From: Syntrophaceae bacterium | GTDB lineage: Bacteria; Desulfobacterota; Syntrophia; Syntrophales; Smithellaceae | Assembly: GCA_016927935.1 (NCBI GenBank) | Contig: JAFGLS010000164.1 | Coordinates: forward strand, 1 to 36,175 | Reading direction: 5' to 3' | DNA: 36,175 bases | In this document: one piece after another, positions 1 to 36,175 of the stretch | Numbering within the stretch: the first letter of the stretch is position 1 | Layout: each line of letters opens with the position of its first letter | Program-made: the position numbers and the translations under genes | The notes under the pieces: model-generated | Database searches by the model: none | The model's input: the letters and a program-made list of their open reading frames with translations, nothing else | Told to the model about the DNA's origin: nothing

Positions 1-38
1 CGTCGCATCGGTCACCTCCAAATGGCAACTTAGCAACC

Positions 39-78
39 GGACAGTTTATGTGCTACAGAACAGGACAACTCATGTGCT
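39..78. repeat. Pair of short direct repeats at the left edge, possible insertion-sequence end
   Basis: Two 16-base units, 39-54 and 63-78, share the pattern GGACA-N4-ATGTGCT (13 of 16 positions identical) and are spaced 24 bases apart. Closely spaced multiple direct repeats of this kind are seen at the ends of some transposons, such as IS21-like elements, so this may be the inner or outer end of an element lying to the left of the window. No transposase is visible here, so this is a weak inference. Confidence 0.3.
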
Positions 79-101
79 TCTTACACTTAAAAACATTTTC
101 C

Positions 102-130
102 TTGACAAGCAATCCGATATTGCATAAAGA
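102..130 (+). promoter_or_regulatory. Candidate sigma-70 promoter for rplM-rpsI
   Basis: A perfect -35 box TTGACA lies at 102-107. The -10 is poorer: TAAAGA at 125-130 (17-base spacer) or CATAAA at 123-128 (15-base spacer). It lies about 40 bases upstream of the rplM start, a sensible distance for a ribosomal protein operon. Confidence 0.45.
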
Positions 131-167
131 GTACGGTCTAATTTTTCAATAAAATGGTAGTTTTGTT

Positions 168-596
168 ATGAAAACATACATGGCTAAGGCGGAAACGGTC
201 GATAAAAAATGGTATATAGCGGACGCTTCCGGTAAGGTATTGGGAAGATTCGCCAGCGAAATAGCGCGCCGTTTAAGGGGAAAGCATAAGGCCATCTATA
301 CACCGCATGTTGATACAGGCGATTTTATTATTGTGGTTAATGCCGAAAAGATTGTTCTTACCGGCAAAAAACTGACCGATAAGATTTATTATTCTTATTC
401 CGGTTATCCGGGCGGATTAAGGGAAACAGCCGCAGGCAAAATGCTGGCGGAAAAACCGGAAAAATTAATTAAAATGGCTGTGCAGGGAATGCTTCCCAAA
501 AACAATCTTGGACGCAGGATGCTCAAAAAACTGAAAGTTTATTCAGGCAATGCCCATATTCATGAAGCTCAGTGCCCGGAAACTTTATCCATTTAA
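168..596 (+). CDS. rplM: 50S ribosomal protein L13
   Basis: Large-subunit ribosomal protein L13, an early-assembling 23S rRNA-binding protein. The 142-residue length is normal for the family. The N-terminal stretch with [14 protein letters not shown], the internal GDFIIVVNA segment and the C-terminal [20 protein letters not shown] block are diagnostic. The start at 168 is chosen because bacterial L13 commonly opens with a short MKTYMAK-type leader; an in-frame ATG at 180 is the alternative. The ribosome-binding site is weak (GGTAG at 156-160). rpsI follows 33 bases downstream, the usual bacterial L13-S9 pair. Confidence 0.99.
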
Positions 597-629
597 TTGA
601 TGTAATTATAAGAAGATATTGGAGAAATA

Positions 630-1022
630 ATGACACAGCAAATATATTACGCAACAGGCAAAAGAAAAAGCGCTATCGCCCGTGTTTATATGAAAGCTGG
701 CAATGGTAATATTGTAGTTAATAAAAGAAGTTTCGATGAATATTTTACTAGGCCCAGTCTGAAAATGATTATCAAGCAACCGCTCGATGTAACGGGCAAG
801 AAAGATCAGTTTGATTTTTACGTTAATGTGAGCGGCGGCGGAGTAGCGGGACAGGCAGGCGCTGTGAAGCACGGAATTTCCAAGGCACTTTTGGAGTACG
901 ATACCGAGTTGCGATCCGTACTTAGAAAGGCGGGTTTTTTAACCAGAGACGCCCGGGTTAAAGAACGAAAGAAATACGGCCAGCCCGGAGCGAGGAAAAG
1001 ATTCCAATTCTCCAAGCGATAA
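630..1022 (+). CDS. rpsI: 30S ribosomal protein S9
   Basis: Small-subunit protein S9, whose C-terminal tail reaches the P-site tRNA. The protein has 130 residues and shows the family marks: N-terminal [14 protein letters not shown], the glycine-rich [17 protein letters not shown] centre, and the basic C-terminus ending KRFQFSKR, where the terminal KR is typical. GGAG at 621-624 provides the ribosome-binding site. It is co-transcribed with rplM, and a strong intrinsic terminator follows directly. Confidence 0.99.
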
Positions 1023-1031
1023 ATTCCAACA

Positions 1032-1058
1032 GGGGGGCTTCTGGCCTCCCTTTTTTTT
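1032..1058 (+). terminator. Rho-independent terminator after rpsI
   Basis: GGGGGGC (1032-1038) pairs with GCCTCCC (1044-1050), with one G-T pair and a 5-base loop, and is followed by eight T residues (1051-1058). It ends 11 bases before the argC start, so argC may be expressed by read-through or from a promoter not recognised here. Confidence 0.85.
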
Positions 1059-1069
1059 AGGAGATTTTT

Positions 1070-2107
1070 ATGATTAAAGCGGCAATATTCGGAGCCAGCG
1101 GATATACAGGGCAGGAACTGACCAGAATTTTATCGGGACACCCCCATGTTAAATTGGTTGCGGTTACATCAAGACGATTTACGGGTCAGGCGGTGTCCGA
1201 AGTGTTCCCTGCCCTGCAGGGCTTAACTTCTCTAAAATATCAAAATGCCACACCGACGGAAATCAGCAATGTCTGTGATATTGTTTTTCTGGCGCTTCCT
1301 CATGGTGTTTCCATGGGGATTGCCCCGGAATTTATCAAAGCCGGAAAGATAGTTGTTGATTTGAGTGCTGACTACCGTTTGCGGGATATCAAAATTTATG
1401 AGGCTTGGTATGGGAAACACTCGAGTTTTAAATTTGTCAAAGATGCTGTTTACGGAATTCCTGAGCTTTACAGGGCAAAAATCAAGAAAACGAAACTCGT
1501 AGCCAATCCCGGTTGCTATCCGACAGGTATTATCTTGGGTCTTGCGCCTGTGCTGAAAAAGAAACTTTTGGATGTATCCACTATTATCGCTGATTCAGCC
1601 TCAAGCGTAAGTGGTGCGGGGCGGGAACCGTTGGTAGGCTCTCTTTTTTGTGAGGTTGACGGCGGATTTAAAGCATATAAAGTGGGAAAGCATCGGCATC
1701 TTCCGGAAATTGAGCAGGAGTTGAATACTCTGGCCGGCAAGAAATTCGCCATTACTTTTACTCCCCATTTGTTGCCGGTGAAAAGAGGAATTCTCAGCAC
1801 GATTTACGCAAAACTGAAAAAAGATGTTTCTTTGGGTGAGCTTCATTTTTTGTACAGCTCTTTTTACGCAGATGAAAAATTTGTCCGGATTTGTCCTCAA
1901 GATGTTTATCCGAATATTTCTTCCGTTTGCGGGTCTAATTATTGCGATATCGGATTGGTTGTTGATTTGCGGACGAAAAGAGTGATTATAATGGCGGCAA
2001 TTGATAATTTAGTAAAAGGCGCCGCAGGACAGGCTGTGCAGAATATGAATATTATCTGCGGCTTTGAAGAAAACACCGGTTTGCATACAGCGCCGCTTTA
2101 TCCCTGA
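1070..2107 (+). CDS. argC: N-acetyl-gamma-glutamyl-phosphate reductase
   Basis: Catalyses the NADPH-dependent reduction of N-acetyl-glutamyl phosphate to the semialdehyde, the third step of arginine biosynthesis, in the cytoplasm. The Rossmann motif GASGYTG is at residues 8-14. The catalytic cysteine is C149 in NPGCYPTG. The HRHLPEIEQE segment and the GxxxPLVG-like loop of type 1 ArgC are present. Length 345 is typical. The start is supported by AGGAG at 1059-1063. cysS starts 16 bases after its stop, so the two are probably co-transcribed although unrelated in function. No other arginine-synthesis gene is nearby. Confidence 0.97.
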   Translation: MIKAAIFGASGYTGQELTRILSGHPHVKLVAVTSRRFTGQAVSEVFPALQGLTSLKYQNATPTEISNVCDIVFLALPHGVSMGIAPEFIKAGKIVVDLSADYRLRDIKIYEAWYGKHSSFKFVKDAVYGIPELYRAKIKKTKLVANPGCYPTGIILGLAPVLKKKLLDVSTIIADSASSVSGAGREPLVGSLFCEVDGGFKAYKVGKHRHLPEIEQELNTLAGKKFAITFTPHLLPVKRGILSTIYAKLKKDVSLGELHFLYSSFYADEKFVRICPQDVYPNISSVCGSNYCDIGLVVDLRTKRVIIMAAIDNLVKGAAGQAVQNMNIICGFEENTGLHTAPLYP

Positions 2108-2123
2108 TCAAAACGGACAAAAG

Positions 2124-3605
2124 ATGTCTCAGAAAATATTCAATACAGCGACAAGAAAAAAAGAAAACTTCCAGCCGATAAAAGAAGGCGCTGTCGGTAT
2201 TTATGTCTGCGGAATTACAGCTTACGATATCTGCCACATCGGGCATGCCCGCGCAGCTATTGTCTTTGATGTTGTAGTCAGATACCTGCAAGCAAGAGGA
2301 TATGAGGTCACTTATGTGAAAAATTTCACCGATATTGATGATAAGATTATTGAACGTGCCAATAAAGAAGGGGTCAGCATTATAGAAATATCGGAACGCT
2401 ACATTAAGGCACACGATGAGGATATGGAGATATTGGGAGTTCAGACTCCCACAGTAATTCCAAGAGCCACAAAGCACATGGCAGAAATGATTTCTCTTAT
2501 CCAAAACCTGGAAAAAAAGGGATATGCTTATTGTGTTGAAGGAGATGTGTATTTTTCCATAAATGATTACAAACAGTACGGTGTTTTGTCCGGACGCAAT
2601 TTGGAAGAAATGATCGCCGGAGCGCGCGTTGATGTTAATGATAAAAAAAAGAATCCTCTGGATTTTACACTCTGGAAAAAAAGCAAGGAAGACGAGCCTT
2701 TCTGGGAAAGTCCCTGGGGGAAAGGCCGTCCCGGTTGGCATATAGAGTGTTCCGCCATGAGCCAGCGTTATCTGGGGGAAACATTTGATATTCATGGCGG
2801 CGGCGAGGATTTAATTTTCCCGCATCATGAAAATGAACTTGCTCAATCAGTTGCGGCCACAGGTAAGCCTTTGGCCAATTACTGGATGCATAACGGTTTT
2901 GTAAAAATAAATTCTGAAAAAATGTCCAAATCTCTGGGCAATATATTTCCCGTCCGAGAAATCTTAAAAAATTATCATCCGGAGATTTTACGTCTTTTTA
3001 TATTGCAAAGCCATTATCGCAGTCCTGTTGATTATTCGGATGATTCGCTTAAAGAAGCAAGGGCGGGTTTGATAAGGTGTTACCGAACATTGCAGCTTTT
3101 GAAAGAAATTCAGATAAAATTGTCTACAGAGACCGGTGTGATTACGAAAAAAAGCGCAGCACGGGCAGAAATCTATGTAAACAAGTTTAAAAAATTGACT
3201 GAGAAATTTAATGAAGCAATGGATGACGATTTTAACACGGCCCAGGCTTTGGGTTATGTTTTTGATATGGTAAGACTGGTGAACAATTTTATTGTTGAAG
3301 AAAAAAACATACCTGCATCCGATAAAGCAGAAATATTGGCAGAGGGAAATAAGGTATTTGAGTATTTTGGAAGAGTGTTGGGGATTTTTCGGAGCGATGC
3401 CGATCAATTTTTTATTTTTGATAAGGAAAAAGAGTTACGCAAAAGAGGTCTTAATATTGATGAAATTGAGATTTTAGTCAAGCAGAGGCAATCTGCCCGA
3501 CAGATTAAGGATTGGGCAAGAGCCGATACCATAAGAAAAAAATTGGAACAACTGCATATTATCCTTGAAGATTCCGCCAATGGCACCACATGGATGATTG
3601 AGTAG
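2124..3605 (+). CDS. cysS: Cysteinyl-tRNA synthetase
   Basis: Class I aminoacyl-tRNA synthetase that charges tRNA-Cys. The protein has 493 residues from the chosen start. The zinc and HIGH region is CGITAYDxxHIGHAR, with C29 as first zinc ligand. Further zinc-site residues lie in GWHIECSAM and FPHHENE. The KMSKS loop appears as KMSKSLGN. The C-terminal helical DALR-like and anticodon region is complete. An upstream in-frame ATG at 2064 would add 20 residues that overlap the end of argC and do not resemble the family, so ATG 2124, which opens MSQKIFNT, is preferred. The ribosome-binding site is weak. Confidence 0.97.
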   Translation: MSQKIFNTATRKKENFQPIKEGAVGIYVCGITAYDICHIGHARAAIVFDVVVRYLQARGYEVTYVKNFTDIDDKIIERANKEGVSIIEISERYIKAHDEDMEILGVQTPTVIPRATKHMAEMISLIQNLEKKGYAYCVEGDVYFSINDYKQYGVLSGRNLEEMIAGARVDVNDKKKNPLDFTLWKKSKEDEPFWESPWGKGRPGWHIECSAMSQRYLGETFDIHGGGEDLIFPHHENELAQSVAATGKPLANYWMHNGFVKINSEKMSKSLGNIFPVREILKNYHPEILRLFILQSHYRSPVDYSDDSLKEARAGLIRCYRTLQLLKEIQIKLSTETGVITKKSAARAEIYVNKFKKLTEKFNEAMDDDFNTAQALGYVFDMVRLVNNFIVEEKNIPASDKAEILAEGNKVFEYFGRVLGIFRSDADQFFIFDKEKELRKRGLNIDEIEILVKQRQSARQIKDWARADTIRKKLEQLHIILEDSANGTTWMIE

Positions 3606-3654
3606 TAAACATTGCCCCTCTCTATAGGAAAAAATTCAAAGTTTTTGGATAATT

Positions 3655-3674
3655 TTTATCAAAAAAATGATAAA
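3655..3674. repeat. Short perfect inverted repeat upstream of ctpA
   Basis: TTTATCA (3655-3661) and TGATAAA (3668-3674) are perfect complements around a six-A centre. It lies about 58 bases before the ctpA start. It could be an operator-like site or a hairpin in the leader; no T-tract follows, so it is not a terminator on the plus strand. No convincing promoter was recognised in this 126-base gap. Confidence 0.4.
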
Positions 3675-3731
3675 TATTAGAGAAAGTGGTATAAGTAGCA
3701 CAAATACATGTTTAATATTGCGAGGGATATG

Positions 3732-5051
3732 ATGAAAAAAATATCAATAAAGGTTTGTTTGCTGGCAGTTATTTGTATTGGGTCATTTATCCTTTTGGGA
3801 CTTCGTAATGATGATAATGTTTTCGCAAAGGATAAAAATTTTTACAAGGATATTAAAACATTCAGTGAAGTTCTGGACATGGTCAGAAAAAACTATGTTG
3901 ATGAGGTTGATACAACAAAATTGATGCAGGGGGCGATTAATGGAATGATCAGATCTCTTGATCCGCACAGTTCGTTTATGACACCTGATTTATATAAAGA
4001 ATTGGAAGTGGAAACACAAGGACATTTCGGGGGGATTGGCATAGAGATAATGATTATTAAAGACGTGTTAACTATAGTTTCGCCGATAGAAGATACTCCT
4101 GCTTTTAATGCCGGATTAAAACCAGGTGATTATATTTTGAGAATTGACGGTAAACCTACAAAGGATATAACAATTATGGAGGCTGTAAAACAACTCCGCG
4201 GCCCTAAAGATACAAAGGTTACTCTTACAATATTAAGAAAAAACATGACTGCGCCTAAAGATATTACATTGACTCGTGCCATAATTCAGATCAAAAGCAT
4301 CAAATATAAAAAAATTGAAGATGATATTGGTTATATTCGCATAGCGGCTTTTCAGGAAAAAACGGCCGATGATTTGCGCAGAGCACTCAAAGAAATGGAT
4401 GAAAAAAATAATCCGATGAAAGGACTGGTTATTGATTTAAGAAATGATCCTGGAGGATTGTTAACGCAAGCGATTGATGTGTCTGATGTATTTCTAAAAT
4501 CAGGTGTTATTGTTTCAACACGGGGAAGAGTTAAAGCAATGGAGACAAAATCAGAGGCTAAAAATGACAATAATGAAATTAATTGTCCCATGATTGTATT
4601 GGTAAACGAGGGTACTGCGAGTGCCGCGGAAATTGTTGCCGGAGCATTGCAGGATAATGACAGAGCTTTAATAGTTGGAGCACAGACATTTGGCAAAGCT
4701 TCGGTACAGACAATCATTCCTCTTGAAGATGGTTCCGCTCTCAAACTGACGACAGCACGTTATTACACGCCGAATGGACGATCAATTCAAGCTGAAGGTA
4801 TTACGCCTGACATTATAGTTCCTTTTGTCAAATCGTCGGAAGATACTGAAAGTATTATGGATAAAGAAGATAACCTCAGAGAAAAAGACCTCCAAGGACA
4901 TATAAAACCCCAAAAAGAGGATGGAACAAAGGTTGATGAAAACAAAGGTAAACAAACTAAAGATTCCTTTGGTTTGAATAATGACAATCAACTGAAAACT
5001 GCTGTTAATATTCTGAAGAGTTGGAATATTATGAAGAAAAAATTGATTTGA
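3732..5051 (+). CDS. ctpA: Carboxy-terminal processing protease (S41 family, CtpA/Prc type)
   Basis: Periplasmic serine protease with a Ser-Lys dyad. From the chosen start (439 residues): signal/anchor helix at about 7-24, PDZ domain at about 98-180, and S41 core at about 195-365. The nucleophile is S297 in NEGTASAAE and the general base is K322 in FGKASVQ. The C-terminal 70 residues are charged and of low complexity. ATG 3732 is preferred over ATG 3708 or 3729 because GAGGG at 3722-3726 is well spaced only for 3732. The gene precedes a divergent polysaccharide deacetylase, a pairing common in deltaproteobacteria and consistent with cell-wall or envelope maintenance. Confidence 0.93.
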   Translation: MKKISIKVCLLAVICIGSFILLGLRNDDNVFAKDKNFYKDIKTFSEVLDMVRKNYVDEVDTTKLMQGAINGMIRSLDPHSSFMTPDLYKELEVETQGHFGGIGIEIMIIKDVLTIVSPIEDTPAFNAGLKPGDYILRIDGKPTKDITIMEAVKQLRGPKDTKVTLTILRKNMTAPKDITLTRAIIQIKSIKYKKIEDDIGYIRIAAFQEKTADDLRRALKEMDEKNNPMKGLVIDLRNDPGGLLTQAIDVSDVFLKSGVIVSTRGRVKAMETKSEAKNDNNEINCPMIVLVNEGTASAAEIVAGALQDNDRALIVGAQTFGKASVQTIIPLEDGSALKLTTARYYTPNGRSIQAEGITPDIIVPFVKSSEDTESIMDKEDNLREKDLQGHIKPQKEDGTKVDENKGKQTKDSFGLNNDNQLKTAVNILKSWNIMKKKLI

Positions 5052-5082
5052 ATTAAAGTTTGGACAAATAATCAATTAAGCC

Positions 5083-5958
5083 ATGAAGTTATTTAAAAAA
5101 CTTTTTACGGCAACAATTATAATTTTAATAATATTATCAGTAGCTGGTATTATTTATGTGTTGCAGTTTCAAGAAGAAAAGCCTGAAATAAAAAGACCTG
5201 AAAAAATAACTAAAAAAACGGTTGCGCGTAAAATCAAAAAGTTCAAGTCTTTGCCATCCAAACCAATTTCCTTGCGGGAAGTAGCCATTATTATTGATGA
5301 CATAGGTTATGACTTAAATGCGGCTAAAGCATTAATGAAAATTGATGCCAATTTGACATTTTCTGTTTTACCTTTTCAAAAATATTCGCGCGAAGCTGCG
5401 AAAATGCTTCATAAAGCGAAAAAAGAAATTCTTTTACACCTGCCTATGGAACCGGTTTCTTATCCGCAGGAAAAGCCGGGAGAAGGGGCTTTATTTACGG
5501 ATATGAATAATGAGGAACTTCTGTTTCAATTAAAAAATGATATTTACGCTGTTCCTTATATTGTCGGAGTTAGTAACCATATGGGTTCAAAATTCATGAA
5601 TGATGAACAAAAGCTTTCATTGGTTTTTAAGGAACTTAAAAAGAGAAATATGTTTTTTGTTGATTCGCGCACATCACCTGATACAAAGGCTTTATCGATT
5701 GCAAAAAAAACAGGTTTAAATATAGCTGAAAGAAAAATATTTATTGATAACAATCGTAATTATAATGAAATTTATGATAACTTGATCAACGTTACCAAAA
5801 GCAATGATGATTCACCGGTAATAATTATAGGTCATCCCTATCCTGAAACTGTTCGAGCGCTCAAGGATGCGGTTGAAGTTATGCGTGCAAAAGGTATATC
5901 AATTGTTCCGGCATCTCGGATAATTAAAGAAGCAAGAAATTCCCAAAAGAAATCTTAA
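5083..5958 (+). CDS. Divergent polysaccharide deacetylase family protein (DUF610/YibQ type)
   Basis: A 291-residue protein with an N-terminal membrane helix (about 5-27), a lysine-rich linker, and a divergent polysaccharide deacetylase domain from about residue 65. Visible motifs are VAIIIDDIGYD (two metal-binding aspartates), the HLPMEP segment, SNHMGSKF, FFVDSRTSP and IIIGHPYP. Proteins of this family are periplasmic and found beside ctpA and envC genes; their substrate is not established. It begins 31 bases after ctpA. The ribosome-binding site is not obvious. The family assignment is firm; its activity is not known. Confidence 0.87.
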   Translation: MKLFKKLFTATIIILIILSVAGIIYVLQFQEEKPEIKRPEKITKKTVARKIKKFKSLPSKPISLREVAIIIDDIGYDLNAAKALMKIDANLTFSVLPFQKYSREAAKMLHKAKKEILLHLPMEPVSYPQEKPGEGALFTDMNNEELLFQLKNDIYAVPYIVGVSNHMGSKFMNDEQKLSLVFKELKKRNMFFVDSRTSPDTKALSIAKKTGLNIAERKIFIDNNRNYNEIYDNLINVTKSNDDSPVIIIGHPYPETVRALKDAVEVMRAKGISIVPASRIIKEARNSQKKS

Positions 5959-6002
5959 TTATTAATAAGTGATAAATATCCAGAACAAGGCAGATAGATA
6001 AT

Positions 6003-7703
6003 ATGAAAAGAAACATCACCTGTTTAATGATTATAATTATTTTAACCTTGGTAAATCTTTCCGGCTGCAGTAGTTTGCAGGTAAATGATGTTTCTTCTTC
6101 AGTTGATAAAGTTCAAACAGGAGCGACTTATCATTATTTTCTGAGTGTTCTTTTGCGGCATGAAGGAAAGCTTGAGCAGGCGATCGATGAATTAAAACAG
6201 GCGTTTGTTATTGATCCTAAATCTACTTATCTTGCTATGGAACTGATTTCTCTTTATGCTCAACAGGGCGATTTTGACAGTGCGATTTCTCAAGGGGAAA
6301 AAACGCTGTTGGAAGATCCAAATAATGTAGAACTTCATTTAATCATGGGAGGTTTGTATCTAAATGGCCACGAATATTCAAAAGCAATAAGTGAACATAA
6401 AAAAGTAATTGAACTTGATCCTAAAAATCTTGTCGCCCATCTCTACTTGGGAATTATTTATGCTGAAGAAAAAAGGTATGGTAAAGCGGAGGAAACTTTC
6501 AGGAAAATACTGAAATTAGATTCTGACAATATTATCGGTATTTATTACTATGGTAAAGTACTGGAAAAGATGAAAAAGTTTGAAGATGCGGAAAAGATGT
6601 TTAAAAGAGCTATGTCTTTAAATCCTTATTTTGAAATGGCTTTGTATGATTTGGCCGCTCTTTACGAAAAGCAAGAGAAACTGGATAAAGCGATTGAAAT
6701 ATATCGCAATTATCTGGCAATTAATCCCTCGCGGCTGAATTTAAGGGTCAGAACAGGTGAACTTTTAATTAAAAAGAAAAAATATAAAGAAGCACAGAAA
6801 GAATTTCAGGAAGTTTTGAAAATTGATCCGGATAATCGGGATATAAAAATAGCGCTGGGATTATTATATTTCGATATGAACAAATTTGACCTGGCGGTGG
6901 CGGAATTTTCTGCAATTCTGCAGAAAAATATTACAGATGACAAGGTTCGTTATTTACTGGCGGCAACTTACGAGCAAAAAAAGGATATCTCACTGGCCAT
7001 AGAAGAATACAGCCGTATTGCGGTCTCCTCTGAGTTGTATGTAAGTTCGCAAATTCGCGCCGCAGTGCTTTTAAAAGATGAAGGTAAAATCACTAAAGCA
7101 ATTGCTTTAATAAGGAAATCTATTAAGAAAAAAAACGATCAGATACCTTTCTATCTTTTTATATCTGCTCTTTATGAAGAAGCAGGTGATAACACTTCCT
7201 CTGAGAATATATTAAAAGAAGGGCTAAAAACAGCTCCACAAAATACAGATCTGTATTATGCTTTGGGTGTGCTTTATGACAAAACAAATCGTTTTAAAGA
7301 AAGCATTAATGTAATGAAAAAAATTTTAGAAATTGATCCCCAAAATGCTGAGACTCTTAATTTTATAGGGTATAGTTACGCTGAGCGGGGAGTGAATCTT
7401 GACGAAGCGGAAAAAATGATTATCAAGGCGTTGGAAATTAAAAAAGAAAATGGTTATTTACTGGATAGTCTGGGCTGGGTTTATTTCAAAAAAAGTGAAT
7501 TGAGCAACGCAGAAAAATATTTGAATGAGGCTTTGAAACTTTTGCCTGAAGAGGTCGAAATAATCGAACATATGGGGGATCTTTACGTAAAACAAAACAA
7601 AATTAAGGCAGCCACCGAAATGTATGAACGTGCATTAAAGATTGATCCTAAAAAAGTTTCTTTGCAAAAAAAGCTCGAAGATTTGATGAAGAATAAACGA
7701 TGA
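6003..7703 (+). CDS. TPR-repeat lipoprotein
   Basis: A 566-residue lipoprotein. The signal peptide ends in a lipobox LSGC (cysteine near residue 22), with serine at +2, which by the E. coli rule favours outer-membrane sorting. From about residue 40 to the end the protein is an almost unbroken row of tetratricopeptide repeats, for example units ending in EIDPKN, KLDSDN and LKIDPDN. This resembles BamD-like or PEP-CTERM/PilW-like scaffold proteins, but no specific function can be read. The ribosome-binding site is AAGG at 5987-5990. Its stop overlaps the next start (ATGA), so the two products are probably translationally coupled and may act together. Confidence 0.9.
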   Translation: MKRNITCLMIIIILTLVNLSGCSSLQVNDVSSSVDKVQTGATYHYFLSVLLRHEGKLEQAIDELKQAFVIDPKSTYLAMELISLYAQQGDFDSAISQGEKTLLEDPNNVELHLIMGGLYLNGHEYSKAISEHKKVIELDPKNLVAHLYLGIIYAEEKRYGKAEETFRKILKLDSDNIIGIYYYGKVLEKMKKFEDAEKMFKRAMSLNPYFEMALYDLAALYEKQEKLDKAIEIYRNYLAINPSRLNLRVRTGELLIKKKKYKEAQKEFQEVLKIDPDNRDIKIALGLLYFDMNKFDLAVAEFSAILQKNITDDKVRYLLAATYEQKKDISLAIEEYSRIAVSSELYVSSQIRAAVLLKDEGKITKAIALIRKSIKKKNDQIPFYLFISALYEEAGDNTSSENILKEGLKTAPQNTDLYYALGVLYDKTNRFKESINVMKKILEIDPQNAETLNFIGYSYAERGVNLDEAEKMIIKALEIKKENGYLLDSLGWVYFKKSELSNAEKYLNEALKLLPEEVEIIEHMGDLYVKQNKIKAATEMYERALKIDPKKVSLQKKLEDLMKNKR

Positions 7704-8521
7704 AAAAGCATGATATTGAAACGCCGTATGTTTCTTTTACTCATTACAAAAAAAAATTCCGTCTTATCGGAATTTTTTTATTTTTACTGCCTTTACTTTC
7801 CTGCAGTTTCAAAAAAACGACGATAGTTGACTCCGGATTTTCAACCGGGGAATTTAAAGCATCAGCTTATAGTTTTATCGGTGAAGATGACATTTTCAGC
7901 GCCTTAGCTCAGATAAACGTATTTACAACTAAAAGTTTTTACCCGCTAAAAGCTGCCTTGACCTTAAAAAGACCTTCGTATTTACGCCTGGAATTACTTC
8001 CCGTTATTGGAGTGCCTGATTTTTTTCTTACAGCTTCCCCTGAAATATTGAAAATATTTATTCCTTCAAAAGGAGAAGCTTACAGTGGACAGCCAACGAT
8101 TTCTAATCTGGAAAAGTTTCTGCCCTGGCCTATAGAAATTGAAGATATGATAATGATTTTTACCGGAACTTATCCTTTGTTTAAAGAAAGTAATATTTTG
8201 TATCAGGCACACCGGGAAAATAATTATTTGGTCGTGGAAATGAACTCTTCATCGGGAGCTTCACAAATCGTCTGGGTTGGGGAAAATAACAAATTGCTTA
8301 AACTGGTTCGTAAGGATGAGGGGGGAGAAGAATTATACAATGTAAAATATAGTTACAATAATGATCATCGTAATTTTCCGGAGAAAATTACAATAAATAT
8401 TACTAATGAAACAACTTCGCTATCGGTAAGGTATTCTGATATTAAAATTGAAAAAGCAAAGGATTTGTCGGTTTTTGATTTGACAATTCCGGACGATGTA
8501 AAAGAAATTATTTTGGAGTAA
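7700..8521 (+). CDS. LolB-like / DUF4292-like lipoprotein
   Basis: A 273-residue predicted lipoprotein: a long basic N-region, a hydrophobic helix at about 23-35, and lipobox LLSC, followed by SFKK. The mature part is rich in beta strands, with a pattern like LolB/LppM-type half-barrels: a 'F(K)ASA..F.GEDD' opening, 'RPSYLRLELLPVIGVPDFFLTASPE' (here broken by a basic turn), and a late 'V.YSY' hairpin. LolB folds bind lipoprotein acyl chains at the outer membrane, so a role as lipoprotein receptor is possible but inferred. It overlaps the TPR lipoprotein gene by 4 bases and converges on cpoB with only 22 bases between the stops. Confidence 0.6.
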   Translation: MKKHDIETPYVSFTHYKKKFRLIGIFLFLLPLLSCSFKKTTIVDSGFSTGEFKASAYSFIGEDDIFSALAQINVFTTKSFYPLKAALTLKRPSYLRLELLPVIGVPDFFLTASPEILKIFIPSKGEAYSGQPTISNLEKFLPWPIEIEDMIMIFTGTYPLFKESNILYQAHRENNYLVVEMNSSSGASQIVWVGENNKLLKLVRKDEGGEELYNVKYSYNNDHRNFPEKITINITNETTSLSVRYSDIKIEKAKDLSVFDLTIPDDVKEIILE

Positions 8522-8543
8522 TTTTAATTGTTTTATGAAAAAA

Positions 8544-9368
8544 TTATTTGATTTCCTGCAGATTGGAACGAGCGATGCGCGCCTGGCTGGTATTCGGATA
8601 ATTTTTAATTACTTCTTGTAAAAGTAACTTGGCGGAGATTTTGTCTCCAAGTTTCAGAAAGGAAAGGCCCTGTTTCAGCAGGGCATAAGGAACTTTGTTG
8701 CCGTTCGGGTAATTTTTTGTAACTTTTTCGTATTCTAATATGGCGGACTCGTATTTTTTTTCAAAAAAATAACATTCGCCTATCCAAAATTGGGCGTTAT
8801 CCGAATATTCGTTGTCAGGATAGGCAGCCAGAAAGTTTTGGAATTCTGTTCTTGCCTTTGAATAAAAACCTTCCTGAAAAGTCTGATAAGCAGCCGAGTA
8901 TGCTTTTTCCTTGTCCTGTTTTATCGCAGAATCTTTTGCTGAGGCGGAAACACCGTTTGATTTGCCTGTTTTATCTGAAGCATCGGAAGAATTTTTATTG
9001 CCTATTTCCAAAAAGTTTTCAATAAAGTTTATTCTAAGAATAATGTTATCAAGGAGTTGCTCGTCTTTTTTGGAACTGAGAGTCGCATCTTTCTTCAGTG
9101 TTTCCACCTGCCCGCGCAATTGTTGGAGATTTTCCCTCAGATCGGAAAGGTCAGCCACTGTGTTGGCCTGTCCTTTTCGCATGGAATCCATAGCTGCGGT
9201 ATTTTTCTTTATTTCATTTAGCTCGGCATATATGGATGCTATTTTTTCATCCGTTCTCTGATTAAGTTCTGACCGAAGTGCTTTCAAATCTCCTGTGGTG
9301 GCACATCCTGAAAGATAAAATAATGTAAGAAATAAAATAATATAAGTATATTTTGTCAATCTTTTCAC
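8544..9368 (-). CDS. cpoB: Tol-Pal system protein CpoB/YbgF, lipoprotein form
   Basis: Last gene of the Tol-Pal operon; CpoB coordinates peptidoglycan synthesis with outer-membrane constriction. The 274-residue protein has a signal peptide with lipobox LSGC (in E. coli CpoB is a soluble periplasmic protein, so the lipid anchor is a difference). An N-terminal coiled coil spans about 30-100, then a polar linker, then three TPR units from about 155 to the end, with the YQTFQEGFYSKARTEFQNFL and YSDNAQFWIGECYF features of YbgF. It starts 12 bases after pal. Confidence 0.85.
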   Translation of the reverse strand: MKRLTKYTYIILFLTLFYLSGCATTGDLKALRSELNQRTDEKIASIYAELNEIKKNTAAMDSMRKGQANTVADLSDLRENLQQLRGQVETLKKDATLSSKKDEQLLDNIILRINFIENFLEIGNKNSSDASDKTGKSNGVSASAKDSAIKQDKEKAYSAAYQTFQEGFYSKARTEFQNFLAAYPDNEYSDNAQFWIGECYFFEKKYESAILEYEKVTKNYPNGNKVPYALLKQGLSFLKLGDKISAKLLLQEVIKNYPNTSQARIARSNLQEIK

Positions 9369-9380
9369 CTCACCTGATTA

Positions 9381-9947
9381 TTATGGATTCACCGCAAAGT
9401 GAGATCTTCTGTTTTTTGCCCAAGCTTCTTCATTAGAGGCCGGATCGAAAGGATTCTCTTCGCCAAAGCTGACAGTTCTCATAATTGATTCTTTTATTCC
9501 TAAATTAATAAGGTATTTTTTTGTTTCTTGAGCACGCCTTTCTCCCAGAGCCATGTTGTATTCAGCAGTTCCTCTTTCATCGCAATGTCCTTCAATGATT
9601 ATTGATGATATTCTGTGCCTCATGAAATAATTGGCATTAGTTCTGAGAATTTCACGGGCGTCGGGACGGATGCTGGAACTGTCAAAATCAAAATTTATAT
9701 CGCTGACCGGGGATCTCATTCGGGCCATTTTTTCCAAATCAACAGACTTTTCTGTGGATGTGTCCTGTGTAGGTGTTTCTTCAGAGGCCATTGCGCTCTG
9801 TTGATCGGTTGTAGCCGTGGATGCCATTTCCTGCCCTGGTCCAGCGTCACTGGTGACCACCGCTTTTTTCTCGGCACAGCCGGTAAAAATCAGTATGCCT
9901 AATATAAGAACTACAAAAATTCCTCTTAAATTTATATAGATTTTCAT
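9381..9947 (-). CDS. pal: Peptidoglycan-associated lipoprotein Pal
   Basis: Outer-membrane lipoprotein that binds peptidoglycan and TolB. It has 188 residues: lipobox FTGC near residue 24, a Ser/Thr/Gln-rich linker, and an OmpA-like domain from about 80. The OmpA-like diaminopimelate-binding features are visible: INFDFDSSSIRPDA, IEGHCDERGTAEYNMALGERRA and the NRRSHF end. The ribosome-binding site is AGGAG just upstream. A 130-base gap separates it from tolB; that gap holds a small hairpin (TTTGCT/AGCAAA) but no clear promoter. Confidence 0.96.
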   Translation of the reverse strand: MKIYINLRGIFVVLILGILIFTGCAEKKAVVTSDAGPGQEMASTATTDQQSAMASEETPTQDTSTEKSVDLEKMARMRSPVSDINFDFDSSSIRPDAREILRTNANYFMRHRISSIIIEGHCDERGTAEYNMALGERRAQETKKYLINLGIKESIMRTVSFGEENPFDPASNEEAWAKNRRSHFAVNP

Positions 9948-10077
9948 TATTATTGCTCCTTTCTTAAGTTAATAAAAAATCTCTTTTTCCCGTATTTTTT
10001 CCCCTTAATCTCGCTAATAATTTGCTTTTATACAGCAAAGAAAAGAAAATAACAACCACTTTCAACTATAAATGCGC

Positions 10078-11433
10078 TTATTTAAATCGCTCCGACCACG
10101 ATGGCATAGCCAGTTTATTGTATTGTTCATAAAGAACCCTTTGGTTTGACCCGTTGGAATTCATTATCAATATTCTACTTTTTGAACTTTTTCGCGATAC
10201 ATAAACAATTTGCCGTCCTGAAGGTGACCATGATGGCGACTCATTGTTGGCGGATTCAAAAGTCAGTTGCATTGGATTATTTCCTTCCGCATCAATGGAA
10301 AAAATTTGATATTTATTGTTTACTAAACCTTCATACACTATACGGTCACCGCGCGGCGACCAGGAAGGAGAAGAATTATAATTACCTCTGTAAGTTATTC
10401 TTTTGACGTTATTGCCGTCGTTATCCATTGTATAAATTTGTGGTGATCCGGAACGATTGGAAACGAATACTATCTTTTTACCATCGGGTGACCATGAAGG
10501 AGAAACGTCTATTGCATAGTTATTTGTAAGACGCTGGAGTTTCCACGTGTTCATTTCTACTGTATATATTTCTTCATTGCCATCCTTGCTTAAAGTCAAC
10601 AAAAGTTTTCTTCCATCGGGGGAAAAAGATCCGCATAAATTTAATCCTGCAAAAGAAGCAATCCTTTTTTCCGTGCCGTTTTTTAAATTACGAAGATAAA
10701 TTTCCGGGCGTCCGCGTTTAAAAGATGTAAAGGCCAGCCAGTTTCCATCGGGTGACCAGCAGGGCGCCATTAAAATTGATTGGTGATTTGTAATGTTCTT
10801 TATATCGGAACCATCGTAGCTGACGGAATAAATATCGGATTTGAGGCCCTTCTTAAACACAAATGCGATTTTTGTATGGAAGTCTCCAGCGTCATTGATA
10901 AGCACAAGCATGATATCGGAAGCTATTGCCCGGGAAATATCCTTTATCTTGTCGGCTGCCGCACGGTATTTCTTATTAAAAATAAGCTCACCACGGATAA
11001 CGTCAAAAAGATAGGCATCCGCTATTATTTCCTGATCATTGCGAATTAAATTTCCCTTGAGTAGATAATCCGCGCCTATTGCTGTCCAATCGGGGAAGCG
11101 AATTTTTCCAACAGCTACAGCGGTGATGGAATCCTTGTCTTCTAAAAAGCTTTTTTTGCTTAAGATATTGAATATACCCGTCAAAGAAAGATCTTTTTTG
11201 ATACCTTCAGACACGGTACTTCCCCAATTAACCTGCTTTGTAGGGCTTAGTGACATGTTGTTAAGATCACAAATCGCGATGGGAATAGATTTGAAAAAGG
11301 GAGAATCTATATCAACGTATATTTTTGCTGCGGCACTGTTGTTTAAAGTAACCGACGTATAGAAAAACAATGTAAAAGATAAAATTAAAAAGCATTTTTT
11401 CTTCAAAGTTTGAAAATCCTTTCTTGTGAGCAT
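10078..11433 (-). CDS. tolB: Tol-Pal system beta-propeller protein TolB
   Basis: Periplasmic protein that links TolA to Pal. The 451-residue protein has a signal peptide ending near NSAAA, an N-terminal TolB alpha/beta domain (about 40-180), and a six-blade-type propeller with five clear PD40 signatures (SWSPDGNWLAF, SFSPDGRKLLL, SWSPDGKKIVF, SWSPRGDRIVY, SWSPSGRQIVY). The ribosome-binding site is GGAAGGAT about 6 bases upstream. The gene starts 27 bases after tolA. Confidence 0.96.
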   Translation of the reverse strand: MLTRKDFQTLKKKCFLILSFTLFFYTSVTLNNSAAAKIYVDIDSPFFKSIPIAICDLNNMSLSPTKQVNWGSTVSEGIKKDLSLTGIFNILSKKSFLEDKDSITAVAVGKIRFPDWTAIGADYLLKGNLIRNDQEIIADAYLFDVIRGELIFNKKYRAAADKIKDISRAIASDIMLVLINDAGDFHTKIAFVFKKGLKSDIYSVSYDGSDIKNITNHQSILMAPCWSPDGNWLAFTSFKRGRPEIYLRNLKNGTEKRIASFAGLNLCGSFSPDGRKLLLTLSKDGNEEIYTVEMNTWKLQRLTNNYAIDVSPSWSPDGKKIVFVSNRSGSPQIYTMDNDGNNVKRITYRGNYNSSPSWSPRGDRIVYEGLVNNKYQIFSIDAEGNNPMQLTFESANNESPSWSPSGRQIVYVSRKSSKSRILIMNSNGSNQRVLYEQYNKLAMPSWSERFK

Positions 11434-11460
11434 AAATATCCTTCCGGTAAAGCAAAATTA

Positions 11461-12180
11461 TCAGCGCAGTTCCGAAGAATGAAAGCGTATACCGATTTCA
11501 ATACTGTTGTCTCTGACCCAGTAAGGAAGCGGAGGAAACGGACTTGATTTTTTAACCGCCCGAAGAGCGGAATCGTCAAAATAACGGTTACCGGAACGTT
11601 GTTCAAAATTAGCATACTGCAAAGCGCCACTACGCGCAATCTTAACTTCAACAATCGTTGTGATATTTTTTTCCGGCAGCAGAGATTGCGGAATTGTCCA
11701 GTTTTGTTTGACCCTTGACCACACAGCTCCGATATATTCATTAGTCTGCACATTTACATCGGCATCCGACATGCTCGATATACTGGAAACAGAGGCAGTA
11801 TTGTTGATTTGCGATCCGGCATTTTCTTTCTGACGGATGGCACTGACAGCTTTTTCGATATTTAGTTTGGCTGTTTTTTGAGTTTTCATAGGTGTGGAAT
11901 AAATACTGTTTATCTTCTTTTTTATTATTATGGAATCGAACGATTTCTTTGATTCCAATATGCCGTTAAGCGATGATGAATTACCGGACCGCATGACTGC
12001 TTCAGAACCTACAAGCCGGACAGAATATGCGGTCCCGAACGTTAAATGACGTGAAGTTGTGGGTATGGAAACAAGAATAACAGTAACAACAATTAAATGA
12101 ATTATCAGAGAAAAAAAGATAAATTTAGGGAAGTTGTCGTTATTGCCGCGGTAGTGACTCACCGGCGCCAGGGATATCAT
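11461..12180 (-). CDS. tolA: TolA/TonB-family envelope spanning protein, short form
   Basis: Predicted energy-transducing link between the TolQ/TolR motor and TolB-Pal. The 239-residue protein has one N-terminal membrane helix at about 20-42 and a C-terminal TonB/TolA-like domain from about 150, with VWSRVKQNWTIP, TIVEVKIARSGAL and the FDDSALRAVKKSSPFPPLP motif. The middle region is short and Ser/Asn/Lys-rich, without the long Ala/Lys helical domain of enterobacterial TolA. Its start overlaps the tolR stop by 4 bases. It could also be labelled a TonB C-terminal-domain protein; the operon makes TolA the better name. Confidence 0.82.
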   Translation of the reverse strand: MISLAPVSHYRGNNDNFPKFIFFSLIIHLIVVTVILVSIPTTSRHLTFGTAYSVRLVGSEAVMRSGNSSSLNGILESKKSFDSIIIKKKINSIYSTPMKTQKTAKLNIEKAVSAIRQKENAGSQINNTASVSSISSMSDADVNVQTNEYIGAVWSRVKQNWTIPQSLLPEKNITTIVEVKIARSGALQYANFEQRSGNRYFDDSALRAVKKSSPFPPLPYWVRDNSIEIGIRFHSSELR

Positions 12181-12599
12181 TGTGTCTCCTCGGGCGGTTC
12201 CGTGATCATTCCGAGTTTATCAACTCCGGCTTTCCGCACTTCTGACATGACTTCCACAACGAACCCATAAGGAACATTTTTATCAGCGCGGAGAAAAATT
12301 TCACGGTCTATTCTGTTGGAAAATATAGCTTCCAGCTTGGGATTTAATTCTCCCAGCGGTATCATGGTTTTGTTAAGGTATATTTCTTTTGCTTCATTGA
12401 TTGTCAATACAAGTTTTTCTTCTGCGACATCAACGCTTTTTGCTTTGACCCGCGGCAGGTTAACGTCAATACCCATGGAAAGCATGGGCGCTGTGACCAT
12501 GAATATAATAAGCAACACAAGCATGACATCAACCAAAGGCGTAACGTTAATTTCCGCCAAAGGTTTGCTGGGATGGCTTCTTTTGCGTAAAACGCGCAT
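12177..12599 (-). CDS. tolR: Biopolymer transport protein TolR/ExbD
   Basis: Inner-membrane proton-channel subunit of the Tol motor. It has 140 residues with a single membrane helix at about 20-40. The essential aspartate is D24 in INVTPLVDVMLVLLIIFMV. The periplasmic domain ends in the typical VMSEVRKAGVDKLGMITEP. Start 12599 follows the tolQ stop by 19 bases, with an AGG-type ribosome-binding site. It is translationally coupled to tolA. Confidence 0.95.
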   Translation of the reverse strand: MRVLRKRSHPSKPLAEINVTPLVDVMLVLLIIFMVTAPMLSMGIDVNLPRVKAKSVDVAEEKLVLTINEAKEIYLNKTMIPLGELNPKLEAIFSNRIDREIFLRADKNVPYGFVVEVMSEVRKAGVDKLGMITEPPEETQ

Positions 12600-12618
12600 A
12601 ACAACCTACATTGGTTTT

Positions 12619-13338
12619 TTATTTACGTAAATGACGGTCCACAATGTTTAGAAATTCGGAAGCGAAGTTTTCCATTTCCTGAACCATGTCTTTTGACTGG
12701 TTCAAAAAGTAATTGTAGAAAATAACCGCCGGTATGGCCGCAGCCAGTCCGGCCGCGGTAGCAATCAGTGCTTCGGAAATGCCGGGGGCAACGACAGCAA
12801 GAGTAGCCGTACCGCGTGCACCGATCCCCTTAAATGTATCCATAATACCCCAGACCGTGCCGAATAAGCCGATAAAGGGACTTGCCGAGCCGGTTGTTGC
12901 CAGAAAGCCCAGCGCGCTTTCCAACTTGGTCATTTCCGTAGAACTGGCTTTGTGCATTGAACGTTCCAAATTATCCAGGGAGGACAGATTGATTTCATCT
13001 CGTTCCTGTGATACTTCTCCAACAGACTTGCTTGTTTGTGTTAGTTCCGCGTAACCTACGCGAAAAACTTCCGCAGTTGTGGAAAAAGAGTATTTTTTTG
13101 CCGCCGGTAAAATATCGGAAAGCTTTGAGCTTCGCAGATAGTCATCGTTGAAAGCTTCATTTTCCTTTTGAATTTTGCGGTAATAGCGGTATTTGATAAA
13201 AATAATTGCCCAGGAAACAACAGAAAAAATAAAAAGTATCAGCAGGACGAATTTAACCATTAGCCCGGCATCCATAATCATATTCAAAAGACTGCCATTA
13301 AAATTGCCGCTTAAGTCTAAAGATCCGAGGTCTTTCAC
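12619..13338 (-). CDS. tolQ: Tol-Pal motor subunit TolQ (MotA/TolQ/ExbB family)
   Basis: Inner-membrane stator subunit that forms the proton channel with TolR. From the GTG at 13338 it has 239 residues, a normal length. The first helix (VKFVLLILFIFSVVSWAIIFIKYRYY) is followed by the cytoplasmic loop. The C-terminal pair of helices carries GFLATTGSASPFIGLFGTVWGIMDTF and the EALIATAAGLAAAIPAVIFYN motif. An ATG at 13407 would give 262 residues, but a TTGACA box lies inside that extension, and GGAG (13348-13351) with 9-base spacing sits before GTG 13338, so GTG is preferred. Confidence 0.93.
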   Translation of the reverse strand: MKDLGSLDLSGNFNGSLLNMIMDAGLMVKFVLLILFIFSVVSWAIIFIKYRYYRKIQKENEAFNDDYLRSSKLSDILPAAKKYSFSTTAEVFRVGYAELTQTSKSVGEVSQERDEINLSSLDNLERSMHKASSTEMTKLESALGFLATTGSASPFIGLFGTVWGIMDTFKGIGARGTATLAVVAPGISEALIATAAGLAAAIPAVIFYNYFLNQSKDMVQEMENFASEFLNIVDRHLRK

Positions 13339-13375
13339 TTTATTATTCTCCGGTAAGTAATTTGTAGTGTAGGGT

Positions 13376-13404
13376 AAGCTAAAGGAAAAAACCCGCCTTG
13401 TCAA
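13376..13404 (-). promoter_or_regulatory. Candidate promoter of the tolQRAB-pal-cpoB operon
   Basis: On the minus strand a perfect TTGACA (13404 down to 13399) is followed after 17 bases by TAGCTT (13381 down to 13376), a weak -10. It ends about 38 bases before the chosen tolQ start. The spacing is right but the -10 matches only three of six positions. Confidence 0.4.
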
Positions 13405-13517
13405 CATATCTTTTTAATTAAAAAAAACTTCTTGTTTTTTTTTTAAAATGATAGTAGAGACTAAAATAACTATAAATTACTTTATAAAAAACGTAATCAT
13501 ATTAATAAGGGGGACCT

Positions 13518-15536
13518 ATGAAAAGAAAAAGGATTTTAACGCAATTTGGGTTGTATTTTATCATGTTGATGTTTTTGATAGTCGCCGGTTGTAGCGATGA
13601 TGATGACGACGACAATGCTCCACAAAATCAACAGGAATTATTTATCACAATTTCTGGTACTGTAACAACAGCGGGCGGTACGCCAGTGGAAGGAGTGGCA
13701 ATATCAGCGCTGTTACGTCTGGAAATATTGAATCTCAATGTGTTTGAGGGCTCGTTTTCCAGCGACAGGTACAGCCTGGTGATGACCAGAGAAGACGGAA
13801 CTTACTCATTTAGTCTTCCCGCGGCGCTTATTGAAAACTACACTATAGTTTTAACGCCGGCCAAGAAGGGTTATACATTCAATCCTGTCAACAGGGCCAT
13901 CCAGGTAGGTTTGGTAGATATACCAAATCAAAATTTTACGGCAACAGCAGTAAGTCTGTTTAGCCAAGCTGATCTTCAGGGGGTATGGCGCATCAATATG
14001 CTCAGGGCGGGCGCCAATAACCAGATTATGCGTGCCAGAGTTCAAATTCCTGCTGCAAACAATGGTGCGGCAACCTGTCTAGCTTACGAAGACAGCGATG
14101 GAACTGTAGGTTGCCCATTAGATTTTGAATTGATATTTACGATGGATGCTGATGGCATAATCACGCTGGGAGGCGCCTATGCTCCGGAAGCGGGGAATCA
14201 CATGACGATGAATTCCAGCAAGAATTTAATGGCGGGAACCGGCACATCCGGTGCGAGTTATCAGTTGATGGTTGTGCAGAAAGACGACATTGATCCGGCA
14301 ATAGCGACGGGAGTAACTACGCATTATAACCCGCTTGATGTGCAGAGCAAGAGTTTTGTTTTCCATAGTCTGACTGCCGGTGCCACGAATGAGTGGAGGT
14401 ATGGATTTGGAGCTACTGACCCGGCTGGTGTAATAGCAATGAACTCGGAAGCCAATTCAGCCGGAAGTACCGCAACAAACCTAGTTGGTACGCTTGCTGT
14501 GGATGCTAATGGTGTTGTTACCGATACTTCAGCGTCACTGCTTGGCTTCCAGGGATTCCTTTCCGATGATGAAAAGACGATTGTGGGAACATATTTAGAC
14601 GATATTGCTAATCCGACTGAATTCAATTTAATTGTCTTCCAGTTCCCCACAGGTCAGCCCATTGATACAATGACCGGCTCATCGGTTAATCATCTGCTGG
14701 CTGTAGGTGCTGCTCCAGCTCCTTTCTGGGCATATCATGACATTAATGTTGAAAGATTTGAGGTAAATTTCCTGCGAGATATATTAAACCTGACTTTTGG
14801 TGTAAACCTGATGCTTTCTTATAATTGGGAATCGTCCAATAGCATGAGCTCTATAGAGAAATTATTGCTTACTGGTCTGGAGATTCTGGACATCACCGCG
14901 ACAGGTGAGGCAACTATAGAAACATTAGGACTATTGGGTTCTTCCGTTACCTCTTTCCATGGACAGCTGGCATATGACGGTTCGTTCATGGTAGGTGTGG
15001 AGACGGTGCAGTTGTCTCCTTTTAATACAGCTCCCACTGCAGCTACGGGAACCTATACTTATACCGTTACATACAATGCTCCGGCAGCGACAACTCCTCC
15101 TAACCCAACATTCCAAACTGTAAACTCACCGGCGACTTCGGTAGGCTCATTACCGACAGCACCGACTTTAACTGGTTCTACTTTTGCCGGCTGGTGGACG
15201 GGAGCAGGCTGCGGCGGAACAGAGTTTATTGCCAATACACCAGTTGTAGCAAATATTACGGTAGAAGCGTGTTGGCAACCTCTCGTGTACACAGTGACGT
15301 ATAACAGTCAGGGTGGAAATAATGTCGGTGCACAACATGTATTTGCGCCTGCAACCACGGTAGCCGCATTGCCGACAAATCCGACCAGAACCGGTTATGT
15401 ATTTGTCGAGTGGAATACAGAAGCTGATGGAAGTGGAACGGCGTTTGATGCCACCACAACCGTAAATGCAAATATTACGGTATATGCAATATGGGCGAGA
15501 GATGGCTTCTACGCGCTTGATGTAATAACACATTAA
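13518..15536 (+). CDS. Modular lipoprotein with carboxypeptidase-regulatory-like domain and two InlB-type repeats
   Basis: A 672-residue predicted surface lipoprotein. The signal peptide ends in a lipobox with C25 (IVAGC), followed by a run of six aspartates. A carboxypeptidase-regulatory-like beta sandwich spans about 43-140 (ISGTVTTAGGTPVEGVAISA ... YTFNPVNRAIQV). A long Ala/Thr-rich region without recognised family follows (about 145-505). Two Listeria-Bacteroides/InlB B-type repeats come last (about 512-588 and 589-660), each opening with YTVTYN and ending with a W before the strand turn. The start has a strong AGGGGG site (13508-13513). The leader and first domain match those of the lipoprotein at 33440. 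The function is unknown; adhesion or surface display is a guess. Confidence 0.85.
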   Translation: MKRKRILTQFGLYFIMLMFLIVAGCSDDDDDDNAPQNQQELFITISGTVTTAGGTPVEGVAISALLRLEILNLNVFEGSFSSDRYSLVMTREDGTYSFSLPAALIENYTIVLTPAKKGYTFNPVNRAIQVGLVDIPNQNFTATAVSLFSQADLQGVWRINMLRAGANNQIMRARVQIPAANNGAATCLAYEDSDGTVGCPLDFELIFTMDADGIITLGGAYAPEAGNHMTMNSSKNLMAGTGTSGASYQLMVVQKDDIDPAIATGVTTHYNPLDVQSKSFVFHSLTAGATNEWRYGFGATDPAGVIAMNSEANSAGSTATNLVGTLAVDANGVVTDTSASLLGFQGFLSDDEKTIVGTYLDDIANPTEFNLIVFQFPTGQPIDTMTGSSVNHLLAVGAAPAPFWAYHDINVERFEVNFLRDILNLTFGVNLMLSYNWESSNSMSSIEKLLLTGLEILDITATGEATIETLGLLGSSVTSFHGQLAYDGSFMVGVETVQLSPFNTAPTAATGTYTYTVTYNAPAATTPPNPTFQTVNSPATSVGSLPTAPTLTGSTFAGWWTGAGCGGTEFIANTPVVANITVEACWQPLVYTVTYNSQGGNNVGAQHVFAPATTVAALPTNPTRTGYVFVEWNTEADGSGTAFDATTTVNANITVYAIWARDGFYALDVITH

Positions 15537-15560
15537 CAACTAACAACTAATGGAGTAAAG

Positions 15561-15595
15561 AAACCCGCCTCTGTAAATCTGGGGCGGGTTTTTTT
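15561..15595. terminator. Bidirectional intrinsic terminator
   Basis: AAACCCGCC (15561-15569) pairs perfectly with GGCGGGTTT (15583-15591), with a 13-base loop and T residues to 15595. It ends the lipoprotein gene on the plus strand. On the minus strand the same hairpin is followed by TTTCTTT, so it probably also ends the epmA transcript. Confidence 0.85.
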
Positions 15596-15620
15596 GTTAT
15601 CTGTTTGGGAAATATATTAA

Positions 15621-16556
15621 TCAGAGATTTTCCGGCGTAAAGGCAACGACTTCATCAATGCTGTTTTTATCGGCTATAATCATAACCAACCGGTCAATTC
15701 CCAGAGCGATGCCGGCGCATGATGGCAGAGTTTCCAGTGACAGGAGAAATTTTTCCGGCATGGCATAGCGAGCCCATTTTTTTTGGGCACGGTTTTTCAA
15801 AACTTTCTCAAAACGTTTTCTTTGTTCGCCGGCGTCGGTTAGTTCCGAAAAACCGTTGGCAATTTCCAGACCTCCTATGTAGAGTTCAAACCTTTCACTG
15901 AAAGAGGGATTATCATCTTTCAATTTTGCCAATGCCGCGAGTTGTGCCGGATAGTCATAAACAAAAGCAGGCCTGTTGATGCCGAGTTGCGGTTCAATGT
16001 AATCAATTAAAATTTCATCAAATTTATCTTCCGCCAGTGCTTCATCCAAAGAAAGCGGCGCGAATTTTAGAAATGCTTCTGTCAGAGTAATTCTTTCCCA
16101 GGGCGGTGTCAGGTTTATTTTTTTATCTTGCCGGATAATTTCGGTAAAACCCAAATCCTTTGCCACAGAGAAAATCAAGTTCTCGCACTGTTCCATCAAC
16201 TGTTGATAATCAAATCCGGTCACATACCATTCCAGCATGGTGAATTCCGGCAGGTGTTTGTCGCCTCTCTCGCTGGCGCGGAAGCATTTGGAGATTTGAA
16301 AAATGCGCCCGTTGCCCGCGTCCACCAGACGCTTCATGCAAAGTTCCGGCGATGTCTGCAGAAACCAGTCTCCCGAAGGGATTGCTTCGATATATTCCTC
16401 CGGTGTGGGCGAGGGAATTCTCAAAGGAGTTTCCACTTCCAGAAATGAATTACTGATAAAGAAAAGACGGATGCTTTGAATCAGCCTGGCGCGCAGCTGT
16501 AAAACCTGTGACTTGTGTGCCAGAGAAAAATTATGGTTGGATGATGAATCAGCCAA
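15621..16556 (-). CDS. epmA: EF-P--(R)-beta-lysine ligase (EpmA/GenX/PoxA)
   Basis: A class II lysyl-tRNA synthetase paralogue without anticodon domain that attaches (R)-beta-lysine to elongation factor P. Class II motif 2 reads FRASERGDKHLPEFTMLEWY, and motif 3 reads GIALGIDRLVMI near the C-terminus. An open frame extends to 16712, but the first 50 codons lie inside efp in another frame and do not resemble EpmA. The first usable start after the efp stop is TTG at 16556, giving 311 residues (family about 325); the AGGA there is only 3 bases away, so the exact start is uncertain. The gene sits 5 bases after efp, its substrate. Confidence 0.93.
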   Translation of the reverse strand: MADSSSNHNFSLAHKSQVLQLRARLIQSIRLFFISNSFLEVETPLRIPSPTPEEYIEAIPSGDWFLQTSPELCMKRLVDAGNGRIFQISKCFRASERGDKHLPEFTMLEWYVTGFDYQQLMEQCENLIFSVAKDLGFTEIIRQDKKINLTPPWERITLTEAFLKFAPLSLDEALAEDKFDEILIDYIEPQLGINRPAFVYDYPAQLAALAKLKDDNPSFSERFELYIGGLEIANGFSELTDAGEQRKRFEKVLKNRAQKKWARYAMPEKFLLSLETLPSCAGIALGIDRLVMIIADKNSIDEVVAFTPENL

Positions 16557-16561
16557 ATGTC

Positions 16562-17125
16562 CTAACCCTTGACGCGTGTTAGATACTCTCCCGTACGGGT
16601 ATCGATGCGGATCTTTTCGCCTTCGGTAATAAAGGTTGGTACCTGAATAGTATATCCGGTCTGCACTTTGACGGGCTTTGTGGAACCGGAGACAGTATCG
16701 CCCTTCGCCCACGGCTCGGCTTCCGTAACTATCAGCTCGACAAAATTGGGCAGGCTGAGGCCTATAGGCCTGTCTTCAAAAAGCAGGATTTCCACTTCAA
16801 TGTTGTCCGTCATGAAATTCTTGGCGTCGCTTACCTGGTCTTCCGTAAGATAAATCTGCTCATAGTTTTCATTGTCCATAAAGCAGTATTTATCGACTTC
16901 CTTGTATAGATACTGCATTGTTTTTTCCCGCAGATCCGCCGGTTCAAACGTATCAACGGAACGAAAAGAACGCTCAAACTGGCTGCCTGTAATCATGTTT
17001 TTCAGCTTGCATCTGTATAGAGCCTGTCCCTTCCCCGGTTTGACGAAATTAAATTCGGTTATGACATACGGCTCGTTATCGATTTTCATTCTGAGTCCTT
17101 TTCTTAAATCGCTGGCAGTGAACAT
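16562..17125 (-). CDS. efp: Elongation factor P
   Basis: Relieves ribosome stalling at polyproline stretches. The 187-residue protein has three beta-barrel domains: KOW-like N-domain (about 1-63), middle OB domain (about 66-125), and C-terminal OB domain with TGYTIQVPTFITEGEKIRIDTRTGEYLTR. The modified lysine is K32 in PGKGQA, equivalent to K34 of E. coli, which matches the EpmA-type beta-lysyl pathway encoded beside it. The ribosome-binding site is AAGGAG at 17141-17136 on the minus strand, 10 bases upstream. Confidence 0.99.
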   Translation of the reverse strand: MFTASDLRKGLRMKIDNEPYVITEFNFVKPGKGQALYRCKLKNMITGSQFERSFRSVDTFEPADLREKTMQYLYKEVDKYCFMDNENYEQIYLTEDQVSDAKNFMTDNIEVEILLFEDRPIGLSLPNFVELIVTEAEPWAKGDTVSGSTKPVKVQTGYTIQVPTFITEGEKIRIDTRTGEYLTRVKG

Positions 17126-17185
17126 AAAAAATTTTCTCCTTGATTAATGTAACAAAAACACCGTTTGCTATGAAGATTTTCTAGT

Positions 17186-18277
17186 CTATTTATTGGACCT
17201 TGTCAAAAAAAAATGTTTATGTTTTTTTAAGTCATTTTTTATCGCTTCGGACATTATATTCAGCGGTATCTTGCCCACGCTTCCGGGCATGTCCATCACG
17301 TATTGCGGCAGGCAAAGCCCTGAACTTTGCCGCCATATTTTCTCCATCATGGCTATGCCTGCTTGCGAATCGGTGCGAAAGTGCGTACAACCTGCAACAG
17401 GATCACAGTGAAAAAGATAATAGGGACGGATGGAAAGCCTCTGCAGACCATAAAGGAGGTCTCTCATTATGGGAAAAGAATCGTTAACATTCTTGAGCAA
17501 AACCGATTGATTGGAAACGGGTATGCCCACTTCTTGAATCATGTTGCAGGCGCGTGCTGACTCTTTGGTGATTTCGACAGGATGATTAAACTGAGTATTA
17601 AACCACAGTGGCCGGTAGCGTTTGAGCATTCGACAGAGCTCGTTGGTGATGCGCATGGGCATAACCACCGGAACACGACTGCCGATGCGCAAAACCTCAA
17701 TATGGGGAATGGCTTTCAGCGAGGACAAAATCTTTTCCAAGGTTTGGTCAGTGAGAACCAGAGGTTCGCCTCCGGAAATAATGACTTCTCGAATTTGCGG
17801 TGATTGGGCGAGATAGCCAATCATTTTTTCTAAACGTGCTTCTAGGCTTATGTGATTGTTCTGAGACCAAAAACGTTTGCGGTTGCAGTGCCGGCAGTAA
17901 GCGGCGCAGATTTCAGTAACGATGGCCAGACAGCGGTCGGGATAGCGGCGCACCAGTTTAGGCACCGGCATATAGGAATCTTCCTGAAGAGGATCATCTC
18001 CCGCTTCATCGGAACATTGAACTTCCCGGATATCGGGAACACACTGAGCGTGGATAGGATCTTTGTTTTTTTTCTGGATAAGAGATAAATAATAAGGAGT
18101 TATTGCCATCGGGTAAACAGAAGTTACGGTTTTTAATATATTCTCATTCAAACTCTTTTTTTTGAGAAAACTTTTCAGAATGTTTATTTTGGTAATGCGG
18201 TTTTGAAATTGCCAGCGCCAGCTCTGCCAATCTTTTTCCGATGCTTTAAAATACGAAAGAATAATTTTTTTGTGCAT
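17186..18277 (-). CDS. kamA: KamA-type lysine 2,3-aminomutase, tail-less; likely EpmB role
   Basis: Radical SAM/PLP enzyme expected to convert L-lysine to beta-lysine. The 4Fe-4S motif is C124-x3-C128-x2-C131 (CAAYCRHC). SAM-binding IISGGEPL and the substrate-region GSRVPVVMPMRIT follow, and the PLP lysine is K336 in GSVGKIPL. Features such as AITPYYLSLI, HFRT and YCRHCNRKR match clostridial KamA rather than E. coli EpmB (where the iron-sulfur segment is CAVNCRYC). The protein ends 27 residues after K336, whereas KamA carries about 80, so the C-terminal domain is missing as in EpmB. It lies 60 bases before efp, supporting EF-P modification. The ATG at 18277 lies in a dispersed repeat with GGAG 7 bases upstream. 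Confidence 0.9.
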   Translation of the reverse strand: MHKKIILSYFKASEKDWQSWRWQFQNRITKINILKSFLKKKSLNENILKTVTSVYPMAITPYYLSLIQKKNKDPIHAQCVPDIREVQCSDEAGDDPLQEDSYMPVPKLVRRYPDRCLAIVTEICAAYCRHCNRKRFWSQNNHISLEARLEKMIGYLAQSPQIREVIISGGEPLVLTDQTLEKILSSLKAIPHIEVLRIGSRVPVVMPMRITNELCRMLKRYRPLWFNTQFNHPVEITKESARACNMIQEVGIPVSNQSVLLKNVNDSFPIMRDLLYGLQRLSIRPYYLFHCDPVAGCTHFRTDSQAGIAMMEKIWRQSSGLCLPQYVMDMPGSVGKIPLNIMSEAIKNDLKKHKHFFLTRSNK

Positions 18278-18352
18278 CCCGCTCCGCTTCGCTACGGGGA
18301 TAGTTCAACCAGCAAGTTTCAGTGCGCTACGCTTCTGAAACTTGGGTTTCAC
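18275..18352 (-). repeat. Dispersed hairpin repeat, copy B
   Basis: On the minus strand it runs GTGAAAC, then a perfect 10-base stem (CAAGTTTCAG at 18313-18322 with CTGAAACTTG at 18335-18344) around the loop AAGCGTAGCGCA, then GTTGAAC, then a CCCCGTAGCG segment, and ends in GGAGCGGGATG, which contains the kamA start codon. It matches copy A at 26065-26130 closely and copy C at 28815-28899 partly. Like REP elements it is intergenic; function unknown. Confidence 0.7.
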
Positions 18353-18480
18353 TATAATGAGCCCGAGGATATCTCGTTAGACTAAATTAAAATATAAATT
18401 TTAGGTTTTGTCTCGTATCACAAAAATAGCTAATTGCAAAGCCAATCAGTTTCGTTTAATGAGAAATAACTTCATTTTTA

Positions 18481-18489
18481 TGATATAAT
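18481..18489 (+). promoter_or_regulatory. Extended -10 promoter for the CDF gene
   Basis: TGA-TATAAT: a perfect -10 box at 18484-18489 preceded by the TGN extension at 18481-18483. No good -35 is seen, which is tolerated for extended -10 promoters. It lies 21 bases before the start codon, so the transcript would have a very short leader. Confidence 0.55.
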
Positions 18490-18509
18490 TATTTTATAAA
18501 AATTCAGAT

Positions 18510-19409
18510 ATGAGACCTATGACTAATATACAGCAAAAAAAGGAGCGGGTGGCAATGTTGTCAGTTGCTTCTAATTCTTTTTTGGTTTTATTCAAATTAT
18601 TTATAGGTATTTTGATAGGGTCTGTTTCAATAATATCGGAGGCAATTCATTCGGGTGTGGATTTGCTGGCCGCGGCTATTGCCATGTTTTCCGTAAAAAA
18701 ATCCAGCGTTCCCGCCGATAAGCAACATCCTTTTGGCCACGGGAAAATAGAAAATATATCCGGTTTTGTGGAGGCATTGCTTATTTTTATTGCGGCTTTT
18801 TGGATTATTTTTGAAGCGCTGAAAAAATTAATTTCATCTAATTACATCAAACATGCCGAATGGGGCGTTGCCGTTATGTTATTTTCTTCTGTTGTAAACT
18901 ATATCGTTTCACAAAAATTATTTAAGATAGGCAAAGATGCTGATTCCATAGCACTACAGGCTGATGCCTGGCATTTACGCACGGATGTTTACACTTCGGC
19001 AGGCGTCATGGCCGGTATGGCAATAATCTGGATAGGGCATGAATTTTTTGCCGCGCATAACATTAATTGGATTGATTCTGTTGTTGCGATTTTTGTAGCG
19101 TTTCTTATTTTGAAAACAGCTTATGATCTGACATCTCGTTCCATTCGTGATTTATTGGACGTAAAATTGCCGTTGGAAGAGGAGGATTATATCCGTGATA
19201 TAATCAGCCGGCACCCAGCTATTTTCGGATATCACCAGTTGCGGACTCGTAAGGGCGGCCATATTCGATTTATAGAATTCCATATCAATGTTGATCCGCA
19301 AATGACCGTGCTTGAGTCGCATAACATCACCAAGGAACTAAAGCAAAGTATATGGGAAAAATTTTCTGATTGCGTTATTACCATTCATATCGAGCCTTGC
19401 GATGATTAA
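18510..19409 (+). CDS. Cation diffusion facilitator family transporter
   Basis: Inner-membrane antiporter that exports divalent metal ions (Zn, Fe, Mn or Co). The 299-residue protein has six membrane segments (about 20-215) and a C-terminal cytoplasmic ferredoxin-like domain. The two metal-site motifs are HxxxD forms: EAIHSGVD near residue 47 and ADAWHLRTD near 154. The conserved PFGHGKIE loop is present. HIRFIEFHINVD and ITIHIEP belong to the cytoplasmic domain. The metal cannot be named from sequence alone. A second ATG at 18519 could be the start; neither has a clear ribosome-binding site. Confidence 0.92.
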   Translation: MRPMTNIQQKKERVAMLSVASNSFLVLFKLFIGILIGSVSIISEAIHSGVDLLAAAIAMFSVKKSSVPADKQHPFGHGKIENISGFVEALLIFIAAFWIIFEALKKLISSNYIKHAEWGVAVMLFSSVVNYIVSQKLFKIGKDADSIALQADAWHLRTDVYTSAGVMAGMAIIWIGHEFFAAHNINWIDSVVAIFVAFLILKTAYDLTSRSIRDLLDVKLPLEEEDYIRDIISRHPAIFGYHQLRTRKGGHIRFIEFHINVDPQMTVLESHNITKELKQSIWEKFSDCVITIHIEPCDD

Positions 19410-19480
19410 TGTCTGGATATCTTCGTAGCCGGCTGTTTTATCGTAGGCAATTTATTTCCTTGAGTATTGAAAAACTTTGA

Positions 19481-19510
19481 GTGTTACAAGAGTAGCACAG
19501 TAAATTTTTT
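19481..19510. terminator. Possible shared terminator between CDF and NlpC/P60 genes
   Basis: GTGTTAC (19481-19487) pairs with GTAGCAC (19492-19498), with one G-T pair and an AAGA loop. Six T residues follow at 19505-19510 on the plus strand, and a T-run also follows on the minus strand. The T-tract is a few bases away from the stem, so confidence is moderate. It sits between two converging genes. Confidence 0.45.
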
Positions 19511-20882
19511 AATTGACATTTTCCGAATGACTCGATCTGATTTGCCGATTTTCTTTGCCTTGCACTAATATGGTCATCGCCGAAAGTTTTTTTATTAACA
19601 ATCCTTCTGGATCAAGCCTGCTTAATTCCGTTCCCGGGTATAGAGTCGTAATCAGTGACTTACCAATAATTTTCCTTCCTTCATTGCCGTCACAATCTAT
19701 TATTTTTAGTCCCCAGGCGTTGTGGAAAATGAGAGCCTGCCCGTTATGTTCGCCGACATAGAGCATGACATGCCCCCTGAACCAGAGAAGGGTTAAATAG
19801 GGAATTCCCTGTTCCAAAATAATTTTTTCTTTTTGTTTGGGCTCTAAGTTCTGCAAATCAATGTATGTCCCAGCTTTTTTTGCCTGATCCGTGGAATTTC
19901 TTGGCAGCCAAATGCCGAAAGGGGCGAAGAAATCTCTGGTCATGGCTGAACAATCGCGGTTGCCGTAGAGTCCTCCCCAGCCGTATGTTTCGTCAATTAA
20001 TTCATTGGATATTTTTACTGCATTGGCATAATTGAAGGGGAGCGGTTTGGGTTCAACAATCTGACGGGAGAGGAAGCAGCGCTTGATTACAGCGCAATTG
20101 TTTTCATCAGCTGTGGCTACGAGTATTTCCAATGTGTCTGTCGCTTCTTTAACTAAAGGAAAAACTTGTCCGATTGAAGTTCTGAGACAAAAATTATCGT
20201 CAGCATCAAAGATGGAGGTTTTATCCTTGATAATAACGGCATAACGTCCTGATTCCCATGATTTAATAAAAATTTTATCAACACGCGCATAATCCTCAAC
20301 CGGTATCCAGCCGAAAGCAAAACTGGTTTCTACCAATGCCCATGATTTGTCAGCACTTTTGTGACAGAGCAAAATAGGAGTGTTCGCAGAAACAGAAGAT
20401 ATTTGCAGATTGTCAAAAGGCCAGCCGGATATGTTTCCATCTGGCTTGGAAAATTGAGGCCTTTGCGTAGGAAGCATGCGAAGATTTGTATTTCTTGTTG
20501 TAATCGCCGGCTGTAGGGCGTTGGGATAATTTTCCAAAGAAGCATTTTGCTGGAGTTTTTTTAGCCAGTCCGCAGAATGTTTTCTTTTGTTTTCGCCATA
20601 ACCGGGACTTATACTGAATCTGCTAAAGATGGAGGATACGTTTATAGGTGAGGCGTGAGCAGGTTTGAGGTTATGCCAGACAGAGAAGTACATTTTATTG
20701 TAGTCTTCGTCCATTTTTGCCTGTTCTTCGGTGGATAGAAGAAGTTTTTCCCTGAAGATATCAGTTATGTAAAAAGAGTGATCCTGACGCAAATCCGTCT
20801 CATCTTTTATCAGCTCGGGTAATTTTGGGCAGCAGGAGAACAAAAGAAATATTAAAGAAAAATAAAAATATCTTAATTTCAC
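19509..20882 (-). CDS. NlpC/P60 family lipoprotein with SH3 domains
   Basis: A likely cell-wall peptidase, cleaving stem peptides of peptidoglycan. The 457-residue protein has a signal peptide with a lipobox near residue 17 (FSCC), an N-terminal NlpC/P60-associated region (about 40-110), two bacterial SH3-like segments (about 130-290, with SWALVETSFAFGWIPVEDYARVD), and a C-terminal NlpC/P60 domain. The catalytic cysteine is in YGNRDCSAMTRDFF, the histidine in RGHVMLYVG, and a third polar residue in HNAWGLK. This domain order matches the described SH3b1-SH3b2-NlpC/P60 family. It stands alone, converging on the CDF gene. Confidence 0.88.
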   Translation of the reverse strand: MKLRYFYFSLIFLLFSCCPKLPELIKDETDLRQDHSFYITDIFREKLLLSTEEQAKMDEDYNKMYFSVWHNLKPAHASPINVSSIFSRFSISPGYGENKRKHSADWLKKLQQNASLENYPNALQPAITTRNTNLRMLPTQRPQFSKPDGNISGWPFDNLQISSVSANTPILLCHKSADKSWALVETSFAFGWIPVEDYARVDKIFIKSWESGRYAVIIKDKTSIFDADDNFCLRTSIGQVFPLVKEATDTLEILVATADENNCAVIKRCFLSRQIVEPKPLPFNYANAVKISNELIDETYGWGGLYGNRDCSAMTRDFFAPFGIWLPRNSTDQAKKAGTYIDLQNLEPKQKEKIILEQGIPYLTLLWFRGHVMLYVGEHNGQALIFHNAWGLKIIDCDGNEGRKIIGKSLITTLYPGTELSRLDPEGLLIKKLSAMTILVQGKENRQIRSSHSENVN

Positions 20883-21031
20883 GAAAAAATCCTTGATTTC
20901 ATTTTACATACTTTTATAATCTTTTTTAACATTTTGGGCAAGGTAAAACGATAAAAAATTTACTGTATTTTACAAATAATTTATGAAATAAGAAATTTAA
21001 CCTTGATGTAAAAATAAAAAAACGTTCGGTT

Positions 21032-21073
21032 TGAGGTAAGTAAAAACGACTGAAAAATAAATGTCGTTCCTCA
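21032..21073 (+). promoter_or_regulatory. Stem-loop in the leader of the arginine decarboxylase gene
   Basis: Two stacked stems: TGAGG (21032-21036) with CCTCA (21069-21073), and AACGAC (21045-21050) with GTCGTT (21063-21068). The 3' arms are contiguous and the 5' arms are separated by 8 bases. The structure ends 14 bases before the TAAGGAG ribosome-binding site. It may be a post-transcriptional control element. The rest of the 217-base gap (20883-21099) is AT-rich with nothing recognised. Confidence 0.45.
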
Positions 21074-21099
21074 CTCTGAAATGACTAAGGAGTAGAGAA

Positions 21100-21648
21100 A
21101 TGGAAAATTTTGTACCGAGAAAGATCTTTTTTACAAAGGGAGTGGGTACGCACAAAGATGAGCTGCATTCCTTTGAGCGTGCCCTGCGTGATGCCGGAAT
21201 AGAGAAATGCAATCTGGTTCAGGTATCCAGCATATTTCCGCCAAGGTGCAAAGTTATTTCCAAAACTCAAGGATTAAAAGAATTGACTCCCGGTGCTCTG
21301 ACTTACTGTGTTATGAGCCGTTGCTGCACCAACGAACCCAAGAGACTTTTGGCAGCTTCAGTAGGCTGCGCCATTCCCGCTGACAGATCATCCTATGGTT
21401 ATATCAGCGAGCATCACGCCTATGGTCAGAACGAAAAGCAGGCCGGAGATTATGCGGAAGATATGGCGGCGGCAATGCTGGCCTCTACTTTGGGAATTGA
21501 TTTTAATGTTGATGAAAGCTGGGACGAGAAAAAAGAAATATTTAAAATCAGCGGCAAGATTGTACGTACGCTTAACGTTACTCAATCCACGATTTGCAGA
21601 GATAATAAATTTGCCACTGTGATTGCCGTAGCCGTATTTATTTTTTAA
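21100..21648 (+). CDS. pdaD: Pyruvoyl-dependent arginine decarboxylase
   Basis: Converts arginine to agmatine, the entry to polyamine synthesis, using a self-made pyruvoyl group in place of PLP. The 182-residue proenzyme contains the cleavage site S43-S44 in LVQVSSIFPP; self-cleavage would give a beta chain of 43 residues and an alpha chain whose Ser44 becomes pyruvoyl. The family marks GVGTHKDELHSFERALRDAGI and SSYGYISEHHAYGQ are present. It has a strong TAAGGAG site at 21086-21092. Family members occur in archaea, chlamydiae and some other bacteria. No agmatinase or agmatine deiminase gene is in the window. Confidence 0.94.
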   Translation: MENFVPRKIFFTKGVGTHKDELHSFERALRDAGIEKCNLVQVSSIFPPRCKVISKTQGLKELTPGALTYCVMSRCCTNEPKRLLAASVGCAIPADRSSYGYISEHHAYGQNEKQAGDYAEDMAAAMLASTLGIDFNVDESWDEKKEIFKISGKIVRTLNVTQSTICRDNKFATVIAVAVFIF

Positions 21649-21666
21649 GATATTTTTCACCCTAAA

Positions 21667-21703
21667 AGAAATGTATATCAAAAACATTTCTGATGAATTT
21701 TTT
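21667..21703 (+). terminator. Possible terminator after pdaD
   Basis: AGAAATGT (21667-21674) pairs perfectly with ACATTTCT (21684-21691) around a 9-base loop. A T-rich stretch follows only after GATGAA, at about 21698-21703, so termination would be weak. Confidence 0.4.
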
Positions 21704-21723
21704 ATTCTCTGTTTTGTTCAACT

Positions 21724-22611
21724 ATGTCGCGAAAAGATAGTCAAGTCAACAACTCAAGAGAAATACCTTCACTAAAAACTCATGATGTCGGCGGCGCACA
21801 ATTGCCTTATCTTTATTATGAAGGGGACACTCCGCAAATTCTTTTTGCTCATGCCACCGGTTTTTTACCATGGCTTTGGCACCCTATAATAGAACATTTA
21901 ACTCCATCCAAAGAGGCATGGGTGCCGTACATCTGCAATTATCGTGATTGTGATCCGGAACATGGAGGTCTTCCCTGGGATGTTATCGCCATGGATATAG
22001 TCAGTTTCTGTAATTCGCAAAATATCAGCAATAATCTGGCTGTAGGACATTCGATGGGCGCTACGGTGCTTACCATTGCTGCTGGTTTGTTTGAAATGCA
22101 ACCTCGCGGCATTATTCTGATTGAACCAATTTTTCTACCGGAGGAATTTTATTCAATGGATATAAAACTCAAGGATCATCCGCTGGCTTCTCAATCGATA
22201 AAAAGAAAAAACAGCTGGAAGGATGAAGACGAGGCTTTGGCATATCTGAAATCAAAATCCCTCTTTGCCGGCTGGGATGAACAGATGCTTCAATTTTATC
22301 TTAAATACGGCATGGAAAAAAAGGCAGGAGGGGAATTAAAGCTTGCCTGCGCCCCGAGAAATGAAGCAGCGCTGTTCATGGGAGGAAAGAGCACCAATCC
22401 CTGGCCTTTACTGAAGAAGTTGGACTGTCCTGTCCTTGTTGTGGAAGGGGAAAAAAGTGCCAACAAGGAATTTATTGACTTGCCCAGGGCAGTATCTTTG
22501 CTAAGTTATGGAAAATACATGTCGGTGTCAGAAACAGGGCATTTAATTCCCATGCAAAAACCTAGAGAAATCGCTAAAATTACAAAGGAATTTTTAGCAG
22601 AAGTATTTTAG
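21724..22611 (+). CDS. Alpha/beta hydrolase
   Basis: A 295-residue cytoplasmic alpha/beta-hydrolase-fold protein. The oxyanion-side motif is HATGF (43-47). The nucleophile is S110 in GHSMGA. The catalytic histidine is in ETGHLIPMQKP near residue 273. The acid is probably the carboxylate in VVEGEKS near 240. The opening line, with HATGFLPWLWHPII, is typical of esterase-like family members of unknown substrate. No clear ribosome-binding site precedes ATG 21724. It lies 75 bases after pdaD, across a weak terminator. Confidence 0.88.
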   Translation: MSRKDSQVNNSREIPSLKTHDVGGAQLPYLYYEGDTPQILFAHATGFLPWLWHPIIEHLTPSKEAWVPYICNYRDCDPEHGGLPWDVIAMDIVSFCNSQNISNNLAVGHSMGATVLTIAAGLFEMQPRGIILIEPIFLPEEFYSMDIKLKDHPLASQSIKRKNSWKDEDEALAYLKSKSLFAGWDEQMLQFYLKYGMEKKAGGELKLACAPRNEAALFMGGKSTNPWPLLKKLDCPVLVVEGEKSANKEFIDLPRAVSLLSYGKYMSVSETGHLIPMQKPREIAKITKEFLAEVF

Positions 22612-22694
22612 GAAACGATTGACGAAATTCAATAAATATGTAAACTTCTCTCTCCGAATAAAATTTTAAAAAAATTTAAGGGAAAACTTGTTTA

Positions 22695-23540
22695 ATGGCG
22701 TTTGATGAGTACAAGTGGAACGATTCTGAAGGTAAGAAAAGTTTTGGTCTTTTAATAGCAATGCCGTTTGCTATTATCGGTCGAAAGGTAATAAGCTGGA
22801 TTAACAATATGGGATCAGCCGCTATTTTTCTGATAATAGCTTTGCTGAAAACATTTCATCCGAAGCAATTTTCCAAGGTCATTCAGCAGATTTATTATGT
22901 CGGGGCACGGTCCACGACGATTATCATACTGGTCAGTTTGTTTACCGGTATGGTTTTAGGATTGCAATCATATCACGCTCTTGTAAAATTCAGTGCGCAG
23001 GGATCTCTGGGAACATTGGTGGCACTTTCTCTGATCAGGGAATTGGGGCCGGTTCTTACGGCTATTATGATTACGGCCAGAGCAGGATCCGCCATAACGG
23101 CCGAAATAGGCATTCAGCGCATTTCCGAACAGATTGATGCTTTGGTGACCATGCGTATTGATCCTTTTCGATATCTTGTAACTCCTAAAATAACAGCTTC
23201 GATTATAAGCTTTCCTTTGCTGACCACCGTGTTTGATATTATTGGCATTATCGGTGGGTATATCAGCGGCGTGGTTCTCATGGGTGTTAGTGGTGGTGTA
23301 TATATTCATAGTATTGAGGCCTATGTTGATATGAAAGACATTACGGACGGGCTTGTTAAAGCAATAGTATTCGCGATAATCGTTGCTACCGTTTGTTGTT
23401 ATCAGGGATATTTTGTGCACATGCGTGATGATAGCAAAGGAGCCAAGGCAGTTGGTCTTGCCACTACCTCTGCCGTTGTTATCTCCTGTGTGTTGATTCT
23501 TGTTTTAGATTATGTGGTGACTTCACTTCTTATGGTTTAG
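22695..23540 (+). CDS. mlaE: Mla lipid transport permease MlaE
   Basis: Inner-membrane permease of the MCE-type phospholipid transporter between inner and outer membrane. The 281-residue protein has an N-terminal amphipathic helix (about 20-55) and five membrane helices. The family core LSLIRELGPVLTAIMITARAGSAITAEIG lies at about 112-140, and the coupling segment EQIDALVTMRIDPFRYLVTP follows. A plus-strand operon mlaE-mlaF-mlaD-mlaC begins here. An AAGGGA site is 11 bases upstream, slightly far. Confidence 0.95.
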   Translation: MAFDEYKWNDSEGKKSFGLLIAMPFAIIGRKVISWINNMGSAAIFLIIALLKTFHPKQFSKVIQQIYYVGARSTTIIILVSLFTGMVLGLQSYHALVKFSAQGSLGTLVALSLIRELGPVLTAIMITARAGSAITAEIGIQRISEQIDALVTMRIDPFRYLVTPKITASIISFPLLTTVFDIIGIIGGYISGVVLMGVSGGVYIHSIEAYVDMKDITDGLVKAIVFAIIVATVCCYQGYFVHMRDDSKGAKAVGLATTSAVVISCVLILVLDYVVTSLLMV

Positions 23541-23547
23541 AGAAAAT

Positions 23548-24792
23548 ATGAACATACCTCTTGTTGAATTTAAAAATGTTACTAAGCGCTTTGGGGAGCA
23601 AACTGTTCTGGAAAATGTGAATTTAGAAATATACGAAGGAGAAGTTACCACAATTATTGGCCTGAGTGGTGCGGGCAAAAGCGTATTGCTCAAACACATT
23701 ATTGGTTTACTCAAACCTGATGAGGGGAAAATCTTTCTTCGTGGAAAACTCATAAATAATATGAATAAGGCCGAATTGGTCGAATCGATGTCAAAAATCA
23801 GTTATATGTTTCAAAGTAACGCACTATTCAGTTCCATGACTGTTTATGACAATATCGCGTTGCCCCTTGTGGAAAAGACGAATATGAAAAAAGCCGAAAT
23901 ACACGAGCGGGTAATGGCCAGAATCGAACAGACAGAATTGACCGAAGCCGCGGATAAATACCCATCGGAGTTATCCGGAGGTATGCAAAAAAGAGCGGCA
24001 CTGGCACGCGCTTTAATCACAGATCCACAGGTGGTGTTATTTGATGAGCCTACCACCGGTCAGGATCCTGTCCGGAAAAACGCGATTCTGAGTATGATTG
24101 CCCAGTATCAAAAGAAATTCAATTTTACGGCAATAATAGTCAGTCATGAGATTCCGGATGTGTATTTCATTTCCAACCGGATTCTCGCACTCTATGATAA
24201 AACAATAGTTTTTCAGGGAACGCCTGAAGAACTGGCGAATTTTAATCATCCCTTTAATGATGAGGTTATCCGAAGTCTCGAAGGGTTGCAGAAAGAATTA
24301 ACCGGTCTTTATTCCAGGCGGCAGTTCAAAATTTTGCATCGTACTCAGCTGCAACATAAAAAGCCGGAAGAAAGATATTGTGTCGCAGTTTTTGATTTGT
24401 CGGATATGGGTTCGATTATTTCTCGCATAGGTTACGACGCGGCACAGGAAAGAATCCATTCAATTGGAATTTACATTGATAAGCATTTTGGAGCTATTGG
24501 AGGTTTTTCTACCCGCCGTAAGGCTGATGAATTTGTCACGGTACTTCCCTTTTCCAATCTTGTTGAGGCAGAGAATATTTTAAAAGAATTTATCGAAGAT
24601 TTCCAGAAAAGTGGAATCAGTGATATAGAGGGTAAAACTAAAAGAGGCGTGCATTTGAAAAAGAGCGTTGACTTTTCCATAAGGGCGGGAATTGCAGAAG
24701 GGAAGCCCGTTGCCGGAATAGATTCAGTTATAAAGTTGGCCAAATCTAATCAAAAGGAAATTGGGCGGCTAAGATGCGCCGTAAAGGAGTGA
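23548..24792 (+). CDS. mlaF: Mla ABC ATPase MlaF with C-terminal degenerate GGDEF-like domain
   Basis: ATPase that powers the MlaE permease. Residues 1-248 are a complete ABC domain: Walker A GLSGAGKS (38-45), signature LSGGM (142-146), Walker B VVLFDEP (162-168), H-loop H200. Residues 250-414 are an extra domain that reads like a diguanylate cyclase: LTGLYSRRQF (251-260) matches the LTGLxNRRxF opening, VFDLSDMGSIISRIGYDAA (281-299) matches the DxDxFKxxND(x)xGHxxGD helix-turn, RKADEFVTVLP (324-334) replaces R-GGDEF-xxxLP, and IRAGIAEG matches the SxGIA strand. Key metal and GGDEF residues are lost, so cyclase activity is unlikely. Most MlaF proteins end near residue 265. The mlaE stop is 7 bases upstream. 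Confidence 0.9.
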   Translation: MNIPLVEFKNVTKRFGEQTVLENVNLEIYEGEVTTIIGLSGAGKSVLLKHIIGLLKPDEGKIFLRGKLINNMNKAELVESMSKISYMFQSNALFSSMTVYDNIALPLVEKTNMKKAEIHERVMARIEQTELTEAADKYPSELSGGMQKRAALARALITDPQVVLFDEPTTGQDPVRKNAILSMIAQYQKKFNFTAIIVSHEIPDVYFISNRILALYDKTIVFQGTPEELANFNHPFNDEVIRSLEGLQKELTGLYSRRQFKILHRTQLQHKKPEERYCVAVFDLSDMGSIISRIGYDAAQERIHSIGIYIDKHFGAIGGFSTRRKADEFVTVLPFSNLVEAENILKEFIEDFQKSGISDIEGKTKRGVHLKKSVDFSIRAGIAEGKPVAGIDSVIKLAKSNQKEIGRLRCAVKE

Positions 24793-24796
24793 ACAA

Positions 24797-25252
24797 ATGA
24801 AGAAATATAAGATGGAAGCCGTAGTTGGAATTTTTGTCTTTCTGGGACTTCTCTGTATAGGATATATGACCGTTAAACTCGGCAATGTTTCTTTTCTGGA
24901 AGACGATTCTTATCCGATAGAAGCTAAATTCCTTTCTGTAACCGGCCTGAGAATTGACAGTTCCGTAAAGGCGCTGGGTATTGAAGTGGGAAAAGTGAAA
25001 AAAATAACCATGGACCAGGAAAGTCAGAAAGCGGTTGTGAAAATGAGGATAAAAAAAGGGGTAAAGATTTATGATGATGCCATCGCCTCCATTAAGACAG
25101 AGGGACTGATGGGTGATAAATATGTCAGCATTGATTTGGGTGGCGGAGGTTCTCTAATTGAGGCAAATGGGACAATAGTGGAAACCCAGGCACCGTTGGA
25201 TATAGAAGGTTTAATCAGCAAATACGCTTTTGGTGATGTAAAAAAACAGTAA
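24797..25252 (+). CDS. mlaD: Mla MCE-domain protein MlaD
   Basis: Inner-membrane-anchored periplasmic protein that forms a hexameric ring guiding lipids between MlaFE and MlaC. The 151-residue protein has an N-terminal anchor helix at about 8-28 and one MCE domain (about 38-118) with VTGLRIDSSVKALGIEVGKV and the GLMGDKYVSIDLGG core. The family ILEGxxS-type C-terminal helix is seen as PLDIEGLISKYAFG. It starts 4 bases after mlaF. Confidence 0.94.
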   Translation: MKKYKMEAVVGIFVFLGLLCIGYMTVKLGNVSFLEDDSYPIEAKFLSVTGLRIDSSVKALGIEVGKVKKITMDQESQKAVVKMRIKKGVKIYDDAIASIKTEGLMGDKYVSIDLGGGGSLIEANGTIVETQAPLDIEGLISKYAFGDVKKQ

Positions 25253-25275
25253 AATTGTTCCGGGAGGATTAAAGA

Positions 25276-25872
25276 ATGAAAAAACAATTGGCGGGATTAT
25301 TGACCATACTGGCGGTTTTAATATTTTCTTTTCCTGTTTGTGCAGGCATTCCGCTTGATTCTGTCAAGAAATGCGTAAATGAGGTTATTGATTTATTGGG
25401 TAATCCAAAACTTAAAGCAGAGTCGGCTAAAGAGATTAAGAAAGAAAAGCTCCGTGTGCTTTACAAACAGATGTTCGATGAAATTGAATTTTCCAAACGG
25501 ACACTGACGCGCAACTGGAACATTTTCAGCCCGGCTCAACGAACTGAATTTGTTAATCTCTTCGAGCAAGTACTGGAAAAATCATACGCTGACAAACTAC
25601 TTAGCTACACTAATGAAAAAGTAGAATTCTATAAAGAAGATATGCTGTCGGAAAAACAGGCTGAAATTCGAAGCAAAATTATTACTTCTTCTAAGGAAGT
25701 GCCCATTTTTTACCGGGTGATTTTAAAAGACGGCAAGTGGAAGGTGTATGATGTTGTTGTGGAAAACGTCAGCCTTGTTCAGAACTACCGCACGCAGTTT
25801 AATGATATACTGGCTAATGGTGACCCGGAAAAACTGCTGGAAATTTTGCGCAAGAAGGTAAAGGCGCAATAA
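25276..25872 (+). CDS. mlaC: Mla periplasmic lipid carrier MlaC
   Basis: Soluble periplasmic shuttle that carries phospholipids between MlaD and the outer-membrane MlaA complex (ABC toluene tolerance Ttg2D family). It has 198 residues: signal peptide to about residue 24 (PVCA), then the MlaC fold with YKQMFDEIEFSKRTLTRNWNIFSPAQRTEF and the late PVFYRVILKDGKWKVYDVVVENVS-like strands (here PIFYRVILKDGKWKVYDVVV). The ribosome-binding site is GGGAGG. It starts 23 bases after mlaD. Confidence 0.94.
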   Translation: MKKQLAGLLTILAVLIFSFPVCAGIPLDSVKKCVNEVIDLLGNPKLKAESAKEIKKEKLRVLYKQMFDEIEFSKRTLTRNWNIFSPAQRTEFVNLFEQVLEKSYADKLLSYTNEKVEFYKEDMLSEKQAEIRSKIITSSKEVPIFYRVILKDGKWKVYDVVVENVSLVQNYRTQFNDILANGDPEKLLEILRKKVKAQ

Positions 25873-26225
25873 GAAAACGGACAGCTTTGCAGGGTTGGGC
25901 CATAACAGGCTGTTGCCCAAATATCTTTTTCGCATGCCGGCTATAGTGCCCTTCGGGGTAAAAGCATTTTGGATAAATTTAAGGCTCGCTTCAGGCAATG
26001 ACAAAACTCGCCTTCGGTTCAAACAGTTGTCATTGCTGATCTTTCGCTTAGCCAAGATTTATTTGTGAAACTACAGTTCCAAAAGCGAAGCGCATTGGAA
26101 TTGGTAAGTTGAACAATCCTCGTAGGGAGTAGTCAAAACGCTTTTAACGGCTGCTCAAAGAGATATGATTTGGGCAACAAGCCGATAAGATATCGGTAAA
26201 AAAAATTTTTAATTTTGTTGTTCGC
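25873..26225. other. 353-base palindrome-rich gap inside the mla cluster
   Basis: No gene is seen. The gap contains several inverted repeats. TTGGGC-CAT-AACA (25895-25907) pairs with TGTTGCCCAA (25911-25920). The same arm recurs as TTGGGCAACA at 26170-26179. GCAATGACAA (25995-26004) pairs with TTGTCATTGC (26027-26036). CCGATA (26182-26187) pairs with TATCGG (26191-26196). Copy A of the dispersed repeat lies at 26065-26130. The outer arms are imperfectly inverted, so the segment could be a small non-coding mobile element. No T-tract terminator or clear promoter was seen. Confidence 0.6.
26065..26130 (+). repeat. Dispersed hairpin repeat, copy A
   Basis: It runs GTGAAAC, stem AGTTCCAA (26075-26082), loop AAGCGAAGCGCA, stem TTGGAATT (26095-26102; one G-T pair), then GTTGAAC (26108-26114), AATCCTCGTAGGG. 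It matches copy B on the minus strand at 18275-18352: same flanks and same 12-base loop except one base, but a different stem sequence that still pairs. Confidence 0.7.
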
Positions 26226-27146
26226 ATGAAACCTTACATAGTATTCGTTTTATCCTTTATTTTTATAATGGCAGGCAGTTCTGATTATTCTTTTGCTGTC
26301 TTGCAGTCGTCATCATCTTCTCCGTCACCTGTATTGCTTGCTTCCGCTTCTGAGCGAGTCGAAGTGAAATCAGCAGATGAAGTTAATCAAATGGAAGAAG
26401 AATACAGGGAAGATGAATTTGATAACTATGTCAACGATGAATTTAAAGAGGAAAAAGTCGAAATTGCCGATCCGCTGGAGCCTTTCAACAGAGGTATGCA
26501 TGAGTTTAACGATAAAATGTACTTTTGGGCGATAAAGCCAATCGCTGAAGCGTATAATAAAGTCGTTCCCGAGCCTGTGCGCATAAGCGTGAAAAATTTC
26601 TTTTCCAATCTGGGATTTCCAGCGCGATTTTTGAGTTGCCTGCTCCAGGCAGATTTCAGTGGTGCCACTACGGAAACAGGTCGTTTCACCATTAATACCA
26701 TCTGGGGTATCGGTGGATTTTTGGACCCTTCCTCCGGTAAAGAGCTCAATCTCCAAAAACAGGATACGGATTTGGGGCAGACTTTAGGAGTATGGGGCGT
26801 AGGGCAGGGCTTTTATATTGTCTGGCCGGTGTTTGGTCCTTCATCTCCTCGTGATACCGTCAGCATTGCCGGCGATTATTTTCTTTATCCCGTTTCCTAC
26901 CTAACTCCCTGGTACGCTCGTTTAGGATTGAATGTGTATGATAAGATTAACTCCGCCTCTCTGAGAATCGGCGATTACGAGGCGCTCAAAGACGCGGCTA
27001 TTGATCCTTATATCGCATTTCGTGATGCCTACGTCCAGTACCGTTTTAAGAAAATAAAGGCCAGAAAAGCAAAACTTTCGTCATCCACGACCATAGAGGA
27101 GGAATCTCCAACGTCCGATAAGAAATTTACGGAAAAGGAAATGTAA
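26226..27146 (+). CDS. mlaA: Outer-membrane phospholipid transport protein MlaA (VacJ)
   Basis: Removes misplaced phospholipids from the outer leaflet and hands them to MlaC. The 306-residue protein has a signal peptide, a Ser-rich then acidic linker (about 30-78), and the MlaA domain from about 79. Family motifs are DPLEPFNRGMHEFND, RFTINTIWGIGGFLDP, DTDLGQTLGVWGVGQGFYIVWPVFGPSSPRDTVSIAGDYF (only pieces quoted as guide) and YVQYRFKKIKARKAK at the end. The usual lipobox is missing: the signal peptide ends SSDYSFA with no cysteine. No clear ribosome-binding site was seen before 26226. Confidence 0.93.
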   Translation: MKPYIVFVLSFIFIMAGSSDYSFAVLQSSSSSPSPVLLASASERVEVKSADEVNQMEEEYREDEFDNYVNDEFKEEKVEIADPLEPFNRGMHEFNDKMYFWAIKPIAEAYNKVVPEPVRISVKNFFSNLGFPARFLSCLLQADFSGATTETGRFTINTIWGIGGFLDPSSGKELNLQKQDTDLGQTLGVWGVGQGFYIVWPVFGPSSPRDTVSIAGDYFLYPVSYLTPWYARLGLNVYDKINSASLRIGDYEALKDAAIDPYIAFRDAYVQYRFKKIKARKAKLSSSTTIEEESPTSDKKFTEKEM

Positions 27147-27884
27147 ATGAATAAAGCACGATATACAAAATTTTTTATATTCATCTTGTTATCTTGGACT
27201 CTGTTTTTTGCAGCTTGCCCGGTGGCGTTGGCGTCGGGTTTGTTTGGCGCGCCGCAGACAGTTTCCAGGGAAGAGGGTGACCTGAACACAGCCATTGGTT
27301 ACACGTATCATGAAGATATATATGAAAACGGTACGGGTTTTAAAATCAGACAAAATGAAATTTATTCCCAGGCGGCTTACGGCGCAAAAAATATCTGGGA
27401 AATATATGCGCGCCTGGGTTTGTCCGATTTGAAAATCGGGGATGCTTTTCGGGAAAACGAGAAGTTTTTCACAACTCTGGGAGCAAAGGTTTTTTATCCG
27501 GTAAGCAGTACATGGGGAGTCGGCGCCTTCGTTCAGGGAACATATTATTGGAGTGATTTTACCGATAAAATTTTGAGAAAAAAAGAAATTAAATTCAAAA
27601 ATCTCTGGGACATAAATTGCGGCATCGGATTTCAAATTACTCTTCCCTGTAAAACGAAATTATATGCCGGTCCATATGTTTATTATTCGACAGCCCAAAT
27701 GTCTCTTTCCTCCAATGTTCGCGAATTGGAATATGCAGCCGGAAACCATACAGTTGAAAATAAATCAATCGTTGGCGGGTTTGCGGGGGTTGATGTGCCG
27801 CTTGTCAAAGGATTTCGCCTGAATATGGAAGGACAATTATCAGAAAGATTTTCCGCCGGCGCTGCCATAAGTTACACGTATTAA
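27147..27884 (+). CDS. Small outer-membrane beta-barrel protein linked to Mla
   Basis: A 245-residue protein with a signal peptide ending near ALA (about residue 29) and then alternating polar/hydrophobic strands typical of an 8-10-strand barrel, closing with a C-terminal aromatic strand SAGAAISYTY. The strand pairs around NIWEIYARLGLSD, WGVGAFVQGTYYW and KLYAGPYVYYS fit a membrane barrel. It begins at the base right after the mlaA stop, so it is probably co-expressed and could partner MlaA, which in E. coli sits with the porin OmpC/F. That role is inferred; no named family was recognised. Confidence 0.75.
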   Translation: MNKARYTKFFIFILLSWTLFFAACPVALASGLFGAPQTVSREEGDLNTAIGYTYHEDIYENGTGFKIRQNEIYSQAAYGAKNIWEIYARLGLSDLKIGDAFRENEKFFTTLGAKVFYPVSSTWGVGAFVQGTYYWSDFTDKILRKKEIKFKNLWDINCGIGFQITLPCKTKLYAGPYVYYSTAQMSLSSNVRELEYAAGNHTVENKSIVGGFAGVDVPLVKGFRLNMEGQLSERFSAGAAISYTY

Positions 27885-27955
27885 AATTAATATCCATTCA
27901 GCGCAATAATCATTTCCTGCGGCAATGAAAAAATATAAAAAATTGTGTGAGACGG

Positions 27956-28672
27956 ATGAATCAGCAGAAAGAAACCTTTTTCCATGTTCGGGACCTTACT
28001 AAAGTTTACCAGATGGGTGAAGTGGAGGTACACGCGTTGCGCGGCGTGAATATGGAACTCTTTGCCGGCGAGCTGGTGGTTCTGCTGGGTCCATCGGGAA
28101 GCGGTAAATCAACCCTGCTTAATATCATGGGCGGCCTGGATACCGCGACCGACGGGTTTGTTTCTTACCGGGGTCAGGAGTTAACCAAGGCCACGCAAAA
28201 GGAACTGACCGAGTACCGCCGTTTTCATGTCGGCTTTGTTTTTCAATTCTACAATCTGATTTCCAGCCTGACAGCTAGGGAGAATGTTTCGGTCGTTACA
28301 GAGATTGCCCCCAATCCCATGGCGCCGGAAAGGGCTCTGGATTTGGTGGAATTGGGCGACAGGCTCAATCATTTTCCCTCCCAGCTCTCCGGCGGTGAGC
28401 AGCAGCGCGTCGCCATCGCCCGCGCCATTTCCAAAAATCCGGCGGTTCTTTTGTGCGATGAGCCGACCGGAGCTCTTGATTCCAAGACCGGCATCGTCGT
28501 GCTTCAGGCGCTGGAACGCATCAACCGCGAACTGGGAACGGCAACAGCAATCATTACCCATAATGTGGATATTGCCGGAATGGCCGACCGAGTCATTCAT
28601 TTGAGCAACGGCAAAATCGCGGAAGTGACTTTCAATAAAGTTAAAAAATCAGCGAGCGAACTTCAGTGGTGA
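27956..28672 (+). CDS. ABC transporter ATP-binding protein (LolD/MacB type)
   Basis: ATPase of an exporter whose permease and adaptor follow. The protein has 238 residues from ATG 27956 (a GTG at 27947 would add three). Walker [10 protein letters not shown] is near residue 45, the Q-loop is VFQFYNL, the signature [14 protein letters not shown], Walker [13 protein letters not shown], and the H-loop is THNVD. The LTGxLD-type spacing and the QFYNL motif put it in the MacB/LolD/FtsE subfamily (type VII systems). Third-codon positions are visibly richer in GC than in the mla genes before it, which may indicate recent acquisition of this block. Confidence 0.92.
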
Positions 28673-28814
28673 GAAGTGGGATAGAGGGACGCTGTTAACT
28701 TATTAACTTATTCTAACTGGTAGCGACAGTACCCTATTAAAAAGCTGGATTCCCGATCAGGTCGGAAATGACGGAAGGGAAAAAAGGTCTCCCTTTTTTA
28801 AAGGGAGAGATAGA

Positions 28815-28899
28815 GTGATTCAATGAAACTAGCTAAAAACGAGCTTGCGAAGTTTGAATCATATGTTGAATTGTCCCAGGCGCGTAGAGCCGCGGGATG
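28815..28899 (+). repeat. Dispersed hairpin repeat, divergent copy C
   Basis: It shares ATGAAAC (28823-28829), GTTGAAT (28865-28871), a TCCC segment, CGTAG, and the ending GCGGGATG with copies A and B. Its own stem is TGATTCAA (28816-28823) with TTGAATCA (28854-28861), 8 bases, extended by ACT/AGT. Overall similarity to copy B is partial, so membership is less sure than for A and B. Confidence 0.45.
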
Positions 28900-29013
28900 A
28901 AAAACATAAAATCTCCCCTCACTACTCTTTATAGAAGAGGGGAAGAAAAACTGGATTACCCGGTTACCCAGCATTCGCGAGGCAATGAGCCGGGTAATAA
29001 CATCTACATAAAT

Positions 29014-29041
29014 TTTGAACTTTGAACATAGAACGTTGAAC
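29014..29041. repeat. Four tandem heptamers before the permease gene
   Basis: TTTGAAC, TTTGAAC, ATAGAAC, GTTGAAC in direct tandem, the last ending at 29041, 21 bases before the permease start. Simple repeats of this size can change length by slippage. Whether they affect expression is unknown. Confidence 0.6.
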
Positions 29042-29062
29042 TAGTGAGCGAAAGCGAACGTT

Positions 29063-31426
29063 ATGAAGACGCTGAACCGAAAACTCTGGAGGGAAATCTG
29101 GCTGATGAAAGGTCAGGTTTTCGCCATTACGCTGGTGGTAATCAGCGGCGTGGCCACCTTCATCATGTTTATCAGCACCATGCATTCTCTTGATTTTATC
29201 CGCAACAATTTTTACCGTGAGTACAATTTTGCCGATGTTTTTGTTAATTTGAAACGGGCACCGGAAAGCCTCAAGTATAAACTGAAAAATATCAAAGGCG
29301 TCAAACAGCTGGAAACACGGGTGAGTGCTCAGGCCAAGCTAGATATCAAGGGATTTAAGGAATCGGTTACAGCTAAGATAACTTCCGTTCCCGATGTTGG
29401 TGAGCCTCTGGTCAACCGCCTTTACATCAGAGTCGGCAGGCTTCCTGATCCGGAGAGGGACAATGAAGTTGTCATTAACGAAACATTCGCCCAGGCACAT
29501 GGCTTGAAACTTGGCGATCAGTTTGCTGCGGTTATCAACGGGAAATGGAAGAAACTGACGATTACCGGCATCGTTCTTTCTCCGGAATTCATTTTGTTGA
29601 TGAAGATGGGAGCGATGACACCCGACTTTAAGCGCTACGGTGCTTTATGGATGAGCCGCAAGGCCATCAGCAAGGCCTATGACATGGAAGGCGCTTTCAA
29701 TGATGTTGTCTTGACACTATATCCGGGAGCTCAATTAAGCGATATTGTGCGGGACTTGGATAAAATTCTAGGAAGATATGGCGGCTTCGGCGCCTATGGT
29801 CGTAAGGACCAGATATCCCACCGATTGCTTAGCGAAGAATTCAAGCAACTCAAAACGAGTTCCAGAATATATCCCTCGATTTTTGTATGTGTCGCCGCCT
29901 TTTTGCTCAATATCGTCATGAGTAGAACAATCAGTACCCAGCGCGAACAAATCGGCACGCTCAAAGCGTTTGGTTACAGCAATACGGATGTGGCTATCCA
30001 TTACGCGAAGATGGTTATTCTGATTATTTCCGCCGGGGTTCTGCTGGGAATCGCCGTAGGCATCTGGCTCGGAAAATTTTTGGGCGGGATTTACATGGAA
30101 ACCTACCGGTTCCCTTTTTTTATTTATAAATTGCATCCGGAAGTTATTTTAGCGGTCGTCTTGATAGGTGCCGCCTCGGCTATCGGTGGGACCATGCATT
30201 CGCTTTGGCGGGCCGCCAAACAAACTCCCGCGGAAGCGATGAGGCCGGAGGCTCCGGAAAAATATCGTGTTTCGCTGATTGAAAAAACAGGCATCGGCCG
30301 GCTGCTTTCACAGCCTTCCCGCATTATCGTCCGTAACGTCGAAAGAAAGCCAATCAAGACATTTCTGGCGGTCATCGGCATAGCAACTGCCTGTGCGACA
30401 ATGATTTGCAGCGGATTTTTCAAGGACTCCGTTGATTTTATGGTGCACATTCAGTTCGTGCTGTCGCAGAAAGGTGACATGACGGTAACTTTCGTTGAAC
30501 CGACTTCCTATAAGGCTCTATACGAGTTCAAAAGGATGGAAGGAATCAGCGATGGAGAGGCATTTCGCAGTGTTCCGGTAAAGTTTAAGTACGGCCACCG
30601 CAGTTATAAAACTACCGTCAATGGAATAGAAAAAGACGGCCATCTGAGCGTTTTATTGGACAAAAATCTTCAAAGCATTTCTTTGCCTCAGTCGGGTATT
30701 TTGCTGACGGATTATCTGGGGGAGATTCTTAGAGTCAAGCCGGGAGATATGCTGACCGTGGAAACGCTGGAAGGTTCCAAGTCCATCCGCCAGGTTCCAG
30801 TTGTCGCTTTGGCTAGACAATATCTGGGCGTAATGGGTTATATGAGTCTCAATGCACTCAACCGCCTGATGAATGAAGGAAATGCCATATCAGGCGCTTA
30901 TCTGGTCACGGACGAAAAATACAGGGAGAAACTCTTTCGGTCGTTCGTGGAAATGCCGCGGGTTTCCGATATCATTGTCCGTAAGAATGAAATTTACAAT
31001 ATGTATGAAATTATGGCCAAGGCGATGCTTTTCTTTACTTTCATTGCCACGATTATGGCGTGTTCCATCGCTTTCGGCGTTGTATATAACAGCGCCAGGA
31101 TTTCTTTATCGGAACGAAGCCGGGAGCTTTCCTCTCTGCGTGTTTTGGGATATACTCAAGGCGAGATTGCCTATATTCTTCTGGGAGAACTTGGCTTCAT
31201 AACTCTTGTTGCCATTCCCTTGGGATTTATTATAGGATATTGGATATGTGCATATGTAGCGTATGCGCTGACGTCCGATCTTTATCGCGTGCCGCTGGTT
31301 ATAGAGATGAACACTTACGCTCAGGCGGCGGCTGTGGTGCTTGTTTCGGCTTTTATATCGGGTTTGATAGTGCGCCGCAAACTCAATAATCTTGATCTGG
31401 TGGCGGTGTTGAAGACAAGAGAGTGA
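29063..31426 (+). CDS. ABC transporter permease, FtsX/MacB type
   Basis: A 787-residue inner-membrane permease with two FtsX domains: an N-terminal helix at about 17-38, an extracytoplasmic domain (about 50-260), a first FtsX helix block at about 265-390 (SSRIYPSIFVCVAAFLL ... GIAVGIWLGKFL), a further helix at about 430-450, a second extracytoplasmic domain, and a final block at about 655-775 (AMLFFTFIATIMACSIAFGV, then GELGFITLVAIPLGFIIGYW). The motifs QREQIGTLKAFGYS and RELSSLRVLGYT are the cytoplasmic coupling loops. Together with the ATPase and adaptor it would make a tripartite exporter; the substrate is unknown. Confidence 0.92.
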   Translation: MKTLNRKLWREIWLMKGQVFAITLVVISGVATFIMFISTMHSLDFIRNNFYREYNFADVFVNLKRAPESLKYKLKNIKGVKQLETRVSAQAKLDIKGFKESVTAKITSVPDVGEPLVNRLYIRVGRLPDPERDNEVVINETFAQAHGLKLGDQFAAVINGKWKKLTITGIVLSPEFILLMKMGAMTPDFKRYGALWMSRKAISKAYDMEGAFNDVVLTLYPGAQLSDIVRDLDKILGRYGGFGAYGRKDQISHRLLSEEFKQLKTSSRIYPSIFVCVAAFLLNIVMSRTISTQREQIGTLKAFGYSNTDVAIHYAKMVILIISAGVLLGIAVGIWLGKFLGGIYMETYRFPFFIYKLHPEVILAVVLIGAASAIGGTMHSLWRAAKQTPAEAMRPEAPEKYRVSLIEKTGIGRLLSQPSRIIVRNVERKPIKTFLAVIGIATACATMICSGFFKDSVDFMVHIQFVLSQKGDMTVTFVEPTSYKALYEFKRMEGISDGEAFRSVPVKFKYGHRSYKTTVNGIEKDGHLSVLLDKNLQSISLPQSGILLTDYLGEILRVKPGDMLTVETLEGSKSIRQVPVVALARQYLGVMGYMSLNALNRLMNEGNAISGAYLVTDEKYREKLFRSFVEMPRVSDIIVRKNEIYNMYEIMAKAMLFFTFIATIMACSIAFGVVYNSARISLSERSRELSSLRVLGYTQGEIAYILLGELGFITLVAIPLGFIIGYWICAYVAYALTSDLYRVPLVIEMNTYAQAAAVVLVSAFISGLIVRRKLNNLDLVAVLKTRE

Positions 31427-31469
31427 AGTAAAAATTTTGTAATGGAAAAAAGAAGCGGAGAGTAGTTTG

Positions 31470-32666
31470 ATGAATCATGTTTTGCGCAGAAGAATATTTA
31501 TAATCAGTGTCGTTGTAGTAGTAACGATTTTACTTGTTTACGGTTTCCTTCCCAAAACACTCGATGTTGACATCGTTTCCGTTACGCGTGGTCCTCTCCA
31601 GATTACCATTGAAGAAGAGGGTCGCACCCGCCTGAAGGACCGTTTTACAATTTCCGCGCCGACAGCCGGATATATGCGACGCGTTAATTTCAAGGTTGGA
31701 GACGCTGTAAAGAAGTGTCAGATAGTCGCTGTTCTGGAACCACTGCAGTCACAGGCACTTGATCCCCGCAGCCGCGCGTCAGCCCAATCTTCAGTTACTT
31801 CCGCCGAAGCTTCTGTCAAATCGGCTGTGGAACGAGAGCGGGTGGCTTCGGCCGACGCCGCTTACGCTGAACAAAGACTGGAAAGATTGAAAGCTTTGTA
31901 TGAAAAAGGTTCCATTTCCAAAGATCAGTTTGATCAGATAAATTCCGAGGCTCAAAAAGCGCGGGCGCTCCAGCTTTCAGCTACGGCAGAAGTGAACGTG
32001 GCCAAATCAGAGATGGAAAAGGCAAGAGTGACGTTGCAGAATTTTTCCGCGGTAAGAGAAAACGACAATGCTGTTGATGTTACATCTCCGGTAAGTGGTG
32101 CCGTATTCAAGGTTTATCAGGAAAGTGAAGGCGCAGTTGACACCGGTCAGCCATTGATTGATATAGGCGATGCAGGAAATCTTGAAGTCCGTGTTGAAGT
32201 TCTTTCTTCTGATGCGGTCAAGATTAAAAAAGGAACGAAGGTTTTGTTCAAACGCTGGGGACGAGAAGAACCTCTTACAGGCAAGGTGCGACTCGTTGAA
32301 CCGGCGGGATTTACAAAAATATCCAGCCTGGGCGTGGAGGAGCAGAGGGTTCTAGTGATTGTGGATATTACATCGCCTCCGGAAAAATGGCGGGTTCTCG
32401 GTGATGGTTTTCGCATGGAGGCGCATTTTATTATATGGGAGGGGGAGAATATTCTGCATATTCCGGAAAGCGCGCTTTTTAGGTCGGGCAAGGATTGGGC
32501 AGTTTTTGTTGCAGAAAATGGAGAGGCGCGTAAGCGTATTGTTGAAATCGGCCAAAGAAACGGAATGAATGCGGAAATTGTTTCCGGTTTACGGGAAAAT
32601 GAAAAGGTTCTTGTCTATCCTGATGATAACATAAGCGAGGGTACGAAAATAAAACAAAAAAAATAG
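31470..32666 (+). CDS. HlyD/MFP-family periplasmic adaptor of the ABC exporter
   Basis: Membrane-fusion protein that links the permease to an outer-membrane channel. The 398-residue protein has an N-terminal anchor helix (about 8-25), a biotinyl-lipoyl-like half motif (TISAPTAGYMRRVNFKVGDAVKK), a long alpha-helical hairpin (about 105-200, with ERLKALYEKGSISKDQFDQ), a second lipoyl half (DVTSPVSGAVFKV), a beta-barrel domain, and a membrane-proximal end. ATG 31470 is chosen because GGAG (31457-31460) is 9 bases upstream; the TTG at 31467 is not needed. No TolC-like gene is present in the window. Confidence 0.92.
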   Translation: MNHVLRRRIFIISVVVVVTILLVYGFLPKTLDVDIVSVTRGPLQITIEEEGRTRLKDRFTISAPTAGYMRRVNFKVGDAVKKCQIVAVLEPLQSQALDPRSRASAQSSVTSAEASVKSAVERERVASADAAYAEQRLERLKALYEKGSISKDQFDQINSEAQKARALQLSATAEVNVAKSEMEKARVTLQNFSAVRENDNAVDVTSPVSGAVFKVYQESEGAVDTGQPLIDIGDAGNLEVRVEVLSSDAVKIKKGTKVLFKRWGREEPLTGKVRLVEPAGFTKISSLGVEEQRVLVIVDITSPPEKWRVLGDGFRMEAHFIIWEGENILHIPESALFRSGKDWAVFVAENGEARKRIVEIGQRNGMNAEIVSGLRENEKVLVYPDDNISEGTKIKQKK

Positions 32667-32685
32667 TTTTTTTTGGGGGGGCTGA

Positions 32686-33219
32686 ATGAAAATATTTATC
32701 ATCGTAGGTATGCCGGCAGCAGGCAAAAATATTGCTAGGCTTTATGCAGGATCCCGGGATATGGTTTATTATTCCACAGGCGATATTGTGAGGGCTGAAG
32801 TCAAAATGCGGGGATTGGAAATTGATGCTGTTACTTCTTCCGAAGTGTCCGATGAGCTGCGTGGTGAAGATGGCCTGGGCGTGACCAGACTTGCTTTGGG
32901 AGAGATTTTGAAAACTGGCGCGAAGATTGGCTTTTTGGAGGGCATGCGCTCATGGCAGGAAATTGAAATGATCCGTGAAAAGGCCGAAGGAGTTGTGGTC
33001 GCTGTCCTGGCGCCAAGAAGCTTACGATTAGAGCGCGTTTGTTCCAGAGGCAGAGACGACGATTCTCCCTTGGCTTTCAATGAACGCGACCAGCGCGAAA
33101 TTTCGTACGGAACGGCCATTCCCGTTGCCCTTGCCGACGCCTACATTTTAAATACAGGAACAATGGATGACGCGATGGAACAACTGGATGCAATCGTTAG
33201 ACAAGAGATGGCCATATAA
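32686..33219 (+). CDS. UPF0200-like P-loop kinase (dephospho-CoA kinase-like fold)
   Basis: A 177-residue P-loop protein that resembles the archaeal UPF0200 family of predicted nucleotide kinases. Visible blocks are VGMPAAGKN (7-15), STGDIVRAEVKMRGLE, LEGMRSWQEIEMIRE (family form DGIRSxxE), RGRDDD, FNERDQREISYG and ALADAYILNTG. Walker A normally ends GK[S/T]; here it is G13-K14-N15, so the Mg-coordinating hydroxyl is missing. The ribosome-binding site is a run of seven G (32675-32681). It is 19 bases after the adaptor gene and likely the last gene of that operon. The substrate is unknown. Confidence 0.72.
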   Translation: MKIFIIVGMPAAGKNIARLYAGSRDMVYYSTGDIVRAEVKMRGLEIDAVTSSEVSDELRGEDGLGVTRLALGEILKTGAKIGFLEGMRSWQEIEMIREKAEGVVVAVLAPRSLRLERVCSRGRDDDSPLAFNERDQREISYGTAIPVALADAYILNTGTMDDAMEQLDAIVRQEMAI

Positions 33220-33341
33220 GAAAACTATAAAGAACAAATCAGGCATGACTTAGGATATATTGTAAAGACTTTTTAAAATGAAGTTTTTGTATATAATCTA
33301 TTTTTTCAATTCATGACCAACTTTTTATGACCTGTCGTTTC

Positions 33342-33370
33342 TTGACATTTAGGACGTAATTTTCTATAGT
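33342..33370 (+). promoter_or_regulatory. Strong sigma-70 promoter for the beta-propeller lipoprotein
   Basis: TTGACA (33342-33347), 17-base spacer, TATAGT (33365-33370), the best promoter in the window. Transcription would begin near 33377, giving a leader of about 60 bases before ATG 33440. The rest of the 220-base gap after the kinase gene is AT-rich with no gene. Confidence 0.8.
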
Positions 33371-33439
33371 TTAAGTGCCCGGAAGAGAAGTTTAATCAAA
33401 TCAAAGAGCGTAAAATTATTTTATAAAAGGTAATATTTT

Positions 33440-34747
33440 ATGCGTAAAAAAAGGTTTTTGATTCGAATATTATTGTATTGTCTCATGCTGATGTTTCTAA
33501 TAGTTATTGGTTGTGACATCATTCCAGAGGACATCAGGGATGAATTTTGCCATGATGATGATTACAGTATTTCAGGCAGAGTTACGCTAAGTGGAGTTGG
33601 TCTTTCTAATGTTGCTGTTCATTTAACAGGCGGTGATACTCAAACTGCAATAACTGATCAAAGAGGGGATTACAAATTTAGTAACTTGGATAACGGGGAA
33701 GAATACACATTGAGTCCAAGCAGTGGAACCAATACATTCAATCCCTCCAGTATAGATGTAAGAATACATGGATCAAGTATAAAAGGCGTTAACTTTGCCA
33801 CTGTGCCCTGTTGCATCAGCATCACTGTAAATCGAGTTTATGTCAGCAATTACAATGATAATTCGGTTTCGGTCATTGATAGTACCACAAATAATATCAT
33901 TGCAACAATTGGCCTGACCCATAAAGCCGGAGCTTCTGCGTTTCTGCCGGAGCTGAACAGATTATATGTTACTTCTATGGAAACCGATGAAATCACAGTG
34001 ATTGATACTTTAACTAACGCTGTAATTACGACAATAAATCTACCGGGTAGAACAGGTTCCATAGTGGCTGATTCCACGACAAATAAGATATATGTGGCGG
34101 AACATGGTAATAATAGTTTGTTGCCCTTAGGAACGCAGGTATGGGTTATCAACGGATCAAGTTATGCCCTGATTGATACCATTACAGTGGGAACAAATAT
34201 CCAGAATTTGGCAATTGATATAATGAACCGGAGGATATTTCTTACGGATTTTCATTCCTCCGCGGCTAATCCGGGGCTAATTTTTCCCATTAACATCAGT
34301 ACTAATGTGGCACTTACCGGTATATCTTGCGGCATTTTGCCAAGTGGTACTGCCGTACATTCAACAACACACAGGGCTTACGCAACAAACTCAGGAGATG
34401 ATAGCGTAACGGTTATAGATACAATTGACAATTCGGTTGTTAAAGCAATTATTGTCGGCGATAATCCCCAAGCGATAGCTGTTGACGAAACCATCGACAG
34501 AGGTATTGTAACAAATTATAATGATAACAATGTAACTCTGATTAATACCAGTAAAAATAAAACAGTTGATTCACCGGTAAATGTCGGTACACATCCGGCA
34601 TGGGTTTCCATAGATTCAGTCAGACACCTGGCTTATGTGGTCAACTTTGATAGCAACAGTGTCTCTGTCATAAATATTCAAACAGGCGTTGTTATCGACA
34701 CTATTACTGTCGGTGACAGCCCGTTCCGCGTAACAGTTGTCGAGTAA
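33440..34747 (+). CDS. YVTN beta-propeller lipoprotein with carboxypeptidase-regulatory-like domain
   Basis: A 435-residue predicted lipoprotein. The signal peptide has cysteine C25 (IVIGC), with aspartate at +2, which in E. coli favours retention in the inner membrane. A carboxypeptidase-regulatory-like domain (about 42-122, SISGRVTLSGVGLSNVAVHL) is followed by seven YVTN-type blades (about 128-435), for example NRVYVSNYNDNSVSVIDSTT, HRAYATNSGDDSVTVIDT and HLAYVVNFDSNSVSVINI. The leader shares 15 of 25 residues with the lipoprotein at 13518. An alternative name is 40-residue YVTN repeat protein. The function is unknown. AAAGG at 33426-33430 is the probable ribosome-binding site. Confidence 0.88.
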   Translation: MRKKRFLIRILLYCLMLMFLIVIGCDIIPEDIRDEFCHDDDYSISGRVTLSGVGLSNVAVHLTGGDTQTAITDQRGDYKFSNLDNGEEYTLSPSSGTNTFNPSSIDVRIHGSSIKGVNFATVPCCISITVNRVYVSNYNDNSVSVIDSTTNNIIATIGLTHKAGASAFLPELNRLYVTSMETDEITVIDTLTNAVITTINLPGRTGSIVADSTTNKIYVAEHGNNSLLPLGTQVWVINGSSYALIDTITVGTNIQNLAIDIMNRRIFLTDFHSSAANPGLIFPINISTNVALTGISCGILPSGTAVHSTTHRAYATNSGDDSVTVIDTIDNSVVKAIIVGDNPQAIAVDETIDRGIVTNYNDNNVTLINTSKNKTVDSPVNVGTHPAWVSIDSVRHLAYVVNFDSNSVSVINIQTGVVIDTITVGDSPFRVTVVE

Positions 34748-34959
34748 AACAAAAACGATATAAAAATATTTTTGATATAGTTTCAATTGCCGAACAGGTA
34801 TCATTTCGTATTTTGTCAGGAAAATAAGAATTAAAGAACACTTCCTGAAAGTCTCAAATTGTCAGCTTTAATAATCTAATCATTCAACCTATCAATCGGT
34901 AATCAATACATTTTAGAAAATTAATAGATGAATATGTTTTTTCTTCCAGTAACAAATTC

Positions 34960-34988
34960 TTGATTTGTTCGGAGCAATCCTTTAATAT
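34960..34988 (+). promoter_or_regulatory. Candidate promoter upstream of the STAS-like gene
   Basis: TTGATT (34960-34965), 17-base spacer, TAATAT (34983-34988); four of six positions match the consensus in each box. It would leave a leader of about 185 bases before ATG 35180. Confidence 0.4.
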
Positions 34989-35037
34989 AAAGCCAAAAAT
35001 TAATATAGAAATAGGGTTTAAAAACTTCCAGGTTTTT

Positions 35038-35109
35038 GGAGGACTATTGATGGTCGGGCCGCTATCGGATGTGTAAATGTCAGATGACGGCTTTCTATTT
35101 TATATTTGG
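35038..35109 (+). promoter_or_regulatory. Leader unit: Shine-Dalgarno, eight-codon frame and hairpin
   Basis: GGAGG (35038-35042, within TTTTTGGAGGAC) precedes ATG 35050, which opens an eight-codon frame (MVGPLSDV, stop 35074-35076). GCCGCTATC (35058-35066) pairs with GATGACGGC (35083-35091) with one mismatch and one G-T pair, and a T-rich tract follows (35092-35109). The small frame covers the 5' arm and part of the loop, an arrangement like a translation-coupled attenuator. This is only a structural suggestion. Confidence 0.35.
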
Positions 35110-35179
35110 CTTCTCTTAAATGAATAGATGCTTCAAGAAAGTGGATTAATAGTAGATAAAAAGGGTAAGGAAAATGTGA

Positions 35180-35541
35180 ATGAAAAAGAAGCCAACATAT
35201 AAATTAAACACATCTGTAAAAGAAGGAATTCTTGAAATTGTTTTAACAGATAATTTAATAACGAAAGACGTTGAAGGTTACAAATTAGATTGACTAATAT
35301 TATAAAAGCAAAAGGAGTAAAAGCCTTGTTGGTGGATTCCCGTGCCGTTGAGGGACGTAATATAAGTTTCACAGAAATCTATATTACTGCTAAACGCCAA
35401 CCGTTAGGCATACCGAAAATAGCCACTGTCGTTGTAGACCGATTGGAGAATGCGGACATATTATCGTTTCTAGAAGCTACAGCATTGAATGCTGGTTGGA
35501 CACTTAAATGGTTTACTGATATTGATGAAGCAAGGGCATAG
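35180..35541 (+). pseudogene. STAS/SpoIIAA-like small protein gene, frameshifted
   Basis: The frame from ATG 35180 (AAGG at 35167-35170) reads 37 codons, MKKKPTYKLNTSVKEGILE through EGYKLD, and stops at 35291-35293. A second frame, open from 35275 and continuing to 35541, reads LQIRLTNIIKAKGVKALLVDSRAVEGR ... ALNAGWTLKWFTDIDEARA (parts only). Joined by restoring one base near 35276-35278 they form a protein of about 120 residues with an STAS/SpoIIAA-like pattern: a strand ILEIVLTDNL, a helix, VKALLVDSR, IATVVVDR, and a late WFTDIDEARA. Either a real single-base deletion or a sequencing error is possible. Family assignment is tentative. A PilZ-like gene follows. Confidence 0.65.
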
Positions 35542-35575
35542 TTAATGAGCAAGTGAATAGAAAAGGAGAATATTA

Positions 35576-35989
35576 ATGGAAGAAAGAGAAATAGCACCGA
35601 AAATAGATGAAGGGAATGAGATTACGATAACAGTTGTCTTCGATGAAAATAATTTTCCAAAAGAAAAAATAATAGATAATTATGCTAAGGATATCTCTAC
35701 GGGTGGTGCCAAAATTCAGACCCATATTCTTTTATCTGTATATAATCTCATTGAGCTAGAGTCAGAGGGTATACAGCAACTGATAAACGCTATCGGAAAA
35801 GTAAATCGGATTAAAGTAATCATTGAAGATGAGTCTTATGAGGCTAGTGTAGAATTTTGCGGTTTTACAAGTGAAGCAATTAAAAAACTTGAGGATTACA
35901 TTTCATGGAAGCAAAAAACTAATCCTGAATTATTTAAAAAAGAACTATCCCCAACTGATTCTGATAATCTAAGTGGTGCAGAAACTTAG
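35576..35989 (+). CDS. PilZ-like domain protein
   Basis: A 137-residue protein. D39-I-S-T-G-G44 fits the [D/N]xSxxG motif of PilZ domains, followed by strands AKIQTHILLSVYNLIELE and RIKVIIED, and a late VEFCGFTSEAIKKLEDYI, like the PilZ GVEFxxL...L..YI end. The upstream RxxxR motif that completes the c-di-GMP site is not clear (DNYAK precedes DIST), so binding is uncertain. AAGGAG (35563-35568) is 7 bases from the start. It follows the frameshifted STAS-like gene by 34 bases and probably shares its transcript. Confidence 0.65.
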   Translation: MEEREIAPKIDEGNEITITVVFDENNFPKEKIIDNYAKDISTGGAKIQTHILLSVYNLIELESEGIQQLINAIGKVNRIKVIIEDESYEASVEFCGFTSEAIKKLEDYISWKQKTNPELFKKELSPTDSDNLSGAET

Positions 35990-36072
35990 GAAAAATCTTC
36001 TAGTAGTTACGTAATTTTCAATCAATAATACTCAAAATTTACAAACACAAAAAACTGCACCTTTGTATGTAA

Positions 36073-36121
36073 ACCCCGTTAGAAAGTCTTGGCTTAATAC
36101 GGAAAAACGGGGTCTGTTTTT
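36073..36121 (+). terminator. Terminator after the PilZ-like gene
   Basis: ACCCCGTT (36073-36080) pairs perfectly with AACGGGGT (36106-36113) around a 25-base loop, followed by CTG and five T residues (36117-36121). The loop is long, but stem and T-tract are good. The last 54 bases of the window hold nothing recognised. Confidence 0.65.
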
Positions 36122-36175
36122 GTTAAAATTTCGTGAATAATTTTTATTTTAAGCGTTTTGTTAATTCCACGATGC

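Follow-up and report, generated by a model that had tools for sequence, protein, structure and literature searches.

A predicted degenerate GGDEF domain at the C-terminus of the Mla ATPase MlaF in Desulfobacterota

The window, meaning the whole 36,175-nucleotide stretch of DNA analysed here, contains a complete Mla operon in which Pfam profiles recognise mlaE, mlaF, mlaD, mlaC and mlaA, and whose mlaF gene runs on, in one intact reading frame, into a second domain that we predict to be a degenerate GGDEF domain (Table 1). The alpha/beta hydrolase gene found directly upstream of mlaE occupies the same place in 14 of the best 80 of the 98 named loci, mostly in Smithella-like genomes. On the 3' side of the mla operon, positions 27947-31426 putatively encode, as read from the sequence, a MacB/LolD-like ATPase and a large FtsX-type permease.

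Table 1. Coordinates of the Mla operon, the upstream hydrolase gene and the parts of the MlaF fusion in the window.
Feature	Coordinates	Strand	Evidence or remark
alpha/beta hydrolase, directly upstream of mlaE	21724..22611	+	PF12697, 40.7 bits
mlaE permease, 281 aa	22695..23540	+	PF02405, 255.5 bits; no STAS domain fused
mlaF::pseudo-GGDEF fusion, 414 aa	23548..24792	+	PF00005, 121 bits, and PF00990, 26.7 bits; ORF intact
MlaF ABC ATPase part, residues 1-244	23548..24279	+	all ATPase motifs present
predicted degenerate GGDEF-like C-terminal domain, residues 245-414	24280..24789	+	PF00990, 28.7 bits; hhalign 98.15% vs true GGDEF
GAIGGFSTR, residues 315-323, where the I-site was lost	24490..24516	+	alignment to true GGDEF
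KADEF, residues 325-329, degenerate GGDEF loop	24520..24534	+	alignment to true GGDEF
mlaD, short form, 151 aa	24797..25252	+	PF02470, 69.6 bits
mlaC	25276..25872	+	PF05494, 151 bits
mlaA	26226..27146	+	PF04333, 234.5 bits

The ATPase part of the fusion has none of its motifs missing, with Walker A at residues 38-45, the signature LSGGMQKR at 142-149, which carries a methionine (SGGM), Walker B at 162-169 and the H-loop histidine at His200, and the key ATPase residues are invariant or near-invariant in an alignment of 49 proteins. Its best NCBIfam match is MlaF (NF008809) at 206 bits, under the 441-bit equivalog cut-off. Among the proteins in which the pattern matched, the number of residues after the H-loop falls into two peaks, at 53-74 in plain MlaF (70 in E. 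coli) versus 207-223 in tailed MlaF. The tail starts directly after the last ATPase part, at the same point of the chain as the C-terminal "handshake" extension of E. coli MlaF.

A first-pass annotation had read this tail as a GGDEF-like domain from its motifs, and the landmarks on which it relied are borne out, namely LTGLYSRRQF (residues 251-260), FDLSD (282-286), RRKADEF (323-329) and IRAGIAEG (378-385). Profile searches uphold the assignment: both PF00990 scores, for the whole protein (26.7 bits) and for residues 245-414 alone (28.7 bits), exceed the curated cut-off of 23.8 bits, with the NCBIfam GGDEF model TIGR00254 giving 20.5 bits, below its cut-off of 37.4. Its own genome has 16 GGDEF matches, of which the tail scores lowest, the other 15 lying at 133-178 bits. 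When a profile of 50 tails was compared by hhalign with the 15 true GGDEF domains of the own genome, the probability was 98.15 (E 6e-14), against 0.13 for a STAS profile used as negative control, so that the resemblance to GGDEF goes beyond chance. Searched against PDB sequences, the same 50-tail profile retrieved 13 distinct diguanylate cyclase sequences at E <=0.01, the best at 1.9e-7. Distant tails of the same MlaF family score 75 and 85 bits to PF00990 with near-complete coverage of the domain, and profile comparison links them to the window tails with an hhalign probability of 99.81. Of eight other tailed proteins scanned, seven pass the PF00990 cut-off, the eighth (L143) reaching only 18.0 bits. 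A chance match or an annotation artefact is ruled out by the genome-wide GGDEF scores and the hhalign comparisons. On these profile data, residues 245-414 are assigned to a degenerate GGDEF domain, which would be expected to adopt the nucleotidyl-cyclase fold.

The degeneration reaches the residues on which catalysis depends in true GGDEF domains. The GG[DE]EF loop is present in 15 of 15 true domains of the own genome and in none of 80 tails (50 from the window clade, 20 divergent and 10 other), the counts for the motif DxD..K..ND are identical, and neither motif occurs in a further 30 tails, giving 0/110 in a sample that includes repeats, at least three genes being drawn twice among the 80 and at least four more being repeated by the further 30. 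The earlier observation that the GGDEF loop (KADEF in the window tail) and the catalytic and substrate motif are lost holds for all of these tails. Asp occupies the first metal position in five of the 50 aligned window-clade tails; in the same alignment, loop position three is Asn in 39 and the loop glutamate (Glu328) is kept in 46, and the N-D pair for the substrate and both loop glycines are lost.

The RxxD inhibitory site (I-site), which the first-pass annotation had not seen in the window tail, is indeed gone from the whole window clade, where Arg occupies the first position in 0/50 tails and Asp the last in 0/50. At the former site, this clade conserves the motif GA[IV]GGFS[TS]R, with G318, G319, S321 and R323 identical in 50/50. 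Tails of a second, basal type keep the RxxD Arg in 15 of 19 and its Asp in all 19, the Arg being the only real test since the 19 were picked by a pattern that already demanded the Asp. In most of them the loop reads G[ML]NKI, and Thr replaces the metal Asp in 16/19. The retention of the Arg is suggestive and not decisive, because true cyclases keep the site too (14 of the 15 true GGDEF domains of the own genome).

Among the best 80 of the 98 named loci, MlaF and tail share one frame in 79, and the exception is L058, reported as two frames; in the L023 reading of this contig, the junction contains undetermined bases. Another mla gene lies in the fetched stretch at 78 of these 80 loci, and mlaC at 66. 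For the tailed MlaF genes of L093 (701-2014; sampled again as L211) and L095 (6233-7528), the fetched stretch showed no further mla gene. In L098 the ATPase part is interrupted and lies in two frames, and the contig start truncates L099 and L102. One of the 80 loci (L106) is titled candidate division WOR-3 and may come from a mislabelled MAG.

In close relatives, 51 of 60 genomes have any match and 43 of 60 have a row at E <=2.7e-30, the remaining matches being weak and of the size obtained from ordinary GGDEF proteins. In a phylum sample of 247 genomes, the fusion occurs in at least 26, all with mlaC (at least 26 of 132), and none was found in the 115 genomes without mlaC (Fisher p 4e-8, relatedness ignored). 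These fusions comprise 20 strong matches, two weaker ones confirmed by their sequence (G094 and G262) and four recovered with another profile or from inspection of the locus (G088, G162, G216 and G236). Within the order containing G094, 84 of 194 genomes match at E <=1e-30, and 83 have a row spanning the MlaF-GGDEF junction, the exception being G495; the order is probably Desulfobacterales, given that the G571 tail (L222) matches the tail of L100, a MAG bearing that title. The fusion is a widespread subfamily across Syntrophales and Desulfobacterales, nearly always beside other mla genes. A recent or isolated fusion in a single MAG is ruled out by its occurrence in the genomes of many relatives. 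In targeted searches of open-licence papers, no description of an MlaF-pseudo-GGDEF fusion was found.

Several genomes hold more than one Mla system. Genome G191 (L149) has two MlaF-pseudo-GGDEF genes in one mla cluster (477-1829 and 4731-6062), a window-type and a basal-type gene, with the second located after mlaA. Two or three such paralogues are present in several Desulfobacterales genomes, for instance G518, G553, G577 and G598, and a tailed and a plain Mla operon share the same genome in G103, G196 and G290. Among the 17 close relatives without a strong tail match, 15 were read (L117-L132), and 13 of these carry an MlaE-MlaF-MlaD operon of another kind, which combines a plain MlaF with a long MlaD (frames of 473-622 aa), MlaC not being found nearby. 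Of the two others, G043 is cut before MlaD and G046 has a tailless operon with MlaC. Genome G047 has both the long-MlaD and the tailed kinds.

The trees point to a single origin. In a tree of MlaE, a protein that does not carry the tail, 39 tailed and 34 plain rows require one change, with support of 100/100; this tree omits seven loci in which MlaE was not found as well as near-duplicate loci, its bootstrap is not fully settled, and its tail labels were assigned by hand and agree with tail-only profiles. In a tree of the ATPase part of MlaF, built from hand-chosen rows with the tail removed and rooted on 14 plain MlaF proteins, the 48 tailed rows fall into a single clade (100/100). At its base stand 15 rows with RxxD and four related rows without its Arg, some of these basal branches being weak (91/77, 91/68 and 81/17), and the 29 rows without the I-site, the window included, make up one nested clade (100/97). 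Given one clade of tailed rows, RxxD at its base and the I-site-less clade nested within it, the simplest reading of the sequences would be a single fusion, an I-site present in the ancestor and its single loss toward the window lineage.

After filtering on dS, 66 of 1176 pairs remained; in these the tail has a median dN/dS of 0.24 and a largest value of 0.60, and the ATPase part a median of 0.079. By these estimates, purifying selection acts on the tail, though less strongly than on the ATPase. The roughly threefold higher ratio of the tail would suit a loosely constrained accessory domain no less than a switch.

The first-pass annotation had noted the absence of mlaB from the operon, and no STAS gene is seen there. 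In the own genome (about 91% complete), the one PF13466 match is a STAS-MlaE fusion that belongs to a second MCE operon, and PF01740 adds one more match, a 257-aa frame on another contig that looks like an anti-sigma-antagonist type protein; neither lies near the window mla operon. The second MCE operon (L111, contig C12, 2878-6539) encodes, besides the STAS-MlaE fusion, a plain MlaF of 264 aa, a long MlaD of 310 aa and a putative lipoprotein of 225 aa, such that STAS is built into MlaE in that system, whereas the pseudo-GGDEF domain sits on MlaF in the window system.

Across 31 genomes, neither the 13 tailless nor the 18 tailed Mla operons had a STAS_2 match on the same contig at up to 20 kb from the listed mlaC; several contigs end sooner, and a STAS gene may lie past their ends. 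The nearest match on the same contig is 28 kb away for the tailless operons (G280) and about 21 kb away for the tailed ones (G260). The search used PF13466, with which E. coli matched at the genome level, in place of a custom STAS profile that had missed E. coli MlaB; its reach is limited, MlaB proteins being very divergent. MlaB is sparse in diderms according to published phylogenomics (PMC10665443). The survey thus gives no support to the proposed co-occurrence of the tail with the loss of mlaB, since the tailless operons have no nearby STAS_2 either; the absence of mlaB looks like a background state that does not explain the tail. On the same counts, a tail acting as a strict MlaB substitute was rejected. 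Moreover, because MlaF of the same phylum occurs with neither a tail nor a nearby STAS gene, an Mla system as such can do without the tail.

In E. coli, as described in PMC7367683, the C-terminal extension of MlaF wraps the neighbouring MlaF and touches MlaB, and both MlaB and the extension are required for assembly. An MlaF truncated to remove the extension does not function, and replacing the extension by a GCN4 dimeriser gives a substantial, not full, rescue, with the roles of MlaB and the extension still debated; in other ABC ATPases, C-terminal domains are thought to control the association of both ATPases (PMC7367683). Because the tail begins where that extension does, it may be a domain for dimerisation or regulation. 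The explanation that we favour, with moderate confidence, is that the tail of the window MlaF is a dead GGDEF domain, acquired once in a Desulfobacterota Mla lineage, that serves as such a domain.

Under this explanation, the tail would derive from a GGDEF domain of the diguanylate-cyclase type, gained once and held by purifying selection. Its position in the complex, its dimerisation, its regulation and any ligand we infer as follows. Since there are two MlaF subunits, each transporter would carry two tails, one on each, which would act as cytoplasmic C-terminal regulatory domains in the manner of MetN or ModC, and which may contact each other or the neighbouring subunit, thereby favouring or restraining ATPase dimerisation. 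In basal members, the retained RxxD would let c-di-GMP lock or release the tail contact; in the window lineage, where RxxD is gone, the GA[IV]GGFS[TS]R surface would form a fixed contact or answer another partner. The c-di-GMP step takes its cue from the ancestral RxxD and cannot extend to the present-day window protein: the ancestral I-site would favour c-di-GMP in relatives, not in the window protein, and the ancestral fusion was perhaps c-di-GMP-responsive and rewired in the window lineage. Against the favoured explanation we count that isolated GGDEF domains need not dimerise, as well as the tailless MlaF proteins of the phylum, the higher dN/dS of the tail, the two loci without another mla gene (L093 and L095) and the one with a split ATPase (L098). 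As to the function put forward in the first-pass annotation, the looser idea that the tail supports or tunes the ATPase stands as the best reading, and the specific link to a lost MlaB finds no support in the 13 tailless operons.

Other explanations differ in what the tail would do. It may replace MlaB by folding back on the helical subdomain of MlaF and stabilising the ATPase in the way of the E. coli STAS protein; in E. coli, MlaB and the MlaF extension touch and are both needed for assembly (PMC7367683). The lack of any STAS match near tailed operons agrees with this, as does the second MCE system of the own genome, in which a STAS-fused MlaE goes with a plain MlaF; but the relatives with tailless operons show no nearby STAS partner that could be replaced, and the hhalign comparison with STAS argues against a STAS-like tail, which together make the replacement unlikely. 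The relic active site might instead bind GTP or another nucleotide and serve as an energy or nucleotide sensor, a role in line with a parent fold that binds nucleotides, with the existence of degenerate GGDEF domains serving as allosteric GTP-binding sites, and with the retention of Glu328 in most tails. With the metal Asp so rarely kept and with the N-D pair and both loop glycines lost, we give the sensor only a small chance.

A window tail that itself binds c-di-GMP and switches the protein would find its ligand in the cell, since the 15 canonical GGDEF domains imply that c-di-GMP is probably made in the own genome, and the RxxD Arg of most basal-type tails is consistent with such binding; the complete loss of the I-site Arg and Asp from the window clade renders it improbable. 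The loss of the catalytic motifs and the faster evolution of the tail relative to the ATPase part would also suit a functionless relic carried along on a needed gene. Against a relic stand a dN/dS well under 1 in both median and maximum, a frame shared with MlaF at every one of the best 80 loci save the one with undetermined bases, and the new invariant residues of the tail, and we hold it to be quite improbable. Lastly, an active diguanylate cyclase coupled to the transporter has in its favour the PF00990 homology only, and is barely credible: a normal diguanylate cyclase is excluded because none of the 110 tails has the GG[DE]EF loop or the metal and substrate motif.

Compared with known systems, the fusion shares with E. 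coli MlaFEDB the ATPase family, the partners MlaE, MlaD and MlaC and the position of an extra C-terminal segment. They differ in that E. coli MlaF carries about 25 extra residues with no compact fold, together with a separate STAS protein, whereas the window MlaF carries a GGDEF-like domain of about 165 residues with no MlaB seen. Veillonella parvula MlaEFD is likewise an Mla ATPase system without MlaB, unlike the window in its short MlaF tail, its long MlaD and its lack of MlaC and MlaA (PMC10665443). The importers MetNI, ModBC and MalFGK also have an ATPase C-terminal domain able to control ATPase pairing, although the domains described for them in PMC7367683 are ferredoxin-like and TOBE domains and not GGDEF. 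A GGDEF-like region is also part of an ammonium transporter (PDB 8qj3 and 8qpf), whose sequences match the tail of L153 weakly (E ~3e-4); here, too, a GGDEF-like sequence and a transporter share one chain, but the transporter is not an ABC ATPase. Targeted literature searches found no paper on this ammonium transporter.

In OpuA-type ATPases, C-terminal CBS domains bind c-di-AMP, which places a domain of the second-messenger type on the C-terminus of an ABC ATPase, as in the tailed MlaF, but with another domain, another transporter family and a known ligand. PelD is a degenerate-GGDEF receptor of c-di-GMP with a dead active site and a retained RxxD, a combination that resembles most basal MlaF tails; unlike these, it is not known to be fused to a transporter ATPase, and the window tail, for its part, has no RxxD.

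The fusion suggests that some bacteria regulate or assemble the Mla transporter through a borrowed signalling domain. A large natural subfamily with a signalling-type domain at that place makes it testable whether ATPase dimerisation is set by the C-terminal domain and whether c-di-GMP gates the transporter. If true, second-messenger signalling would be linked directly to the lipid asymmetry of the outer membrane in sulfate reducers and syntrophs.
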